DNA of 64,000 bases. It comes from Vibrio gazogenes. Its GTDB lineage: Bacteria > Pseudomonadota > Gammaproteobacteria > Enterobacterales > Vibrionaceae. The position numbers and the translations under genes were made by a program. The stretch lies in the NCBI RefSeq assembly GCF_002196515.1, contig NZ_CP018836.1, positions 124,001-188,000 of the forward strand. Direction: 5' to 3'. Each line of letters opens with the position of its first letter. Within the stretch, counting starts at the first letter, position 1. A model generated the notes under the pieces. The model was not told the origin of the DNA. It saw only the letters and a program-made list of their open reading frames with translations, and made no database searches. Positions 1 to 64,000 of the stretch are shown in pieces.

Positions 1-1003
1 CTCGCATGTCCAGCGTGGATGGCAGGTTAACCAGCATCCCTTCATAGCGTTCCAGCGTTTGGGCAAAGTTATCATCCCCTGCGGCTAAGACAATATCGGT
101 TGCTTGTGGCGGTTGTTGCGCTCCCTGTTTGACCCACTGATGGTTATCAGCCGAGAGTTCGGTCAAATCATAATACTCTTTGACTTTCCCTTTCGCGCAG
201 ACCACATCACCGGGTTTGAGAGCAGCGGCTGACTGACCGGTGTAGATGAAAAGACCTTCCGAGGTATTGCTATTGTAGTCGTCTTCCAGCGCTTGCAGAT
301 AGAAGCCTTTGGTCAGCCCTGTTGTAACGGCGCTGACGACTCCCCGAACGGTATATTGTTGATCAGTGGTGTTACTTGAGCCACTGAGCAGTGGCGAGCG
401 GCTGCCTTCTCCCTGAATTTCTTGGATGGAGATAAAGGATTCACCCTCACAGGTAAAGGTTGAGCCAGAACTATCGATGTCGATAGTGCCAAGCCCGTCG
501 ATATTGTCTTTTTCGGCACGAGTCCATTGTGATTCGACATAGGTCGGTGAAGGGGTTAAATGACTGGATTGGCGCACCAAGGTGACGTCTTTGGCAAAAT
601 CGCTGCCGCCCATCGTGCCGATCACATCGTGTACTACGCCGTTACGGAGTAAAGCGACCGGGTCATTGCCGTTAAAGTTCAGGACGGTGGTATTGGTTTC
701 CTGACTGACCGCCAGAATGTCACCGCCGGCCTGACTATTGGCAATCACGAGCACCCCGTGAGCCGGAATGTTCCGCCCGTCGAGGTGGAGTTTATTGCGC
801 CACTCGCCATTCCCGTTGGTTGATTTTGCCAGCGTATAGCCGTCCAGAGCGCGTGCTTCATCTCCGGTATTGGCTATTTCGATGGCTTTATTGTACCCGG
901 AGCCTTCCACATATTGTGAAAGGAGAATATCAGCGTGCGCCGAGAGCGAAAGAATGCCTCCGATGGCAATCGAAAGACATGATAATGAGGTTTTGACTTT
1001 CAT
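1..1003 (-). CDS. ExeM/NucH-type extracellular endonuclease, N-terminal part (cut by window edge)
   Basis: The first 334 residues are visible; the gene continues past base 1. The protein begins with a Sec signal peptide (MKVKTSLSCLSIAIGGILSL, cleavage near SAHA-DI). A lamin-tail-like domain follows (ILLSQYVEGSGYNKAIEI, then ALDGYTLAKS and GVLVIANS), and then an OB-fold-like part (YTVRGVVSAVTTGLTKGFYLQ). This order is typical of the large secreted DNases ExeM/NucH/Xds, whose catalytic endonuclease/exonuclease/phosphatase domain would lie beyond the window. The family degrades extracellular DNA for nutrition and biofilm remodelling. The start at 1003 is chosen because the signal peptide begins there; the ribosome site is weak. 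Confidence in the family is good; the catalytic domain cannot be checked here. Confidence 0.8.
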   Translation of the reverse strand, partial: MKVKTSLSCLSIAIGGILSLSAHADILLSQYVEGSGYNKAIEIANTGDEARALDGYTLAKSTNGNGEWRNKLHLDGRNIPAHGVLVIANSQAGGDILAVSQETNTTVLNFNGNDPVALLRNGVVHDVIGTMGGSDFAKDVTLVRQSSHLTPSPTYVESQWTRAEKDNIDGLGTIDIDSSGSTFTCEGESFISIQEIQGEGSRSPLLSGSSNTTDQQYTVRGVVSAVTTGLTKGFYLQALEDDYNSNTSEGLFIYTGQSAAALKPGDVVCAKGKVKEYYDLTELSADNHQWVKQGAQQPPQATDIVLAAGDDNFAQTLERYEGMLVNLPSTLDMR

Positions 1004-1319
1004 TTCTGATCCACTTGACGTTGTTTTCCATGATTATGTGAGATTTCGTTCGTAAGTAATCAATGCATCAAAATTGATAACTCACTACGAAAATGACCAA
1101 CTATTTCACGGTTTAGTTTTACTTTTTAATATGAAACTAAAAATACATTTCAATGAACTTGAGAAGTGCATCGCATAAATAGCATCAATAAATCGAGATG
1201 AGTCACAGTTATATATGCAACAAAGTCAGTGTTGAGAGCGGGGGAAACCGCCACCGCAGTGGGCGGTGGCGATTGATGAGTCAGATGTGAGCCAAACAGC
1301 GGCACGAAACGGCTGAAGC
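1004..1319. other. Intergenic region, nuclease promoter side
   Basis: About 316 bases between the nuclease start and the end of the RimK-like gene. Most of it is AT-rich and probably holds the nuclease promoter. No convincing ORF was seen. The only clear structure is the GC-rich hairpin listed separately at 1249-1271. Confidence 0.5.
1249..1271 (-). terminator. GC-rich hairpin downstream of the RimK-like gene
   Basis: CGCCACCGC and GCGGTGGCG form a perfect stem around a 5-base loop, about 50 bases past the stop codon of the leftward RimK-like gene. The run of T after it on the minus strand is short, so it is a probable rather than a textbook terminator. Confidence 0.45.
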
Positions 1320-2771
1320 TCAGAATCCTCGCATCTGAATACGACGCAGAAATTCGGTCATGATTCGATCGTAGAGGAGGTCCCCTAAGAACGCATCTTC
1401 AACATGATGATCGATACTCGGATTATCATTGACTTCAATGACATACACCTGACCGTTGATCTCTTTTAAATCCACGCCATATAAACCATTACCGATTAAA
1501 TTGGCGGCTTTCAGGGCGGTGTCGATGACATGTTTGGGCACTTGTTTGAGATCCAAAGTTTCAAAACTGCCGGACGTTGTTCTGCCATTGTTATGGTGGT
1601 GATATATCTGCCAGTGGCCGCGGCTCATCATGTATTTACATGAGAAAATCGCTTGTCGATTGAGAATTCCGATACGCCAGTCAAAGTCGGTTGGCATGAA
1701 TGCCTGAGCCAAAATCAGCGCACTTTTCTCAAACAGCAATGCTGCTTCTTGATTGAGCGAGTTTATATCCGTTACTTTGATGACACCCCGTGAGAACGCA
1801 CCATCGGGAATTTTTAACACCATCGGGAATGATAGCTCAGAGAGTAGCTTTTCCTGCCAGTCCGGATCGAAGCTCTGCACAATCACACTTTTTGGGGTAG
1901 GTATATGATTGCGTTGCAACAATTCGGTCAGAAAAACTTTATTGGTGCATTTCATAATGGATTCGGAATCATCCATTACAACTAATCCCATTTTTTCTGC
2001 CGTCTTTGCAAAACGATAGGTCTCATTGCTGATGTTGGTGGTTGCACGAATAAATAGCCCGTCAAACTCGCCCAAACGAGAGAGATGCTCCGCTGTAATG
2101 GTTTCCAGATTCATGCCTAATCGTTGGGCTGCTTTCTGGAAGCGCTTGAGTGCGGCTTTATCCGACGGGGGCATTTTTTCCTCTGGGTCGGTCAGCATTG
2201 CCAGATCATAGCGAGAGGCTTTGTTTTGTTTGGGCGTTTTCCACACTTTGCGGGAAAACTTTTCCAGCGATTCAATAAAGAAATCCTGCTCCGGGTCGGT
2301 TAGATCCTGAAACGGAAATGGCTGAATTGATTTGATATGCCACTGCTGGTTATGTCTTGATAGCTCTAGATGAATCACCGGAATCATGAATTGTTCAAAC
2401 AAATGACGTGCCAGCTTCTCTAACCCGTTTTGTGGTGTGCGGCCAAAATAAATTTTGCACTGCAACGCATGTTCGGACGGATAGAGTTTATTCAGCTTGA
2501 GTAGATTCGAAGAGTGCAGAAATGGCTGATGGATATCATTGATCGCCATGACTCGGGGAATCACGCGGTGTCCTCTCGCTTCTGCCATCAGTGAGCAATA
2601 GTACCCACTGCTCATATAGTCGTAACTGCGGCATAAATTGACGATCTGAATCGACTTATGGGTCGGTTTCCAGTTGGTGTTCAGGTAGCTTTGAACGCTG
2701 ATAACCTGATCGGAAGGGAAATATTGGTGCCAGTCATTGGTGTGATCGGTCACAATAAAAAGATTTGCCAT
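1320..2771 (-). CDS. RimK-like ATP-grasp ligase with N-terminal RLAN-type domain
   Basis: A 483-residue protein. Residues about 1-200 form an N-terminal region as in RimK-like proteins (starts MANLFIVTDHTNDWHQYFPS). The ATP-grasp fold follows from about 210. Visible motifs are the ATP-binding VLKIPDGAFSRGVIKV, the acidic AQAFMPTDFDWRIGI and the metal-binding end VIEVNDNPSIDHHVEDAF with Asp, Glu and Asn ligands. ATP-grasp enzymes of this type join amino acids to a carboxylate through an acylphosphate; RimK itself adds glutamate to ribosomal protein S6. This protein is longer than RimK (about 300 residues), and its substrate is unknown. It is divergent from, and 114 bases away from, a GNAT-peptidase C39 fusion gene, which suggests a shared pathway that modifies and cleaves a peptide. 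Family assignment is secure, function is not. Confidence 0.85.
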   Translation of the reverse strand: MANLFIVTDHTNDWHQYFPSDQVISVQSYLNTNWKPTHKSIQIVNLCRSYDYMSSGYYCSLMAEARGHRVIPRVMAINDIHQPFLHSSNLLKLNKLYPSEHALQCKIYFGRTPQNGLEKLARHLFEQFMIPVIHLELSRHNQQWHIKSIQPFPFQDLTDPEQDFFIESLEKFSRKVWKTPKQNKASRYDLAMLTDPEEKMPPSDKAALKRFQKAAQRLGMNLETITAEHLSRLGEFDGLFIRATTNISNETYRFAKTAEKMGLVVMDDSESIMKCTNKVFLTELLQRNHIPTPKSVIVQSFDPDWQEKLLSELSFPMVLKIPDGAFSRGVIKVTDINSLNQEAALLFEKSALILAQAFMPTDFDWRIGILNRQAIFSCKYMMSRGHWQIYHHHNNGRTTSGSFETLDLKQVPKHVIDTALKAANLIGNGLYGVDLKEINGQVYVIEVNDNPSIDHHVEDAFLGDLLYDRIMTEFLRRIQMRGF

Positions 2772-2885
2772 GGCTTATCATTCCGGTTGCATGATACTTC
2801 GTCTCTTATGAGGATAAGTCTCTTGTCGAGAGGAAAGTATCGACATAATATTGCATCGCAATCTTCTAACCTTTTGAGGCATCGT

Positions 2886-4022
2886 ATGGACATTCGTCAT
2901 GCGAACCACACTGATCTTTCTGCGCTAAATGCACTAGAGCAACAGCTTTTCACCGGAGACAAAATCTCACCACGTCAAATGCGGCGGTTTCTGAAATCGG
3001 CACATGCTGCCATTTTTGTTGCCGAATCGGGCACACAATTGGCTGGCTATGCTTTACTTCTGTTTCACCAAGGTACACAGCTATCAAGGTTGTATTCGAT
3101 TGCCGTAAACCCTGACTTCAGAGGCCGAGGCATTGCCCAACAACTGGTGGGACAATGTGAGCGTGCAGCTCTTGATCAAGGTGCTTGTACATTACGACTA
3201 GAAGTCAGGGATGACAATAGGGCAGCGTTAAAATTATATGAAAAAATGGGCTATAAACGGCTCAAAATACTGGTGCATTATTACGATGATCAATGCGACG
3301 GGATTCGGATGCAAAAACGGCTCGATCCACATGAACCCCGTTTGGAAATTCCCGTGCCTCTTTATGTCCAGACAACCCCGTTTACATGTGGTGCGGCTTG
3401 TCTGTTGATGAGCTTTGCGCGCTTTGAGCCTGCAACCGAACTGACCCGGACTCATGAGCTACAGTTATGGCGAGAGGCAACCACGATCTACATGACATCG
3501 GGACATGGCGGATGTAGCGGACACGGCTTGGCACTGGCGGCGGCACGGCGAGGATTTGAGGTTGAGCTATGGAGTCGCTCTTCGACGGTGCCATTCATTG
3601 ATGGTGTGCGAGACCTGAATAAAAAGTCGGTGATTGAATTAGTCCATCAGGATTTTTGTCAGCAGTTGGCTGGGTATTCGAATGTCACAGTGACTGATAT
3701 GCCGCCGACACAAGCTCAGTTTGAGGGGTGGTTGGAAGAGGGGGCGAGTGTTTTATTGCTAATCAGCACTTATCGGTTTACGGGAAACAAAGAACCGCAC
3801 TGGATTTTACTCAGTGGTATGAGTGAACACTTTTTCTTTATTCATGATCCACATGTTGATGATCAGTCTGAGGTCGTTTCTGCTGCTTACATTCCGGTCG
3901 GCAAAGCGGTTCTCGCACAAATCATTGGCTATGGCAAACAGAAGCAGACATCTTGTGTGGTGATCCGTAAGGGGAAAGCACTTGAACTATCGAATGAAGC
4001 GATTGAATTGAGTTACGCCTAA
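2886..4022 (+). CDS. GNAT acetyltransferase fused to peptidase C39-like domain
   Basis: A 378-residue two-domain protein. Residues 1-150 are a RimI-like GNAT N-acetyltransferase; the acetyl-CoA loop is visible in SIAVNPDFRGRGIAQQL, followed by LEVRDDNRAALKLYEKMGY. Residues about 165-370 are a C39-like cysteine peptidase. The candidate Cys lies in QTTPFTCGAACLLMSF, the His in EPHWILLSG and the Asp in FIHDPHVD, so the triad looks intact. C39 peptidases usually remove leader peptides from bacteriocins, but this one lacks the ABC-transporter parts. The start at 2886 (MDIRHANHTDLS) fits the GNAT fold; an upstream in-frame ATG at 2658 would run into the divergent gene. Pairing with the ATP-grasp ligase suggests joint modification of a peptide; this is inference. 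Confidence 0.85.
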   Translation: MDIRHANHTDLSALNALEQQLFTGDKISPRQMRRFLKSAHAAIFVAESGTQLAGYALLLFHQGTQLSRLYSIAVNPDFRGRGIAQQLVGQCERAALDQGACTLRLEVRDDNRAALKLYEKMGYKRLKILVHYYDDQCDGIRMQKRLDPHEPRLEIPVPLYVQTTPFTCGAACLLMSFARFEPATELTRTHELQLWREATTIYMTSGHGGCSGHGLALAAARRGFEVELWSRSSTVPFIDGVRDLNKKSVIELVHQDFCQQLAGYSNVTVTDMPPTQAQFEGWLEEGASVLLLISTYRFTGNKEPHWILLSGMSEHFFFIHDPHVDDQSEVVSAAYIPVGKAVLAQIIGYGKQKQTSCVVIRKGKALELSNEAIELSYA

Positions 4023-4089
4023 CACGAGCATCCGTAACGTGTTAGGTCAGTGACGATGTGTCTTTGCAGTATGCTTGATGCGCAGCTGC

Positions 4090-4278
4090 TCAGGCACATT
4101 GTTTATAGTCAGAACTTTTTTTATGCTCAGGCATCGTGGCGCATTGTTGCATGCCGAGTTCCTGAACCTGGCGCACCAGCTTCTCTCTTTCTGTGGTGGT
4201 TATTTCGCTTGTTTCTGGCGAGCGAAACGTTTCGATTTCAAGTTCTGCAGGGACAAAGACATAATGTTTGTTGAACAT
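4090..4278 (-). CDS. Small hypothetical protein, 62 residues
   Basis: An ORF starting MFNKHYVFVPAELEIETF with AGAGAGAT about 6 bases upstream as a possible ribosome site. It is hydrophilic, predicted helical in its middle (TTTEREKLVRQVQELGMQQC), with two cysteines and no signal peptide or membrane segment. It lies between the convergent GNAT-C39 gene and the terminator of the zwf-pgl-gnd operon, so it would need its own promoter. I do not recognise the family. An overlapping plus-strand frame is also open and looks less protein-like. Moderate to low confidence that it is expressed. Confidence 0.4.
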   Translation of the reverse strand: MFNKHYVFVPAELEIETFRSPETSEITTTEREKLVRQVQELGMQQCATMPEHKKSSDYKQCA

Positions 4279-4320
4279 TTTTCGATCTCTCTATTTGTTA
4301 CGGTGGATATGTGATGGTGG

Positions 4321-4352
4321 AAAAAAGATGCTGCTTGAGTTTAAGCAGCATC
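4321..4352 (-). terminator. Rho-independent terminator of zwf-pgl-gnd
   Basis: On the minus strand GATGCTGCTT pairs with AAGCAGCATC (4327-4336 with 4343-4352) around a 6-base loop and is followed by six T (4326-4321). It lies about 70 bases past the gnd stop. Confidence 0.85.
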
Positions 4353-4421
4353 GATAGAAAGGTCAAATAATAATCACAAATCTATTAATAATTGAACGAT
4401 TTGTTTTCTAATTTGTGAGCC

Positions 4422-5870
4422 TCAGACATCGTAAGTTGTTGAAGCGGTATCACCGCCTGTACCTGTCCAGTTGGTGTGGAAGAACTCACCACGTGGACGG
4501 TCAACACGCTCATAGGTATGCGCCCCAAAGTAATCACGTTGCGCCTGAAGCAGGTTTGCAGGCAGACGTGCCGTGGTAAAACCATCCAGGAATGTCAGTG
4601 CGGATGTTGTACAAGGCATTGGGATACCGGCTTCCAGAGATTTGGCAGCCACTTTACGCCACGCGGCAAGACACTGATCCAGAATACCTTTAAAGTAAGG
4701 ATCTGAACCTAAGAAAGCCAGTTCAGGGTTGGCATCATACGCATCGCGGATATTTCCGAGGAATGCGGAACGGATGATACAGCCACCTCGCCACATGAGT
4801 GCAACGTTACCGTAGTTCAGTTCCCAGCCGTTCTCATTAGACGCTTCACGCATCAGCATAAAGCCTTGTGCGTAAGAGATGATTTTTGAAGCCAGCAGTG
4901 CCTGACGTAATGCATCAAGCCATTCTTGTTTATCACCAGCCACTTTCGCGATGGATTTGCCAAATTGTGCTTCAGCATCAACGCGTTGCTCTTTGAGGGC
5001 TGACAAACAACGTGCAAATACAGATTCGCTGATCAAGGTCAGTGGAATACCGAGATCCAGTGCATTGATACCTGTCCATTTCCCCGTACCTTTCTGACCA
5101 GCCGTATCGAGAATCTTCTCAACCAGCGGGCTACCATCTTCATCTTTATAGCCAAGAATATCCGCAGTGATCTCGATTAAGTAACTGTTCAGCTCAGTTT
5201 TATTCCAATCGCTGAAGGTTTGTTGCATCTCTTCATGACTCAGACCAAGACCGTCTTTCATGAATTGATAAGCTTCAGTAATCAGCTGCATGTCACCATA
5301 TTCGATGCCGTTGTGCACCATTTTAACAAAGTGACCGGCACCGTCGTTACCAACCCAGTCACAGCAAGGCTCGCCTGTGTCGGTTTTGGCTGAAATGGCC
5401 TGAAAGATAGGTTTGACCGCTGGCCATGCCTGTGGTGAACCACCCGGCATGATCGATGGCCCAAAGCGCGCACCTTCTTCACCACCGGATACACCGGTAC
5501 CGATGAAATGAATGCCTTTTTCTTTCAACGCAGCAACACGACGGTTGGTATCCGGATAGTTGGTATTCCCACCATCGATGATAATATCGCCTTCGTCGAG
5601 GAGCGGTGCTAACTGATCGATAAATGCATCAACGACTGAACCGGCACGAACCATCAGCATGACTTTGCGTGGCTTCTCTAGTTTTTCAACCAAATCTTCC
5701 AAAGAGTAAGCACCGATAATATTGGTGTCTTTGGCGGGGCCAGCTAAGAATTCATCGACTTTGGATGTGGTCCGGTTGTGTGCCACGACTGTAAAACCAT
5801 GGTCGTTCATATTAAGAATTAGGTTTTGCCCCATCACCGCAAGACCAATAACACCTATATCGCCTTTCAT
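4422..5870 (-). CDS. gnd: 6-phosphogluconate dehydrogenase, decarboxylating
   Basis: A 482-residue enzyme, the usual length. It oxidises 6-phosphogluconate to ribulose 5-phosphate and CO2, making NADPH, as the third step of the oxidative pentose phosphate pathway. The Rossmann motif GVIGLAVMGQNLILNM is at the N-terminus, the substrate site GTGVSGGEEGARFGPSIMPG near residue 128, and the conserved end RGEFFHTNWTGTGGDTAS near the C-terminus. The start at 5870 (MKGDIG) has a GAGGAG ribosome site; an upstream in-frame ATG at 5906 overlaps pgl and is less likely. It is the last gene of zwf-pgl-gnd, 13 bases after pgl. Confidence 0.97.
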   Translation of the reverse strand: MKGDIGVIGLAVMGQNLILNMNDHGFTVVAHNRTTSKVDEFLAGPAKDTNIIGAYSLEDLVEKLEKPRKVMLMVRAGSVVDAFIDQLAPLLDEGDIIIDGGNTNYPDTNRRVAALKEKGIHFIGTGVSGGEEGARFGPSIMPGGSPQAWPAVKPIFQAISAKTDTGEPCCDWVGNDGAGHFVKMVHNGIEYGDMQLITEAYQFMKDGLGLSHEEMQQTFSDWNKTELNSYLIEITADILGYKDEDGSPLVEKILDTAGQKGTGKWTGINALDLGIPLTLISESVFARCLSALKEQRVDAEAQFGKSIAKVAGDKQEWLDALRQALLASKIISYAQGFMLMREASNENGWELNYGNVALMWRGGCIIRSAFLGNIRDAYDANPELAFLGSDPYFKGILDQCLAAWRKVAAKSLEAGIPMPCTTSALTFLDGFTTARLPANLLQAQRDYFGAHTYERVDRPRGEFFHTNWTGTGGDTASTTYDV

Positions 5871-5883
5871 TGAATTTATCTCC

Positions 5884-6600
5884 TCACGCAATCTTTGCTG
5901 CTGCATCTTTATCTAAATACCACTCAGTCTCTCCTTGAGAGGACTGAACTTTAGCCGCTGGATAAGGTAATGCTTCTGCAGCGGTAGTGTGAATTTCATG
6001 GACAATGTCTGCCTTCCCTGCGCCGAGAACCAAATAGCTGATTCGTTTAGCCGCCTGAAGAACTTTGGCACTTTTAGAAACACGCAATTGGCCGGACTCA
6101 GGGTGAGAAGCCACGAGTGCCAGTGCAGGATCTTGATAATTGGTTGCGCCGGGGAAGAGTGACGCTGTATGTCCATCGGCACCGACGCCTAACAGAATCC
6201 AGTCAAATACTGGGGTTCCGTTTTCAGTCGGGATTTGTGCCAGCATTTCTTCGGTGAAGCGCTCGACTTCAGATGCTGGATCATTTTCCCCTAAAATCCG
6301 GTGGATATTCTCTGCCGGAATTTGAATCTGACTAAACAGGAGCGCGTTAGCTTCACCATAGTTGCTTTCCGCATCGTCAGGGGCGACACAGCGTTCATCA
6401 CCCCACCAAAAATGGAGGTTGTGCCACTGAATTGATGTCGCATAGGGGGCTGATGCCAGCAGCTTGAACAACATTTTAGGCGTGCTACCACCGGACAGAG
6501 AGATATGAACAGGGCGTCCCTGTTCACTATAGGTTTTTAAGTCGTCAGCAAGCGAATGCACGACTTCATCGGCAGTTTGAAAAATTTTGTGGTTGATCAT
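5884..6600 (-). CDS. pgl: 6-phosphogluconolactonase
   Basis: A 238-residue DevB/SOL-type lactonase that hydrolyses 6-phosphogluconolactone to 6-phosphogluconate between the Zwf and Gnd steps. Family motifs are visible: [17 protein letters not shown] near residue 32, [20 protein letters not shown] near 84 and [16 protein letters not shown] near 141. Its ATG overlaps the zwf stop as ATGA, so translation is coupled. It is the middle gene of the operon. Confidence 0.96.
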
Positions 6601-8102
6601 AATTCACAATAATCCGTATTGGTTAAATTTTTACAGGGGAATCGCCATTCTCTGCCATCTCTTTGCAGCAGTTCATCCGATTCTTTAGGGCCCCATGTCC
6701 CACAGGCATATCCATATAAAGCGGTTGAGTTTTGTTTGTAGTCCAGAATCGGCTGAACAAATTTCCAACAGGCTTCAACCGCATCTGTGCGGGCAAATAG
6801 TGTTGCATCGCCGTTTAGGGCATCGAGCAATAAACGCTCATAAGCAGTAAGCATTTTGGTTTCTTCCAGAGAGGTATAATGGAAGTCCATGGATGCTTCT
6901 TTTGCTCGGAAACCGGCCCCCGGCTCTTTCAGACCAAAGCACATTAAAATGCCTTCGTCGGGCTGGATGCGGATCACGAGTTTATTTTCTGGTGCGCTCT
7001 GAGCAAATACCGGGTGTGGCGTGGGTTTGAAGTGAATGACAACTTCGGTGACGCGGGTCGGTAGTCTTTTTCCACTACGGACATAGAAGGGCACCCCATT
7101 CCAACGCCAGTTGTTGATAAACATTTTTAGCGCGACATAGGTTTCGGTGCGTGAATCTTCAGCAACCCCATGTTCATTCCGATAGCCCGGCAGGAATTTT
7201 CCCCGGACTTCAGATTCGGTGTATTGTCCAAGCACCAAGTTGTGCTGGAGATCGTCATCACTGAGTGGTTGCAGACTTTGCAGTGCTTTGTTGACTTCAT
7301 TCCGGATAGAATTCGCATTAATCGCGGCTGGCGGCTCCATCGTGACCATTGCCAGCACTTGCAGCAGATGGTTCTGGAACATGTCTCGTACCGCACCCGA
7401 GTTATCGTAGTATCCGCCACGTTCTTCTACACCAAGGAATTCAGCACCGGTGATTTCGACATACTCGATGAAGTTGCGGTTCCAGAGTGGTTCAAACATC
7501 CCATTGGCAAAGCGGAAAACCAGCAGGTTTTGTACGGTTTCTTTACCCAAATAATGGTCAATGCGGTAGATTTGATGTTCTTTGAAGTGACGGTGGATTT
7601 CGATATCGAGCTCTTGCGCTGACTCAAGGTCATAGCCGAATGGTTTTTCGATGATCAGACGCTTCCAGCCTTGGTCTTCATCGTTTAATCCATGCGCGGC
7701 CAGACAACCGGGGATCACGCCATACAGGCTTGGCGGTGTTGCCAGATAGAACAAAGTGTTGCGTTGCTCAAAGTTATATTGATCGGCCAGTGTTTCCAGC
7801 CGTTCAGACAATGTCTGATAGTCATCGACCTTGGCGGTATCAATTGCTTGATAATGAAGGTGCTGGCAAAACGATTCCAGCGTTTCAGGAACTGTCTTTT
7901 CCAGCTCTTGAAGCGTTTTCTTCAATCTTTCCCGGTAGGAATCATCACTATATTCCGTTCGACTTACACCTAATATTGCAAATGATTTTGGCAGTTGGTT
8001 GTTTGCATATAGATGATATAAGGCAGGAATAAGTTTGCGGTAAGTGAGATCGCCGGAAGCACCAAAAATTACGATGCTGCTGTTTTCAGGTATTACCATC
8101 AT
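6597..8102 (-). CDS. zwf: Glucose-6-phosphate 1-dehydrogenase
   Basis: A 501-residue enzyme that oxidises glucose 6-phosphate to 6-phosphogluconolactone with NADP+, feeding Pgl and Gnd and, where present, the Entner-Doudoroff route. The nucleotide fold is [22 protein letters not shown]; the active-site signature [20 protein letters not shown] carries the catalytic His and Lys. Two adjacent ATG codons (8102 and 8099) follow an AAGGGAAAG ribosome site; 8099 has the better spacing. A further ATG at 8150 is in frame but adds a non-homologous leader. It is first in the operon, with an FNR-like box about 160 bases upstream. Confidence 0.96.
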
Positions 8103-8259
8103 CTTTCCCTTAAAAACGAGGTATTTAGCGTGTGCCAACGGTAACAGCACAATACCAAAATAGAAAATCGGCTCTTTCTATGACAATAATAGGCACGATC
8201 AATATCCATGATACCTATCATAAAAGAGCAAAAAACTGATCTCTATTCTCTCTGACAAT

Positions 8260-8273
8260 TTGATTTACATCAA
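8260..8273. promoter_or_regulatory. FNR-type box upstream of zwf
   Basis: TTGATTTACATCAA matches the FNR consensus TTGAT-N4-ATCAA exactly. It sits about 160 bases before the zwf start, between zwf and the end of the HD-GYP gene, so zwf-pgl-gnd is the only plausible target. FNR is the oxygen-sensing regulator of Gammaproteobacteria; binding here is inferred. Confidence 0.55.
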
Positions 8274-8344
8274 CCAAAAGTGTCGCTTCGATCAACTTAT
8301 TTTGTATATGAGTGTCCGTCTGGTCTGGCTTTTCGTTTTCATGA

Positions 8345-11230
8345 TCATATCTGATGTGTCATTGTTTTCAGGTATTGTTTGACGCGTTTGATGTGGACGT
8401 CCGGGTCAATCTGCGTGATCTGTTTTTCTTCCATAAATGTCTCGGCATAACGCTGATACAGTTTGTGTTCCAGAAAGAGTAAATAGAGACGCGGATCCAA
8501 ATGACCGCTGACGGCCATCTCAGTCATTCGTTCAATGACATCTGACAGCATGTTGACTGGTTGATCCGGTCGCTCACGGAAAGTGAGTGATTCGAAGACA
8601 TCCGATACCGCAATAATTCTGGCCTGAACCGAGAGTTCTTCGCCTTTTAATCCTCTGGGGAACCCTTGACCATCCATACGTTCATGGTGACATGCTGCAA
8701 TTTTCGGAATATTTTTCAGATGTTCCGGATAGGGGAGTCTTTCCAGTAACATCAGGGTCTGCATGGTGTGCGAATTGAGGATAAATTGTTCTTCTTCCGT
8801 TAATGTGCCATGACGAACGGATAAATTATGCAGCTCACCCCGGTTGTATAGCAGCTCACCCGGTTTGAGTGAAAAACGGTCCTGCCATGTCTCTTTCGAG
8901 TAGTTGCCCGATTCCCAAGTCACACAGTGGCTTGGTTTATCGTCAAGTAATTTTTCCATGACGGGCAGCGCTCTCGATTTGCCTGCGCGTTGTTGTTCAA
9001 TCGGGGAGACCCCGAACTGATCATCGAGTGTGCGCTTCCAACTGCGTTGTGCAATATGATGTAATTTCTCGATTTTTTCATTGGTCATCGGTTCATCGCT
9101 GATATTGCACTGGGCAACGAAGACAAACTCTTCATCCAAAGTCTGCTGGGTTGCTTCAAGCTCGGCCAGTAAGGTTGTCTGATCTCTCCCTTCGGCTAGC
9201 CCCTTCCAGTAATCCGCTTCTGCCTGAAGTTTGAGCAGTTCGAAACGCATCCGGACTTCATGAATCCGGTTATAAATAGTGTCCAGCTTAGTCGCTTTAT
9301 TGAAGATATATTCTGGCGTGGTGATTTTTCCGCAGTCATGCAGCCAAGAGGCAACATTTAACTCTTCCCACTGTGCAGCATCCATTTTGAAATAAGGGTA
9401 ATAATGTGTGTCGGAGACGGTTGCTTCTGCCAACCATTGCACCAAGGCCGGAACGCGCTGGGAATGGCCGCGTGTCTGGGGAGACTTGGTGTCAACCGCA
9501 GAAGCAATAAGCTCGATGAATGCGTAGAACACCTCTTTTTGTTGTTGCAGGGTGTCAATATTGTCTTTGGCGATTTGCGCAAAACTCATCAGTTCACGCA
9601 GGAAGGCGTGTTTGTCTGATTGCTCCTGAGTAATCGGGCGTTCGTAGCCGAGATTAAGAATACCGATCAGTTGCTGACGGCGATTCAACAGCGGGAACAG
9701 GTAAATATCCGTGTTGAATAGCTGGTCACGGTGCTTTTTGATGACGTTATCTTGCTTACTCAGATGAACCACCTCTCCTTTTTGTAATTGTGACTTAAGC
9801 CAAGGCGTCTCATTCAGTAAGTCATTGATATCGATTCTGAATGGGATGATGGCATGATTTGTCAGTATGGTGAATGACGCCGTTTCATGGGAGAAAATGT
9901 ACAGAATGATCGTTTCTGCCCGGGTAATCTGATAGCTCTGCTGGGTGAGTGTTTTTGCCAGTGTATTGAAATCATAATTACTGGCAGTCTTGCGGAGTAA
10001 CTTCAGCAAATCGTACAGCGTGTGTTCCATTAACTGCAACGACTGAGATAGATTCGCGACTTCTTTAATCATCGATTTCGGGTAACGCGTTTTCTTAAAT
10101 TCAAATCGTGTAATGCTATCGGAAAGCTGGACCAGATTTTTTAACGGTTTTGCCAGCCTTGAGGCAATCATCGCAACGGTCAGAAAGCAGAAGATGAGTA
10201 GAATGATGACCACTTTTATCTGTTGATCCCGCATCGATAATAAATTGGCTAATAGGGCATTGTGTGGGGTTGCTTCTGCTAACATGAGAGTGACGTAAGG
10301 ATTTAATGTCACGGGGGTCAACGTTAAAGACCAATCCTTGTCTCCATCATTGACGGTTTCATAAAGAACCTGACTACTGATCCGATGGAGAATCGGTGTA
10401 AATAATGATTTCTCCAGCTTGCTGTGATTTTCTGCCGGGGTATTGTTTACCGATACACCGGCATCATGCTGAGCCAAGACGTTATACTTTTGATCAAACA
10501 GGATGAGCTTTGTATCTTCAGAAAAGCCAATGGCATCGATTTGTTTCGACAGAGAATCCAGTGTGAAATCAGCGCCAACCACTTTGTGACCATCGGGTGA
10601 GCGTCGTGACAGCGTTACGCCGTGAGTTTTCAGAAAATAGAAGAAATAGGGCTCTGTCAGCCGAATTTTTCCGTCGAGCTGAGCGGAGAGAAACCAAGGA
10701 CGTCCACGCGGGTCAAACTGGTTATCAAAGGTCTGACGGTGGCTAATTTGCTGGAATTGTTCATCAAGGAAAAAGATATCACTCTGTCCACTGATTTGGG
10801 TTTGCTGTGCATACAAGACGGCTTTTTTCGGTGCATTGAAGCGCCTGATATCTTGTTCATTCAACAGTGGGCGCAAGATGGTGAAATCACCATTGTCGTC
10901 GGCAAAGTAGATAGCAACCAAATTGGGATTCTTTTGAAATACCAGTGCCATTGATGCCAGCCAGCGTTTATCGTCAATCGGTGAATGCTCCTTTTCGACA
11001 AACGTGCTGAATGCAAGGAAATCCAGTGTGGTCAGGATCGGGCCAATACTTTGTTTATATTCGGTTTCGATTTTACGGCTGTTTTCATAACTGAGCTGTT
11101 TTGCGGTTTCGGTGAGTAATGCTTGGGCATGGTTATAACTGATCAGGATTAAAACGCCACCAACGATTGAAGTTAAAATCAGGAATAAACTGCCAATATG
11201 AAGACTAAGGGAATAGCGACGTAATTTCAT
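8345..11230 (-). CDS. Membrane sensor with GAF-like and insert-containing HD-GYP domains
   Basis: A 961-residue inner-membrane protein, probably a c-di-GMP phosphodiesterase. A membrane segment lies near residues 11-33, followed by a periplasmic Cache-like sensor, a second membrane segment near 340 (VVIILLIFCFLTVAMIASRL) and a short HAMP-like stretch. A GAF-like region covers about 420-560, and the HD-GYP domain the last 370 residues. The metal motifs are present: HSQRVPALV, WLHDCGKI and CHHERMDGQGFPRGL, with GFP in place of GYP. An insertion of roughly 150 residues separates the HD part from SVRHGTLTEEEQFILNSH. The start at 11230 (MKLRRYSLSL) puts the membrane segment close to the N-terminus; an in-frame ATG at 11314 adds an unlikely leader. 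The gene is monocistronic. Confidence 0.88.
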   Translation of the reverse strand: MKLRRYSLSLHIGSLFLILTSIVGGVLILISYNHAQALLTETAKQLSYENSRKIETEYKQSIGPILTTLDFLAFSTFVEKEHSPIDDKRWLASMALVFQKNPNLVAIYFADDNGDFTILRPLLNEQDIRRFNAPKKAVLYAQQTQISGQSDIFFLDEQFQQISHRQTFDNQFDPRGRPWFLSAQLDGKIRLTEPYFFYFLKTHGVTLSRRSPDGHKVVGADFTLDSLSKQIDAIGFSEDTKLILFDQKYNVLAQHDAGVSVNNTPAENHSKLEKSLFTPILHRISSQVLYETVNDGDKDWSLTLTPVTLNPYVTLMLAEATPHNALLANLLSMRDQQIKVVIILLIFCFLTVAMIASRLAKPLKNLVQLSDSITRFEFKKTRYPKSMIKEVANLSQSLQLMEHTLYDLLKLLRKTASNYDFNTLAKTLTQQSYQITRAETIILYIFSHETASFTILTNHAIIPFRIDINDLLNETPWLKSQLQKGEVVHLSKQDNVIKKHRDQLFNTDIYLFPLLNRRQQLIGILNLGYERPITQEQSDKHAFLRELMSFAQIAKDNIDTLQQQKEVFYAFIELIASAVDTKSPQTRGHSQRVPALVQWLAEATVSDTHYYPYFKMDAAQWEELNVASWLHDCGKITTPEYIFNKATKLDTIYNRIHEVRMRFELLKLQAEADYWKGLAEGRDQTTLLAELEATQQTLDEEFVFVAQCNISDEPMTNEKIEKLHHIAQRSWKRTLDDQFGVSPIEQQRAGKSRALPVMEKLLDDKPSHCVTWESGNYSKETWQDRFSLKPGELLYNRGELHNLSVRHGTLTEEEQFILNSHTMQTLMLLERLPYPEHLKNIPKIAACHHERMDGQGFPRGLKGEELSVQARIIAVSDVFESLTFRERPDQPVNMLSDVIERMTEMAVSGHLDPRLYLLFLEHKLYQRYAETFMEEKQITQIDPDVHIKRVKQYLKTMTHQI

Positions 11231-11391
11231 AAATATGTCCGTAAATCGAGCCGTTATAGAAAATAAGTATCCGTGAATAGGGTATAAGTATTGTCGAATG
11301 TGGTCAGGTTGCAAAAAAACCGTTGAAATTGGTGATAGCCAGTCACAAAGTGCATGATATAGTTTTGTGTGGGAGAGAAAAGGGAGGCTTT

Positions 11392-12138
11392 ATGGATATT
11401 GTTGTTGATACACATACGCATACTTATGCAAGTGGTCATGCTTATAGTACGTTGCTTGAAAATGTCAGTGTTGCGAAAGCAAATGGGCTAAAAATTTTAT
11501 GTACGACCGATCATGCCGAGCGGATGCCGGGAGCCCCTCACCCTTGGTTTTTTGCCAACCAGAGAGTGATTCCTCGCTTTTTAAATGACGTCGCCATTAT
11601 GCGTGGTGTGGAAGCTAATATTTTAAATACCGAAGGCGAAATTGATCTACATCCGCATGTGCTGGCGCAACTTGACTGGGTGATTGGCAGTTTTCATGAG
11701 CCGGTGTTTGCACCTGTTGATAAACAGATCCATACCCAAGCATTGCTGAGTGTGATTGAACGTGGCGAAGTGGACGCCTTGGGACATTTGGGAAATCCCA
11801 GATATGATTTTGACTTTGAGGCTGTGATTCAGTGTGCAGCCGAACACCATGTTGCGATTGAGATTAATAATAGTACTTTGCTGGGACATAGCCGGGTCGG
11901 CAGCGTTGAACGCTGTTACGAGATTGGCCGTCTTGCCAAGTTGTATGGCGCCCCAGTGACCACCGGCAGCGATGCTCACTTTTGTCACGCTGTCGGCGAG
12001 TTGAGTCTCGCCCGGGAACTGATCAAAAAGGTAGCGATTCCCGCAGAGCAGGTGATTACACACAGTGCCCGCCAGTTTTTGCAGTTTTTGGCATTGCGCG
12101 GGCGTGAGGCGATTCCTGAGTTTGATGCAATACGATAA
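11392..12138 (+). CDS. ycdX: PHP-domain phosphatase, YcdX family
   Basis: A 248-residue PHP-fold metal-dependent phosphatase. Metal ligands are seen in [16 protein letters not shown] at the start, [14 protein letters not shown] near residue 41, GVEANIL near 73, GSFHEPVF near 101, [12 protein letters not shown] near 131 and [12 protein letters not shown] near 193. YcdX-type proteins bind three zinc ions; the physiological substrate is not established. The start at 11392 follows AGGGAGG. The gene diverges from the HD-GYP gene across about 160 bases. Confidence 0.9.
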
Positions 12139-12257
12139 AAAGTGATGTAGGTGAGAATGGCGTAATCGCCATCAGAGATAGTTTGTCAAAAAGTGAGTTT
12201 ATCTTAAGATGGTAAAAGAATATCAGTAAGTCATAAACATAATAAGGAAGTGATGCA

Positions 12258-12617
12258 ATGTTAAAAAAAATAACAATACTATTATTGGTGATGTGTGTTT
12301 CTCCGGTCTGGGCGCATAGTGATGATGTGCACTCGTCCATGAGACAGATGAAAAAAGCCTTCGTTGATGCAGCGCAGTCTTCTAGTGTTGAAGAGATGAA
12401 AGGAGCAATGGGGCGACTTGATGAAATCGTCAGTCACCTCAAACAAGGGAATTATTCGGGTGACAGAGGGAAAACAATGGAGGAAGGTTTTCAAAAACTG
12501 GCTGTTGCCATTGATCAGGTTGAGTCTGAACTCAGTCAGGGTAATTTACAAAGTGCCAAAGATAAGCTCAGAGCAATTGATGAATTGAGATCAGAATATC
12601 ATCGCAAGGTGAGATGA
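12258..12617 (+). CDS. cybC: Periplasmic cytochrome b562 family protein
   Basis: A 119-residue protein with a signal peptide (MLKKITILLLVMCVSPVWA) and a mature four-helix part of about 100 residues. The two heme ligands of cytochrome b562 appear to be kept: a Met near the mature N-terminus (HSDDVHSSM) and a His in the C-terminal helix (LRSEYHRKVR, compare AYHQKYR in E. coli). It probably carries non-covalent heme b in the periplasm; its electron partner is unknown. A ribosome site (AAGGAAGTG) precedes the ATG. Confidence 0.82.
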   Translation: MLKKITILLLVMCVSPVWAHSDDVHSSMRQMKKAFVDAAQSSSVEEMKGAMGRLDEIVSHLKQGNYSGDRGKTMEEGFQKLAVAIDQVESELSQGNLQSAKDKLRAIDELRSEYHRKVR

Positions 12618-12952
12618 TCTTTGCAGAGATGACCCGTAAGGTTTCGTTGCTTGGCAGGTTCGGTCGTCGCTCCAAAAGCAGATTCTGCAAAAACATGTGC
12701 TGAAAACGCTGTGCTTCCCTGCAACGAGACTTTTGCTTCACACCAAGTCCTTGATGTTGTCAAACCGCTTATTTTCAAACTGACAGTTTTCAAAGCGACA
12801 GTCTTTAAACCCAAAGCTTTTAAACCAAAAGCTTTTAAACCAAGGCTTCCAAATCCAATATGTTCAAGCTGAGTTAGAGCGCAACGCTCTCAAACTCAAA
12901 AGGACATGCGCTGACGACTCGGGAAAACATACAAGATGAATAACCTAAACGA
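12618..12952. other. Intergenic region with degenerate tandem repeat
   Basis: About 335 bases between the cytochrome gene and nqrM, which converge. It contains the 15-bp tandem repeat at 12757-12861 and a short hairpin GAGCG-CAA-CGCTC near 12878-12890. Short ORFs on both strands only read through the repeat and lack ribosome sites, so I do not call a gene. Confidence 0.5.
12757..12861. repeat. Degenerate 15-bp tandem repeat, pentapeptide-repeat-like on minus strand
   Basis: Six to seven units of 15 bases, consensus (C/T)TTTTAAACCNAAAG, clearest at 12772-12786, 12787-12801, 12802-12816, 12817-12831 and 12832-12846. Read on the minus strand the units give GLKAF-GLKAL-GLKTV-ALKTV-SLKIS, a pattern with a central Leu like pentapeptide-repeat proteins. 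A stop lies just upstream and no start or ribosome site is visible, so this is probably a gene remnant or a non-coding repeat. Confidence 0.6.
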
Positions 12953-13156
12953 TTAACGTTCTTCATCCGGTTCTTGGATTTGATAGAGTGTTTTTTCCTG
13001 ATTTTCACAAACATCTTTGCAATTACAGGCACGCTCCACGCCGATAGAAGACAAACCGCCACAGCTCCCCTGAATGGATCGACGATGGAACAGGACCCCG
13101 ATCGCCATGCCAGTAATTAAGATGATAAATACAACAAATGTCAGTAGGTAAGTCAC
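12953..13156 (-). CDS. nqrM: NqrM, Na+-NQR maturation factor
   Basis: A 67-residue small membrane protein of the NqrM (DUF539) family. It has one membrane helix (LLTFVVFIILITGMAIGVLF) and the signature SIQGSCGGLSSIGVERACNCKDVC with four cysteines. NqrM is needed to deliver iron to the Cys site between NqrD and NqrE of the Na+-translocating NADH:quinone oxidoreductase. The start is GTG at 13156, directly behind a strong AAAGGAGG ribosome site; this excludes the upstream in-frame ATG at 13246. In most vibrios nqrM follows nqrA-F and apbE, but none of these is in this window. Confidence 0.9.
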   Translation of the reverse strand: MTYLLTFVVFIILITGMAIGVLFHRRSIQGSCGGLSSIGVERACNCKDVCENQEKTLYQIQEPDEER

Positions 13157-13381
13157 GGATACCTCCTTTCGCGTTGGTTCTGCAATGAATTTGGGACGAA
13201 CAACGCTCTTGATAAAAGTGTAGTTGATAAAACGGTGCCAAAGCAACCACCGACCAATGAGGAACGAATACCGATATGATCAGCGGATTGCAGCGCTTGT
13301 TCATCGTGCGGAACACATAAACAATTCGCACAGCATAAACCTTATTTATAGCATATGCTACATATAAATACGTTGTATCGC

Positions 13382-14425
13382 CTATAAATTGACTTTGAGG
13401 GTTTGCCCGCTGTCGCTGCTCTTGAGCGCAAGTTCTATCAGACGAATTGCATTTAAGGCCTCATGCGCTGTCACTGGCGGAGGTGTGCCCTGACGAATTG
13501 AGTCGGCTAACTGAACAAAGTAGTGCTCATAGCCACCTTGTTCATTCGGAATCAATTCAACATGCGTTTCAGTCGAGAGTTGTCCTTGGTTTTCCTCAAA
13601 TTCTTGGCACTGCTGCTGTTTCTCAATACAACCGCTGGTTTTGAGCCATGACTCTTGCGGATCAAGCCCCATTTTGATGTATTTTGCTTTGGTGCCCAGA
13701 ATCTTATAGCGCAAATTGTCACCGGGACTATATGGGTTGGCATGCAGTTGGACCAGAAAAGTCGGGTAGTGCAATAGCAGGTTGAAGAAGTCTGTTGCCC
13801 CATCGGCCTGACGCATTGAGCGGCATTGCGCAGTGAGGGCATCCGGAGAACCGAACAGTTCGAGGACCTGATCGATGAGATGAGGCGCGAGATCATAAAG
13901 TATACCAGCGCCTTCGACGTCTGCTGATTCACGCCAACGGGCTCTGACCTCCGGACGATAACGATCAAAATGGGATTCGAACCATTTGACATCGCCCAGT
14001 CTGCCTGCCGCGAGCAACTTTTTCACAGTGAGGAAATCGTTATCCCAACGGCGGTTGTGGTAAACACTGAGTGTGAGTTGTTTTTCTTGAGCAATGCGGA
14101 TCAAGGTTTCTCCGTCAGACACCCGAGTGACGAATGGCTTTTCGATAACGACATGTTTACCGTGTTCCAGCGCCATTTTTGCCAACGAGAAGTGCACATC
14201 ATTGGGGGCTGTAATGATCACCAGTTCCGCATCTGACTGTGCAAGTAAACGGTCTGCGCTTTCATAACAGGTGACGGCTGGATATTGTGCCGCAATCACG
14301 TCTTGCTGACGGCTGCTAATGGCGCAAAACTGAAACTGGGGTAAAGACTCAAGGAACGGAATATGAAATGTTTTGGCTGAATAGCCATAGCCAATCACGG
14401 CCGTTTTAATGGGGTGGGACATCAT
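13382..14425 (-). CDS. Gfo/Idh/MocA family oxidoreductase (YdgJ-like)
   Basis: A 347-residue NAD(P)-dependent oxidoreductase. The N-terminal Rossmann fold is AVIGYGYSAKTFHIPFLES, the family motif with catalytic-side Lys is HVVIEKPFVTRVSDGE near residue 93, and the second domain carries DLAPHLIDQVLELFG near 180. Members oxidise or reduce sugars, inositols or related alcohols; the substrate cannot be told from sequence. Two adjacent ATG codons (14425 and 14422) are possible starts. It stands alone, 88 bases downstream of the end of the CI-like regulator gene on the same strand. Confidence 0.88.
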   Translation of the reverse strand: MMSHPIKTAVIGYGYSAKTFHIPFLESLPQFQFCAISSRQQDVIAAQYPAVTCYESADRLLAQSDAELVIITAPNDVHFSLAKMALEHGKHVVIEKPFVTRVSDGETLIRIAQEKQLTLSVYHNRRWDNDFLTVKKLLAAGRLGDVKWFESHFDRYRPEVRARWRESADVEGAGILYDLAPHLIDQVLELFGSPDALTAQCRSMRQADGATDFFNLLLHYPTFLVQLHANPYSPGDNLRYKILGTKAKYIKMGLDPQESWLKTSGCIEKQQQCQEFEENQGQLSTETHVELIPNEQGGYEHYFVQLADSIRQGTPPPVTAHEALNAIRLIELALKSSDSGQTLKVNL

Positions 14426-14513
14426 CTTTACCTCTTCATTCTCGTTGGCGTTAAATTTCTGTGACTGATCAACATCATGACGGAGTCAGTGAGCTTGATC
14501 AATCAATGTCTGC

Positions 14514-15200
14514 TCAAGACCGTTGTATCGTGAGAACGACCCGTCCGAGAATGCGGACTTTATTCGTATCGATACTTACCGCTTCCTCAGAAAACATGAT
14601 GCGTACTTGCTGTTCCGGCAACCGTTGTGCAGTGTGAAGCACGATTCTGCCATCGATATCCATCAGATAACGGCCGGCAACAATCTCCTGAATATGTTGA
14701 TCGATCAGGTAGATTGCATCTGTCGTTTCGACTTCTATCGTTGAGGCCGCTTTTAGTTGAAGTTCATGCATTCTTTGTGCGGCATAGGGTGATTCGCCAG
14801 TACTGATTAACGCCCCGTGTTTAAGACTGAATCGCTGGAGAATTACGGTGGCGTGCTGATAAATCTGCCGTGTTTCTGACGGAGATTGGTAAAAGTTCGC
14901 CTGATCCTGTATTTGAGGCATGAATTCATGACTTTCCCATAACGAAGGATGGATATCTTTACATGGATAGTCCCTCGGTAAAGCGAGTTGTTTGACGGGA
15001 ATCCCCAGTGAAAGATGCAGCCGGACAATCAGCTCATGAGAGGTTCGGTTATGGGCATTCCAAGTACTGAAAGTCGATTTTGGAATATTCAGAAAATTGG
15101 ATAATGCGATATAATCTTTGCACTGAGTCTGGAGTTTTAAATTGTTAGTAAATGCCGTTCCTTTTAAGTAAGAAAACGTCTTTATATTGTCATTTGACAT
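14514..15200 (-). CDS. Phage CI-like helix-turn-helix regulator
   Basis: A 228-residue putative transcription factor. Residues about 20-85 form a CI-type helix-turn-helix (DYIALSNFLNIPKSTFSTWN, then HELIVRLHLSLGIPVKQLAL). The C-terminal 130 residues resemble an S24/LexA-like fold (GRYLMDIDGRIVLHTAQRLP, VRILGRVVLTIQRS), but I cannot identify the Ser-Lys dyad. It is in the same direction as the oxidoreductase gene. No other phage genes are nearby, so it is probably a domesticated regulator. Targets are unknown. Confidence 0.72.
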   Translation of the reverse strand: MSNDNIKTFSYLKGTAFTNNLKLQTQCKDYIALSNFLNIPKSTFSTWNAHNRTSHELIVRLHLSLGIPVKQLALPRDYPCKDIHPSLWESHEFMPQIQDQANFYQSPSETRQIYQHATVILQRFSLKHGALISTGESPYAAQRMHELQLKAASTIEVETTDAIYLIDQHIQEIVAGRYLMDIDGRIVLHTAQRLPEQQVRIMFSEEAVSIDTNKVRILGRVVLTIQRS

Positions 15201-15494
15201 CCTGAAGCCCTATTTTAGTATGGTTTTAGTATGAGATTGCCCGTGTAAGCTTTATCTGTTTTAAGGAGAGAATTAAGATTCTGACATCAGATTTAAACCG
15301 GTTATATCTCCCTCACCGGACAAGTGAAAAAATAATATCACTGCCTGCTCGGGAGGACAGACAAATGGTCGTGTACTCCGTCGCAAAAGACATGATTGAT
15401 TGGCTGTTTATGACCCGTTTACTTCTGTCGTGCTTATTTTTTGTCAGAACCGTTTGCCATGAAAACGGTATAACTTATGGAGTAGATGAAGCAT

Positions 15495-15659
15495 ATGCTA
15501 TTAGAAGATCAGGATTTTTTTGTTGAATCAGTGGCGTTTGTTCTTGATGCGGTGGCACAAGATCAAATCGGAAATAGTCGGGCGGATATCGGTATTTATT
15601 TGATTAGCTTATTAATCGCTGATCAGAAACTTAGGTCGGGAATCAGCGTAGAGTCATGA
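15495..15659 (+). CDS. Small hypothetical protein, 54 residues
   Basis: A short ORF beginning MLLEDQDFFVESVAFVLDAV and ending KLRSGISVES. GGAG lies about 11 bases before the ATG. The composition is protein-like (acidic, amphipathic helices) and the stop at 15657 is followed about 135 bases later by a strong hairpin with a T-rich tail. I do not recognise the family. An overlapping frame from 15365 is also open for 53 codons and is less convincing. Confidence 0.35.
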   Translation: MLLEDQDFFVESVAFVLDAVAQDQIGNSRADIGIYLISLLIADQKLRSGISVES

Positions 15660-15971
15660 CTAGGTGATATATCTATCAGTATAAGATATGAAAAAAGGGA
15701 GGGAAATATAATATATTCAAGATAATAATATATCTTGTTTACAGATGAATATATTCTATTGCATATGTTGTGTTAATGAATATATGGGATGACATGAGGT
15801 AATTCATATTTATGAATTACCTCATTTTAATTGGGGTATATATTTTATGATTGAAATTCAATGATAATGTATTATGCTTTGTCATCCTTATGAATTATAT
15901 CTTTATTACGCTGATTGACCTTTATCATTACGTGTCATTAGCAAGTATTCATCACGAAACAGGAGATGATC
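15660..15971. other. AT-rich intergenic region with two inverted repeats
   Basis: About 312 bases, strongly AT-rich. It holds CAAGATA/TATCTTG (15718-15724 with 15731-15737, followed by TTT) and the 15-bp hairpin at 15794-15825. The promoter of the alcohol dehydrogenase gene should lie in the right half. No ORF is supported. Confidence 0.5.
15794..15825 (+). terminator. Perfect 15-bp hairpin, probable terminator
   Basis: ATGAGGTAATTCATA (15794-15808) pairs perfectly with TATGAATTACCTCAT (15811-15825) and is followed by TTTAATT. It would end transcription from the small ORF upstream, and shields the alcohol dehydrogenase gene from read-through. Confidence 0.5.
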
Positions 15972-17024
15972 ATGAAAACAGTTGGCTACGCAGCATACAA
16001 TCAAGGTGCAACTTTGGAACCGTATGCATTTGAACGCAGGGAACTGAGAGAGAATGATGTTGCAATCGAAATTCTTTACTGCGGTGTGTGCCATTCGGAT
16101 CTGCACTCGGTTCGTAATGATTGGGGCGGCTCAACTTACCCGCTTGTGCCGGGACACGAAATTATCGGACGAGTGACTGCCGTCGGGTCAGATGTATCCC
16201 GTTATAAGGTTGGTGACACTGTCGGAGTTGGCTGCATGGTTGATTCATGTCAGCACTGTGATCAGTGTGAAGCAGGGGAAGAACAGTTTTGTCGTGAAGG
16301 GATGACCGCTACGTATGGTGGTCAGGATCGCCATACACATGAACCCACACAAGGTGGATACTCACGCCATGTGGTCGTTCGTGAGGAGTTTGTGCTAGCC
16401 ATTCCGCAATCGTTGGATCTTTCTCGTGTTGCACCGCTGTTATGTGCCGGTATTACCACTTACTCACCACTCAAAGCTTGGGATGTCAAAGCCGGGACAA
16501 GAGTCGCTGTGCTGGGACTGGGTGGTCTTGGTCATATGGCTGTGAAACTTGCAGTGGCAATGGGCGCTATCGTGACAGTTGTTGGTCGGACTGATTCGAA
16601 GGTTGAAGATGCAAAAGCATTAGGTGCGCAGCATTATTTGATCTCTTCAGATGAAGCAGCGATGGCACAAGCGCAATCTAGCTTTGATTTGATCATTGAT
16701 ACCATTCCGGTCAAACATGATGTCACCGGTTATATCCCGTTAATGGATGTCAATGGCACACTGGTTATCGTTGGTCAGGTGGGGCCACTGGATGAACCAT
16801 CAACATTACCGATGATTTTTGGCCGTCGTCGAATTGCAGGCTCTCTGATCGGGGGAATTCAGGAAACACAAGACATGCTAGATTTCTGTGGTGAACATAA
16901 TGTGTTGCCTGAGTGTGAAATGATCCGGATGGATGAAATCAATGAAGCCTATGAACGTATGGAACGTTCTGATGTTCGCTATCGTTTCGTCATTGATATG
17001 GCAACGATGCCGGAAAGCGCATAA
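15972..17024 (+). CDS. Zinc-dependent NADP(H) alcohol dehydrogenase (YahK/cinnamyl-type)
   Basis: A 350-residue medium-chain dehydrogenase. Catalytic zinc ligands are in YCGVCHSD (Cys) and VPGHEIIG (His, Glu); the structural zinc site is the four-cysteine stretch DSCQHCDQCEAGEEQFC. The cofactor loop is VLGLGGLGHMAVKLAVAMGA. The family reduces aldehydes, often with NADPH, and detoxifies aromatic and aliphatic aldehydes. The ATG at 15972 is chosen because AGGAG lies 6 bases before it; an ATG at 15966 is too close to that site. It is monocistronic with its own terminator. Confidence 0.92.
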   Translation: MKTVGYAAYNQGATLEPYAFERRELRENDVAIEILYCGVCHSDLHSVRNDWGGSTYPLVPGHEIIGRVTAVGSDVSRYKVGDTVGVGCMVDSCQHCDQCEAGEEQFCREGMTATYGGQDRHTHEPTQGGYSRHVVVREEFVLAIPQSLDLSRVAPLLCAGITTYSPLKAWDVKAGTRVAVLGLGGLGHMAVKLAVAMGAIVTVVGRTDSKVEDAKALGAQHYLISSDEAAMAQAQSSFDLIIDTIPVKHDVTGYIPLMDVNGTLVIVGQVGPLDEPSTLPMIFGRRRIAGSLIGGIQETQDMLDFCGEHNVLPECEMIRMDEINEAYERMERSDVRYRFVIDMATMPESA

Positions 17025-17079
17025 CCGATATACGATTTGCTGTCTGTATGCGTGTTATCACTGATGCAGATATGATGTA

Positions 17080-17108
17080 AAAAAATGCACCTGCGGGTGC
17101 ATTTTTTA
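17080..17108 (+). terminator. Rho-independent terminator of the alcohol dehydrogenase gene
   Basis: AAAAAATGCACC and GGGTGCATTTTTT form a stem around TGC, ending in a T-run, about 55 bases past the stop. The A-run on the left would let it work in the other direction too. Confidence 0.85.
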
Positions 17109-17155
17109 TGCGCATGGTAGACGCTCTCTTTTGTCAGTGACGACAGATGTCGTGA

Positions 17156-17863
17156 TTACCGATGCGATAAGTTGTTACCGGTATGTGTAGGTAATTGCAT
17201 CGCTGTATCGATTTCGGTGTTTAGTATCAGTGAGACCGATTTGACTTCGACGGTTTGTCCCCAAAAGTCAGTGATTAGGAAATCATAAGGGCCGATACCA
17301 AATCCATTGTTTTTGACAAAGTAGTTATAGGGTTTACGCTCTAGCTGAGTGTAGTCATTGCCTGAACCGGAGACCCGGTATGACATGGCCACGATCGGAT
17401 ATTTATGATCACGGACCTGAATGGCAGTCCACCACTGGCTGGATCCTTCTTTAAAATATAACTTCATATTTCCGGCTTGTTCGTTCGCAACATACTTCCA
17501 GGAAATTGGAATACGACCGGCTACAAGCGGTGAAATTTCAGCAAAAGCATCTTGATCCAGATCGACATCCCCTTTGGCACATTCCGGACATTGGTCGTCG
17601 ATACGCACGGTGACGGTCTGGTTGGTGTTCATATTGGTCACTTCAATCACGGCACCGCAAGCCGCTGAACCATCATAGTCCGTTGCGTTCATTGCTGCGG
17701 TATAGATGGTGTCATCCGGCATTGGAAAACTACAGTTGCCGCCACCGCCATAGCCATAAAATGTGCCTTCGCCGGTGTGGACTGAACTATCTGCAAAAAC
17801 TGCAAAACTTGATCCGCAAAATAAAATACTGATGATGAATAATAGGTTAGATATTTTTTTCAT
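17156..17863 (-). CDS. Secreted expansin-like protein (EXLX1 family)
   Basis: A 235-residue protein with a signal peptide (MKKISNLLFIISILFCGSSF, cleavage near FADS). Domain 1 (about 27-120) is a double-psi beta-barrel: GEGTFYGYGGGGNCSFP, SAACGAVIEVTN, VRIDDQCPECAKGDVDLDQDAFAEISP, with the conserved Asp of expansins. Domain 2 (about 130-225) is the beta-sandwich that binds cellulose; adjacent Trp residues in SSQWWTAIQVRDHKYP match the aromatic binding surface of Bacillus EXLX1. Expansins loosen cellulose and other wall polymers without hydrolysis. The start at 17863 follows GAGG and puts the signal peptide first. The gene diverges from the arginine catabolic operon. An unusual gene for a vibrio; it suggests contact with plant or algal cell walls. 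Confidence 0.87.
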   Translation of the reverse strand: MKKISNLLFIISILFCGSSFAVFADSSVHTGEGTFYGYGGGGNCSFPMPDDTIYTAAMNATDYDGSAACGAVIEVTNMNTNQTVTVRIDDQCPECAKGDVDLDQDAFAEISPLVAGRIPISWKYVANEQAGNMKLYFKEGSSQWWTAIQVRDHKYPIVAMSYRVSGSGNDYTQLERKPYNYFVKNNGFGIGPYDFLITDFWGQTVEVKSVSLILNTEIDTAMQLPTHTGNNLSHR

Positions 17864-18158
17864 AAAAGCCTCGCTGTACGTTGAAAATACACCCTTGAAT
17901 CTCGGTGACTGAGATTCACTTAAGCAGTTTAATGCATATATTGCTGATGAATGTGTCGTGGCGGTCAACTATTGTGAAAAAGGATGCCGTCATCGGCGAA
18001 TCGCGATGAGCATGCCACGGTAACTGGCAACACGTTGTGATGGTGTAAAATTGTAAAATCAGGTCAGATTTCCATAAGCTTTTCCCTGTCATGTCTCGTA
18101 ATCTAAGAAGCTCAGACATGTTTGTTCTGAAATAATGTTGCACAAGGATTCCGTGTTG

Positions 18159-19214
18159 ATGATTATTTTCCGTCCCGCTCAATTGAGTGATATCCAACAA
18201 ATCGAACGTTTGGCCCATGAAAGCGGTCCGATGGTGTATACCTTACCTGCGCAGCGTTCTCATCTGATTAAGAAAGTCGAACGTTCAATCGATTCGTTTC
18301 GGCAAGCGGTTTTCTCTCCGGGTGAGGAGAGTTATTTTTTCGTGCTGGAAGAAACGCTGACCGGACAAATTCTCGGAACGGGTGCAATCAACGCACTGGC
18401 CGGATACCAGGAACCCTTTTACGCGCTACGTAACGATATCTTGATCCATTCCTCCCGGGAGTTGAAAGTTCATAGCCGTATTCATGCGCTGACCATGACC
18501 CATGATCTGAGTGACCACTCTCAGCTTTGCTCTTTCTATGTGATTCCGTCATTGAAAAATAGCCTCTATCCGGCGCTGATTACCTTAGGCAGATTGCTGT
18601 TTATGTCGATCCATCCGGAGCGCTTTACAACCGATTGGCTGGCCGTGATTCCGGGCGTGGCGGATGAAGATGGCCGCGCTCCGTTTTGGGAACATGTAGG
18701 CAGAAAATTTTTCCGGATCGATTACAACCAAGTGGAATACTACAACGGTACCCGGGATAAAACGTTTATTGCCGAACTGATGCCACATCATCCGCTGTAT
18801 GTACCTCTGATTCATGAAGAAGCCCAAGCGGTGATGGGGCAGGTCCATCCCGATGCGGCACTACAATGTGGATTACTGAGTGATCAGGGCTTTGAGCCGG
18901 ATAAATATGTTGAAATTTTCGATGCCGGTCCGATTCTGACGGCGAACCGAAATACGCTCGATATCTGGCAGCATCATAAATTGTGCCGCGTAAAAGTTGT
19001 CGAGGGGCTTCCCCAACGCAGAACATATTTGATAGGCGTCAGTCATGAGACAGATTTCCGTGCGGTGATGGGAGAAGGATGGCTGGAAGGGTCGACGTTG
19101 TTGCTTGAGCCACAAACGTTGCAGATGCTGGCAATGCGTCATCCAGACGGCATTGAGACGGGAAACCAGATCTGGTGTTTTCCTGTCAGTGACACAGCTG
19201 AAACTCGTCTATAG
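18159..19214 (+). CDS. aruF: Arginine/ornithine N-succinyltransferase, alpha subunit
   Basis: A 351-residue AstA-family acyltransferase, closest in pattern to AruF of Pseudomonas: EESYFFVLEETLTGQILG near residue 57, LSDHSQLCSFYV near 120, GRLLFMSIHPERF near 145, APFWEHVGRKFF near 170, FIAELMPHHPLYV near 203 and GQVHPDAAL near 225. It forms a heteromer with AruG that transfers succinyl from succinyl-CoA to L-arginine, the first step of the arginine succinyltransferase pathway. ATG at 18159 is preceded by AAGGA at 10 bases; a GTG at 18153 is an alternative. First gene of aruF-aruG-astD-astB-astE; the gap to aruG is 30 bases. Confidence 0.9.
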   Translation: MIIFRPAQLSDIQQIERLAHESGPMVYTLPAQRSHLIKKVERSIDSFRQAVFSPGEESYFFVLEETLTGQILGTGAINALAGYQEPFYALRNDILIHSSRELKVHSRIHALTMTHDLSDHSQLCSFYVIPSLKNSLYPALITLGRLLFMSIHPERFTTDWLAVIPGVADEDGRAPFWEHVGRKFFRIDYNQVEYYNGTRDKTFIAELMPHHPLYVPLIHEEAQAVMGQVHPDAALQCGLLSDQGFEPDKYVEIFDAGPILTANRNTLDIWQHHKLCRVKVVEGLPQRRTYLIGVSHETDFRAVMGEGWLEGSTLLLEPQTLQMLAMRHPDGIETGNQIWCFPVSDTAETRL

Positions 19215-19244
19215 TGAACATAAACCATTCAGGGATAATGAAAA

Positions 19245-21769
<2,525 letters not shown>

Positions 21770-21786
21770 ACCGTGAGGTGTATGGA

Positions 21787-23151
21787 ATGACTCAAGAAAA
21801 ACAATCGCGCATGTCGGCCGCTGAAGTTAATTTTGATGGTTTAGTCGGGTTGACGCACAACTATGCAGGGTTGTCATTCGGCAATGTTGCTTCGACCAGC
21901 AACAAGAGTCAGGCTGCGAATCCGAAGTTGGCAGCACTGCAAGGGTTGCAGAAGATGAAAGCATTAGCGGACCTCGGCCTAAAACAGGGGATTCTGCCAC
22001 CTCAGGAGCGGCCTTGTATCGGGACGTTACGCCGGTTGGGATTTTCCGGAACCGATGCTCAGGTGCTAACGCAGGCCGCGCAGCAAGCCCCGGAAATTCT
22101 CACCGCAGTGAGTTCTGCTTCTTCTATGTGGGTCGCGAATGCGGCCACGATTTCCCCGTCGGCAGATACATACGATCAACGGGTACATTTTACGGTGGCG
22201 AATCTGAATAATAAATTCCACCGGGCCATTGAAGAAGAGACCACAGGCAATGCACTGCGCAGTATTTTTTCCGACCCTGATCATTTTGTCCATCATGCAG
22301 CATTGCCACAGCAAGCGGTGATGGGGGACGAAGGCGCTGCCAACCATAATCGTTTATGTTCGCATTATGGGAGCGCAGGTGTGGAAGTCTTTGTCTATGG
22401 CCGTCAGGTTTATGGTGGGCGAGTCGAGCCAAAACGCTATCCTGCACGCCAGACCCGTGAAGCCAGCCAAGCCATTGCCCGTCTCCATCAATTGGATCCG
22501 GCAAAGACGGTTTTTGTCCAGCAGAATCCCGAAGTGATTGATCAAGGGGTATTTCATAATGACGTGATTTCCGTGAGTAACGGTCCGGTGCTGTTTCATC
22601 ATCAGGAAGCATTTCTCAACCCATCTGCGGCATTTGCTGAGATTCGCGCCAAACTTGCTGCGGTTGAGTGTGAATTTATTCCGATCGAAGTTCCGAGTGC
22701 ACAGGTATCAGTTGCTGACGCAGTTAACACTTATCTGTTTAATAGCCAGCTTTTAACCAAACCCGATGGTAAGATGCTGATTGTCGTCCCGCAGGAAGCC
22801 CGGGAGCATGAAAGGGTGTGGCGCTATCTTTCTGAGCTGATACAACGCGATGGTCCGATCGATGCAGTGCAGGTCTTTAATTTACGGGAAAGTATGCGTA
22901 ATGGCGGCGGTCCGGCTTGTTTACGTTTACGTGTTGTTTTGAATGAAGCTGAACTTCAGGCAACCAATCCGCACGTACTGATGAATGATGATGTTTACCG
23001 GACGCTCACGAACTGGGTCGAGAGACATTATCGCGATCGCCTGTCGGAATATGATCTGGCTGATCCTCAGTTGCTGCTCGAGAACCAGACCGCGCTGGAT
23101 GAATTGACCCGGATTCTGCATTTAGGATCCATCTATCCGTTCCAGCGTTAA
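21787..23151 (+). CDS. astB: N-succinylarginine dihydrolase
   Basis: A 454-residue enzyme of the amidinotransferase-type fold that hydrolyses succinylarginine to succinylornithine, CO2 and two ammonia. Typical sequence: [24 protein letters not shown] near the start, [19 protein letters not shown]-like [21 protein letters not shown] near 257 with the catalytic His, and [16 protein letters not shown] with the catalytic Cys. ATG at 21787 lies 9 bases after GAGG; an in-frame GTG at 21778 sits inside that ribosome site. Follows astD by 17 bases. Confidence 0.95.
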
Positions 23152-23171
23152 TCGGTAGGAAGGAGAATAAG

Positions 23172-24161
23172 ATGAAGGATTTTCTTCACACGATGTTACA
23201 AGGACAGCCACCGCAAGAGACCTCTGGTGAAAACGCTGAGTTAACCTGGCAATGGCTGGCGGATGGTGTCTTGCTGCTGGAGCCGAAAGTTGTGGCGGAT
23301 GATATCAAACATGTGTTGATGTCGGCTGGTGTGCATGGCAATGAAACGGCCCCGATAGAAATTCTGTCTCGACACGTCAACCGTTTATTAAGCGGGGAAA
23401 TACCACTGGCAGTTCGCTTGTTGGTGGTGCTTGGCAATCCGGATGCCATTCGGGCCGGGGTTCGCTACCAATCGGTGGATCTGAATCGATTATTTCATGG
23501 TTACCACCGTCATTATCCGGCGTGCTCGGAGACTCAGCGCGCGATTGAGTTGGAAAACATTGTCGAAACATTTTTTGCCGATACCAGCACCGAACGATTT
23601 CATTTTGATTTACATACCGCGATTCGCGAATCCTTTCATCTCCGTTTCGGAGTGTTACCGCAAAAGACACTGGCTTCAGACGATTTTCTCCACGGCTTGA
23701 TTGGTATGGGACTGGAAGCGTTGGTGATTAACCCGATTCCCGGTGGCACATTCAGTTACTACACCCATGCCGCGTTGCAGGTGCAGAGTTGTACGCTGGA
23801 ATTAGGCAAAGTCCGACCATTCGGTGAAAATGACCTCAGCCAGTTTGCCGCTGCCGACAGAGCGCTGGAATGCTTTATTTGCGGGGAAGCTTTTTCTGCC
23901 GATATGTTGGCACCAATTAAGGTTTATCAGGTTGTCCGTGAACTGAAAAAGTTGTCGGATGATTTTCATTTTATTGATGTCAGTGATGATGCCAAAAACT
24001 TCACCAGTTTTTCTCAAGGGACGTTAATTGCCCAAGATGGCGATGTGATGTATCGGGTTGAACGCGGCAATGAATGGCTGATTTTCCCGAATGCCGGGGT
24101 GAAGACCGGCTTGCGTGCAGGTTTGATGCTGGCAGAGGCCGATATCGATGCATTAATGTGA
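23172..24161 (+). CDS. astE: Succinylglutamate desuccinylase
   Basis: A 329-residue zinc hydrolase of the AstE/AspA family that splits succinylglutamate into succinate and glutamate, the last step of the pathway. Zinc ligands: His and Glu in GVHGNETAPIE near residue 53, and His in FHFDLHTAIRESFHLRFG near 143. A catalytic Glu is in SCTLELGKVRPFG near 210. It has a strong AAGGAGAA ribosome site and ends the operon, converging with the diguanylate cyclase gene 26 bases away. Confidence 0.95.
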   Translation: MKDFLHTMLQGQPPQETSGENAELTWQWLADGVLLLEPKVVADDIKHVLMSAGVHGNETAPIEILSRHVNRLLSGEIPLAVRLLVVLGNPDAIRAGVRYQSVDLNRLFHGYHRHYPACSETQRAIELENIVETFFADTSTERFHFDLHTAIRESFHLRFGVLPQKTLASDDFLHGLIGMGLEALVINPIPGGTFSYYTHAALQVQSCTLELGKVRPFGENDLSQFAAADRALECFICGEAFSADMLAPIKVYQVVRELKKLSDDFHFIDVSDDAKNFTSFSQGTLIAQDGDVMYRVERGNEWLIFPNAGVKTGLRAGLMLAEADIDALM

Positions 24162-24187
24162 ATTGTGGGCCCCTGATATGACTCCTG

Positions 24188-25903
24188 TTAATATGGTTCC
24201 TGCGTGGTGACGATGAGGTGTCGGTCTTGGGGTTCGACACGGTTTCTTCCCTGTTGTTTGGCTCGGTAGAGTCGTTTATCTGCGAGCCGGTAAAGCGTTT
24301 CTAATGTTTCAGTATTTATCCGGGTCGCAATCCCAAAGCTAGCGGTAATCTGAATGTCTAGCGCCTCGTGTCGGAATGGTGTCGCTGCAATGGCGGCACG
24401 TAAATGTTCTGTATAAGCGAGCGCCTGTTCTGCATTTGTATCAGGGAGTAATATCACCATTTCTTCACCGCCCCAGCGCGCAATAATATCATTTTCTCGT
24501 GTATGTCGTTTGAGTAGTTCTGCAATGTGGCTCAGGGCAAGATCACCGACGTGATGTCCGTATGTATCATTAATTTGTTTAAAATGATCGATGTCCATCA
24601 TCACGAAACTGAGTGTTTTCTTCGTACGATTCGATTGTTGAATACACTGGTGACCGGCTGCCATAAATGAGCGTCTGTTGAACAGATTCGTTAATGGGTC
24701 ATAGGACGACAGATATTCCGCTGTGATTCTCTGCTGTTCAAAATCTTTTAATCGATAAGCGACGATCACGGCCAGAATCGTGGCTTCAAAAACCACACCG
24801 AATACCGCCCCGTTATAACTGTAATAGTTATAAGGAATAATCCCCCAGACTGAAAGCGTAGTAATGAGCAGCCCTAGCATGCTGCATATGACTGCAATCA
24901 GAAAATAGAGTGTGTCTTTGGTTTTATTTAGGTTTAAAACACCCAGTAAGATCATCAGCATCGTGGTGAGTGAGAGAAACTTGAAGGCAAATTTGGTGGC
25001 CCACAGGTGCATGTTTAAACTGATCAAAGCGACCATCGTTAAAATACCCAAACCACCATAGATCAACAGTGCCAGATTTAATTTGGGTGAGTGTTGATGG
25101 ATACGCAGAAAGTTAGAGACAAAAACTAATCCGGAGACGCCATGAAAAATCATCATGATCAGCGTGAGATGATTTTCGATAAACACTGAATGAGGGTATA
25201 ACCAAGCGAAACCATAGCCATTGTAAGAAATATTGACGATGATGAAACAGCTGATGTAAAGCGAGTAAAGCAGGGCGTCTAACTGTTTTATCGATAGGTA
25301 TAAGACAAGGTTCATTCCCACCAAGGCCAGTAAGATGCCATACAAGATACCGGACGTGACATGGATTTGTGCGTCAAGGACTCTGGATTGATAGGCATCG
25401 AGTAAAGCAATCGGGAGTGTTAATGGGTCAAGCGACTGACCCCGGATGAAAATCTCGCTTTGCCCGGGAGGGAGTTCCATATCAAACACAAAACCAATAC
25501 CGGGTAACAGATGTGAATCTGCAACCTGGTGATCTCCGGAATGCCACGTTTGAATCATACCTTGGTCATTGACCAGATAAATTGCCAGATCATCGACCCA
25601 TGGTTGTGCTGCATTGAGACGCCGGTATTGTGCAATCTGCGTATGATTTTGCACATCGAGCTTAATCCATGTGGCGTGTTTGTGGATGCCGAACGACATA
25701 AAATCTTGAGACGGGTAGTGTACATCTCCGCTGCGAAAGCGTTGTTCAGCCTGCGCAAACGATAAGGGCGTTGTGCCATCCTCATGAAAATAGGCGGCAC
25801 CAGTCAGTAATGTCGGCGTGCTATTGTGATGGCCTGTCGCAGCAAAAGTATTTTGACAATAAACGGTCATCAAAAAAATAGTCAATACAAAACGTATTAT
25901 CAT
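24188..25903 (-). CDS. Diguanylate cyclase with 7TMR-DISM sensor module
   Basis: A 571-residue membrane protein. It has a signal peptide (MIIRFVLTIFLMTVYC), an extracellular 7TMR-DISMED2-type carbohydrate-binding-like domain (about 40-175), seven membrane helices (about 185-385) and a C-terminal GGDEF domain (about 405-560). The active-site loop reads ARWGGEEMVILLPD, GGEE intact with Met in place of the usual Phe. An RxxD inhibition site (REND) lies five residues before it, so product inhibition is expected. It probably makes c-di-GMP from two GTP in response to an external ligand. Monocistronic. Confidence 0.9.
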   Translation of the reverse strand: MIIRFVLTIFLMTVYCQNTFAATGHHNSTPTLLTGAAYFHEDGTTPLSFAQAEQRFRSGDVHYPSQDFMSFGIHKHATWIKLDVQNHTQIAQYRRLNAAQPWVDDLAIYLVNDQGMIQTWHSGDHQVADSHLLPGIGFVFDMELPPGQSEIFIRGQSLDPLTLPIALLDAYQSRVLDAQIHVTSGILYGILLALVGMNLVLYLSIKQLDALLYSLYISCFIIVNISYNGYGFAWLYPHSVFIENHLTLIMMIFHGVSGLVFVSNFLRIHQHSPKLNLALLIYGGLGILTMVALISLNMHLWATKFAFKFLSLTTMLMILLGVLNLNKTKDTLYFLIAVICSMLGLLITTLSVWGIIPYNYYSYNGAVFGVVFEATILAVIVAYRLKDFEQQRITAEYLSSYDPLTNLFNRRSFMAAGHQCIQQSNRTKKTLSFVMMDIDHFKQINDTYGHHVGDLALSHIAELLKRHTRENDIIARWGGEEMVILLPDTNAEQALAYTEHLRAAIAATPFRHEALDIQITASFGIATRINTETLETLYRLADKRLYRAKQQGRNRVEPQDRHLIVTTQEPY

Positions 25904-26160
25904 GTTTGCTTATTCTGGTTTGGACGAAAATGGGGGTAGAAAACATCACATCATCTGGAATTATTTGAATGGGATGACATGTCATACTGGCATTTTGGGA
26001 GATGATGCCATGGTTTCACGGCATTAACCGAAGATGAGTATTGATATTTTTAATTATCTCAATAGCGATACAGTTTACATGATTTATCTTGTACTTATCT
26101 AAAAGATACGTCCCAAATTTACTGTGGTGAATTTGGTCGGAATGAGAGAATTATTATGAT

Positions 26161-27222
26161 TCAGGTGCGTTTTATGGGCAAATGAATCGTAAATGTGCTG
26201 CCTTTTCCCGGTGTCGATTCAACCTCGATCCGTCCACCGTGTTTTTCGATAATGCCATAAGTAACCGAGAGCCCCAGTCCGGTGCCTTTGCCAATGGCTT
26301 TGGTGGTGAAAAAGGGATCAAAAATGTGGGGAATGATGCTTTCATCGATGCCGACACCGTTGTCGCAAATCGTGATGATCGCTTGATCTTGCGCCACGGC
26401 GGTTTGGATGGTGATGGTGCCCCATTCGGGAATGGCCTGAGCTGCGTTCAGTAGTAGATTGAGAAAAACCTGATTGAGTTGAGACGGCAGGCATTCAATC
26501 GGCGGCAGTGTACTGTATTGGCGGATCACCTCTGCTTTGAATTTAATTTCATTCCAGACAACATTGAGTGTACTGTCAATACAATCGTGAATATCGACGG
26601 TTTGCCAATCACAATTACCGGGACGTGAAAAGTCGCGTAAATCTTGCACGATTCTCCGAACGCGTGTCACACCATCGATGGATTCGTTCACCAGAGTGAC
26701 AATGTCAGTCCGCAGATAATCGATGTCAATGCTGTGTTTATAGGCATCGAGCCGGGTTTGAATTTCAGGGGGGAGGGCGGCTTCATATTGAGCATATTGG
26801 TCATGCAGCGCCAATAGCTGTTCAACATAGCCTTTCAGCATATCGAGGTTAGAATTGACAAAACCAATCGGATTGTTTACTTCATGGGCAACACCGGCAG
26901 CTAATTGACCAATGGATGCCAGTTTCTCTGATTGCAAGAGTTGATTGTGGGCATCCTCCAGCTTTTTGATCAATTTACGTTGCTCTTCGCGTTCCTGAGT
27001 CAAGTCGCGGTTGATACGCTCATTTTCACGCAATGCTGATTCGAGTTCGGCTGTGCGACGGCGCACTTGATTTTCCAGCATGACCGCATCCTGAAACAGA
27101 CCGTAGTTACCGGACAGTTTGTTTGCCTCACGCTCGGCCCGGTCCATCAGTGAGGTGACGACTTTATTGAGGCGGTGAATTTCCTGACGCAGAGCGGCTT
27201 CATCTTTGGCTGAATCAGTCAT
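26161..27222 (-). CDS. Soluble sensor histidine kinase paired with FIST protein
   Basis: A 353-residue cytoplasmic histidine kinase with no membrane segment. Residues 1-95 are a coiled coil (EIHRLNKVVTSLMDRAEREA, RRRTAELESALRENERI). The phospho-acceptor His is in LAAGVAHEVNNPIGFVNSNL near residue 115, the N-box is LLNAAQAIPEWG, the G1 box CDNGVGIDESI and the G2 box GKGTGLGLSVTYGIIEKHGG. It overlaps the upstream FIST gene by 8 bases. This is the arrangement of NosP/NahK-type systems, in which a FIST heme protein controls an adjacent kinase. The partner response regulator is not in the window. Confidence 0.88.
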   Translation of the reverse strand: MTDSAKDEAALRQEIHRLNKVVTSLMDRAEREANKLSGNYGLFQDAVMLENQVRRRTAELESALRENERINRDLTQEREEQRKLIKKLEDAHNQLLQSEKLASIGQLAAGVAHEVNNPIGFVNSNLDMLKGYVEQLLALHDQYAQYEAALPPEIQTRLDAYKHSIDIDYLRTDIVTLVNESIDGVTRVRRIVQDLRDFSRPGNCDWQTVDIHDCIDSTLNVVWNEIKFKAEVIRQYSTLPPIECLPSQLNQVFLNLLLNAAQAIPEWGTITIQTAVAQDQAIITICDNGVGIDESIIPHIFDPFFTTKAIGKGTGLGLSVTYGIIEKHGGRIEVESTPGKGSTFTIHLPIKRT

Positions 27223-28423
27223 TGGTATCTTCCTTGTTACCGCACGCTATTTGTTTGCCAAATACCGTCTCGCTGCCAAATACTGTCTCCTCGCCAAATG
27301 CAATACCGGTCAGCGTTTGATTAATATGGACGCCGCCAAATTGTTCGCCATAAGTACTGAATCCGACCGCGTTGTACTGGTTGAGTAATTCACTGATAGC
27401 CGCTTTGCTGCCGTCCCGAGCCGCTTCCAGATTACGCAATATACAGTCACACACTAACATGCCCTGAATATGCTCTAACTGTTCTTCCAGTGTTTCCAAG
27501 GTTGTGGTTAATTTATCGAACATGTTTTCACCATGAGCGACTCTGAGCACCACACCTTCGTCGATGGCACAATAGAAAGTCAGGCTACCATCCGGGTTGG
27601 CATGCTGGATCGAGCGAACAAAATCAGTCCCGTCAATCATGACCACGACCGGCCAAGCAGCAAAGTGATCCGAGGTGAGCTGTTCTGGGTCAACGTTGAC
27701 GAGGCGAGCATATTCAGCGGCTGCCGGCAATCCATTGATTTCTTTGACGACACGATTCTTGGCATCGACTTCGGTCACTACCATTCGTTCATGGCCGGAG
27801 ACAAAGTGTTGTGTCTTAAACAGGTGGAACGGAAGAGAGGTATTGATCAGGACCAGCGCTGCACTATCAGGATTGAATTGTCCGTTGACAAAGATCCACG
27901 TCTGTTCAAAGTTCAGTTCGTCACCGGCAGAGCCGCCAACCATCCGAATTCTACCGAGACCGTCTTGTAAAGCATGGGTGACCGGCTCTTCACGCACGGA
28001 GAGTCCATCAATCAACAAGAAACCAAAATTTTGGTTGGTCTCCGTATAAGCGTCGGTATTTTCCAACTGACGCAGGAGATCTTGGGCAAAAGTGCGACCA
28101 TAAGAAATGTCAAAAGATTGGAGTCGATCCAGATGGCCAACGACAGCGGTACAGCATGTCGCAGAAAAGCTGATTCCCGTCAGGCTGTGGTTCAGATAAC
28201 CCGCCGGACCGATTTCACCTGCGGTGGTGCAGCCCACAACACATTCATCAGGAAAGTGCTGATGAATTGCCGTCGTGAGTTGCTGTAAATCATAGTTGCT
28301 GGAACAGAAGAAAATGATCAACGCCATGTGTGGCTGATAAATTTGTGTCCGAAGTTCTGAAACGGCGGCTGCTGCGTCCGGTGCGCAAGAATGACCTGTC
28401 AGAATCGGATTTGGCTTACCCAT
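27215..28423 (-). CDS. FIST-domain sensor, NosP-like
   Basis: A 402-residue protein with FIST-N (about 30-220; IIFFCSSNYDLQQLTTAIHQ, VVGCTTAGEIGPAGY) and FIST-C (about 230-370; ARLVNVDPEQL, CDCILRNLEA, GVHINQTLTGIAFG) domains and no membrane segment. Known NosP proteins are FIST proteins that bind heme and nitric oxide and regulate a kinase encoded next to them, controlling biofilm formation in Pseudomonas, Vibrio and Legionella. The 8-base overlap with a soluble kinase supports the same role here. The family also includes members proposed to bind amino acids, so heme binding is not proven. Confidence 0.82.
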   Translation of the reverse strand: MGKPNPILTGHSCAPDAAAAVSELRTQIYQPHMALIIFFCSSNYDLQQLTTAIHQHFPDECVVGCTTAGEIGPAGYLNHSLTGISFSATCCTAVVGHLDRLQSFDISYGRTFAQDLLRQLENTDAYTETNQNFGFLLIDGLSVREEPVTHALQDGLGRIRMVGGSAGDELNFEQTWIFVNGQFNPDSAALVLINTSLPFHLFKTQHFVSGHERMVVTEVDAKNRVVKEINGLPAAAEYARLVNVDPEQLTSDHFAAWPVVVMIDGTDFVRSIQHANPDGSLTFYCAIDEGVVLRVAHGENMFDKLTTTLETLEEQLEHIQGMLVCDCILRNLEAARDGSKAAISELLNQYNAVGFSTYGEQFGGVHINQTLTGIAFGEETVFGSETVFGKQIACGNKEDTND

Positions 28424-28857
28424 AACTGCCTCCGAAGATGACCGTTGTGCGTCTCACCAATAGATGGGAGTACGACGTTGTTGTTAAAGTATCGTTCAAC
28501 TTGTCTTGCCCACCCTCGGTAACACTGACTCTCACCCATACCCATCTTTGTACGGATGTCCTGTGATTTAAGCCATTGTTATAAGAATTTTCATTTGCAT
28601 ACCACCGCAGGAGGAGGCAAGCGTGATATGCATGATCGTTTCGCTATAGGTATAGTTCGTCGCCAACAGAAAGATCAAAAGTGTGCCACAGAATTTGTGA
28701 TCATCATCTTTACCTTGTGCTGCAAATCACGCTTTTTCCCCAGTGTGTTCAGGTGAAATTGATATGCGAAATATGAATGAAAGGAAATGCTTTCTTTGAT
28801 GATGAGAGGGCAGTACACTTTGATCTGCGTATATGCTAACTGAGGAACACGTTTGCC
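28424..28857. other. Intergenic region between the FIST gene and qmcA
   Basis: About 434 bases holding the divergent promoters of the FIST-kinase pair and qmcA-nfeD. A 42-codon ORF starting at 28628 follows AGGAGGAGG by 10 bases, but the encoded sequence is not recognisable and I do not call it. No hairpin or repeat stands out. Confidence 0.4.
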
Positions 28858-29805
28858 ATGGATATCGTGAATCTACTGTTTAATAATGTTTTTACAGTGC
28901 CTGTCGCACTGCTTATTTTTGTATTCTTTTTACTCAAGTCCTCGATTATTTTTGTGCCTCAGAATCAAGCTTATCTGATCGAACGGTTTGGCAAATATCT
29001 GTCAACCAAAGAAGCCGGATTGCATTTTTTGGTGCCCTTTATTGATCGAATCGCGGCGGATCGTTCATTAAAAGAACAGGCCGTTGATGTTCCCCAGCAG
29101 AGTGCGATTACCAAAGATAATATTTCCCTGCATGTCGATGGTGTGCTGTATTTCCGGGTGCTTGATCCATATAAAGCGACTTACGGGGTTGATGACTATG
29201 TTTTTGCGGTGACTCAGCTATCCCAGACAACCATGCGTTCTGAGCTGGGTAAAATGGAGTTGGATAAAACCTTCGAAGAGCGTGATGCGCTGAACACCAA
29301 TATTGTTTCTGCAATCAATGAGGCGGCCGGCCCTTGGGGGATTCAGGTGTTGCGTTATGAAATCAAGGATATTATTCCGCCTCAATCTGTCATGGAAGCG
29401 ATGGAAGCCCAAATGAAAGCTGAGCGGGTCAAGCGGGCTCAGATTCTCGAATCAGAAGGGGATCGTCAGGCCGCGATTAACCGTGCTGAAGGTGAGAAAC
29501 AGTCAATCGTGTTATCAGCGGAAGCCGATAAAGCCGAGAAAATACTCCGTGCAGAAGGGGAAGCTAAAGCGATTATTGCTGTGGCAAATGCACAGGCGGA
29601 AGCGCTGCAAACGGTCGGTGAGTCCGCCAATACGGAAAGCGGCCAGAAAGCGGTTCAGCTTGAACTGGCGACCAAAGCCATTGCAGCGAAAGAGGCGATT
29701 GCCAAAGAGTCGTCCATGGTGATTCTGCCAGATAACGCGACTGATGCCAGTTCTATCGTGGCACAGGCGACGTCGATCATTAGTCAGTTGAATAAGAGTC
29801 GATAA
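28858..29805 (+). CDS. qmcA: QmcA-type SPFH/stomatin membrane protein
   Basis: A 315-residue protein. It has an N-terminal membrane helix (VPVALLIFVFFLLKSSIIFV), the SPFH/band-7 domain (about 30-190; VPQNQAYLIERFGKYLST, GVLYFRVLDPYKATYGV) and an Ala/Glu-rich coiled coil to about 265, ending in SSIVAQATSIISQLNKSR. SPFH proteins form large membrane-domain assemblies and influence FtsH-type proteolysis and membrane order. Coupled to the NfeD gene by a TAATG junction, as is common for stomatin-NfeD pairs. Confidence 0.92.
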   Translation: MDIVNLLFNNVFTVPVALLIFVFFLLKSSIIFVPQNQAYLIERFGKYLSTKEAGLHFLVPFIDRIAADRSLKEQAVDVPQQSAITKDNISLHVDGVLYFRVLDPYKATYGVDDYVFAVTQLSQTTMRSELGKMELDKTFEERDALNTNIVSAINEAAGPWGIQVLRYEIKDIIPPQSVMEAMEAQMKAERVKRAQILESEGDRQAAINRAEGEKQSIVLSAEADKAEKILRAEGEAKAIIAVANAQAEALQTVGESANTESGQKAVQLELATKAIAAKEAIAKESSMVILPDNATDASSIVAQATSIISQLNKSR

Positions 29806-30260
29806 TGGATTTCATCATAGCGCATTTGGTGCAGGTATTAGCTGTAACCGGATTAATCCTGTTAGTGGTTGAAGTGTTGGTGCTGGGCGCGAGCACATTT
29901 GTGCTGTTATTGATGGGGATGGGGCTATTACTCGCGTCCCTGTCGATGTACCTCGACTGGATTCCCACCACATGGCAATGGGCGCTGGTGGCTACGACCT
30001 TCTATACGCTGCTCTCCGGTGGTGTATTGTGGCCGATTTTTAAACGTGCTCAGAAAAAGCCAGAACACACGAGCGTACACAGTGATTTGATTGGTCATAG
30101 CTTTGTGTTACCGCAAGATACTACACCGGAAAAACCGACATCGTATCGTTTCTCTGGCATTGAGTGGCGTTTGATCACCCAAGAGCCATTAACCAAAGGG
30201 ACTTTAGTCGAAGTGATTCATTTGCAAGTCGGTGAATTATTCATCCGGGCGAAATCGTAA
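29805..30260 (+). CDS. NfeD-like membrane protein (short form)
   Basis: A 151-residue protein with two or three membrane helices in the first 75 residues (LVQVLAVTGLILLVVEVLVL, ALVATTFYTLLSGGVLWPIF) and a C-terminal OB-fold (about 90-150; IGHSFVLPQD, RFSGIEWRLITQEP, GTLVEVIHLQVGELFIRA). It lacks the protease domain of long NfeD proteins. It is the partner of the SPFH protein encoded just upstream, with which it overlaps by one base. Probably acts as a membrane anchor or modulator of the stomatin assembly. Confidence 0.9.
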   Translation: MDFIIAHLVQVLAVTGLILLVVEVLVLGASTFVLLLMGMGLLLASLSMYLDWIPTTWQWALVATTFYTLLSGGVLWPIFKRAQKKPEHTSVHSDLIGHSFVLPQDTTPEKPTSYRFSGIEWRLITQEPLTKGTLVEVIHLQVGELFIRAKS

Positions 30261-30280
30261 CCCAGTCGTCGCGGTCATTG

Positions 30281-30320
30281 AACCCCTATCGGGTCAGTAA
30301 TTGCCTGATAGGGGTTTTTT
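30281..30320 (+). terminator. Terminator of qmcA-nfeD, inside the end of the exonuclease gene
   Basis: AACCCCTATC (30281-30290) pairs with GATAGGGGTT (30307-30316), followed by a T-run to 30320. The stem overlaps the last codons and the stop codon of the convergent exonuclease gene, so the same bases serve as coding sequence on the other strand. Confidence 0.8.
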
Positions 30321-30999
30321 GTAAGTTCAGTTTTTTAATCTGAACTAAAAAGAGTTCGCCACAGGCGAGAGCATCGCTGGCTGCCGAATGTGAACAGTAA
30401 TCGGGCAGATGGTAGAAACGGCGTAAGTCATCCAACTGATAGCTGTCGTGTTGTCTGCTTTTCCCTGCGTAACTGAATCGTTTTTCGATATCGAGAGTAT
30501 CGACGAAACAGGCAGGAAACGATTGCAATTGCGCATGATGTCGGAAAAAGGTTGCGATAAAACATTTTTCTATCTGGCAATGATGCGCCAGTAATATTTT
30601 CCCCTGTGCCCGTTCCAACAGCCGATTCATCCCATCGGCCAGAGAGATACCTTGCGCCAAGGCATGCGGCGTCAGCCCGTTGATTTGTGCGGTCTCTGGT
30701 TTGATGAACTTGCCATGGTTGATCAACAGTTCTTCATGACTGGCGATATCAATGGCTTCTAAAGTTAAATCAACCATCCCAATCGAGAGGATTTGATCAT
30801 GTGCAGGTGCCAGACCTGTCGTTTCGAAATCAAGCGCCAGAAACCGGAGCTCACCGAGTGGTGTTTCTGGCTGAGCAAAGGGATGTGACAAATATGCCTG
30901 TAATGCCGCTGACCAATGAGGGGCGATTTGAATCCGTTGCCGTAGCGCCTCTGCGTCGGATGGATATTTCCAGTGTTGCAGCCAGTCAGTGAGCATCAT
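30286..30999 (-). CDS. DEDDh 3'-5' exonuclease (PolC/DnaQ-like)
   Basis: A 237-residue nuclease. Exo I motif FLALDFETTGLAPAH near residue 60, Exo II around LLAHHCQIEKCFIATFF near 135 and Exo III HSAASDALACGELF near 206, giving the D-E-D-D-h set. The protein resembles the exonucleases encoded beside CBS/DUF294 proteins rather than the DnaQ subunit itself. Two adjacent ATG codons at 30999 and 30996 follow AAGGAAG. They lie 20 bases downstream of the stop of the DUF294 gene, so the two form an operon. Substrate, DNA or RNA, is unknown. Confidence 0.88.
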   Translation of the reverse strand: MMLTDWLQHWKYPSDAEALRQRIQIAPHWSAALQAYLSHPFAQPETPLGELRFLALDFETTGLAPAHDQILSIGMVDLTLEAIDIASHEELLINHGKFIKPETAQINGLTPHALAQGISLADGMNRLLERAQGKILLAHHCQIEKCFIATFFRHHAQLQSFPACFVDTLDIEKRFSYAGKSRQHDSYQLDDLRRFYHLPDYCSHSAASDALACGELFLVQIKKLNLQKTPIRQLLTR

Positions 31000-31018
31000 T
31001 GATCTTCCTTGATATCGT

Positions 31019-32899
31019 CTATCGTCCTTTGACAAATTTCAGCTTAGCGACATCCTGTAATTCGCTGATAATCTTAAACGCGTCTTTCAGATGTTTACGT
31101 TCAAAGCTGCTGAAATGGTCGGGAATAATATGATTATTCGGTGTCGCTCCGGCCAGAATCGCATTCAGTTGATGGCGAAAGCGAACCTGCGTGATAAAAC
31201 GAAAAGCGCCAATAATGTTTTCACAACTATCCTGAGAGAGTACGCCGTGCTTCGCTGCATAACGAAAGCGTTCTTCCGTGCCAGTCAGAGAACCACCGGC
31301 AGCAAGACTGAAAATTCTTGCCAGATCAATGATCAGATTCAGCGCATACTTTTTAATATTCAGGGTATTACTGTTTTGCCCGCTTTTCTCGAGCACCAGA
31401 TGATTGAAAATTCCAAGCGGAGGCTGAGTTTCAATCGCATCACGCACTAATGCCGGAATAAACCCAGAGCTTTTTTGAATACAATCATGCAAATGGTGCT
31501 GAATTTGATCAACCAGATCTCGTTGACCATAAATGGCCCGGACTTCAAGAAATACACTGATACTCAATAGCCGGTTATATTCCGGGCTGGATACCCATTT
31601 TTGATAGTATTCTTTCCAACGGGAAACGGGTTGACACCATTTCGGGGACGCAGCCATATAGCGACCGTCACAGACCGGATAGCCACAGGCTGCCAGTGCA
31701 TTACAGACGCGCATTGCCAGATGAGTGAAGTAGAGTTTATGTTCTTCACGGGCATGTTCCGAGAGAACTAAGGCGCTATCTTGATCGGAAAGCATGTGGA
31801 CTTCATTACGGGCATGCGAGCCGGCAACCACCCAGGCATATTCACAGGGAGGCGGGCCGAGGATTTCTTCACTGAGTTGAATAATGCGGCGTGTAAACGC
31901 ATCCATCATCATGGACATGATCTGGCCTTGAATTTCAGCGCTCACGCCCCCTTCGACTAACGCCTGAAATATCGTTTCCCGCTCGCTTTTGAGATTCGCC
32001 AACGCATTGACTGAACTGGCGTATTTAATTTTTTCGAGTAGAAACAGCGACTGGGTGCGATGGTTGTGAACCAGATGCGTGGTGGTGAGAAGCCCTGTGA
32101 CTCGCTTGCCTGTTAAAACCGGTAAACAGCGGATGTTGTATTGCATCATCAGTGAGATGGCTTGGATCACTTTAGCATCGTGTTCGATCAAATGCGGATG
32201 CTGCGTCATGACCGTTGCAATCGGCTCATCAATGTCACGTCCGCTCGCAACGACCGATTGTGTCATATCCCGATCCGTCACGAGGCCGACAATGTCTTGA
32301 TCCTGCATGACGACCGCGCAAGAACTGCGCTGCTTGTGAGGGATATGACCGCACATCATGCGTGCGACATCACGGATACTGTCATGGCAGTTGACGATCG
32401 TAATATTTTCACTCGCGATTTCTCCGACTGTGCGGAAGAAAAGCCCTTTGGCTTCTTTTTTACACACATCGTTGACTGCGGAGGTCAGCCGAATGTTGGC
32501 CTGAGACGCAAAATAGTCAGCAAAATCCGGATAGGTTTCACAGACCAGCGTCAGCTCCTGATGGGGAATCAAATACAGCAGTGAGTCATCGATAGCCTGT
32601 GCCTGATAGCCGTCTTCTGCATTCACCAATGGTTTGAGGAAGGTAAAGCCAAATTGATCATCCTGACCGAGTCTGGCTCGCAACTCACCCGTTTGAGTTC
32701 GTTGTTCTATCGCACCGGTTCTGATGATGTATAGATAGCGTTGTTCACACAACGAACTAAAATCAATCGTTTCGCCTTTCACGAGATATTTGACTTTGAC
32801 CGTATTGGCCATTGAAGCAACCAATGCTGGCGGTAACTTATCGAACGGGTCGATTCTGACCAGAAAATCATGGATGTTAGGCGTGATCGACGTACTCAT
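31019..32899 (-). CDS. cNMP-binding, CBS and DUF294 nucleotidyltransferase-like protein
   Basis: A 626-residue cytoplasmic protein. Domains in order: cyclic-nucleotide-binding-like (about 15-135; VKGETIDFSSLCEQRYLYII), a CBS pair (about 160-290; SSCAVVMQDQDIVGLVTDRD, IRCLPVLTGKRVTGLLTTTH), a DUF294 nucleotidyltransferase-like domain (about 320-470) and the DUF294 C-terminal helical domain (about 490-620). The nucleotidyltransferase motif is VAGSHARNEVHMLSDQDSALVL, with the GS and DxD elements as in GlnD-like enzymes. It may nucleotidylate a partner in response to an adenylate or cyclic nucleotide signal; no target is known. Cotranscribed with the exonuclease. Confidence 0.86.
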   Translation of the reverse strand: MSTSITPNIHDFLVRIDPFDKLPPALVASMANTVKVKYLVKGETIDFSSLCEQRYLYIIRTGAIEQRTQTGELRARLGQDDQFGFTFLKPLVNAEDGYQAQAIDDSLLYLIPHQELTLVCETYPDFADYFASQANIRLTSAVNDVCKKEAKGLFFRTVGEIASENITIVNCHDSIRDVARMMCGHIPHKQRSSCAVVMQDQDIVGLVTDRDMTQSVVASGRDIDEPIATVMTQHPHLIEHDAKVIQAISLMMQYNIRCLPVLTGKRVTGLLTTTHLVHNHRTQSLFLLEKIKYASSVNALANLKSERETIFQALVEGGVSAEIQGQIMSMMMDAFTRRIIQLSEEILGPPPCEYAWVVAGSHARNEVHMLSDQDSALVLSEHAREEHKLYFTHLAMRVCNALAACGYPVCDGRYMAASPKWCQPVSRWKEYYQKWVSSPEYNRLLSISVFLEVRAIYGQRDLVDQIQHHLHDCIQKSSGFIPALVRDAIETQPPLGIFNHLVLEKSGQNSNTLNIKKYALNLIIDLARIFSLAAGGSLTGTEERFRYAAKHGVLSQDSCENIIGAFRFITQVRFRHQLNAILAGATPNNHIIPDHFSSFERKHLKDAFKIISELQDVAKLKFVKGR

Positions 32900-33098
32900 A
32901 TATTCATTCTATCCTGATGCTGTTCTGCGCTATTATATCGTTGCATGCAAAGATGAACAGTATTTTTAAAATAGCTTTTCAAAAATTTGAATCTGTGCAA
33001 CTATTGCGCAAATTATGGTTCGGTTCTATGACTGTTTTTTCTTTTTATTACATTGATTATATTTACTTTTTTGTGAATTTTAGGGTGAGAGTATTACT

Positions 33099-33635
33099 GT
33101 GGGTGACACAATTTTTGTCAATGATACATTGGCACAAGCGTTAGGTTTGGTCAGTTTTGCTTTAGGGCTTTCGACTTTTTATCAAAAGAATGATCGGCGT
33201 CTGAAAATATTGATGCTGGTTTTCAACCTGAATCACTGTATTCATTATCTGTTACTGGGTTCAACAGTTTCGGCACTCAGCACCATGTTATCTGCCGCCC
33301 GGACGACCACCGCTATTTTTGTCTCTTCGGTCCGCGTGGCAGCGATCTTTATTGTGATCAGTCTCGTCAGCGGTGTATGGATGGCAAATCATTGGTGGGA
33401 TCTCTGGTCAGTTGTGGGGACGGTTATCGGCACCTATTCGGTCTTCTGTCTTGCTGGTATTAAGATGCGGATCGGGTTTCTGCTGGGCGGCATATGCTGG
33501 CTCATCAATAACATAATTGTTGGCTCGATTGGTGGGGTGATGTTGGAAGCTTCATTATTGAGTATGAATCTATTGACGATATATCGCATTCATCGACAAG
33601 CGAGCAATATGTTGATAAAAACGCCGGAATGTTAA
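33099..33635 (+). CDS. YgjV-like inner membrane protein
   Basis: A 178-residue protein with about five or six hydrophobic helices (LGLVSFALGLSTFY, CIHYLLLGSTVSALSTMLSA, VAAIFIVISLVSGVWMA, GFLLGGICWLINNIIVGSIG). It matches the small Imp-YgjV family of inner-membrane proteins, whose function is unknown. The start is GTG at 33099, with AGGGTGAGAG upstream. It stands alone and diverges from the DUF294 gene. Confidence 0.75.
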   Translation: MGDTIFVNDTLAQALGLVSFALGLSTFYQKNDRRLKILMLVFNLNHCIHYLLLGSTVSALSTMLSAARTTTAIFVSSVRVAAIFIVISLVSGVWMANHWWDLWSVVGTVIGTYSVFCLAGIKMRIGFLLGGICWLINNIIVGSIGGVMLEASLLSMNLLTIYRIHRQASNMLIKTPEC

Positions 33636-33862
33636 ATATGATGGCAATATTTTTACAACTAGCCCAACATGAATTCTTATGGCAATGATAGCCCGCATTG
33701 CCTGACTTTGAGAGCCCCCTTCCAAACATTTTCCCCGACTTAAATACCCTGCCTGTCTATCCGGTCTGACCACCATGATATTCATTAAATTTCCATTCAT
33801 TCTGATTCATAAATCGGTAGTATCCATTGAATTCAAAATAAAAATAGTAGGAGAACATCCTA

Positions 33863-35008
33863 ATGATATGTCGCATTTGTCAGCAAAGACCGCCATCGAT
33901 TGCTGGTCGGTTTTCCCGATATCGCGTTTGGCGACAGTGGCTTGGGTTATGGATTTTAATCAGCGGATTAACGGCTTGTTATGATGATGCCCGTCCGGTG
34001 ACGGTTGAGCCGAAACCGGTTCGTCCGGTCAAAACCATGGTTGTCTCATCGGTGAAAACCACTCCGGTTGTGACACAAGTCGGTGATATTGAAGCTTATC
34101 AGCAAACGTTGCTGGGGTTTCGGATTGCCGGACGCATACTTGAGCGCCGGTTTGATGTCGGTGATCTCGTGCACCAAGGGGCGGTTTTAGCGACCTTGGA
34201 TCCCAGTAATGCCAATAATGCTCTCAAGCAGGCTAACGCGGAACTGGATAATGCAAAATCAGCGGCAACCCTTGCTCGGCGAACTCTTGCCCGGATGAAA
34301 AAACTATTACCCAACGGGGCGATTTCCCGCTCTCGTTACGATGAGGCAAAATCAGACTGGCAAGCCGCTGCTTCCCAGCTTGAGCGGGCTCAGGCTGCCG
34401 TTAAAGATGCGCAAGATAACCTACAGTTTACCCATCTGATTGCGCCACAAGATGGGGTGATCAGTGAGACCAATGCGAACCCCGGACAGGTTGTCAGTGC
34501 AGGGCAGCAAGTCTTTAAACTCGCCTACAATGGGCAGTTGGACGCCGTGTTTGAAGTGCCTGAGCAGGTTTTACAGACCCGGATCGAAGACCCGCAAATT
34601 ACAGTTTCTCTACTCTCGAATCCTGAAATCAAAACTCGCGCTAAATTACGTGACATTACCCCACAGGCCGATCCGTATACCCGGACATACCGCGTTCGGG
34701 TCACGCTGGTTGATCCGCCAGAACTGATGGGGCTGGGTGCAATTGTCAAAGGGCAATTACAACTTCCCACGATTGATCAGGTTATCGTGCCGAAAGCGGC
34801 TTTGACACGTCAAGGGGATCAGCCGGCCGTTTATGTGGTTGATGGGCAGAGCAATGCGCTGCGACTGAAGTTGATATCGGTCACTCGCTACAGCGATGAT
34901 GCGCTTTATATTTCTTCAGGGCTCGATGCCGGTGATCAGGTTGTCATTGCCGGTGTCAATCAACTGCGACCCGGTTTGAAAGTCCGGCTGATGCAGGGAG
35001 GGGAATGA
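33863..35008 (+). CDS. RND efflux periplasmic adaptor, lipoprotein
   Basis: A 381-residue membrane fusion protein. An N-terminal hydrophobic stretch ends in a lipobox (LISGLTAC), so it should be anchored by lipid. It has the lipoyl half-motif near residue 90 (GRILERRFDVGDLVHQGAVLATLD), a helical hairpin (about 105-170), the second lipoyl half (FTHLIAPQDGVISETNANPG) and beta-barrel and membrane-proximal domains to the C-terminus. It links an RND pump to an outer-membrane channel. AGGAG lies 8 bases before the ATG. Overlaps the pump gene by 4 bases. Confidence 0.92.
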   Translation: MICRICQQRPPSIAGRFSRYRVWRQWLGLWILISGLTACYDDARPVTVEPKPVRPVKTMVVSSVKTTPVVTQVGDIEAYQQTLLGFRIAGRILERRFDVGDLVHQGAVLATLDPSNANNALKQANAELDNAKSAATLARRTLARMKKLLPNGAISRSRYDEAKSDWQAAASQLERAQAAVKDAQDNLQFTHLIAPQDGVISETNANPGQVVSAGQQVFKLAYNGQLDAVFEVPEQVLQTRIEDPQITVSLLSNPEIKTRAKLRDITPQADPYTRTYRVRVTLVDPPELMGLGAIVKGQLQLPTIDQVIVPKAALTRQGDQPAVYVVDGQSNALRLKLISVTRYSDDALYISSGLDAGDQVVIAGVNQLRPGLKVRLMQGGE

Positions 35009-38000
35009 TGGCATCCCATTCATCTGAACAGCGCTTTAATCTCTCTGCTTGGGCACTGGAAAACCAACAAATGGTATCGTTTTTGATGTTGATGATCGTC
35101 GTGATGGGGATTATCAGTTTTCAAAATTTACCGCGTAATGAAGATCCAGAGTTTACCGTCAAGATTGCAGTGGTTTCTGCGCATTGGCCCGGGGCGACTA
35201 TCGAAGAAACCACGCAATTTCTAACCGATAAGTTAGAGAAGAAGCTGCAAGAGATCCCCTACCTTGATCATTTGAGAAGTTATACCCGGGCCGGAGAAAC
35301 GGTCATCTTTGTTAATTTACGCGACAGTACACCGCCAGACCAAGTGGCGGATATCTGGTATCAGACGCGCAAGAAAATGTTGGATCTGTCACCGGAGTTG
35401 CCGAGCGGCGTGATTGGCCCTGCGGTTAATGATGAATTTGCCGATACCTTCGGGACGATTTTCGCATTCACGGCGGATGGATTCAGCATGAAAGAGCTGC
35501 GTCAGACCGTGGATGACGTCCGTTCAACGCTGATGCGAGTACCCTATGTCAGTAAAATTGAAGTGATGGGTGCACAGGAGCAACAGGTCGTGCTGGCGAT
35601 CTCATCCAAACGGCTGGCAGGACTCGGGTTAAATCTCAAAGAGGTGATTGACAGTTTACAGGCTCAGAATGCTGTGACACCGGCAGGGGTGATTCGGACC
35701 GGTGATGAACGGATATCTGTTCAGGTCAGTGGTGCATTCCGCTCGGCCGAAAGTCTGAAAGAGATTGTACTCCGTATCCATGATCGTTTTATTCCCCTAC
35801 GTGACATCGCAAAGATATATACGCAAGCCGAACAGCCACCGAAACCCGAGTTTCGGGTCGATGGCAAGGCTGCAATCGGGCTGGCGATTTCGATGTCGCC
35901 TGATGGCAACATGTTAAAATTCGGCCAGGATTTACGCCAAGCAATGTCTCGGATTGAGAATAATTTACCCTATGGGATTGACGTCACGAAAGTGGCCGAC
36001 CAATCTGCGGTGGTCCAAGATGCTGTCGGCGGGTTCGTCAAGGTACTGATTGAGGCAGTGGTGATTGTGCTCGCGGTGTCGTTTGTATCACTGGGCACAA
36101 GAGCAGGCTTGGTCGTTGCTGTGTCGATTCCGATTGTACTTGCTATGACTTTTTCCGGAATGGAGATGGCCGGTATCGGTTTTCAGCGTATCTCTCTCGG
36201 GGCGTTGATCATCTCGCTCGGTTTGCTGGTCGATGATGCCATGATTACGATTGAAGCGATGGTTTCCAAGTTGGAAGACGGCTGGCCGCGGAAAAAAGCG
36301 GCTGCGTGGGCTTATCAAAATACCGCCTTTCCGATGTTAACGGGAACACTGGTTACCATTGCGGGCTTCATTCCGGTCGGATTCGCTGCCTCAGGTGCCG
36401 GAGAATATTGCTATTCGTTGTTTGTGGTGGTGATGGTATCCCTAGCCAGTTCATGGATTGTTGCCATTCTTTTCTCACCGTTATTAGGGGTATGGTTATT
36501 ACCTGAAAATCTGAAAGCCCATGAAGCCAAACAAGGACGACTGTCTGCCGGGTATCAGCAGCTGATTGACGGTGTTCTCCATCATCGATGGAAAACCATT
36601 GTTCTGGCAGTATCTTTATTGGTTGTCGCCAGTGCGTTATCTGAGCGGCTCCATTCTGAATTCTTCCCGGCATCTGACCGGCCGGAACTGCTTGTCAGTC
36701 TCAGACTACCGGCAAATGCATCCCAGAGCGACACGCTGGCTGAGGTAAAAAAACTGGAAGCTCAGTTGGCAAGTAACCCGAAAGTGGCTCTGTTTTCAAG
36801 TTACGTTGGTTCTGGCGCAGTGCGGTTCTATCTACCGATGGATATTTTGCTAAATCAGGAGAACATTGCTCAGGTTGTGGTCGTGGCTAAAAATATCGAG
36901 CAGCGCAAAACGCTGCGTAAAGAGTTACAAACCATCATGCAACGTGATTTCGGAGAATGGATTACACGTGTTTCGCCATTAGAACTCGGGCCACCGGTCG
37001 GTTGGCCGTTGCGTTATCGGGTCAGCGGGCCGAACCTGAATCACGTTCGGGCATATGCACAGTCACTGGCGAATGTGGTTGCAGATCATTCCGATACCCG
37101 GGATATCAACCTGACATCCGGAGAACCACAGCGTTTACTGCGTGTCGACGTTGATCAAACGGCTGCCCGGGCTGTCGGGCTGAGCCGCCAACAAATTGCA
37201 CAACAGCTGGCAACGATTTTTTCTGGTCAGACGATTACATCACTACGGGAAGGGATTCATCCGGTCAGTATTGTGGTGAAAGGTGGCGTGAGTGAGCAGC
37301 AGGATATTGAAACGATAGAGAACCTGCAAATTTCGCTCGGTCAGGAGCAAGTCATTCCACTCAGGCAAGTGGCAAAAGTCGAATATACCATTACGGATCC
37401 GATTATCTGGCGACGTCAGTTGGAACCCTTTATTACGGTTCAGACCGATATCGCGCCCGGAATTATGGCCGGGAAAGTCTCTTCCGAGTTAGCCCCTCAG
37501 ATTGAAGCATTCAGGCAACAGCTCCCTGCTGGTTATGAAGTCACCGAAGAGGGTACTGTCAGTGAGTCAGAGAAAGGGAATGAGTCAATTTACGCGGTTT
37601 TACCGGTAACGCTCATCGTGATGCTGACCTTGCTCATGATTCAGCTTCGACGTTTCTCCAGCATGATGTTGGCGTTGTGTACCGCGCCATTCGGTTTAAT
37701 CGGGATAGTCGTCGCGATGTTACCAACGGGCACGCCTGTCGGTTTTGTCGCGTTGCTTGGTGTGATCGCTCTGGTCGGTATGATTATCCGTAATGCAGTG
37801 ATTCTGATTTCTGAGGTGGATGACAACCTGAAGCGAGGCCATGGGGCGCATCAGTCGATAGTGAGCGCCGCAACGCATCGTGCCAGACCAATTTTGCTGA
37901 CTGCTTTTGCCGCCATTCTTGGCATGATTCCAATTGCCAGACAGGTTTTCTGGGGACCTATGGCATATGCCATTATCGGTGGATTGATGGCAGCAACTGT

Positions 38001-38082
38001 CATTACGTTAACGGTATTACCAGCCGCAATTAGTCTGGTCTTACAGTGGGAAAAGCGAGGAATATCACAGCAAGAGGCATAA
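35005..38082 (+). CDS. RND family efflux pump, inner membrane permease
   Basis: A 1025-residue AcrB-type proton antiporter with twelve expected membrane helices, two large periplasmic loops and an internal duplication. Membrane helices 4 and 10 carry the proton-relay region (SLGLLVDDAMITIEAMVSKL near residue 400; GVIALVGMIIRNAVILISEV near 918). The N-terminus ENQQMVSFLMLMIVVMGII and GTIFAFTADGFS fit the heavy-metal/multidrug HAE1-like branch; specificity is not evident. Cotranscribed with its adaptor; no outer-membrane factor follows, so a TolC-like channel elsewhere must be used. Confidence 0.94.
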   Translation: MMASHSSEQRFNLSAWALENQQMVSFLMLMIVVMGIISFQNLPRNEDPEFTVKIAVVSAHWPGATIEETTQFLTDKLEKKLQEIPYLDHLRSYTRAGETVIFVNLRDSTPPDQVADIWYQTRKKMLDLSPELPSGVIGPAVNDEFADTFGTIFAFTADGFSMKELRQTVDDVRSTLMRVPYVSKIEVMGAQEQQVVLAISSKRLAGLGLNLKEVIDSLQAQNAVTPAGVIRTGDERISVQVSGAFRSAESLKEIVLRIHDRFIPLRDIAKIYTQAEQPPKPEFRVDGKAAIGLAISMSPDGNMLKFGQDLRQAMSRIENNLPYGIDVTKVADQSAVVQDAVGGFVKVLIEAVVIVLAVSFVSLGTRAGLVVAVSIPIVLAMTFSGMEMAGIGFQRISLGALIISLGLLVDDAMITIEAMVSKLEDGWPRKKAAAWAYQNTAFPMLTGTLVTIAGFIPVGFAASGAGEYCYSLFVVVMVSLASSWIVAILFSPLLGVWLLPENLKAHEAKQGRLSAGYQQLIDGVLHHRWKTIVLAVSLLVVASALSERLHSEFFPASDRPELLVSLRLPANASQSDTLAEVKKLEAQLASNPKVALFSSYVGSGAVRFYLPMDILLNQENIAQVVVVAKNIEQRKTLRKELQTIMQRDFGEWITRVSPLELGPPVGWPLRYRVSGPNLNHVRAYAQSLANVVADHSDTRDINLTSGEPQRLLRVDVDQTAARAVGLSRQQIAQQLATIFSGQTITSLREGIHPVSIVVKGGVSEQQDIETIENLQISLGQEQVIPLRQVAKVEYTITDPIIWRRQLEPFITVQTDIAPGIMAGKVSSELAPQIEAFRQQLPAGYEVTEEGTVSESEKGNESIYAVLPVTLIVMLTLLMIQLRRFSSMMLALCTAPFGLIGIVVAMLPTGTPVGFVALLGVIALVGMIIRNAVILISEVDDNLKRGHGAHQSIVSAATHRARPILLTAFAAILGMIPIARQVFWGPMAYAIIGGLMAATVITLTVLPAAISLVLQWEKRGISQQEA

Positions 38083-38491
38083 ACACCTTCCAATTTTTAA
38101 TCGCGCTGCCAATTAATAGCAGCGCTTTTTCAGGGGAGGCTCTGTAACGTTATAATTTATGAATTTTTTAGAATAAATATTATCTGGTATTTGATTTTTT
38201 ATTTAAATTATATATTCAATCAATTGAGTATTTGTGTGCTTTCAGTTTGTTGGTTTCTATAAAATTAATATGTTTAATTTATTGAAAATATTTAAAAACA
38301 TCAATTGTCACTTAATCAGGTGGTGTTTGATAAATTAATTAAACCCCCAAATGGTAATGATGTGTAAATAATATTAAATTTAATATAATTGAATCTGTAA
38401 TGATACGCAAAATAATTCATTTATCATGATGACAAGAATTTTTTTACTGAGAGAATGTCGCTGCCTACATATAAATAACAGAGGTGGTGTT
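38083..38491. other. Very AT-rich intergenic region before cqsA
   Basis: About 409 bases. The RND terminator lies at its left end; the remainder is a long AT-rich stretch that must contain the cqsA promoter. No ORF, no clear operator. The AT-richness continues into cqsA and contrasts with the RND genes. Confidence 0.5.
38103..38130 (+). terminator. Rho-independent terminator of the RND operon
   Basis: GCGCTGC (38103-38109) pairs with GCAGCGC (38119-38125) around a 9-base loop, followed by TTTTT. It lies 20 bases past the pump stop codon. Confidence 0.88.
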
Positions 38492-39667
38492 ATGAACAAT
38501 ATTAGTAAATATTTACCAGAGTTCATTCAGTCAAAGATAAATTTTCATATTCACGACTTAATTGAATTGAATAAAAATGGGAAACATCTTGTTTTAGGAA
38601 AGCGTCCCCAAAGCAAAGATATTGTAATGCAAAGTAATGACTATTTATGCTTGGCAAATAATAGCACTATAAAGCACCAAATGATTGACTCAATTATGAG
38701 AATGGATGATAGTATCTTAATGTCAGGAATTTATTTGCAAGATGAAAATTCAAAGCCCTCTATCGAGCATCGACTTTCAGAATTTACTAACTTTGATAGC
38801 TGCTTACTCTCTCAATCAGGGTGGAATGCTAACATTGGGTTATTACAAGCAATTTGTGCTCCGGATACTAATATCTATATTGATTTTTTCACTCATATGT
38901 CAGTATGGGAGGGGGCTCGATATGCAAATGCGAAAGTACATCCGTTTATGCATAATAACATGAAGCATCTGCGGAAATTGATTAAAAGACATGGCCCAGG
39001 AATTATTGCTGTCGATTCAATATACAGTACATTAGGTACGATCGCCCCCTTAAAAGAGCTGGTTGAGATAGCAAAAGAGTTTGGCTGTGCGACCGTGATT
39101 GATGAATCGCACTCTTTAGGTATTTATGGTAAACATGGGGCAGGTTTGATTGAAGAGCTGAATTTATCAAGAGAAGTTGACTTCATGACTGCTAGCCTGG
39201 CTAAAACTTTTGCGTATAGAGCCGGTGCGATATGGGCAAATAATAATGTTAATCAGTGCTTACCTTTTGTAAGTTATCCTGCAATATTTAGTTCTGCCTT
39301 ATTGCCTTATGATATAGATACACTTGGAGCTATATTAGATTTAATTTATGAATCAGATGACCGAAGAGAACGTCTTTTTTATCTCTCGGATAAACTCAGG
39401 AAAGGACTCATTCAACTTGGTATTAAAATTAGAAGTCAATCTCAGATCATATCGTTAGAAACTGGAAATGAGAACAATACCGAGTTAGTCCGTGATATTT
39501 TAGAAAATAATGGAATATTTGGAGCTGTTTTCTGCCGTCCCGCGACACCTAAGAATAGCAATCTAATTCGGTTTTCTTTGAATAGTTCTATGACTGATAA
39601 TGACATTGATAAAATATTGTCTGTCTGCCAGCTATTAGTCAAAAATAACGAGGTGTTTTTTAAATAA
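38492..39667 (+). CDS. cqsA: CqsA, CAI-1 autoinducer synthase
   Basis: A 391-residue PLP enzyme of the alpha-oxoamine synthase family, near the 389 residues of V. cholerae CqsA. It condenses an acyl-CoA with S-adenosylmethionine or 2-aminobutyrate to give the precursor of CAI-1 (3-hydroxytridecan-4-one type). Seen: [10 protein letters not shown] near residue 48, [19 protein letters not shown] near 102, [15 protein letters not shown] near 204 and the PLP lysine in [14 protein letters not shown] (Lys238). ATG at 38492 follows GAGGTGG. The codon use and base composition are clearly more AT-rich than the RND genes. Convergent with its receptor gene, 42 bases away. Confidence 0.95.
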
Positions 39668-39709
39668 ATTATAGTATTCAAATCCCCATATATTGATATG
39701 ATGTCAGTA

Positions 39710-41767
39710 TTATATCCAGTCTGCTAATTTGTCCAGTAAATTATCAGTATCTGCTGGCTTAATAATATAGTCATTCATGCCTGAATTCCGAATTCGTTTC
39801 AACGTTGGTGTGTTGGTATCACCCGTGTGACCAAGAATCGGAATATGTCGATAAGGTTTCTGGGAACGGCGAATCGTACTGGTTGTTTCGATGCCATCAA
39901 GAATAGGCATCTCAATATCCATCAGAATCAGATCAACCTCGTGTGTTTCCATTGTTTCCAGAGCCTCTTGGCCATTTGATGCCTGTATAACATGATAGCC
40001 CTGCTTCTCTAAAAGAATGGCGGTCAGGTTACGAATGGAATGATTGTCGTCCACGATCAGGATGCATTTCTCGCTGCGCTCCTGCTTGAGCGGTATGACG
40101 TTTCTATCGGTTTCAATTCTTTCTGGCCGCTCAAAAAATAAGTGATATAGAATTGGGGCGCTTTGATCAAGTAAATAACTTCTTTCCAGCGGATAGACAG
40201 AAAGATGGCGTTCAATATGAATCGGATACTGGCTATCGGCATCATAAATATAATGAATTTGCGCTTCAGAGAAATGCAGCTGAGATTCTAGAACAGACAG
40301 TAAATCCCATTGTCGATTAATTTGGTTGAGATCGACCATAATCAGATCAAACTCAAAATCATATTCCTTGCGCTTGATCGCCTCTGTCAATGTGGTGGTC
40401 TCGATGTGAAATCCCATCTGCTGTGCTTGTTTTTTTAGCCGCAGCCGAACGTCACTCTCGTTACCCACGTAAAGTAAGGATTTCGCATTCACCAATTCTT
40501 CTTTGAGCTTTCTCATGGCCGGAGATGATTCGCTTGGGAATAAGAGTGTGAATTCCGTCCATCGACCTAATACAGAAGCGCATTCAATTTTCCCACCGAA
40601 GGCTTCCATAATGCGTCGGCAGAAGGGTAACCCCAGACCATAGCCTCCATTTTTACCGTGTGTATAAAAGTCTTTAAATATATCTTGAAGATGCTCTTTG
40701 GCAATCCCGGCACCATTATCTTTAACCGTTATTTGATTCCAATTTTCTTGAGTCGAAATAGAAACTTCAATGTGAAAGTTCTCGTTATTTTGATAATAAA
40801 ATGCATTTTTGAATAAATTGTAAAAAGCATACTTTAGTAAAACATCACTGCCGAGGAATCTGAAATCATCTTCAATATGAATATTGACAGCCAGTCGGTC
40901 GAGTGGGTTTTTATAACTGAACGATTGGATGGCATGCTGCGCAATGTCACTGACCGTGTAGATTTTGAAAGTCGATGTCGGAATCCGGTTCTGGTCTATC
41001 GAAGTAAGGAGCAGATTGATCGTTTCATTAGCAGAATCAACCGTGCTATTCATATTGTTGAGTAGCTCATTGACCATCTGATAATCATGTTGTTCAATCA
41101 TGTAATGAGGCACGGAATCGGTCGGGTGCTTCGTATGCAGCAGTGATTGAAGCAGCTCTACAGATGACCGAATGGCGCTGAGCGGATTACGCATCTCATG
41201 CGCAATTCCTGCACCGAAGGATTTGGCAATTGAAATTTTGGCTTCATGTACATTTTTCCCTTTTACATAGAATATGCTGCCGTATATATAAACAAATAAA
41301 AATATGGGTATATATGACCATTCGATAGACGCAGCCGTCTGATGACCATTGACATAATAAGCGGCGGTATAGGCAAAGGTGAATGAAATAGTGGCCTGAA
41401 ACAACATTATCTTGGTTTCATAGATGACAAGAATATGCAGGAATATTGAAGCTAATAGGGACATAACCCAAATGGTGGACCAATTATTCATAATCAGCAT
41501 ATAGCCGAAAAAGAACGGTAAAGATATTCCCACTGTTACGAGATAATAATGAGGGAGGTAACGCACTAATGAAGGATGAAGATACTTCCGAAAGACAAGC
41601 GGAATAAACAACACAGAACAAAACAGACGTAACCCCAAAGTCTCATAAGGCTGAGGGTAGAGGGTACTCCAGATATAGTAATAGAGAGGAAATCCTATAA
41701 CCCCCATGCTACTAATAAATGTAAGGTTAGGTTCTATATGTTGGTATATTTTTTTGATAGCACTCAT
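39710..41767 (-). CDS. cqsS: CqsS, CAI-1 hybrid sensor kinase
   Basis: A 685-residue membrane protein, essentially the length of V. cholerae CqsS. Six membrane helices fill residues about 15-170. The phospho-acceptor His190 is in SFGAGIAHEMRNPLSAIRSS, the ATPase boxes are NLFKNAFYYQ, VKDNGAGIAKEHL and GGYGLGLPFCRRIMEAFGG, and the C-terminal receiver (about 565-685) has ILIVDDNHSIRN and the phosphorylated Asp in LILMDIEMPILDG. At low CAI-1 it phosphorylates LuxU and then LuxO; binding of CAI-1 turns the kinase off. Counting back from His190, the position matching V. cholerae Cys170 would be Phe166, as in V. harveyi (Phe175), where it favours shorter-chain signals; this rests on an ungapped comparison. 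Confidence 0.95.
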   Translation of the reverse strand: MSAIKKIYQHIEPNLTFISSMGVIGFPLYYYIWSTLYPQPYETLGLRLFCSVLFIPLVFRKYLHPSLVRYLPHYYLVTVGISLPFFFGYMLIMNNWSTIWVMSLLASIFLHILVIYETKIMLFQATISFTFAYTAAYYVNGHQTAASIEWSYIPIFLFVYIYGSIFYVKGKNVHEAKISIAKSFGAGIAHEMRNPLSAIRSSVELLQSLLHTKHPTDSVPHYMIEQHDYQMVNELLNNMNSTVDSANETINLLLTSIDQNRIPTSTFKIYTVSDIAQHAIQSFSYKNPLDRLAVNIHIEDDFRFLGSDVLLKYAFYNLFKNAFYYQNNENFHIEVSISTQENWNQITVKDNGAGIAKEHLQDIFKDFYTHGKNGGYGLGLPFCRRIMEAFGGKIECASVLGRWTEFTLLFPSESSPAMRKLKEELVNAKSLLYVGNESDVRLRLKKQAQQMGFHIETTTLTEAIKRKEYDFEFDLIMVDLNQINRQWDLLSVLESQLHFSEAQIHYIYDADSQYPIHIERHLSVYPLERSYLLDQSAPILYHLFFERPERIETDRNVIPLKQERSEKCILIVDDNHSIRNLTAILLEKQGYHVIQASNGQEALETMETHEVDLILMDIEMPILDGIETTSTIRRSQKPYRHIPILGHTGDTNTPTLKRIRNSGMNDYIIKPADTDNLLDKLADWI

Positions 41768-42157
41768 GGGTTTTCTAGCCTAAACCGAACAAATTGTCTT
41801 CTTGTTGTCTGTTAGATTACGGTCGCAGTATCAGTAATACGATAGTCTAACTTTAGTATTGTATAACGGTAGACTACCTGATTATACATCGAAGAGAAAT
41901 GCCCTTTTGTCTTAAGCAAGTGCGTTATATGGATTTTGTAGAATATGGTGATGGTCAGTTGTGGACTATTGATGATAATCATTCTGTATTGTCATGTGAT
42001 TGTAACGCATTGAATTTAATTTAATTAATCATATTTTTGGGTGTATTCTGTGCTGTTGTTGTGTGGTGCTTTGCTCAGTTGTTGTGGGGTCAACCGTTGT
42101 GTTTAGATATCACCCATGTTTTTATCAATACCAAATGAAGATGAAGGGATAATCAAG
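41768..42157. other. Intergenic region upstream of cqsS with short inverted repeats
   Basis: About 390 bases between the divergent cqsS and GNAT genes, AT-rich. Inverted elements GTTAGA/TCTAAC (41811-41816 with 41846-41851) and TAGTCTA/TAGACTA (41843-41849 with 41870-41876) lie just upstream of cqsS and could bind a regulator. No ORF seen. Confidence 0.4.
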
Positions 42158-42664
42158 GTGACGATTCAATTGCAAACCCAACGATTAACAATGAGACAGA
42201 TTAATATAACGGATTGGGATTTTTTTCACGCTTTGCAAACCGACCCAACAACGATCAAATACTGCTTTAACCGACGAACAGAGGCCCAAATCAGGGCGCG
42301 ATTCGAATCTCGTTTACCACCGTGGACCCCAGCGTCCGATTTCTGGTTATGTCTTATGTTACAAGAAATATCGTCGAATCAGCTTGTCGGTCTTACCGGA
42401 TTTCATTTGCAGAATCATGTGGCCGAGCTGGGTTATATGATTGCGCCGGAGGCCTGTGGTCAGGGTTATGCGACAGAGTCTTTAAATGGCCTGCTTGAGT
42501 TTGCTGACAACTGTGGTATCAAAAATTTTCAAGCCAATGTCACTCAGGGGAATTATGCCTCTGAACGTGTCCTGTTAAAATGTGGTTTCCACTGTGCTGA
42601 GGTGGTCAAGCAAGATGTCGAAATCGGTGGAACGCTGTATGACGATCTGATTTACCGTAAGTAA
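42158..42664 (+). CDS. GNAT N-acetyltransferase, RimJ/RimL type
   Basis: A protein of 168 residues. Typical RimJ/L layout: start TIQLQTQRLTMRQINITDWD, acceptor-side LVGLTGFHLQNHVAELGYMI, acetyl-CoA loop APEACGQGYATESLNGLLEF and C-terminal NYASERVLLKCGFH. The family acetylates the N-termini of ribosomal proteins or small amines such as antibiotics; the substrate here is unknown. GTG at 42158 is preferred because the fold begins there and AAGGG lies about 10 bases upstream; an in-frame ATG at 42116 adds 14 residues and lacks a ribosome site. Confidence 0.85.
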   Translation: MTIQLQTQRLTMRQINITDWDFFHALQTDPTTIKYCFNRRTEAQIRARFESRLPPWTPASDFWLCLMLQEISSNQLVGLTGFHLQNHVAELGYMIAPEACGQGYATESLNGLLEFADNCGIKNFQANVTQGNYASERVLLKCGFHCAEVVKQDVEIGGTLYDDLIYRK

Positions 42665-42720
42665 GATGAGCGGTGTACCTCAAATATGAAGTCACGCAAG
42701 ACTCAAAACAGCATACAGAC

Positions 42721-42748
42721 AAAAGGCGAACCCAACGGTTCGCCTTTT
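42721..42748. terminator. Bidirectional terminator between the GNAT gene and gcvP
   Basis: AAAAGGCGAACC (42721-42732) pairs with GGTTCGCCTTTT (42737-42748). T-rich tails exist in both directions, so it can end both convergent transcripts. Confidence 0.85.
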
Positions 42749-42817
42749 GTTATTCAAGTTAGTTTCCAACTTGGTTATCGGTTTTCAACTCGGTTATCTG
42801 TGATCAACAACCCAACC

Positions 42818-45682
42818 TTACCCCGCATAATCACTGACGGGCGGGCAGCTACAGATTAGATTGCGGTCGCCATAGACATTATTGACCCGATTCACTGTCG
42901 GCCAGTATTTTGCCGCTTGAGTGTGTGGGGTCGGGAAGCAAGCAAGCGTTCTGCTGTAGGGATGTTGCCACTCTGCTGCTGCCAAGTCTGCCTGTGTATG
43001 AGGGGCGTTGACCAGAGGATTATCCTCAAGTGGCCACACACCGGAAACAACTTGGTCGATTTCACCGCGGATTGCGATCATCGCGTCACAGAATCGGTCC
43101 AGCTCAGCCAAATCTTCTGATTCTGTCGGTTCTATCATCAATGTACCCGCGACCGGGAATGACATCGTCGGCGCATGGAAACCATAATCCATCAATCGCT
43201 TGGCAATATCTTCTTCTGAAATGCCTGATGCTTCTTTGATCGGGCGAATGTCGATAATACATTCATGGGCGACGCGGCCATTATCTCCCCGGTACAGAAT
43301 CGGGTAGTGGGCACTGAGTCTTTCCATGACATAGTTGGCATTCAGAATCGCGAGCTGGGTGGCTTCGGTTAATCCTTCCGCACCCATCATCGTAATATAC
43401 GCCCAAGAGATTGGCAGAATGGATGCACTGCCTAAATCGGCCGCCGCAACGGCATGTTGCTTGCCTTCAATGCCGGACTCGATATGGCCGGGTAGAAAGG
43501 GTGCCAGATGAGATTTGACACCAATCGGTCCGACGCCAGGTCCACCACCACCGTGCGGAATACAGAAGGTTTTATGCAGGTTCAAGTGGGAGACATCCGA
43601 GCCGATAAATCCGGGGCTGGTGAGTCCGACCTGTGCGTTCATGTTTGCGCCATCGAGGTAAACTTGACCACCGATAGCATGAATCATGTTACACACCTCC
43701 CGGACATGGTTCTCGTAAACACCATGTGTTGAAGGGTAAGTAATCATGATGCAGGAAATTTCTTGTTGATATCGGTCGATTTTGGCTTTGAGATCGGACA
43801 GATCAATATTCCCGTCTTGGTCACAGGCAACGACAACGACATCCAGTGACACCATCGCTGCTGATGCCGGATTGGTCCCGTGGGCGGAACTGGGAATCAA
43901 ACAAATATGGCGGTTATTTTCACCACGGCTCTGATGATAACGCTGAATCGCAAGCAGCCCGGTATATTCACCGGAAGCTCCGGAGTTGGGTTGCAGCGAG
44001 AACGCGTCATAGCCAGTAATGGCACATAGCTTGGCTTTCAGGTCTTCAGCAAGCTCAGTATATCCTGCGGCCTGATCTTTCGGCGCAAAAGGGTGGATTT
44101 GACTGAATTCAGGCCAAGTGATGGGAATCATCTCGGATGAAGCGTTCAGTTTCATGGTGCAGCTACCCAGTGGAATCATGCCGTGGGTGAGCGAGAAATC
44201 CTTATTTTCTAATGTCTTCAGATAACGCATCATCAGTGTTTCACTGTGATAACGATGGAAAACCGGATGTGTTAAATACGCGGATTCTCTGCGACAGGAT
44301 AAAGGAATCGCTGCATATTCGTCAGATGCAATATCCGTAGAAATTATTTCAGGGTCAGCCTGAATGTTGAATACGGTAAACAGTTTTTGGATATCATCCA
44401 GCGTCGTGGTTTCATCAAAGCTGATGCCAAGTGCTCGCTCGTAGCGACGCAGGTTGAGTCCGGCTTGCTGTGCATTCTGATACAGGGCTTCGGTTTGGCT
44501 GTCAGTATCAATCGTCAGGGTGTCAAAAAATGTCTGATGGCGCAGTTTGTAACCCTGTAACGTTAGTCCGGCTGCCATGATGGCTGTCAGGTGGTGTGTT
44601 CTGCGGGCAATGGTTTTCAGGCCTTCCGGACCATGGTATATCGCATAAAACACGGCCATGTTGGCGAGTAATGCTTGCGCTGTACAAATATTCGACGTCG
44701 CTTTTTCCCGGCGAATATGCTGCTCCCGTGTTTGCATCGCCATGCGTAATGCCGGTTGTTCTTTGGCATCTACAGAGACACCGATGATTCTGCCGGGCAT
44801 GGTGCGTTTGTATTGATCGCGGGTTGCCATAAATGCAGCATGGGGACCACCGTATCCCATGGGTACACCAAACCGTTGGGAAGAGCCGATAACGATATCG
44901 GCACCCATTTCACCAGCGGGTTTGAGTAAGGTGCTGGCCAGCAGATCGGTCGCTACTGCGACTAAGGTTTTATTGTGATGAGCCGCTTCGATCATTGGTG
45001 TTAAATCGTCGATTTCACCGGTTGTCGTCGGGTATTGTAATAAAGCACCGAATACGTCTTGCTGGGGGAGTTCGCTCACCGGCAGCACGACGACTTCAAA
45101 ATTCATGAATTCAGCGCGGTTTCTGACGACTTCAATGGTCTGTGGGTGGACATGATCCGCGATAAAGAAGCGTTGGCTTTTGCTTTTTCCGGCTCTTTTA
45201 CATAATGCCATTGCTTCAGCCGCAGCGGTTGCTTCATCTAATAATGATGCATTCGCGATGTCCATGCCGGTTAAGTCGATGATCATCTGCTGGAAGTTAA
45301 GCAGTGATTCGAGACGGCCTTGCGAAATCTCAGGCTGGTAAGGCGTGTACGCCGTATACCAGCCGGGATTTTCTAAAACATTACGTTGAATGACACTGGG
45401 TGTCAGCGTGCCATAGTAGCCTTGGCCGATAAAACTGCGGGCAATTTGGTTTTTGCCGGCGATGCGTTTTAATGCCGCGAGCATGTCTGCTTCGCTCTGT
45501 GGTTCAGGTAACGAGAGTGATTGGTTCAGACGGATGTCAGCCGGAACCGTTTCGCTGATGAGTGTTGCGAGGCTTTCAGCGCCAATGGTCTTCAGCATCA
45601 TTGCTTGTTCCCGCTGGCGCGGGCCGTTGTGACGTGTTGCGAATTCTGTTTGAGAAGAAAGGTTGCGCAGTAGTTGAGTCAT
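42818..45682 (-). CDS. gcvP: Glycine dehydrogenase (P protein)
   Basis: A 954-residue PLP enzyme, full length for the single-chain P protein. It decarboxylates glycine and moves the aminomethyl group to lipoyl-GcvH. Seen: the N-terminal half with [20 protein letters not shown] near residue 345, [12 protein letters not shown] near 567 and, in the C-terminal half, the PLP lysine in [24 protein letters not shown] near 708. TAAGGAATT precedes the ATG. It follows gcvH by 97 bases, with a terminator-like hairpin between. Confidence 0.97.
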
Positions 45683-45739
45683 AATTCCTTACCGTGACCA
45701 CAAAAGGGTATCCGTTGATACAAGCTGAACTCAGGATAT

Positions 45740-45774
45740 AAAAAAGCTGCGCACAAGGGATGTAGGCAGCTTTT
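45740..45774 (-). terminator. Terminator-like hairpin between gcvH and gcvP
   Basis: On the minus strand AAAAGCTGC pairs with GCAGCTTTT (45766-45774 with 45742-45750), followed by T residues. It lies 6 bases past the gcvH stop and 58 bases before gcvP, so it would reduce gcvP relative to gcvH or act as an attenuator. Confidence 0.65.
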
Positions 45775-45779
45775 ATTGA

Positions 45780-46157
45780 TCAGTCTTCCAGTGTATTGAG
45801 ATATTCTGCTTCGTCTTTTAGATCATCCAATTCCGTTGGATCCGTCATGCGGATTTTAGCAATCCATCCCCCTTCGTACGGTTCTTCGTTAATCAGCTCA
45901 GGGTTATCTCCGAGATCATCATTGACTTCAATGATGATGCCGCTAACCGGGGAATAGATATCAGATGCCGCTTTAACGGACTCGACCAATGAAAAGTTGT
46001 CGCCAGCATCCACGTCACTATCAACATCAGGGAGTTCAACATATACGACATCACCTAACATTTCTTGTGCGTGTTCTGAAATGCCGACGGTAACAGTCCC
46101 GTCACCGTGATTGAGAACCCATTCGTGACTGTCGGTAAACTTCAGCGTGTTATCCAT
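45780..46157 (-). CDS. gcvH: Glycine cleavage system H protein
   Basis: A 125-residue lipoyl carrier. The lipoylated lysine is Lys62 in NFSLVESVKAASDIYSPVSG. Typical ends are LKFTDSHEWVL and AEYLNTLED. It shuttles the aminomethyl group among the P, T and L proteins. Transcribed leftward with gcvP and divergent from the regulator-gcvT unit across a 491-base control region. L protein (lpd) and glyA are not in the window. Confidence 0.96.
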   Translation of the reverse strand: MDNTLKFTDSHEWVLNHGDGTVTVGISEHAQEMLGDVVYVELPDVDSDVDAGDNFSLVESVKAASDIYSPVSGIIIEVNDDLGDNPELINEEPYEGGWIAKIRMTDPTELDDLKDEAEYLNTLED

Positions 46158-46368
46158 GCATTTATCTCCAAAAATCGATTATAACTAGTGATCAGAGCGT
46201 CACCGGATTCAGATTGTATGCCTGAAAATCTGTAAAAAATCAGAGCATGACGACAAAACATTATGAAAAACAACATCTGCTTTAGGTGTCATTCATCGAT
46301 TGTCAATCATCCGGAATCATCGGGTGTCCGACTCTTCCCATAGCGTAGCCAATTTGGATGATGTTACT

Positions 46369-46406
46369 AAGTCGTCTCTGTAAAAATAAGTCATCTCTGT
46401 AAAAAT
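46369..46406. repeat. 19-bp tandem direct repeat in the gcv control region
   Basis: AAGTCGTCTCTGTAAAAAT (46369-46387) is followed directly by AAGTCATCTCTGTAAAAAT (46388-46406), 18 of 19 bases identical. The 19-base period is close to two helical turns, as expected for side-by-side binding of a regulator; could also be a simple duplication. Confidence 0.7.
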
Positions 46407-46459
46407 CCGGATCATATGTGGCTAACATTACCTGTTGAGAGAATAGTAAGCAATAAAAA

Positions 46460-46475
46460 TTTCTTATAGGAAACT
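46460..46475. promoter_or_regulatory. Putative XRE operator upstream of its own gene
   Basis: TTTCTTATAGGAAACT matches TTTCGTATAGGAAACT upstream of gcvT at 15 of 16 positions. The core is TTTC-N6-GAAA. It lies 174 bases before the regulator start. The likely ligand is the XRE-cupin protein encoded between the two copies. Confidence 0.65.
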
Positions 46476-46538
46476 AGTTTTCTTGCTAGTATGTAAGCAA
46501 GTCGTCATCAGATGTCGTTTCGGTGAGATTTACCAGAG

Positions 46539-46607
46539 ACCGAGACCATCATGTGAATGGGAAACCATCGCACCTGAAGGCAACAATATTGATAGCGATG
46601 ACTCGGT
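46539..46607 (+). promoter_or_regulatory. Foldable leader of the XRE gene, possible cis-acting RNA
   Basis: ACCGAG (46539-46544) can pair with CTCGGT (46602-46607); inside it CCAT/ATGG (46547-46550 with 46557-46560) and CATCGC/GCGATG (46566-46571 with 46595-46600) make a three-way junction. The loop contains CACCTGAAGGCAACA, reminiscent of the GCCGAAGG segment of glycine aptamers, but the diagnostic downstream CUCAGG...AAAGGAC is missing. It ends 41 bases before the ATG. Confidence 0.3.
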
Positions 46608-46648
46608 TCCTGTGGGAACGGTCATTGAGGTTTACTCGAGGAGACACT

Positions 46649-47272
46649 ATGGGAAAAAGTACGCTGGATGATAATCCTGCCTTAATTTTAACGCAGGAAT
46701 CTCAGGAAAATAATATCGACCCGCTTCGATTAGGGCAGCGTATTAAAGATATTCGTCTTGAACTCGGTTTAACGTTAGAAGAAGCCAGTCAAAAGACCGG
46801 ATTGGCGAGGTCGACGCTGAGTAAAATTGAGAATGAGCAAATTTCGCCGACGTTTCAGGCGATGCAAAAATTAGCACATGGCTTAGATATCGGGATGCCA
46901 CAACTATTTGAACCACCGAAGAAAGTTGTGGCGACGGGGCGCAGAGATATCACTCTGGCAGAGCAGGGGAAACCGCATCCGACCTCCACATATGAACATG
47001 AATTGCTGGCGACTCAGTTATCAGGGAAGAAGATGACTCCGTTTAAGACTCGGGTCCGGGCAAGAGTGTTTGAGGAATATGGGGATTGGGTTCGGCACGA
47101 TGGTGAAGAGTTTCTGCTGGTGCTTGAAGGCTCGGTGATGCTGTATACCGAGTTTTATGAACCGATAACCCTGAATGTGGGTGACAGTGTTTACTATGAT
47201 GCCAACATGGGGCATGTATTAACGTCTGTCAGCGATTCTGATGCGCTGATTTTATGGGTCACGGCAAAATAA
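46649..47272 (+). CDS. XRE-cupin transcriptional regulator of the gcv cluster
   Basis: A 207-residue regulator. The helix-turn-helix (about 25-80) reads LGQRIKDIRLELGLTLEEAS, GLARSTLSKIENEQISPTFQ. A C-terminal cupin domain (about 125-205; HDGEEFLLVLEGSVMLYTEF, LNVGDSVYYDANMGHVLTSV) is the usual ligand-binding part. The ATG at 46649 follows GAGGAGACACT; longer in-frame starts add unrelated sequence. It lies 107 bases before gcvT in the same direction. Shared operator copies before itself and gcvT suggest autoregulation and control of glycine catabolism; the effector is unknown. Confidence 0.9.
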   Translation: MGKSTLDDNPALILTQESQENNIDPLRLGQRIKDIRLELGLTLEEASQKTGLARSTLSKIENEQISPTFQAMQKLAHGLDIGMPQLFEPPKKVVATGRRDITLAEQGKPHPTSTYEHELLATQLSGKKMTPFKTRVRARVFEEYGDWVRHDGEEFLLVLEGSVMLYTEFYEPITLNVGDSVYYDANMGHVLTSVSDSDALILWVTAK

Positions 47273-47283
47273 TCAATCTGAAC

Positions 47284-47325
47284 GTATGTTAATTAAGTTT
47301 CGTATAGGAAACTTAATTAACATAC
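47284..47325. promoter_or_regulatory. 18-bp perfect inverted repeat upstream of gcvT
   Basis: GTATGTTAATTAAGTTTC (47284-47301) and GAAACTTAATTAACATAC (47308-47325) are perfect reverse complements separated by GTATAG. The centre is the 16-bp element shared with the XRE promoter. It begins 12 bases after the XRE stop and ends 55 bases before the gcvT start. An operator is the best reading; it can also fold as RNA, but has no T-run. Confidence 0.75.
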
Positions 47326-47379
47326 CCAATGAAAGTCTGCTTTATCGGGCAAACCGGATGTATGAAAAGGGAGAGCCAC

Positions 47380-48516
47380 ATGTCATCTGAACAAGAGAAC
47401 CAGTCGCTGTTAAGAACGCCGTTGTATGCTTTACATCAAGAGTTTGGTGCAAAGATGGTACCATTTGCCGGTTATGAAATGCCGGTTCAGTATCCTTTAG
47501 GGGTAAAGAAAGAACATTTACACACCCGTGCTGCTGCCGGTCTGTTCGATGTTTCCCACATGGGACAGATTTGCCTAAAGGGCGAGGGGGCTGCATTGGC
47601 GCTGGAATCACTGGTGCCTGTCGATATTGTTGATCTGCCGGTCGGTAAACAGCGGTATGGTTTTTTGACGAATGAAAATGGTGGGATCCTTGATGATTTA
47701 ATGATCGCCAATTTAGGTGATTGTCTGTTTGTGGTCATCAATGCTGCCTGTAAACAGCAGGATATTGCGCATCTAAAACAGCATTTGCCTGCGGATCTGA
47801 TTTTGGAAGAGATGAATGATCAGGCACTACTGGCATTGCAAGGGCCTCTGGCTGTCAGCGTATTATCACAACTGGCTCCGGTAGTGGCAGACATGCATTT
47901 TATGGATGTTCGTCGTGTGTCGTTGTTGGATATCGAATGTATTGTGAGTCGTAGTGGCTATACCGGTGAAGATGGTTATGAAATTTCTGTTCCGGCCGAT
48001 CAGGCGGAACGACTGGCCCATCATCTTCTGACATTCGATGAGGTTGCTCCGATTGGTCTTGGGGCTCGTGATTCGCTACGGCTGGAATGCGGTTTGTGTC
48101 TTTATGGTCATGACTTGGATGAGACGACGACGCCTGTGGAAGCCAGTTTAGTCTGGGCAATCAGTCCGGTTCGACGAAGTGGCGGTGCCAGAGCCGGTGG
48201 ATTTCCCGGGGCCGCTGTGATTCTGGAGCAGATTGATCAGCAATCAGCAAAACGCAAGCGTGTCGGGTTGGTTGGACAAACCAAAGCACCGGTTCGGGAA
48301 GGCACGGTATTATTTAACCAGCAAGGGCAAGAGATTGGTATTGTGACCAGCGGCACGTCAGGGCCAACGGCCGGACAGCCTGTTTCGATGGGATATATTG
48401 TTCGTGAGAGTGCCTCGCTCGGCACTGAAATTTACGCGGAGGTGCGTGGTAAGATGCTGCCGATGACGGTGACCAAAATGCCGTTTGTGCCTCAACGTTA
48501 TTATCGGGGCAAGTGA
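47380..48516 (+). CDS. gcvT: Aminomethyltransferase (T protein)
   Basis: A 378-residue tetrahydrofolate-dependent enzyme that releases ammonia from aminomethyl-lipoyl-GcvH and forms 5,10-methylene-THF. Seen: TPLYALHQEFGAKMVPFAGY near the start, GLFDVSHMGQI near residue 51 and SRSGYTGEDGYEISVP near 192. GARDSLRLECGLCLYGHDLDE with the active-site Asp is near 228. ATG at 47380 follows AAAGGGAGAG; two further in-frame ATG codons upstream (47362, 47329) lie within or before the ribosome site and the operator. No glyA follows it. Confidence 0.95.
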   Translation: MSSEQENQSLLRTPLYALHQEFGAKMVPFAGYEMPVQYPLGVKKEHLHTRAAAGLFDVSHMGQICLKGEGAALALESLVPVDIVDLPVGKQRYGFLTNENGGILDDLMIANLGDCLFVVINAACKQQDIAHLKQHLPADLILEEMNDQALLALQGPLAVSVLSQLAPVVADMHFMDVRRVSLLDIECIVSRSGYTGEDGYEISVPADQAERLAHHLLTFDEVAPIGLGARDSLRLECGLCLYGHDLDETTTPVEASLVWAISPVRRSGGARAGGFPGAAVILEQIDQQSAKRKRVGLVGQTKAPVREGTVLFNQQGQEIGIVTSGTSGPTAGQPVSMGYIVRESASLGTEIYAEVRGKMLPMTVTKMPFVPQRYYRGK

Positions 48517-48639
48517 TTTTATTGCATTGAAATTACAATTGAAATGGGGGAATACGTCAGGTGTTTCCCTGTTTTAGACACAAGTCATGTGGCATTGATT
48601 GTCATCAAGATACGGTGTTTTTTGCCGGAACGACGGAGA

Positions 48640-50385
48640 TCAAAGTTGTTGGTCGTCCTGTGTTAAGACTGGCATCCCCATCACGCCGGATGGGTTGTAG
48701 TACATGGCTGCTGCAATCGATAAAGGCTTTGCAAACCAGTAACCTTGCAGGTGAGAGGCCCCCATCGCGTGGAATTGGTGTAACATTTTACTGTCTTCAA
48801 TGCCTTCAATGACGACACTGATCTGCTCTTTCCGACATAATTTGATTAAAAATTCCAGAAACTGGCAAGAATTATCATTTTTCATGGTCTTCATTGAGAA
48901 GTATCGGTCTATCTTGATTTGATCAAATGGTAGGTCAAAAAAGCTGTGGATAGAGCTAAAACCTGCCCCAAAATCATCCAGAGACAATAAAAAACCAAGC
49001 TCATTGAGTCGGTTGATTTGTTGAAGCGCATATTTATGTTCATCGAGAATCACGGTTTCAGTTAATTCGAGAATAATTGTCCCTGGGGTCAGTCCGGCTT
49101 CTGAGGTAATGCGTAACATCTCATCGGGAAAGTTACTGTTCAATAACTGTAATACCGAGACATTGACGTTTACCCGAACGGAAGTTTGGTTCATGGTGTT
49201 ATAGTGATTGATGAATTGGCACGCCTTTTCAAAGACTTGATAACCTAACTCAACAATGAGCCCTTTATTTTCAGCCACGGGGATGAACTCATCCGGATAA
49301 ATGTTACCGTAATCTTTAGTGGGCCATCTGACTAACGCTTCGAAACTGGAGACTTTTCCTGTCGTGGTATCAATGATGGGTTGATATTTGACGGACAGAC
49401 TTTTGTTTCTTAGCGCACATTTTAAACCGCTTTCAATATAAAAGTAGCGATCGACTTTCTGTTGCGTATGACCTTCATACAATTCGATCTGAGACTGACT
49501 TTGTTCACTGGCGAACGCGCACGTTCTAAAAGCAATGCTCAGGATTTCTTCACTTTCCAGCTGATGGTCACAATCAGGGTAAATTCCAAGGCTCATACCG
49601 TTGGCAAAGAGGGTATTTTGTTGTGTCATGCAAGTCTGATAACGGTGCACGAATTGAGTACACATCATTTTGAGAGAAGTATGTGACACCGCATCTCTGA
49701 ATAGTACTGCGTAGGTATCCAAACTCACTCGATAAAGTGTTGCATGATCTTGAGGAAAGACTTGAGCTGCTGATTTGACATTGGTGATGACATTTTTGAG
49801 GAGATCGGAACCGTATTCGATCAAGTAGGATTGCAACTCATGAATTCGGATGTAAATGACTGAAAAGACGTTGTCTGATGATTGAACGAGTAAATCCAGA
49901 TCTAACAGGAGTTTTCTGAGATTGAATAGGGCAGAACTATCATCATAAAAAGCGGCTTCCTTGAGATAGGTTTCCATCATTTTTTTATCAGAGATGTCTC
50001 GGTGACTCCCGACGATGTAAGTTTCACCGCGCTCGGTCAAACAGACCGCACTCCCTTCGATCCATAAGTAATCTCCGTCAGTTTTTCTTACCCGATATTG
50101 ATTGAGTATCCGTTGTTCAAACTTATCGATATGCGCGTTGACTCGGTTAATCAATAATTCCTGATCGTCAGGGTGAACAAGCGCATACCATGCGGAGGCA
50201 TGAATCGTGGGAGACTGAATACCAAACTGGACATAAAAATCAGGGTTGTAGAATGTCAGCAAGCCTTCTGCATCCATATGGAATATTCCCTCATTAAACA
50301 CATCGAAAATATGAATGAGGCGTGTTTTATATTCATTGTTGGGCGGCTGAACTTGCAACACCGCTTCCCCCAAGTCTTTTTGCAT
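48640..50385 (-). CDS. PAS-GGDEF-EAL protein, probable c-di-GMP phosphodiesterase
   Basis: A 581-residue cytoplasmic protein. Domains: PAS (about 20-140; DVFNEGIFHMDAEGLLTFYN, then SHRDISDKK), degenerate GGDEF (about 150-310; LYRVSLDTYAVLF replaces the active-site loop, so no cyclase activity) and EAL (about 320-560). The EAL site looks complete: FEALVRW, NVNVSVLQL, ELTETVIL, LSLDDFGAGFSS, QIKIDRYF, VVIEGIED and LQGYWFAKP. It should hydrolyse c-di-GMP, with the PAS domain as sensor. Monocistronic, convergent with gcvT. Confidence 0.9.
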   Translation of the reverse strand: MQKDLGEAVLQVQPPNNEYKTRLIHIFDVFNEGIFHMDAEGLLTFYNPDFYVQFGIQSPTIHASAWYALVHPDDQELLINRVNAHIDKFEQRILNQYRVRKTDGDYLWIEGSAVCLTERGETYIVGSHRDISDKKMMETYLKEAAFYDDSSALFNLRKLLLDLDLLVQSSDNVFSVIYIRIHELQSYLIEYGSDLLKNVITNVKSAAQVFPQDHATLYRVSLDTYAVLFRDAVSHTSLKMMCTQFVHRYQTCMTQQNTLFANGMSLGIYPDCDHQLESEEILSIAFRTCAFASEQSQSQIELYEGHTQQKVDRYFYIESGLKCALRNKSLSVKYQPIIDTTTGKVSSFEALVRWPTKDYGNIYPDEFIPVAENKGLIVELGYQVFEKACQFINHYNTMNQTSVRVNVNVSVLQLLNSNFPDEMLRITSEAGLTPGTIILELTETVILDEHKYALQQINRLNELGFLLSLDDFGAGFSSIHSFFDLPFDQIKIDRYFSMKTMKNDNSCQFLEFLIKLCRKEQISVVIEGIEDSKMLHQFHAMGASHLQGYWFAKPLSIAAAMYYNPSGVMGMPVLTQDDQQL

Positions 50386-50584
50386 GAAATTGAAGGCTCC
50401 TTGACGCCAGTCTATATGCTCATCAATATTATTTATCTAAATGGGTCATACCGGTTTCATTGATATCAATAAGAATCAATGATCGAGCTATCCTGTCAGG
50501 ATGAAGAAAAGCGTGAAGTTTGTTACATATTTTCATTATCTACAAGTCACTTGCACAGTGTTATTCCTCATATTTCGGCTTGTC

Positions 50585-51061
50585 TTACTGGTCTGATTCC
50601 GGCGACATTTGATAGGCTTTTGTCCCCCATAGTGGGACCGTTGATATACTGTGTTTGAAGCTGCCCGAAGTCTCTTTGGTTGAGTAAGAAACATAGATCA
50701 ACGTTTGTGTCTTCGAATCATAGATTCTTCGCATTTTCATTGACTTAAAGAAAATACTTTTGGACTTTTTGAAAATCACTTCACCTGAATCGGACTTATC
50801 AATTTTTGCGATCATTGCAGGCGTAATTTCTCCCGTTTGTCGGCAGGCAATCGATGAGTCTGATGGGTCTGATAAGCTGAGATCAGCTTCAATGCTGGCA
50901 ATATGACAAGTGACACCGGTCACGATAGGATCAATGAGTTGATTGATTTTGATATCTTGGGTTGTAAATAAACCTAAACTGACATCACCCACTTCGCTGT
51001 TATCACAGGCGGTAAGGCCCAGAGAAAGGAGTGATGCGATGAATATATTCTTGAGTCTCAT
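50585..51061 (-). CDS. creA: CreA family lipoprotein
   Basis: A 158-residue protein of the CreA (catabolite regulation A) family, recognised from EVGDVSLGLFTTQDIKI, DPIVTGVTCHIASIEADLSL and KMRRIYDSKTQTLIYVSYST. It starts MRLKNIFIASLLSLGLTACD, a signal peptide with a lipobox (LTAC), so it is likely lipid-anchored to the envelope. Function is unknown despite the name. ATG at 51061 is chosen because it starts the signal peptide. Confidence 0.88.
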   Translation of the reverse strand: MRLKNIFIASLLSLGLTACDNSEVGDVSLGLFTTQDIKINQLIDPIVTGVTCHIASIEADLSLSDPSDSSIACRQTGEITPAMIAKIDKSDSGEVIFKKSKSIFFKSMKMRRIYDSKTQTLIYVSYSTKETSGSFKHSISTVPLWGTKAYQMSPESDQ

Positions 51062-51300
51062 GCTTGGTTTCCAGCCGTCAAATGAGTATGACATCATATC
51101 AAGATATTCGGTGATTCCCAAATAAAGTAAGCAGGGAAAGGGATTCGCGTGGGTATGGTGTCCGGATACCACCGTGAAATGATGATGCTCATTGTTGAGG
51201 GGGGCGCGACGAGATCAACATGGACACCACTTTTATCCCCTTTTCGGTACAGATTCGAGTAAGATGGTGCATCTCCCTGATATTGAAATGATAGGGTTTT

Positions 51301-51798
51301 ATGAATATTGCACAAATAAAAAACCAGTGGTTATCGGCTCAAGTTGATGTTGCATATCCAACGCCCCAAAGTTTAGCGGGTCGTGATCTTTATCTGGCAT
51401 CGGTTCAGCAATGCGTATACCAAGATATCGAATTAAAGACGGTGACGGCGTTGATGCCTCAGGATGTATATCACGTTGATTTCCATCGTTTAACGGTCAT
51501 GTTTGCTCAACTCCAAGCCTCGCAATACCATGCTTCGTCAGAAAAAGAAGCCATTATCGAGTTTTTTACACAAATCATCTATTCTCCGCCCTGTGAATTG
51601 TATCTTGGTTTTGAACAGGGCCAACCCGTTGCCGCCGGGATTTTAACTCAGACAGCAACCGATGTGCTGGTGTCGGATTTAGTCATTGTGGAGACTTGTT
51701 CCGCTTACGATGTTCCGCTTGATTTTGCATATCAGATTTTACAGCACAGCCAAGTGGATACGGCCGCCTACGCTTGTCGTGTTGAGTTACAGGCATAG
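51301..51798 (+). CDS. Hypothetical protein, GNAT-like fragments
   Basis: A 165-residue cytoplasmic protein without signal or membrane helix. The middle (CELYLGFEQGQPVAAGILTQ, then VLVSDLVIVE) looks like the central strands of a GNAT acyltransferase, but I cannot see the acetyl-CoA loop. Six cysteines are spread over the sequence. AGGG lies 8 bases before the ATG. It is 195 bases before ackA in the same direction; no functional link is evident. Confidence 0.65.
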   Translation: MNIAQIKNQWLSAQVDVAYPTPQSLAGRDLYLASVQQCVYQDIELKTVTALMPQDVYHVDFHRLTVMFAQLQASQYHASSEKEAIIEFFTQIIYSPPCELYLGFEQGQPVAAGILTQTATDVLVSDLVIVETCSAYDVPLDFAYQILQHSQVDTAAYACRVELQA

Positions 51799-51993
51799 AC
51801 GTGTTGCCTGAGAAAGTCATATATTTTGAGTTCGAAAATAAATTATTTCTTGTCCTCGATCATAAAAGAATGGCTTAAGATTGGTTACAAAATAAAATAA
51901 AGTTGAAACATTCAAAAAATGTTGAATAATGGAAGCGTTGATTGTTAGGCGAAGCATTTGCTTCTATATTCATTTGAATACAGGATAAAACCT

Positions 51994-53190
51994 ATGTCGA
52001 ACTCGTATGTGTTGGTCGTTAATTCAGGTAGTTCATCCCTTAAATTTGCAGTGATTGATACACAAAACGGTGAAGCTATTGTTAGTGGATTAGGTGAGTG
52101 TTTCGGGTTACCCGAGGCGGTTATCAGCTGGAAATATCAGGGTGAAAAAACTGAGGAGATGATCGATTATCCTGATAATCATCACCAACATGCGGTTGAT
52201 CGGATTGTCAAACTGATAGATTCACTTGGATTGAGTGACCAAATCATTGCCGCCGGACACCGGATTGTTCATGGGGGTGAAAAATTCACTTCGACGGTTC
52301 GAATCAATGAACAAGTCGTTGACGAAATTGAGCAACTAGCTGAATTGGCACCTCTACATAATCTCGCCCATGGCAAAGGCATTCGTGCCGCGATGAAAGC
52401 ATTCCCTTCGCTCCCTCAGTTTGCTGTGTTTGATACTGCGTTTCACCAAACCATGCCACCCAAAGCCTACAGATATGCGATTCCGACGGAGCTATATGAT
52501 AAATATGCGATTCGCCGTTATGGTTTCCATGGCACCAGCCATTATTATGTCAGCCGTGAAGCGGCAAAAATGCTGGATAAAGATATCAATCACACCAATG
52601 TTATTTCTGTTCATCTGGGGAATGGGGCATCGGTCTGTGCGATTCAAAACGGGAAGTGTGTTGATACGTCGATGGGATTCACCCCGCAGGCTGGATTGAT
52701 GATGGGGACGCGCTGTGGTGACATCGATCCGGCTGTAATTGAGTTTTTATTAAAGAAAGGCTGGTCACAAGACCAAGTGTTTGACACCTTATATAAAAAG
52801 TCAGGCTTCTTGGGTGTATCCGGCTTTACTTCCGATGTTCGTGGCGTGTTAGAAGCCATGGAGCAGGGCAATGAAGATGCCAAACTTGCTTTTGACGTGT
52901 TTACCTATCGCGCTGCAAAATATATTGCTTCGTATATGATTCCGCTTCAGCGTGTTGATGCGATTATATTTACTGGCGGAATTGGTGAAAACGCACTGCC
53001 GGTTCGGCGCGAAATTTTGAATGCTTTGCGGGTGTTCGGATTCGTGGAAGATGAAGCCGGTAATGAAGCGGCTCGATTTGGTCAGTCTGGTGTGATTGCT
53101 CGCTCTGAAATGTTCAATACTGTTGCGCTGGTGATTCCAACCAACGAAGAATTGGTGATTGTCAAACAGGCAGTTGCATTGTTAGATTAA
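51994..53190 (+). CDS. ackA: Acetate kinase
   Basis: A 398-residue ASKHA-fold kinase that interconverts acetyl phosphate and acetate with ATP. Seen: YVLVVNSGSSSLKFAVID at the start, AGHRIVHGG near residue 88, FDTAFHQTMPP near 147, GFHGTSHYYV near 177, HLGNGAS near 207 and FTGGIGENA near 328. It is not followed by pta; a T-rich terminator comes directly after it. Vibrios often carry a second, solitary ackA on chromosome II, and this is likely that copy. A short upstream in-frame ATG (51958) is less likely. Confidence 0.96.
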   Translation: MSNSYVLVVNSGSSSLKFAVIDTQNGEAIVSGLGECFGLPEAVISWKYQGEKTEEMIDYPDNHHQHAVDRIVKLIDSLGLSDQIIAAGHRIVHGGEKFTSTVRINEQVVDEIEQLAELAPLHNLAHGKGIRAAMKAFPSLPQFAVFDTAFHQTMPPKAYRYAIPTELYDKYAIRRYGFHGTSHYYVSREAAKMLDKDINHTNVISVHLGNGASVCAIQNGKCVDTSMGFTPQAGLMMGTRCGDIDPAVIEFLLKKGWSQDQVFDTLYKKSGFLGVSGFTSDVRGVLEAMEQGNEDAKLAFDVFTYRAAKYIASYMIPLQRVDAIIFTGGIGENALPVRREILNALRVFGFVEDEAGNEAARFGQSGVIARSEMFNTVALVIPTNEELVIVKQAVALLD

Positions 53191-53222
53191 TCTTCCTGAA
53201 TTTATTGATTCAAGTATTGTCG

Positions 53223-53251
53223 GCCAACCTTTGATGAGGTTGGCTTTTTTT
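53223..53251 (+). terminator. Rho-independent terminator of ackA
   Basis: GCCAACCT (53223-53230) pairs with AGGTTGGC (53237-53244), followed by seven T. It lies 33 bases past the ackA stop. Confidence 0.9.
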
Positions 53252-53530
53252 GTACTCGTTTGCGGACCAACCGTAAGGTATGGACAGCGTGCAATTATTT
53301 TTATGAAATATATTCAAAAACATGAAAATCTTTGCAAATATTAGATAGTCCATCCCAGAAATAGCATAATTTTTTGTGACTATTATCAACTTTCCTCGTG
53401 CAATATCATTAAGTTAGTTTTTATAACTGTTTGAATTCTAATGGCTTGTCTGAATTATGTTGAATTTTATAGATTAATGTGAATTCTAACGATGTTTTCA
53501 GATGTTTCATTGTTTAATATTTTCAATAGT

Positions 53531-53568
53531 CAAGTGATTTAAAATAAATTCACTTGGCGAGTTTTTTT
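53531..53568 (+). terminator. Hairpin with T-run, first of two before the chemoreceptor gene
   Basis: CAAGTGA (53531-53537) pairs with TCACTTG (53550-53556); GCGAG and seven T follow. The stem is weak in GC and the T-run starts five bases late, so confidence is moderate. Confidence 0.35.
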
Positions 53569-53597
53569 CAAGACTGTTTTATTCTAATGAATTTTAA

Positions 53598-53619
53598 GGC
53601 ACGCGAGTGCCTTTTTTTT
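53598..53619 (+). terminator. Hairpin with T-run, 28 bases before the chemoreceptor start
   Basis: GGCAC (53598-53602) pairs with GTGCC (53607-53611) around GCGA, followed by eight T. It would stop a transcript arriving from the left, either a small RNA or an attenuated leader of the chemoreceptor mRNA. Confidence 0.6.
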
Positions 53620-53646
53620 ACTCATGTGATATTGAAGAGCTGTAAT

Positions 53647-55641
53647 ATGAACCTTAATTTAATTGTATCTAGAGTTTATCTGGGGTTTTTTACTATTATT
53701 CTAACCATGTTAATTTCAGCGGGTGCATTATTAAATAGTAATCATAAAGTTTCTGCCAATATGGAATTTATGTTGAAACAATCAGCACCATTCATATTAC
53801 GTTCGGGTGAATTGACGATCAACTATTTGAATATTGATCGTAGCATGATGTCATATCTATCAACGCTATACCCAGAAGATTTAGAACCTTTAAGCAAGTC
53901 CATCCATCAATCGATGCAAGATTTCCAGACCAAACTCGCATGGTTTAAGGCGCTTCCTGACCCCGATAATCGTATTGGCGCGTTTATCGAGAAAATAGAA
54001 TCAACAGCGGTGAAGACCTTTCAAGATATTAATATGACGTTAGATGGGTATAAAAAATATCTGGAAATGAAAGATAAAAATGTCAAACAACGGGCATTAC
54101 TGCAATCGCTCATTATGCAAATTAATAATAATTTGTTAGAAAATCTTGCCGCAGAAAATCAGCCTGATGCTCGTCAGTCGATTGAAGCACTGCTCACCCA
54201 AATCGGCTTACTGGTTGGTGAAGTCAATGAAGCCTTTTCCTTACAAGATGTGATTGAGACGCGTGCATTAGAGCGGCGTTTTAAAATACGGAAAACGCGC
54301 CTAGATAAAGCGATTGCAACGTTCCAGTCTGCTTCGCCTACATTCTTTCGTCAAAGTGAAGCACCACTGAAACGACTGGAGCAGCAGGCCTTCTCTGCTG
54401 ACGGGGCTGTCTCAAAGCATATTGCGACGGTTGAACTGTATGACCAACTGACCGAACAGCAAGATAACGTCAAATTAGATATTGATGCACAATTGAAACA
54501 TATTGATGATTTTTCAACCTATGCAACTCAAATCGCAGAGCAACGCTATGCTGAGTCAACAGAGCAGGCGAAGGAATCCGTGATTACACTGGCGGTATTA
54601 TCGGTTGCGTCAGTCGTAATTGCACTCTTGATCGGCATTGTGATCGCGACCATGATTCGCAGACCAAGCAGACGTCTGCAACGCGTACTTGGTCAGGTTG
54701 CAGAAAAAGATCTCAGTTCACGTGTCAATTATCAAACTAATAATGAATTTGGCATGTTGTCTAAGGCGGTGAATCTGGTTATCGATGATTTATCCCATAT
54801 CATTCATCAAATGCGCTCGACAGCGAAGCAACTCAACCATGCTTCTCTCGATAATCAACAGACTAGTGAAGAACTCAGTCTGGCTATTGCAGAACAAACC
54901 TCACAAACCGCATTGACGGCCACAGCAATGGAAGAAATTGAGTACACAGTGAACGATATTTCAGAGTCGGTCAGTGAGACGTTATCTATCGCAACCATTG
55001 CTGTGAACGGTTCGAATTCAGGGCAGGTATTGATGCAGAAAAATGTTGAGCTATTGAATCATTTATCTCAGCGTTTGAGAGATTCGACCCAAACGATATA
55101 TCAGTTGGAAAGTTACTGTACCGGTATCGAGTCAATTCTGGACATTATTTCTAATATTTCTTCACAAACGAATCTGCTGGCTTTGAATGCAGCGATTGAG
55201 GCGGCAAGAGCCGGAGAACAAGGCCGGGGTTTTTCTGTGGTTGCAGATGAAGTGAGAGGGTTAGCTGAAAAAACCACAGCAAGTACTCAAGAAATACAAT
55301 CAAAAATTGAACAGCTACAACAAAGCTCAGTCTTAGCGGTGAAACAAATATCAGAATGTGTCGATGATATGGAAAACTGTATCATGCAAACTCAGGATGT
55401 CGATGCCTCTTTAAATGAAGTGCATATTAATCTGAATAAAATTGAAGAGCGTAGTCATAAAATATCAGCATCGACGAAACAGCATCAGTTTGCTGCAATT
55501 CAAGTCAAAGAAAATATTAATAAGATCCAGACATTGTCTCATCAAAATATGATTCGGTCTGAAAATTTAGCAGAGCAGAGTAAGGCATTAGAACAAATGG
55601 CAGAATATCAATCTGAACTCACATCCTCGTTTAAATTATGA
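53647..55641 (+). CDS. Methyl-accepting chemotaxis protein
   Basis: A 664-residue membrane receptor. A first membrane helix at residues about 8-30 ([20 protein letters not shown]), a large helical periplasmic sensor of about 280 residues, a second helix near 315-337 ([20 protein letters not shown]), HAMP (about 338-390) and the signalling domain with the conserved tip [26 protein letters not shown] region near 503-528. The long all-helical sensor resembles HBM-type receptors; its ligand is unknown. The ATG at 53647 puts the membrane helix at the N-terminus; an in-frame start at 53554 would cross a terminator hairpin. The C-terminus lacks a CheR-binding pentapeptide. Confidence 0.92.
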
Positions 55642-55657
55642 TAAGCAATTCAATTAG

Positions 55658-55690
55658 TATTCAATGTGAATAAAATAAATACATTGAATA
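55658..55690. repeat. 10-bp inverted repeat after the chemoreceptor gene
   Basis: TATTCAATGT (55658-55667) and ACATTGAATA (55681-55690) are perfect reverse complements, 13 bases apart, 17 bases after the chemoreceptor stop. No adjacent T-run; may protect the mRNA end or bind a regulator. Confidence 0.5.
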
Positions 55691-55762
55691 TGTAAGGGTT
55701 TTTATGCCATGAATGATAGCAACCGTAATGATGTGAAATGATTTCATGACTTATTAGAAAAC

Positions 55763-55776
55763 TGCAAAGCTTTTCA
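55763..55776. promoter_or_regulatory. Candidate LacI-family operator
   Basis: TGCAAAGCTTTTCA is a palindrome with one mismatched pair (six of seven pairs), the size and symmetry of LacI-family operators. It lies 112 bases upstream of the LacI-type gene and about 37 bases before the CRP-like site. Autoregulation by that repressor is the natural reading. Confidence 0.35.
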
Positions 55777-55812
55777 ATTTTTTCTTAATCACTAAATAAA
55801 TTTCAGGTTTAC

Positions 55813-55828
55813 CGTGATTAATGTCACG
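55813..55828. promoter_or_regulatory. CRP-like site upstream of the sugar operon
   Basis: CGTGATTAATGTCACG has the CRP core GTGA-N6-TCAC with perfect symmetry, differing from TGTGA/TCACA only at the outer bases. It sits 60 bases before the LacI-type start, so catabolite control of the whole operon is likely. Confidence 0.55.
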
Positions 55829-55887
55829 CTTAAGTGGCCAATAATCTTGAATACTCCAGTTGTAAGCGATTTCAAGCAGAGGTTCAT

Positions 55888-56895
55888 TTGGTCACGATTA
55901 AACATGTATCAGAACGTGCAGGTGTATCACAAGCAACCGTTTCCAGAGTTATCAATGGGTCGACCCGAGTCAGTCGGGAAAAACAGTTAAAAGTTGAAAG
56001 AGCCATTAAAGAATTGGGTTATCGTCCCAACTCTATTGCTCAAGCATTGGCTTCTAGCCGTACAGAAAGTATTGGTATTGTTGTCCCCGAATTGGGTGGT
56101 CCGTTTTATTCAGGGATATTACAAAGTATTGAAGGACAGTTACGTCAGCTCGGTTATCATGCGGTTATTACCGCAGGGGCAAATACTGAGCAAAGCCAGA
56201 AAGATGCCGTTGAATTTCTTTTAGGCCGCCGGGTTGATGCGCTTATTCTTCATACACAACAACTCGATGATGATTATTTAATCATGTTAGAAGAACGCGG
56301 GTTGCCGATTATTTTGATTAATCGGGTCGTTCCTGAAATGGTGACCAGTTGCATTGATATCGATAATGAAGCTGGTGGTTTACTTGCGACACAATATTTG
56401 ATCAAAATGGGACATAAACATATAGCTTGCATTACAGGGCCGTTGAATAAATCTGATGCAAGAGGCCGCTTGCAAGGTTATAGAAAGGCGTTGGAAAATG
56501 CCGGGCTGGAATATAACGAAATGTTGGTTTCTGAAGCTGGGTTTACCGAAGAAACAGGGATGAGCTCTATGAAAAAACTGCTCAATCGCGGATGTCCGTT
56601 TTCGGCTGTATTTGCCGCGAATGATCATATGGCATTCGGAGCACGTGAAGTGCTGGTATCGGTCGGACTGTCTGTTCCTGATGATATTTCGTTAGTTGGC
56701 TTTGACAATATTCTTTTTGCCCGTTATCTCACACCGGGATTAACAACCATTGATTTTCCGATTGAGCAAATGAGCAAAGAAGCAGTAAAACTCGCGATTC
56801 ATAAACTCAATAAAAATAAATCTGATGTGAATCTTAAACTTGTACCTTCTCTAGTCATTAGAGATTCAGTCAAGAACGTAATAAATACCCTATAA
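55888..56895 (+). CDS. LacI-family transcriptional repressor of the sugar operon
   Basis: A 335-residue regulator. The helix-turn-helix is at the N-terminus (TIKHVSERAGVSQATVSRVI), followed by the hinge helix (IAQALASSRTESIGIVVPEL) and a periplasmic-binding-like sensor (GRRVDALILHTQQ, ITGPLNKSDARGRLQGYRKA, FAANDHMAFGAREVL, SLVGFDNILFARYLTPGLTT). I place the start at TTG 55888 because AGAGG lies a few bases upstream and the family usually begins with this motif; an in-frame GTG at 55834 is the alternative. It is 15 bases upstream of the binding-protein gene, so it is part of the operon it probably controls. Confidence 0.92.
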   Translation: MVTIKHVSERAGVSQATVSRVINGSTRVSREKQLKVERAIKELGYRPNSIAQALASSRTESIGIVVPELGGPFYSGILQSIEGQLRQLGYHAVITAGANTEQSQKDAVEFLLGRRVDALILHTQQLDDDYLIMLEERGLPIILINRVVPEMVTSCIDIDNEAGGLLATQYLIKMGHKHIACITGPLNKSDARGRLQGYRKALENAGLEYNEMLVSEAGFTEETGMSSMKKLLNRGCPFSAVFAANDHMAFGAREVLVSVGLSVPDDISLVGFDNILFARYLTPGLTTIDFPIEQMSKEAVKLAIHKLNKNKSDVNLKLVPSLVIRDSVKNVINTL

Positions 56896-56910
56896 GTTAT
56901 TTAAGGATAA

Positions 56911-58167
56911 ATGATGAAAATAAAAGCCTTAACACTCACCTCGGTTGTTCTGATGGGAATCGTGTCTGCGCCTTCTTTTTCTGCGGATGCGGATAAGCGT
57001 ATTCGCTTTGATGGTTTCCCGGATTTTGATAGCAGCCTGAAAGTGATATTGCCTGATTTCGAGAAAAAGACAGGGATTCATGTTGATACCCTCATGAATA
57101 ACCATGGTGACCATCACACCAAGCTCACCACCAACCTAGCAACAGGCTCGGGTGCCGGTGATGTGATTGTTGTGGATGTCGAGAAGATCGGCCCATTCGT
57201 CGCTTCCGGTGGTTTGGTTGATCTGTCTAAAAAATATGGTGCCGATCAGTACCAAGACCGTTTCGCACCTTATGCCTGGTCGCAAGGAAAAGGCAGCGAT
57301 GGTGATATCTATGGTATGCCGATGGATTTAGGTCCGGGTGTGATGTATTACCGTACCGATATTTTTAAAAAAGCCGGACTCAAAGTTGATGATGTGATCA
57401 AAAGCTGGGACTCATACATTGCTGCGGGTGAAAAACTCAAAAAAATGGGTGTTCAGTTAATTCCTTCTGCGGCTGATGTCGCCCAAACTATTATTTTCAC
57501 CACGGTTCCCGAAGGGGACGGGATTTATTTTGATAAAGACGGCCATTCGCTCGTCACCTCTGAGCGTTTTGTACATGCATTTCAAGTGGCCAAAGAAATT
57601 CGTGACAAAGGGTTAGATGGTCGAATTCTGGCTTGGTCAAATGAATGGTATGAAGGCTTCCGTAAAGGGACTTTTGCGACCCAATTGTCAGGCGCTTGGT
57701 TACTTGGCCATTTACAGAACTGGATCGCACCGGAAACATCAGGCAAATGGGCGGTCTCGCATTTACCGGATGGCATTTACGGTAGTTGGGGTGGTTCGTT
57801 CTTGTCCATTCCTAAACAATCTAAACATCAGGATGAAGCGTGGGAGTTGATTAAGTATATGACGACCAACCGTGCCATCCAGTTGAAGCACTTTGCAACG
57901 ATTGCTGCCTTCCCTGCCAACGTCACCACATACGATGATGACATGTTTAAAGAGAAAATTGATTTTCTGGGTGGTCAACAAGCTCGGTTGTTATTTGCTG
58001 ATGTCGCGCGACATATCAAACCGGTTCAACCGTCAAAAGGCGATCATATTGCTCGCTCAATTATTTTCGAAAATGCACTGATGGAAGTGCTTGATGAAAA
58101 TAAAGACATCAAAACTGCTTTAAAAGAAGCTGAGCGTTTAATTAAACGTCGTACTCGTAATCTTTAA
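56911..58167 (+). CDS. Sugar ABC transporter, periplasmic binding protein
   Basis: A 418-residue extracellular solute-binding protein of family 1 (MalE-like). It has a signal peptide (MKIKALTLTSVVLMGIVSAP, cleavage near FSADADK) and binding-protein features GAGDVIVVDVEKIGPFVASG, GMPMDLGPGVMYYRTDIFKK and GSWGGSFLSIPKQSKHQDEA. It delivers an oligosaccharide to the two permeases that follow. The enzymes in the operon point to a beta-linked glucose oligomer such as cellobiose or laminaribiose. Two adjacent ATG codons (56911, 56914) follow AAGGA. Confidence 0.93.
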   Translation: MMKIKALTLTSVVLMGIVSAPSFSADADKRIRFDGFPDFDSSLKVILPDFEKKTGIHVDTLMNNHGDHHTKLTTNLATGSGAGDVIVVDVEKIGPFVASGGLVDLSKKYGADQYQDRFAPYAWSQGKGSDGDIYGMPMDLGPGVMYYRTDIFKKAGLKVDDVIKSWDSYIAAGEKLKKMGVQLIPSAADVAQTIIFTTVPEGDGIYFDKDGHSLVTSERFVHAFQVAKEIRDKGLDGRILAWSNEWYEGFRKGTFATQLSGAWLLGHLQNWIAPETSGKWAVSHLPDGIYGSWGGSFLSIPKQSKHQDEAWELIKYMTTNRAIQLKHFATIAAFPANVTTYDDDMFKEKIDFLGGQQARLLFADVARHIKPVQPSKGDHIARSIIFENALMEVLDENKDIKTALKEAERLIKRRTRNL

Positions 58168-58186
58168 TTCATGTATTTGTATGTAT

Positions 58187-58212
58187 ACAAGGAAGTCATC
58201 TGACTTCCTTGT
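58187..58212 (+). other. Stem-loop between binding protein and first permease
   Basis: ACAAGGAAGTCA (58187-58198) and TGACTTCCTTGT (58201-58212) are perfect complements, 19 bases past the binding-protein stop. No T-run follows, so it more likely stabilises the 3' end of the upstream message, raising binding protein over permease, as REP elements do in malE-malF. Confidence 0.6.
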
Positions 58213-58227
58213 AAAGAGGTTGTAATT

Positions 58228-59214
58228 ATGAAGCATTCGTCAAGAGATGAAAGTAGAAGCCCATCGGATGAGCGTTTTTTTAGTCGATATTTGAAAGCGC
58301 TTACACCCTATGGTTTTTTATTCCCGTTCTTATGTATTTTTTCGGTGTTTGGCGTCTTTCCGCTAGTTTTTTCAGTTTATCTTTCATTTCACGCATGGAA
58401 CCCTGTTGAAGGTTTAGAGGCGATGAAGTTTGTCGGGTTTGAAAACTATTCAATCGCGTTAACCGACCCGTGGCTTTGGCGTTCACTCGAAAACACATTT
58501 TGGCTCGCGATTACTTCTGGTGTCGCACAGCATCTGATCGCGATCCCGGTCGCTTATATTTTGGTCTCAATGGCAGATCGACTCCGCCATTGGTTAACGT
58601 CTGCTTATTTTCTGCCTTACATTACTTCTACCGTCGCAGCGTCTCTGATCTTTTTTAATATGTATTCGCCCCATTCAGGCATTATTAATCAGACGCTGAC
58701 TTCACTGGCTGATAGTTCTTTATTTGGCTGGGCTTTTGCGTGGGTCAATCAATTCCAGCCGATCCGCTGGCTTGATGATGCAACTATGGTGAAACCATCC
58801 ATCGCGATTATGGTGTTCTGGAAATATACCGGTTTCAATATTGTTTTATATACCACCGGCCTGATGACGATCCCGAAAGATATTTTAGAAGCGGCCCGAA
58901 TGGATGGTGCCAATGCTATCCGTCGTTTCTGGAGCATCTCACTGCCGATGATTCGTCCTTTTATCTTCTTTGCCGTCACCATGACGATTATCGGCAACTT
59001 ACAGTTGTTTGAAGAACCATTTGTTCTGACCCGTGGTACGGGTGGTACCGGTCAGTCAGGTTTAACGATTTCAATGTATCTCTACAAAGTGGGCTGGGAA
59101 TGGTTAGAAATGGGCACCGCTTCTGCAATTTCATGGCTGCTGTTTGCGCTGATTGCGACATGTACTTTGATTCAATTTTTCTTCTTCGGCAAGAAAGGAC
59201 TGGGGGAACAATAA
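58228..59214 (+). CDS. Sugar ABC transporter permease, MalF type
   Basis: A 328-residue inner-membrane permease with about six helices (FLFPFLCIFSVFGVFPLVFS at residues 30-50; TFWLAITSGVAQHLIAIPVA near 90). The EAA loop that contacts the ATPase is DILEAARMDGANAIRRFWSI near 215-235. Follows the binding-protein gene by 60 bases, with a stem-loop between, and precedes the second permease by one base. Confidence 0.93.
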   Translation: MKHSSRDESRSPSDERFFSRYLKALTPYGFLFPFLCIFSVFGVFPLVFSVYLSFHAWNPVEGLEAMKFVGFENYSIALTDPWLWRSLENTFWLAITSGVAQHLIAIPVAYILVSMADRLRHWLTSAYFLPYITSTVAASLIFFNMYSPHSGIINQTLTSLADSSLFGWAFAWVNQFQPIRWLDDATMVKPSIAIMVFWKYTGFNIVLYTTGLMTIPKDILEAARMDGANAIRRFWSISLPMIRPFIFFAVTMTIIGNLQLFEEPFVLTRGTGGTGQSGLTISMYLYKVGWEWLEMGTASAISWLLFALIATCTLIQFFFFGKKGLGEQ

Positions 59215-59215
59215 A

Positions 59216-60112
59216 ATGTTGACGAACTCATTAGAGACAAAACCTTCGGGCCTGAATGCTTTAAAACCGAGTGATACGACTATCGCAGTAATGACCAAAT
59301 TATTCATGATTGTCTTAGCATTTATTTTAATTGTTTCGGCAATTGTGACGGTTTTCCCGTTTGTTTGGTCAGCGCTGTTATCCACCCGTGACCGGACTGA
59401 AATCTTTGGCTCGGGGATTAGTTTTGCGATTGGAGATAGCTTGGCGATCAACTATGCCAAGCTGCAAGAAATCATGCCATTTTGGCAGGCGATGTTTAAT
59501 TCGATTTATGTTGCCTTCCTCGGCACTGCGATATCGCTGCTCTTTTGTAGCATGGGCGGCTATGCGTTTGGTGTGTTTCAGTTTAAAGGGAAGAAGCTCA
59601 TGTTCGGCATGCTCGTCGGCTCAATGATGATTCCGCCAGTGCTGAGCCTGATTCCTTATTTCATGATTATTAAGTTTCTTGGTTTGTTAGATAACCACAT
59701 TGCGGTATGGCTACCGTTTACGACCACCCCCTTCGGGATTTTTCTGATGCGTCAACATATCGTGGCATCAGTGCCGAAAGAGTTGTTAGAAGCGGCGAAA
59801 CTTGATGGTGCCGGTCAGTTGCGAACTTATTGGAGTGTGGTCTTGCCGTTGATGAAACCGGCTTTGGCAACATTAGCAATCGTTCAGTTTGTCTTCTTCT
59901 GGAACATGTTTATGCAGCCTTTGGTGGTACTGACAACACCTGAAAATTACGTCATCACTCAGGCGCTCCGTAGTGTGCAGGGGATCCCGAATACCCCTTG
60001 GGGTGCGGTGATGTTGGGGACAACAATTTCGATTCTGCCTCTCGTCGTGACTTACTTGTTTGCGTCTAAACAGATGATTAGCGGGCTCACGTCCGGTGCA
60101 GTGAAAGGTTAA
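59216..60112 (+). CDS. Sugar ABC transporter permease, MalG type
   Basis: A 298-residue inner-membrane permease with six helices. The EAA loop is ELLEAAKLDGAGQLRTYWSV near residue 185, and the C-terminus has LFASKQMISGLTSGAVKG, typical of MalG-like proteins. Forms the heterodimeric channel with the upstream permease. One base separates the two genes, so their translation is coupled. Confidence 0.93.
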   Translation: MLTNSLETKPSGLNALKPSDTTIAVMTKLFMIVLAFILIVSAIVTVFPFVWSALLSTRDRTEIFGSGISFAIGDSLAINYAKLQEIMPFWQAMFNSIYVAFLGTAISLLFCSMGGYAFGVFQFKGKKLMFGMLVGSMMIPPVLSLIPYFMIIKFLGLLDNHIAVWLPFTTTPFGIFLMRQHIVASVPKELLEAAKLDGAGQLRTYWSVVLPLMKPALATLAIVQFVFFWNMFMQPLVVLTTPENYVITQALRSVQGIPNTPWGAVMLGTTISILPLVVTYLFASKQMISGLTSGAVKG

Positions 60113-60131
60113 GATTTTAAAGGTTATGAGC

Positions 60132-61481
60132 ATGAATAAATACGAACTTCCTCAAGACTCTCAATTACGTCATAAAGATTTTGTTTTTGGTGTAGCAACC
60201 TCGTCCTATCAGATTGAAGGGGGTGTTGCTGAAGGCGGACGGACGCCGTCGATATGGGATACATTCTGTAACAAACCCGGCAAAGTGGATAACGGTGATA
60301 ATGGTGATCAAGCCTGTGACCATTACCATCTTTGGCAACAAGATATCGAAATGATTAGTGATTTAGGCGTCGATGCTTATCGTTTATCGATTGCCTGGCC
60401 TCGAATTCTTCCGGAAGACGGCGTCGTCAATCCGCAAGGTTTAGCGTTTTATGAGCAGATTATCGATGCATGCCATGCCCGTGGGATGGCTGTATATGTC
60501 ACGCTGTATCACTGGGATCTGCCACAATATCTCGAAGATAAAGGGGGCTGGCTTAACCGTGAAACAGCGTATAAGTTTGCTGAGTATGCGGATGTCGTCA
60601 GCCGTCATTTTGGCGATAAAATCGAAGTCTATACCACACTCAATGAACCATTTGTAGCCGCATTCTTAGGCTATCGCTGGGGGATTCATGCACCGGGCGT
60701 TGTCGGAGAACGTGAAGGTTTCTTAGCTTCTCATCATCTGATGTTAGGACATGGTTTAGCCATGCCAGTGCTGCGTAAGAATGCCCCAAATGCGAAACAT
60801 GGCGTGGTATTCAGTGCATCACCGGCTTACCCCTTGGATGATAAAGATATCGGTGCTGCAAATTATTCAGATGCTGAAAATTATCAATGGTTTATTGATC
60901 CGGTGCTGAAAGGCGAATATCCGGCTTTAATCACGGAACATCAGGCCATGCACATGCCGATGATTCTGGAAGGGGATCTTGAGATCATTTCTGCACCCGT
61001 CGATTACATTGGTATCAATTACTATACCCGGAATGTGGTTCGTTATGATGAAAATGGTGAGATCAAAACCGTCCCTCAGCCTGAGAGTGAGCATACCTAT
61101 ATCGGCTGGGAAATGTATCCTCAAGGCCTGACGGATTTACTCGTTCGTTTGAATGAGCGTTATGACAATATTCCCCCCATTTATGTGACTGAGAATGGTG
61201 CGGCAACCAATGACACTTGTGTTGATGGTCAAGTCAATGATGAACAACGTGTCCGTTATTTTCAGACGCATCTTGAGGCCATCGATCAGGCGATTAAATC
61301 CGGTGTGCGAATCGATGGCTATTTTGCCTGGAGCTTAATGGATAATTTTGAGTGGGCATTTGGTTATCGTCAGCGATTCGGATTGGTTTATGTTGATTAT
61401 CAGACCCAAGAGAGAACTCTGAAACAAAGCGCTATTGCTTATAAGAATATGCTGTTAGAGCGAGCCGAGGAGAACAAGTAA
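60132..61481 (+). CDS. GH1 family beta-glucosidase
   Basis: A 449-residue intracellular beta-glucosidase of glycoside hydrolase family 1. N-terminal signature FVFGVATSSYQIEGGVAEGG near residue 17; acid/base Glu172 in TTLNEPFVAAF; nucleophile Glu354 in YVTENGAATN; aglycone and sugar-binding ending YFAWSLMDNFEWAFGYRQRFG. No signal peptide, so it cleaves imported oligosaccharides inside the cell. ATG at 60132 is 9 bases behind AAGG; an ATG at 60126 is too close. Overlaps the ATPase gene as TAATG. Confidence 0.95.
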   Translation: MNKYELPQDSQLRHKDFVFGVATSSYQIEGGVAEGGRTPSIWDTFCNKPGKVDNGDNGDQACDHYHLWQQDIEMISDLGVDAYRLSIAWPRILPEDGVVNPQGLAFYEQIIDACHARGMAVYVTLYHWDLPQYLEDKGGWLNRETAYKFAEYADVVSRHFGDKIEVYTTLNEPFVAAFLGYRWGIHAPGVVGEREGFLASHHLMLGHGLAMPVLRKNAPNAKHGVVFSASPAYPLDDKDIGAANYSDAENYQWFIDPVLKGEYPALITEHQAMHMPMILEGDLEIISAPVDYIGINYYTRNVVRYDENGEIKTVPQPESEHTYIGWEMYPQGLTDLLVRLNERYDNIPPIYVTENGAATNDTCVDGQVNDEQRVRYFQTHLEAIDQAIKSGVRIDGYFAWSLMDNFEWAFGYRQRFGLVYVDYQTQERTLKQSAIAYKNMLLERAEENK

Positions 61482-62572
61482 TGGCTAAAGTTGAATTCAG
61501 AAACATCAAGAAATCTTTCGGTGATGTGGATGTCGTGAAGCATTTTGACTTCACAGTGAATGATGGTGAGTTCGTTGTATTTCTTGGCCCGTCAGGTTGC
61601 GGTAAATCGACGACATTGCGGATGTTGGCCGGGCTTGAAAGTATTACTTCCGGTGATATTTATGTCGGCGATAAACTGATCAATAAAGTGGATGCGAAAG
61701 ACCGCGATCTCGCCATGGTTTTCCAGAGTTATGCACTCTATCCCCACATGACGGTTTACGAAAATATCGCATTCGCGTTGAAACTCAAAGGGATGGCTAA
61801 AAAGGACATCGATACAGAAGTTCGTAAATCCGCAAAAATGCTGGAGTTGGAACCATTACTGGATCGTAAACCGAAAGAGTTATCGGGAGGACAGCGTCAG
61901 CGGGTCGCGATGGGACGTGCGATGGTTCGTACACCGAAAGTCTTCTTATTTGATGAGCCACTCTCTAACCTTGATGCGAAATTACGGGGGGTCATGCGTG
62001 AAGAGATTAAACAACTTCACCGTGAGCTGAAAACAACGACAATTTATGTCACCCATGACCAGATTGAAGCCATGACTCTCGCGGACCGGATTGTGATCCT
62101 GAAAGATGGGTATGTTGCGCAGGTGGGAACGCCAACCGATGTCTTCCAACGGCCTGCCAATAAATTCGTTGCCCAGTTTATCGGTAGCCCATCGATGAAC
62201 ATGTTGGATGCAAAACTCATCAATCAAGGGGAAGCATTTTATATTCAATTGGGTGACAACCTGATTCCACTGCCTGAACGATTTAAAGCCCTCGCTTCGA
62301 AAAACCTGGCATTACATTTGGGCGTTCGTCCAACGGACATTCATTTACGTGCACAACATATTGACCATGATCGTGTATTTCCATTCTCCGTGAAAATTAA
62401 AGATAAAGAATTACTCGGGGCCAGTATTTTGTTGAAAACTGAAATTGCGGGCCAACCACTTACAGTGGAAACACAAGCGGCTGAAGTGAATACGGATGAA
62501 TTAGAACTGTATTTGGATCTGGATTCAATTCATTTATTTGATGCATTAAGTGAAAACTCTTTAGCCAGTTAG
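61481..62572 (+). CDS. Sugar ABC transporter ATPase, MsmK/UgpC type
   Basis: A 363-residue ATPase. Walker A GPSGCGKSTTLRMLAGLE near residue 37, Q-loop VFQSYALYPHM, signature LSGGQRQRVAMGRAMV near 133, Walker B VFLFDEPLSNLD near 155 and H-loop YVTHDQIEA. The C-terminal TOBE-type domain covers about 240-355. It powers the two permeases upstream. Such ATPases are sometimes shared between several sugar importers. Coupled to the GH1 gene by a one-base overlap. Confidence 0.95.
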   Translation: MAKVEFRNIKKSFGDVDVVKHFDFTVNDGEFVVFLGPSGCGKSTTLRMLAGLESITSGDIYVGDKLINKVDAKDRDLAMVFQSYALYPHMTVYENIAFALKLKGMAKKDIDTEVRKSAKMLELEPLLDRKPKELSGGQRQRVAMGRAMVRTPKVFLFDEPLSNLDAKLRGVMREEIKQLHRELKTTTIYVTHDQIEAMTLADRIVILKDGYVAQVGTPTDVFQRPANKFVAQFIGSPSMNMLDAKLINQGEAFYIQLGDNLIPLPERFKALASKNLALHLGVRPTDIHLRAQHIDHDRVFPFSVKIKDKELLGASILLKTEIAGQPLTVETQAAEVNTDELELYLDLDSIHLFDALSENSLAS

Positions 62573-62662
62573 TGTCGCTATTTTAAATAGAAAGTAGCGT
62601 TTCAATCACAATATATTGAAATCAATTGCTCCCTTTTCTAATAAAGGGGGCTAGGGATAGTC

Positions 62663-64000
62663 ATGATGAAATTCGGATATTTTGACGATAAACATAAAGA
62701 ATATGTTGCTACCACACCCTGTACACCCATCAAATGGTGTAATTATGTAGGAACCTTAAATTTTGGTGGTTTAGTCGATAGTAACGGCGGTATTTTACTC
62801 TGTAAGGGTGATCCAGCGCTGAATCGTATCACTAAATATATTACCCAGATGCCAAATGCTGACTTTAAAGGTTCGACATTATATTTAAAGGTTCGCCATC
62901 CGAATGGGGAAGTTACGATTTTCTCACCTTTTTATACGCCGACCCTGAAGCCGTTGGATACATTTGAAAATCATACCGGACTGTCTTACACCACTATTAT
63001 TGCCGAAGCGTATGGTGTGCGATGTGAGAGTACCTTCTTTGTTCCGAAACAAGATCCGGTGTTACTGCAAGATATTAAAATCACCAATATTTCCGGTGAT
63101 GATTTGCATGTCGATGTCGTTCCGGTGGTTGAATTCACCCATTTTGATGCATTAAAGCAACTGGTCAATGCTGACTGGGTCCCTCAGACGATGATCTTGA
63201 AAGCGCATCAACAGGCACAGGGACATACCGTTTTGGAACAGTATGCGTTCATGAAGCGAGACGATGCGGTGAATTTATTGACTGCTGACCGGCCAGCGAC
63301 GTCATTTGACGGTGATCGCCAGCAATTCCTCGGGAATCGCGGTTATGGGAGTTGGGCGGCGCCTGAAGCATTAAATGGTGCTGAACTGACCAATAGCGAG
63401 TGCTTACGCGGGGATAATATCGGGGCATTGAACTTACGTTTAGGCTGGCTGAAGCCACAGCAAACCGAGCGTACCGTTGTCCAGTTGACCCAAATGGAGA
63501 GTCTCGATATCGCGCAGCCGATGTTAGAGAAATATCGAGATCATCACGTCGTCGATCAGGCTTTTGCTGAGCTGGGCGAATTCTGGGATGACTACTTGTC
63601 GGCCATTCAAGTCACCACACCTGATCCAGCGATGAACTCGATGCTGAATGTGCATAATCCTCGCCAGTGTCATACCACTAAAAACTGGTCTCGCTATTTA
63701 TCGCTGTATCAGCTTGGCTATGGGGCGCGTGGGATCGGATTCCGCGATTCATCACAGGATATTCTGGGTGTGATGACGCACATGCCTGAAGAAGCCCGGG
63801 AATTTATCGAACGTTTACTCTCGGTGCAAAATACCGATGGCTCTGCCATGCATCAATTCTTCCCTTCAACGATGGAAGCCAATGCCGGTGACTCGCGTGA
63901 AGAGGAAGACCGCCCGGATTATTACGGGGATGACCACTTGTGGATCGTTTTTGCTGTCACTCAATATGTCAAAGAAACCGGCAATGCAGATTTCCTCAAT
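62663..64000 (+). CDS. GH94 family disaccharide phosphorylase, N-terminal part (cut by window edge)
   Basis: The first 446 residues are visible of a protein that should exceed 750. GH94 enzymes cleave beta-linked disaccharides with phosphate to give glucose 1-phosphate (cellobiose, cellodextrin, laminaribiose or chitobiose types). Seen: start MMKFGYFDDKHKEYVATTPC, the linker to the barrel and the (alpha/alpha)6 motif GYGARGIGFRDSSQDILGVM near 352-371, followed by DDHLWIVFAVTQYVKETGNA. The catalytic Asp lies beyond the end of the window, so the substrate cannot be settled. AGGG lies 6 bases before the first ATG. Probably cotranscribed with the transporter; 90 bases separate it from the ATPase gene. 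Confidence 0.9.
   Translation, partial: MMKFGYFDDKHKEYVATTPCTPIKWCNYVGTLNFGGLVDSNGGILLCKGDPALNRITKYITQMPNADFKGSTLYLKVRHPNGEVTIFSPFYTPTLKPLDTFENHTGLSYTTIIAEAYGVRCESTFFVPKQDPVLLQDIKITNISGDDLHVDVVPVVEFTHFDALKQLVNADWVPQTMILKAHQQAQGHTVLEQYAFMKRDDAVNLLTADRPATSFDGDRQQFLGNRGYGSWAAPEALNGAELTNSECLRGDNIGALNLRLGWLKPQQTERTVVQLTQMESLDIAQPMLEKYRDHHVVDQAFAELGEFWDDYLSAIQVTTPDPAMNSMLNVHNPRQCHTTKNWSRYLSLYQLGYGARGIGFRDSSQDILGVMTHMPEEAREFIERLLSVQNTDGSAMHQFFPSTMEANAGDSREEEDRPDYYGDDHLWIVFAVTQYVKETGNADFLN

Follow-up and report, generated by a model that had tools for sequence, protein, structure and literature searches.

Two divergent genes near the edge of the window

The window, by which we mean the whole stretch of 64,000 nucleotides analysed here, lies on contig 2 of a Vibrio gazogenes genome of 4.79 Mb. 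Two of its genes stand head to head, with the following features.

1320..2771, minus strand: RLAN-RimK-like ATP-grasp ligase gene, 483 aa (open reading frame, Pfam)
1407..1943, minus strand: RimK-type ATP-grasp domain, residues 277-455 (PF08443, 38.5 bits, cut-off 21)
2271..2693, minus strand: RLAN domain, residues 27-167 (PF14401, 150.6 bits, cut-off 25)
2772..2885, no strand: divergent intergenic region of 114 bases between the ligase and fusion genes
2886..4022, plus strand: GNAT-DUF3335 fusion gene, 378 aa (open reading frame, Pfam)
2886..3326, plus strand: GNAT domain, RimI/Ard1-like, residues 1-147 (PF00583, 71.9 bits, cut-off 20.7)
3354..3968, plus strand: DUF3335 C39/papain-like domain, residues 157-361 (PF11814, 254.6 bits, cut-off 25)
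3387..3389, plus strand: codon of the putative catalytic Cys168, identical in 29/29 sequences, window included
3798..3800, plus strand: codon of the putative catalytic His305, identical in 29/29, window included
3846..3848, plus strand: codon of the putative catalytic Asp321, identical in 29/29, window included

These coordinates confirm our preliminary description, in which a ligase gene and a gene joining an acetyltransferase to a peptidase were placed head to head, 114 bases apart. An upstream in-frame start at 2658 is possible for the fusion frame but runs into the ligase gene, and close relatives (L075-L077, L079 and L080) have frames that start at the position of 2886. The pair is flanked on one side by the start of a gene for an ExeM-like extracellular nuclease, which is cut by the window edge, and on the other by gnd, pgl and zwf. 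As originally noted, no transporter or ribosomal protein gene adjoins the pair among the window neighbours tested, but this does not extend to its relatives, in which a CorA-like gene often follows the ligase.

A shared promoter in the intergenic gap was considered and set aside. Sigma-70-like sites numbered two, fewer than the 5.6 expected, and neither lay inside the 114 bases; the gap aligns poorly across five sequences (the window and four relatives), apart from a portion of the ~45 bases nearest the GNAT start.

The ligase belongs to the RLAN ATP-grasp family

The minus-strand product carries an RLAN domain above its cut-off followed by a RimK-like ATP-grasp domain, which makes it a member of the RLAN (PF14401) ATP-grasp family; the extended N-terminal domain noted earlier is RLAN itself. 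Six residues (K278, K320, R366, D434, E446 and N448) are invariant in both ligase alignments, A1 with 35 sequences and A3 with 45, and align with the ATP and metal ligands of RimK (5zct). Conserved residues of this kind are the ATP- and metal-binding positions of ATP-grasp enzymes. Vibrio sp. Y2-5 and Vibrio ordalii hold the nearest named relatives among the matches listed, at 78% identity; that listing may omit records of the window's own genome.

An AlphaFold2 model of the ligase has a mean pLDDT of 82. When residues 184-483 of this predicted model were used for a structure search, an ATP-grasp fold was matched by LysX (3vpd; Z 28.1, rmsd 2.2, 268 aligned residues), ArgX (3vpb; Z 27.8, rmsd 2.5, 269 aligned) and RimK (7qys; Z 27.4, rmsd 2.7, 274 aligned), the three being tied (Z 26-28 overall). 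All three of these enzymes add amino acids at a carboxyl end. The two top matches raise the prospect of amino-group carrier chemistry, in which the ligase would load its substrate onto a small carrier protein, as LysX and ArgX do with LysW. However, the LysX and ArgX rows are tied with RimK, the LysX equivalog model (TIGR02144) gives the ligase 73 bits against a cut-off of 275.6, and our survey of nearby small open reading frames, described below, yielded no conserved carrier-like candidate. We consider this kind of chemistry improbable.

The same folds, with RimK and LysX/ArgX as the closest, would equally suit an enzyme that extends the C terminus of a cellular protein, as RimK does on S6, with DUF3335 removing the tail and the GNAT domain acetylating the tail or its target. 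Two observations speak against this arrangement. First, the ligase falls below both RimK S6 glutamate ligase models, scoring 22.3 against 331 for the NCBIfam model NF007764 and 81 against 143.4 for TIGR00768. Second, the same genome encodes a separate and much stronger RimK match (C1:1052631, 234.8 bits), which adjoins a RimB-type PF05618 gene (C1:1051918).

A RimI/Ard1-like acetyltransferase fused to a C39-like domain

The divergent gene was first described as joining an acetyltransferase to an intact C39 peptidase. The GNAT fusion and the putative active-site residues stand, and the C39 label needs to be loosened to C39-like, given that the fusion reaches only 17 bits against a cut-off of 24 with PF13529 (C39_2) and belongs instead to DUF3335. 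The predicted catalytic residues of the fusion are intact. Gln162, Cys168, His305 and Asp321 are invariant in all 29 aligned fusions, the window included, and the conservation of Cys and His on which the earlier proposal depended is thereby borne out. When 120 distinct long frames, including several pieces of one gene, were scanned for motifs, the Cys motif was present in 118 and PHW in 117; three frames account for the misses, two of which (L086 and L199) we read as GNAT only, the third (L148) having LHW and thus retaining the His.

The AlphaFold2 model of the fusion has a mean pLDDT of 90, and a search with residues 1-150 of this predicted model returned a GNAT fold in which Ard1 (6ag4; Z 23.1, rmsd 1.3, 144 aligned residues) and RimI (2cnm; Z 22.6, rmsd 1.6, 147 aligned) are tied; Ard1 and RimI rows as a whole lie at Z ~23, with rmsd 1.3-1.7 over 142-147 residues. 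The RimI S18 acetyltransferase model TIGR01575 is missed narrowly, at 85.1 against a cut-off of 86.4. The C39 leader peptidases of ABC exporters likewise have a papain-like Cys-His-Asp centre, but they are fused to an ABC transporter, whereas DUF3335 is a separate Pfam family and the Pfam matches of the fusion, taken to E values of 0.1, include no transporter domain.

The two genes co-occur and are linked across genomes

Occurrence of the two families was compared in a class sample of 229 genomes, taken to be gammaproteobacterial, and a phylum sample of 249, with some genomes common to both. Strong DUF3335 matches (E below 1e-70) occur in 34 genomes of the class sample and RLAN in 50; 33 genomes have both, one (G213) has DUF3335 only, 17 have RLAN only and 178 have neither. 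Four genomes with weak DUF3335 matches (G064, G076, G109 and G176; E 1.7e-5 to 1.9e-4) are not counted among the 34; G064 and G176 have RLAN, and counting all 38 gives 35/38 with RLAN. The phylum sample has RLAN in 49 genomes and DUF3335 in 40, of which all but one (G293) also have RLAN. Rare co-occurrence would have spoken against the proposal, and the counts of 33/34 and 39/40 point the other way. The pairing is far beyond chance (Fisher P of 4e-26 for the class and 5e-35 for the phylum, both values ignoring kinship and uncorrected for it).

Physical linkage follows the same pattern. The two genes share a contig in 30 of the 33 class-sample genomes, always within 2 kb, and lie on separate contigs in the other three; in the phylum sample 37 of 39 pairs are within 2 kb, the exceptions being G464, with the genes on separate contigs, and G292, in which RLAN and a GNAT gene lie 2.1 Mb from a GNAT-DUF3335-DUF2817 cluster. 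The divergent layout of the window is not essential, as codirectional layouts are commoner in both samples. Among the 30 class-sample pairs, 23 are codirectional with GNAT-DUF3335 first, six are divergent and one is convergent; the corresponding numbers among the 39 of the phylum sample are 22, 13 and one, with one more codirectional pair in which GNAT-DUF3335 comes last.

Co-occurrence, linkage and conserved catalytic residues together support a joint pathway, as had been proposed, and on these sequence-based grounds the ligase and GNAT-DUF3335 very probably share one uncharacterised pathway. That they might be chance neighbours serving separate pathways is suggested by the unlinked genes of G292 and by DUF3335 without RLAN in G213 and G293, but set against the near-complete co-occurrence and the linkage kept through several orientations, this explanation is scarcely credible. 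The ligase itself is found in about one fifth of genomes in these two overlapping samples, is known too from Pseudomonas, Vibrio and methanotrophs, and is patchy within the genus (5/37 genus genomes and 9/61 genomes of a relatives sample, the window's own genome being in both counts).

The peptidase domain is optional

The gene neighbourhood of the best 80 of 584 confirmed ligase matches, hereafter the named loci, was surveyed within 4.5 kb of each ligase gene. A GNAT match is present in 74 of the 80, and four of the other six run into a contig end, L091 among them having a piece of DUF2817; the remaining two (L095 and L142) have no GNAT match near RLAN. A divergent GNAT-DUF3335 gene is found at 37 named loci, and at 13 more a DUF2817 gene lies between it and the ligase gene. 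At 24 of the 80 (24/74 of those with GNAT) the acetyltransferase lacks DUF3335; 23 of these are divergent, and at L086 the GNAT match is in a frame overlapping the ligase gene. Likewise, eight of the 10 phylum-sample genomes that have RLAN without DUF3335 carry a GNAT gene beside it, and two (L210 and L215) have none. These GNAT-alone loci indicate that ligase and acetyltransferase are the usual core and that the peptidase domain is optional. The three chemistries originally grouped together do occur side by side in the window, but the third is dispensable elsewhere.

DUF2817 has no function assigned in Pfam. Its members have an invariant HxxE and a later His, a pattern reminiscent of M14 metallopeptidases, and no solved relative of one DUF2817 protein, or of one GCS2 protein from the operons described below, was found by sequence at the cut-offs used. 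A DUF2817 search of the window's own genome gave no match, and no control matched in that search either.

A second operon type with glutamate-related partners

Among the 17 class-sample genomes with RLAN and no strong DUF3335, eight have the gene order C39 - RLAN - GCS2 - FGase, and two more have C39 - RLAN (L163, and L162, which is cut by a contig end). Three have GNAT without DUF3335, and the other four (L164, L165, L166 and L171) have different neighbours, among them an FGase-domain gene in L165 and GCS2 in L171. Membership in the C39, GCS2 and FGase groups was assigned by BLAST to the proteins of L155, which were themselves checked against Pfam. Aligned with DUF3335, the C39 protein of these operons gives an HHalign probability of 96%, with Cys on Cys, His on His and Asp on Asp. 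Homology between FGase and DUF2817 is unsupported (hhalign probability 2.3%), so that a hydrolase step shared by the two types of operon would be conjectural.

The GCS2 and FGase families act on glutamate or its acyl forms. Their presence where GNAT-DUF3335 is missing favours a small metabolite over a protein tag, as does the fact that a separate gene, itself adjoining one of RimB type, matches RimK more strongly.

A proposed route to a capped peptide

The relatives of these proteins comprise a ligase acting at carboxyl ends, an acetyltransferase that caps N termini and a papain-like enzyme that cuts peptides or transfers acyl groups, which together point to the assembly, capping and trimming of a short peptide. 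We propose, with a probability of about 0.5, that the pair is responsible for both the synthesis and the turnover of a small peptide that is capped at its N terminus and probably contains glutamate. At the expense of ATP, the RLAN/ATP-grasp enzyme would attach an amino acid to a carboxyl group of an acceptor, which RLAN probably holds; glutamate, or another dicarboxylic amino acid like it, is the likeliest donor. The GNAT domain would acetylate a free alpha-amino group, on either the acceptor or the product, and DUF3335, through its Cys-His-Asp centre, may trim the capped peptide or transfer its acyl part, with the DUF2817 protein perhaps joining in turnover in some lineages. Within this scheme we infer the order of the steps, glutamate as donor, a small product in place of a protein tag, the choice between peptidase and transferase and the role of DUF2817. 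Counting against it are the unlinked genes of G292 and the four loci with RLAN and no nearby GNAT (L095, L142, L210 and L215).

RimI also acts on a ribosomal protein. RimK modifies a protein as well, and RimK/RimB is a known writer-eraser pair (PMC12239564); with these two precedents a protein substrate would fit too. Against this, the GCS2 and FGase partners found elsewhere suit small molecules better. Combined with the low S6-ligase score and the separate RimK match, they lead us to regard the extension and trimming of a cellular protein as a somewhat unlikely function. For this linked and, by prediction, catalytically intact ligase-acetyltransferase-peptidase module we expect a product that is new either as a small peptide metabolite or as a protein modification. 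The two-gene version in the window is a convenient one to test.

Small open reading frames near the ligase genes

The pair was originally viewed as a possible peptide-tailoring system, a view that is consistent with the enzyme families and gains no supporting substrate or precursor from the search that follows. All open reading frames of 15-70 aa lying no more than 1.2 kb from the genes were collected from 115 loci, the window among them, giving 4501 frames in 267 clusters, the largest spanning 14 loci. Of these clusters we inspected the largest 12, any that touched the window or its nearest relatives, and any found in at least three hand-named groups. None of the inspected clusters holds a small frame conserved across lineages within 1.2 kb, whether RiPP precursor or LysW-like carrier, and the window's own small frames fall in none of the clusters. 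The inspected clusters are restricted to Pseudomonas, to Lysobacterales-like loci or to others that closely resemble one another, or else fall within neighbouring genes or antisense to them, as with CorA. The conserved third small frame that had been anticipated did not emerge; the recurring extra genes, DUF2817 and CorA-like, are full-size. Two exceptions among the clusters are a cold-shock-like frame shared by L133 and L174 and another frame shared by L085, L147 and L155.

GNATs occur in some RiPP clusters. Graspetide loci contain both ATP-grasp ligases and C39 peptidases (PMC8939145), and by analogy the ligase here might modify a gene-encoded precursor that the GNAT domain caps and from which the C39-like domain removes a leader. 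Among the inspected clusters no precursor common to several lineages emerged within 1.2 kb, and a lineage-specific or distant one may exist. In addition, no ABC transporter is among the tested window neighbours, and GNAT-only loci lack the peptidase, so that a RiPP pathway is, in our estimation, a poor prospect.

Relation to known systems

The families are all named in Pfam, and the idea of such a pathway is already in print. Iyer et al. in 2009 reportedly described predicted amidoligase/peptide-ligase systems. N-Acetylglutaminylglutamine synthetase is a single fused protein of GNAT and ATP-grasp that makes an N-acetylated dipeptide; here two genes are involved, and the GNAT half matches the corresponding model weakly (TIGR03103, 30.4 bits against a cut-off of 569). 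Citing Iyer et al. 2009, one paper notes that DUF3335 frequently occurs in fusion with GNAT domains, and that these GNAT domains might be peptide ligases or acetylases (PMC10318531). No experimental study of the RLAN ligase/GNAT-DUF3335 pair was found in the open PMC full-text literature.

The RimK-RimB system of S6 glutamylation likewise couples a RimK-type ATP-grasp ligase to a peptidase partner, but its peptidase is a retropepsin, whereas the window pair has a papain-like peptidase, the extra RLAN domain and an added GNAT. The rlo operon (RloABC) of Pseudomonas aeruginosa also brings ATP-grasp and peptidase together in one operon, and has a secreted retropepsin-like protease and a 7TM inactive transglutaminase in place of GNAT-DUF3335 (PMC12239564). 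R2K ATP-grasp enzymes, which belong to another ATP-grasp clade, adjoin GNATs in operons for which ligation capped by an acyl group has been proposed, and the pertinent section of that work does not mention DUF3335 (PMC4431377).

A recurrent CorA-like neighbour and a possible wider pathway

One feature that the capped-peptide proposal leaves unexplained is the CorA-like gene (PF01544) that immediately follows the ligase gene in the same orientation at 23 of 211 RLAN loci, of which 112 include at least 600 bases downstream and some represent the same place; the first 12 kb of the window contain no such gene. The 23 comprise 15 from Pseudomonas, the Vibrio loci L075 and L076, loci of the same genus in G010 (three times), G023 and G034, and the distant L210, and the Pfam assignment was confirmed on L107, L075, L173 and L210. 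A single Pseudomonas CorA-like protein used as query did not recover the Vibrio CorA-like proteins, which suggests that at least three lineages share this gene order although the proteins have diverged.

Phytochelatin synthase is a papain-like enzyme that acts as a transferase. As a speculative extension, which we hold to be doubtful, a single undescribed pathway, widespread in proteobacteria, could centre on RLAN ligases and exist in two versions that replace one another. RLAN with GNAT (and optionally DUF3335 and DUF2817) would yield a peptide capped by an acetyl group, and the C39 - RLAN - GCS2 - FGase operon its glutamyl-amide counterpart. Short peptides of one glutamate-rich type would be produced and recycled by either version, and from the recurrent CorA-like gene downstream of the ligase we guess that such an anionic peptide may help cells to handle divalent metals, the papain-like domain then working as a transferase in the manner of phytochelatin synthase.

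Genomic contexts of the RLAN gene

An operon with the gene order C39, RLAN/ATP-grasp, GCS2 and FGase, found at positions 4213-8327 of locus L155 in a genome of the class, constitutes a second context for RLAN, and seven more similar loci (L156, L157, L158, L160, L161, L167 and L169) occur in other genomes of the class. At another locus (L164, 1539-5753), the RLAN gene has a gene for a radical SAM protein on one side and one for a class III aminotransferase on the other.

A CorA-like gene resides immediately 3' of the RLAN ligase gene, on the same strand, in Vibrio and Pseudomonas as well as in a single distant genome; none was found in the first 12 kb of the window.

CorA-like genes directly downstream of the RLAN ligase gene (locus coordinates)
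L075 (Vibrio), 9554-10492, ligase strand
L173 (same-genus genome), 3494-4444, ligase strand
L107 (Pseudomonas), 9495-10433, ligase strand
L210 (distant genome), 3056-4189, ligase strand

The RLAN/ATP-grasp gene of L173 (4496-5948) is made up of two frames, representing either a broken gene or an assembly error, and the adjoining GNAT-DUF3335 gene is one uninterrupted open frame.

DUF3335 genes apart from the linked pair

In genome G292, 2.1 Mb separates RLAN+GNAT from GNAT-DUF3335-DUF2817 (loci L220 and L221). Genome G293, from which RLAN is absent, encodes a 233 aa DUF3335 protein without GNAT (L222, 3932-4633), whose gene adjoins one for a pyridine nucleotide-disulphide oxidoreductase. The linked pair is present in genome G468, together with two additional DUF3335 genes lying ~9 kb apart.

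Additional DUF3335 genes in G468 (locus L223)
3989-5050, no GNAT match
13045-14253, no GNAT match

Other genes in the window

The 5' part alone of an ExeM-like extracellular nuclease gene lies at 2-1003, where the window edge interrupts it. An arginine succinyltransferase (ast) operon spans 18135-24161 and carries two AstA-type genes side by side, the first scoring below the AOST-alpha cut-off (386.2 versus 458.8) and the second above the AstA cut-off (501.7 versus 391).
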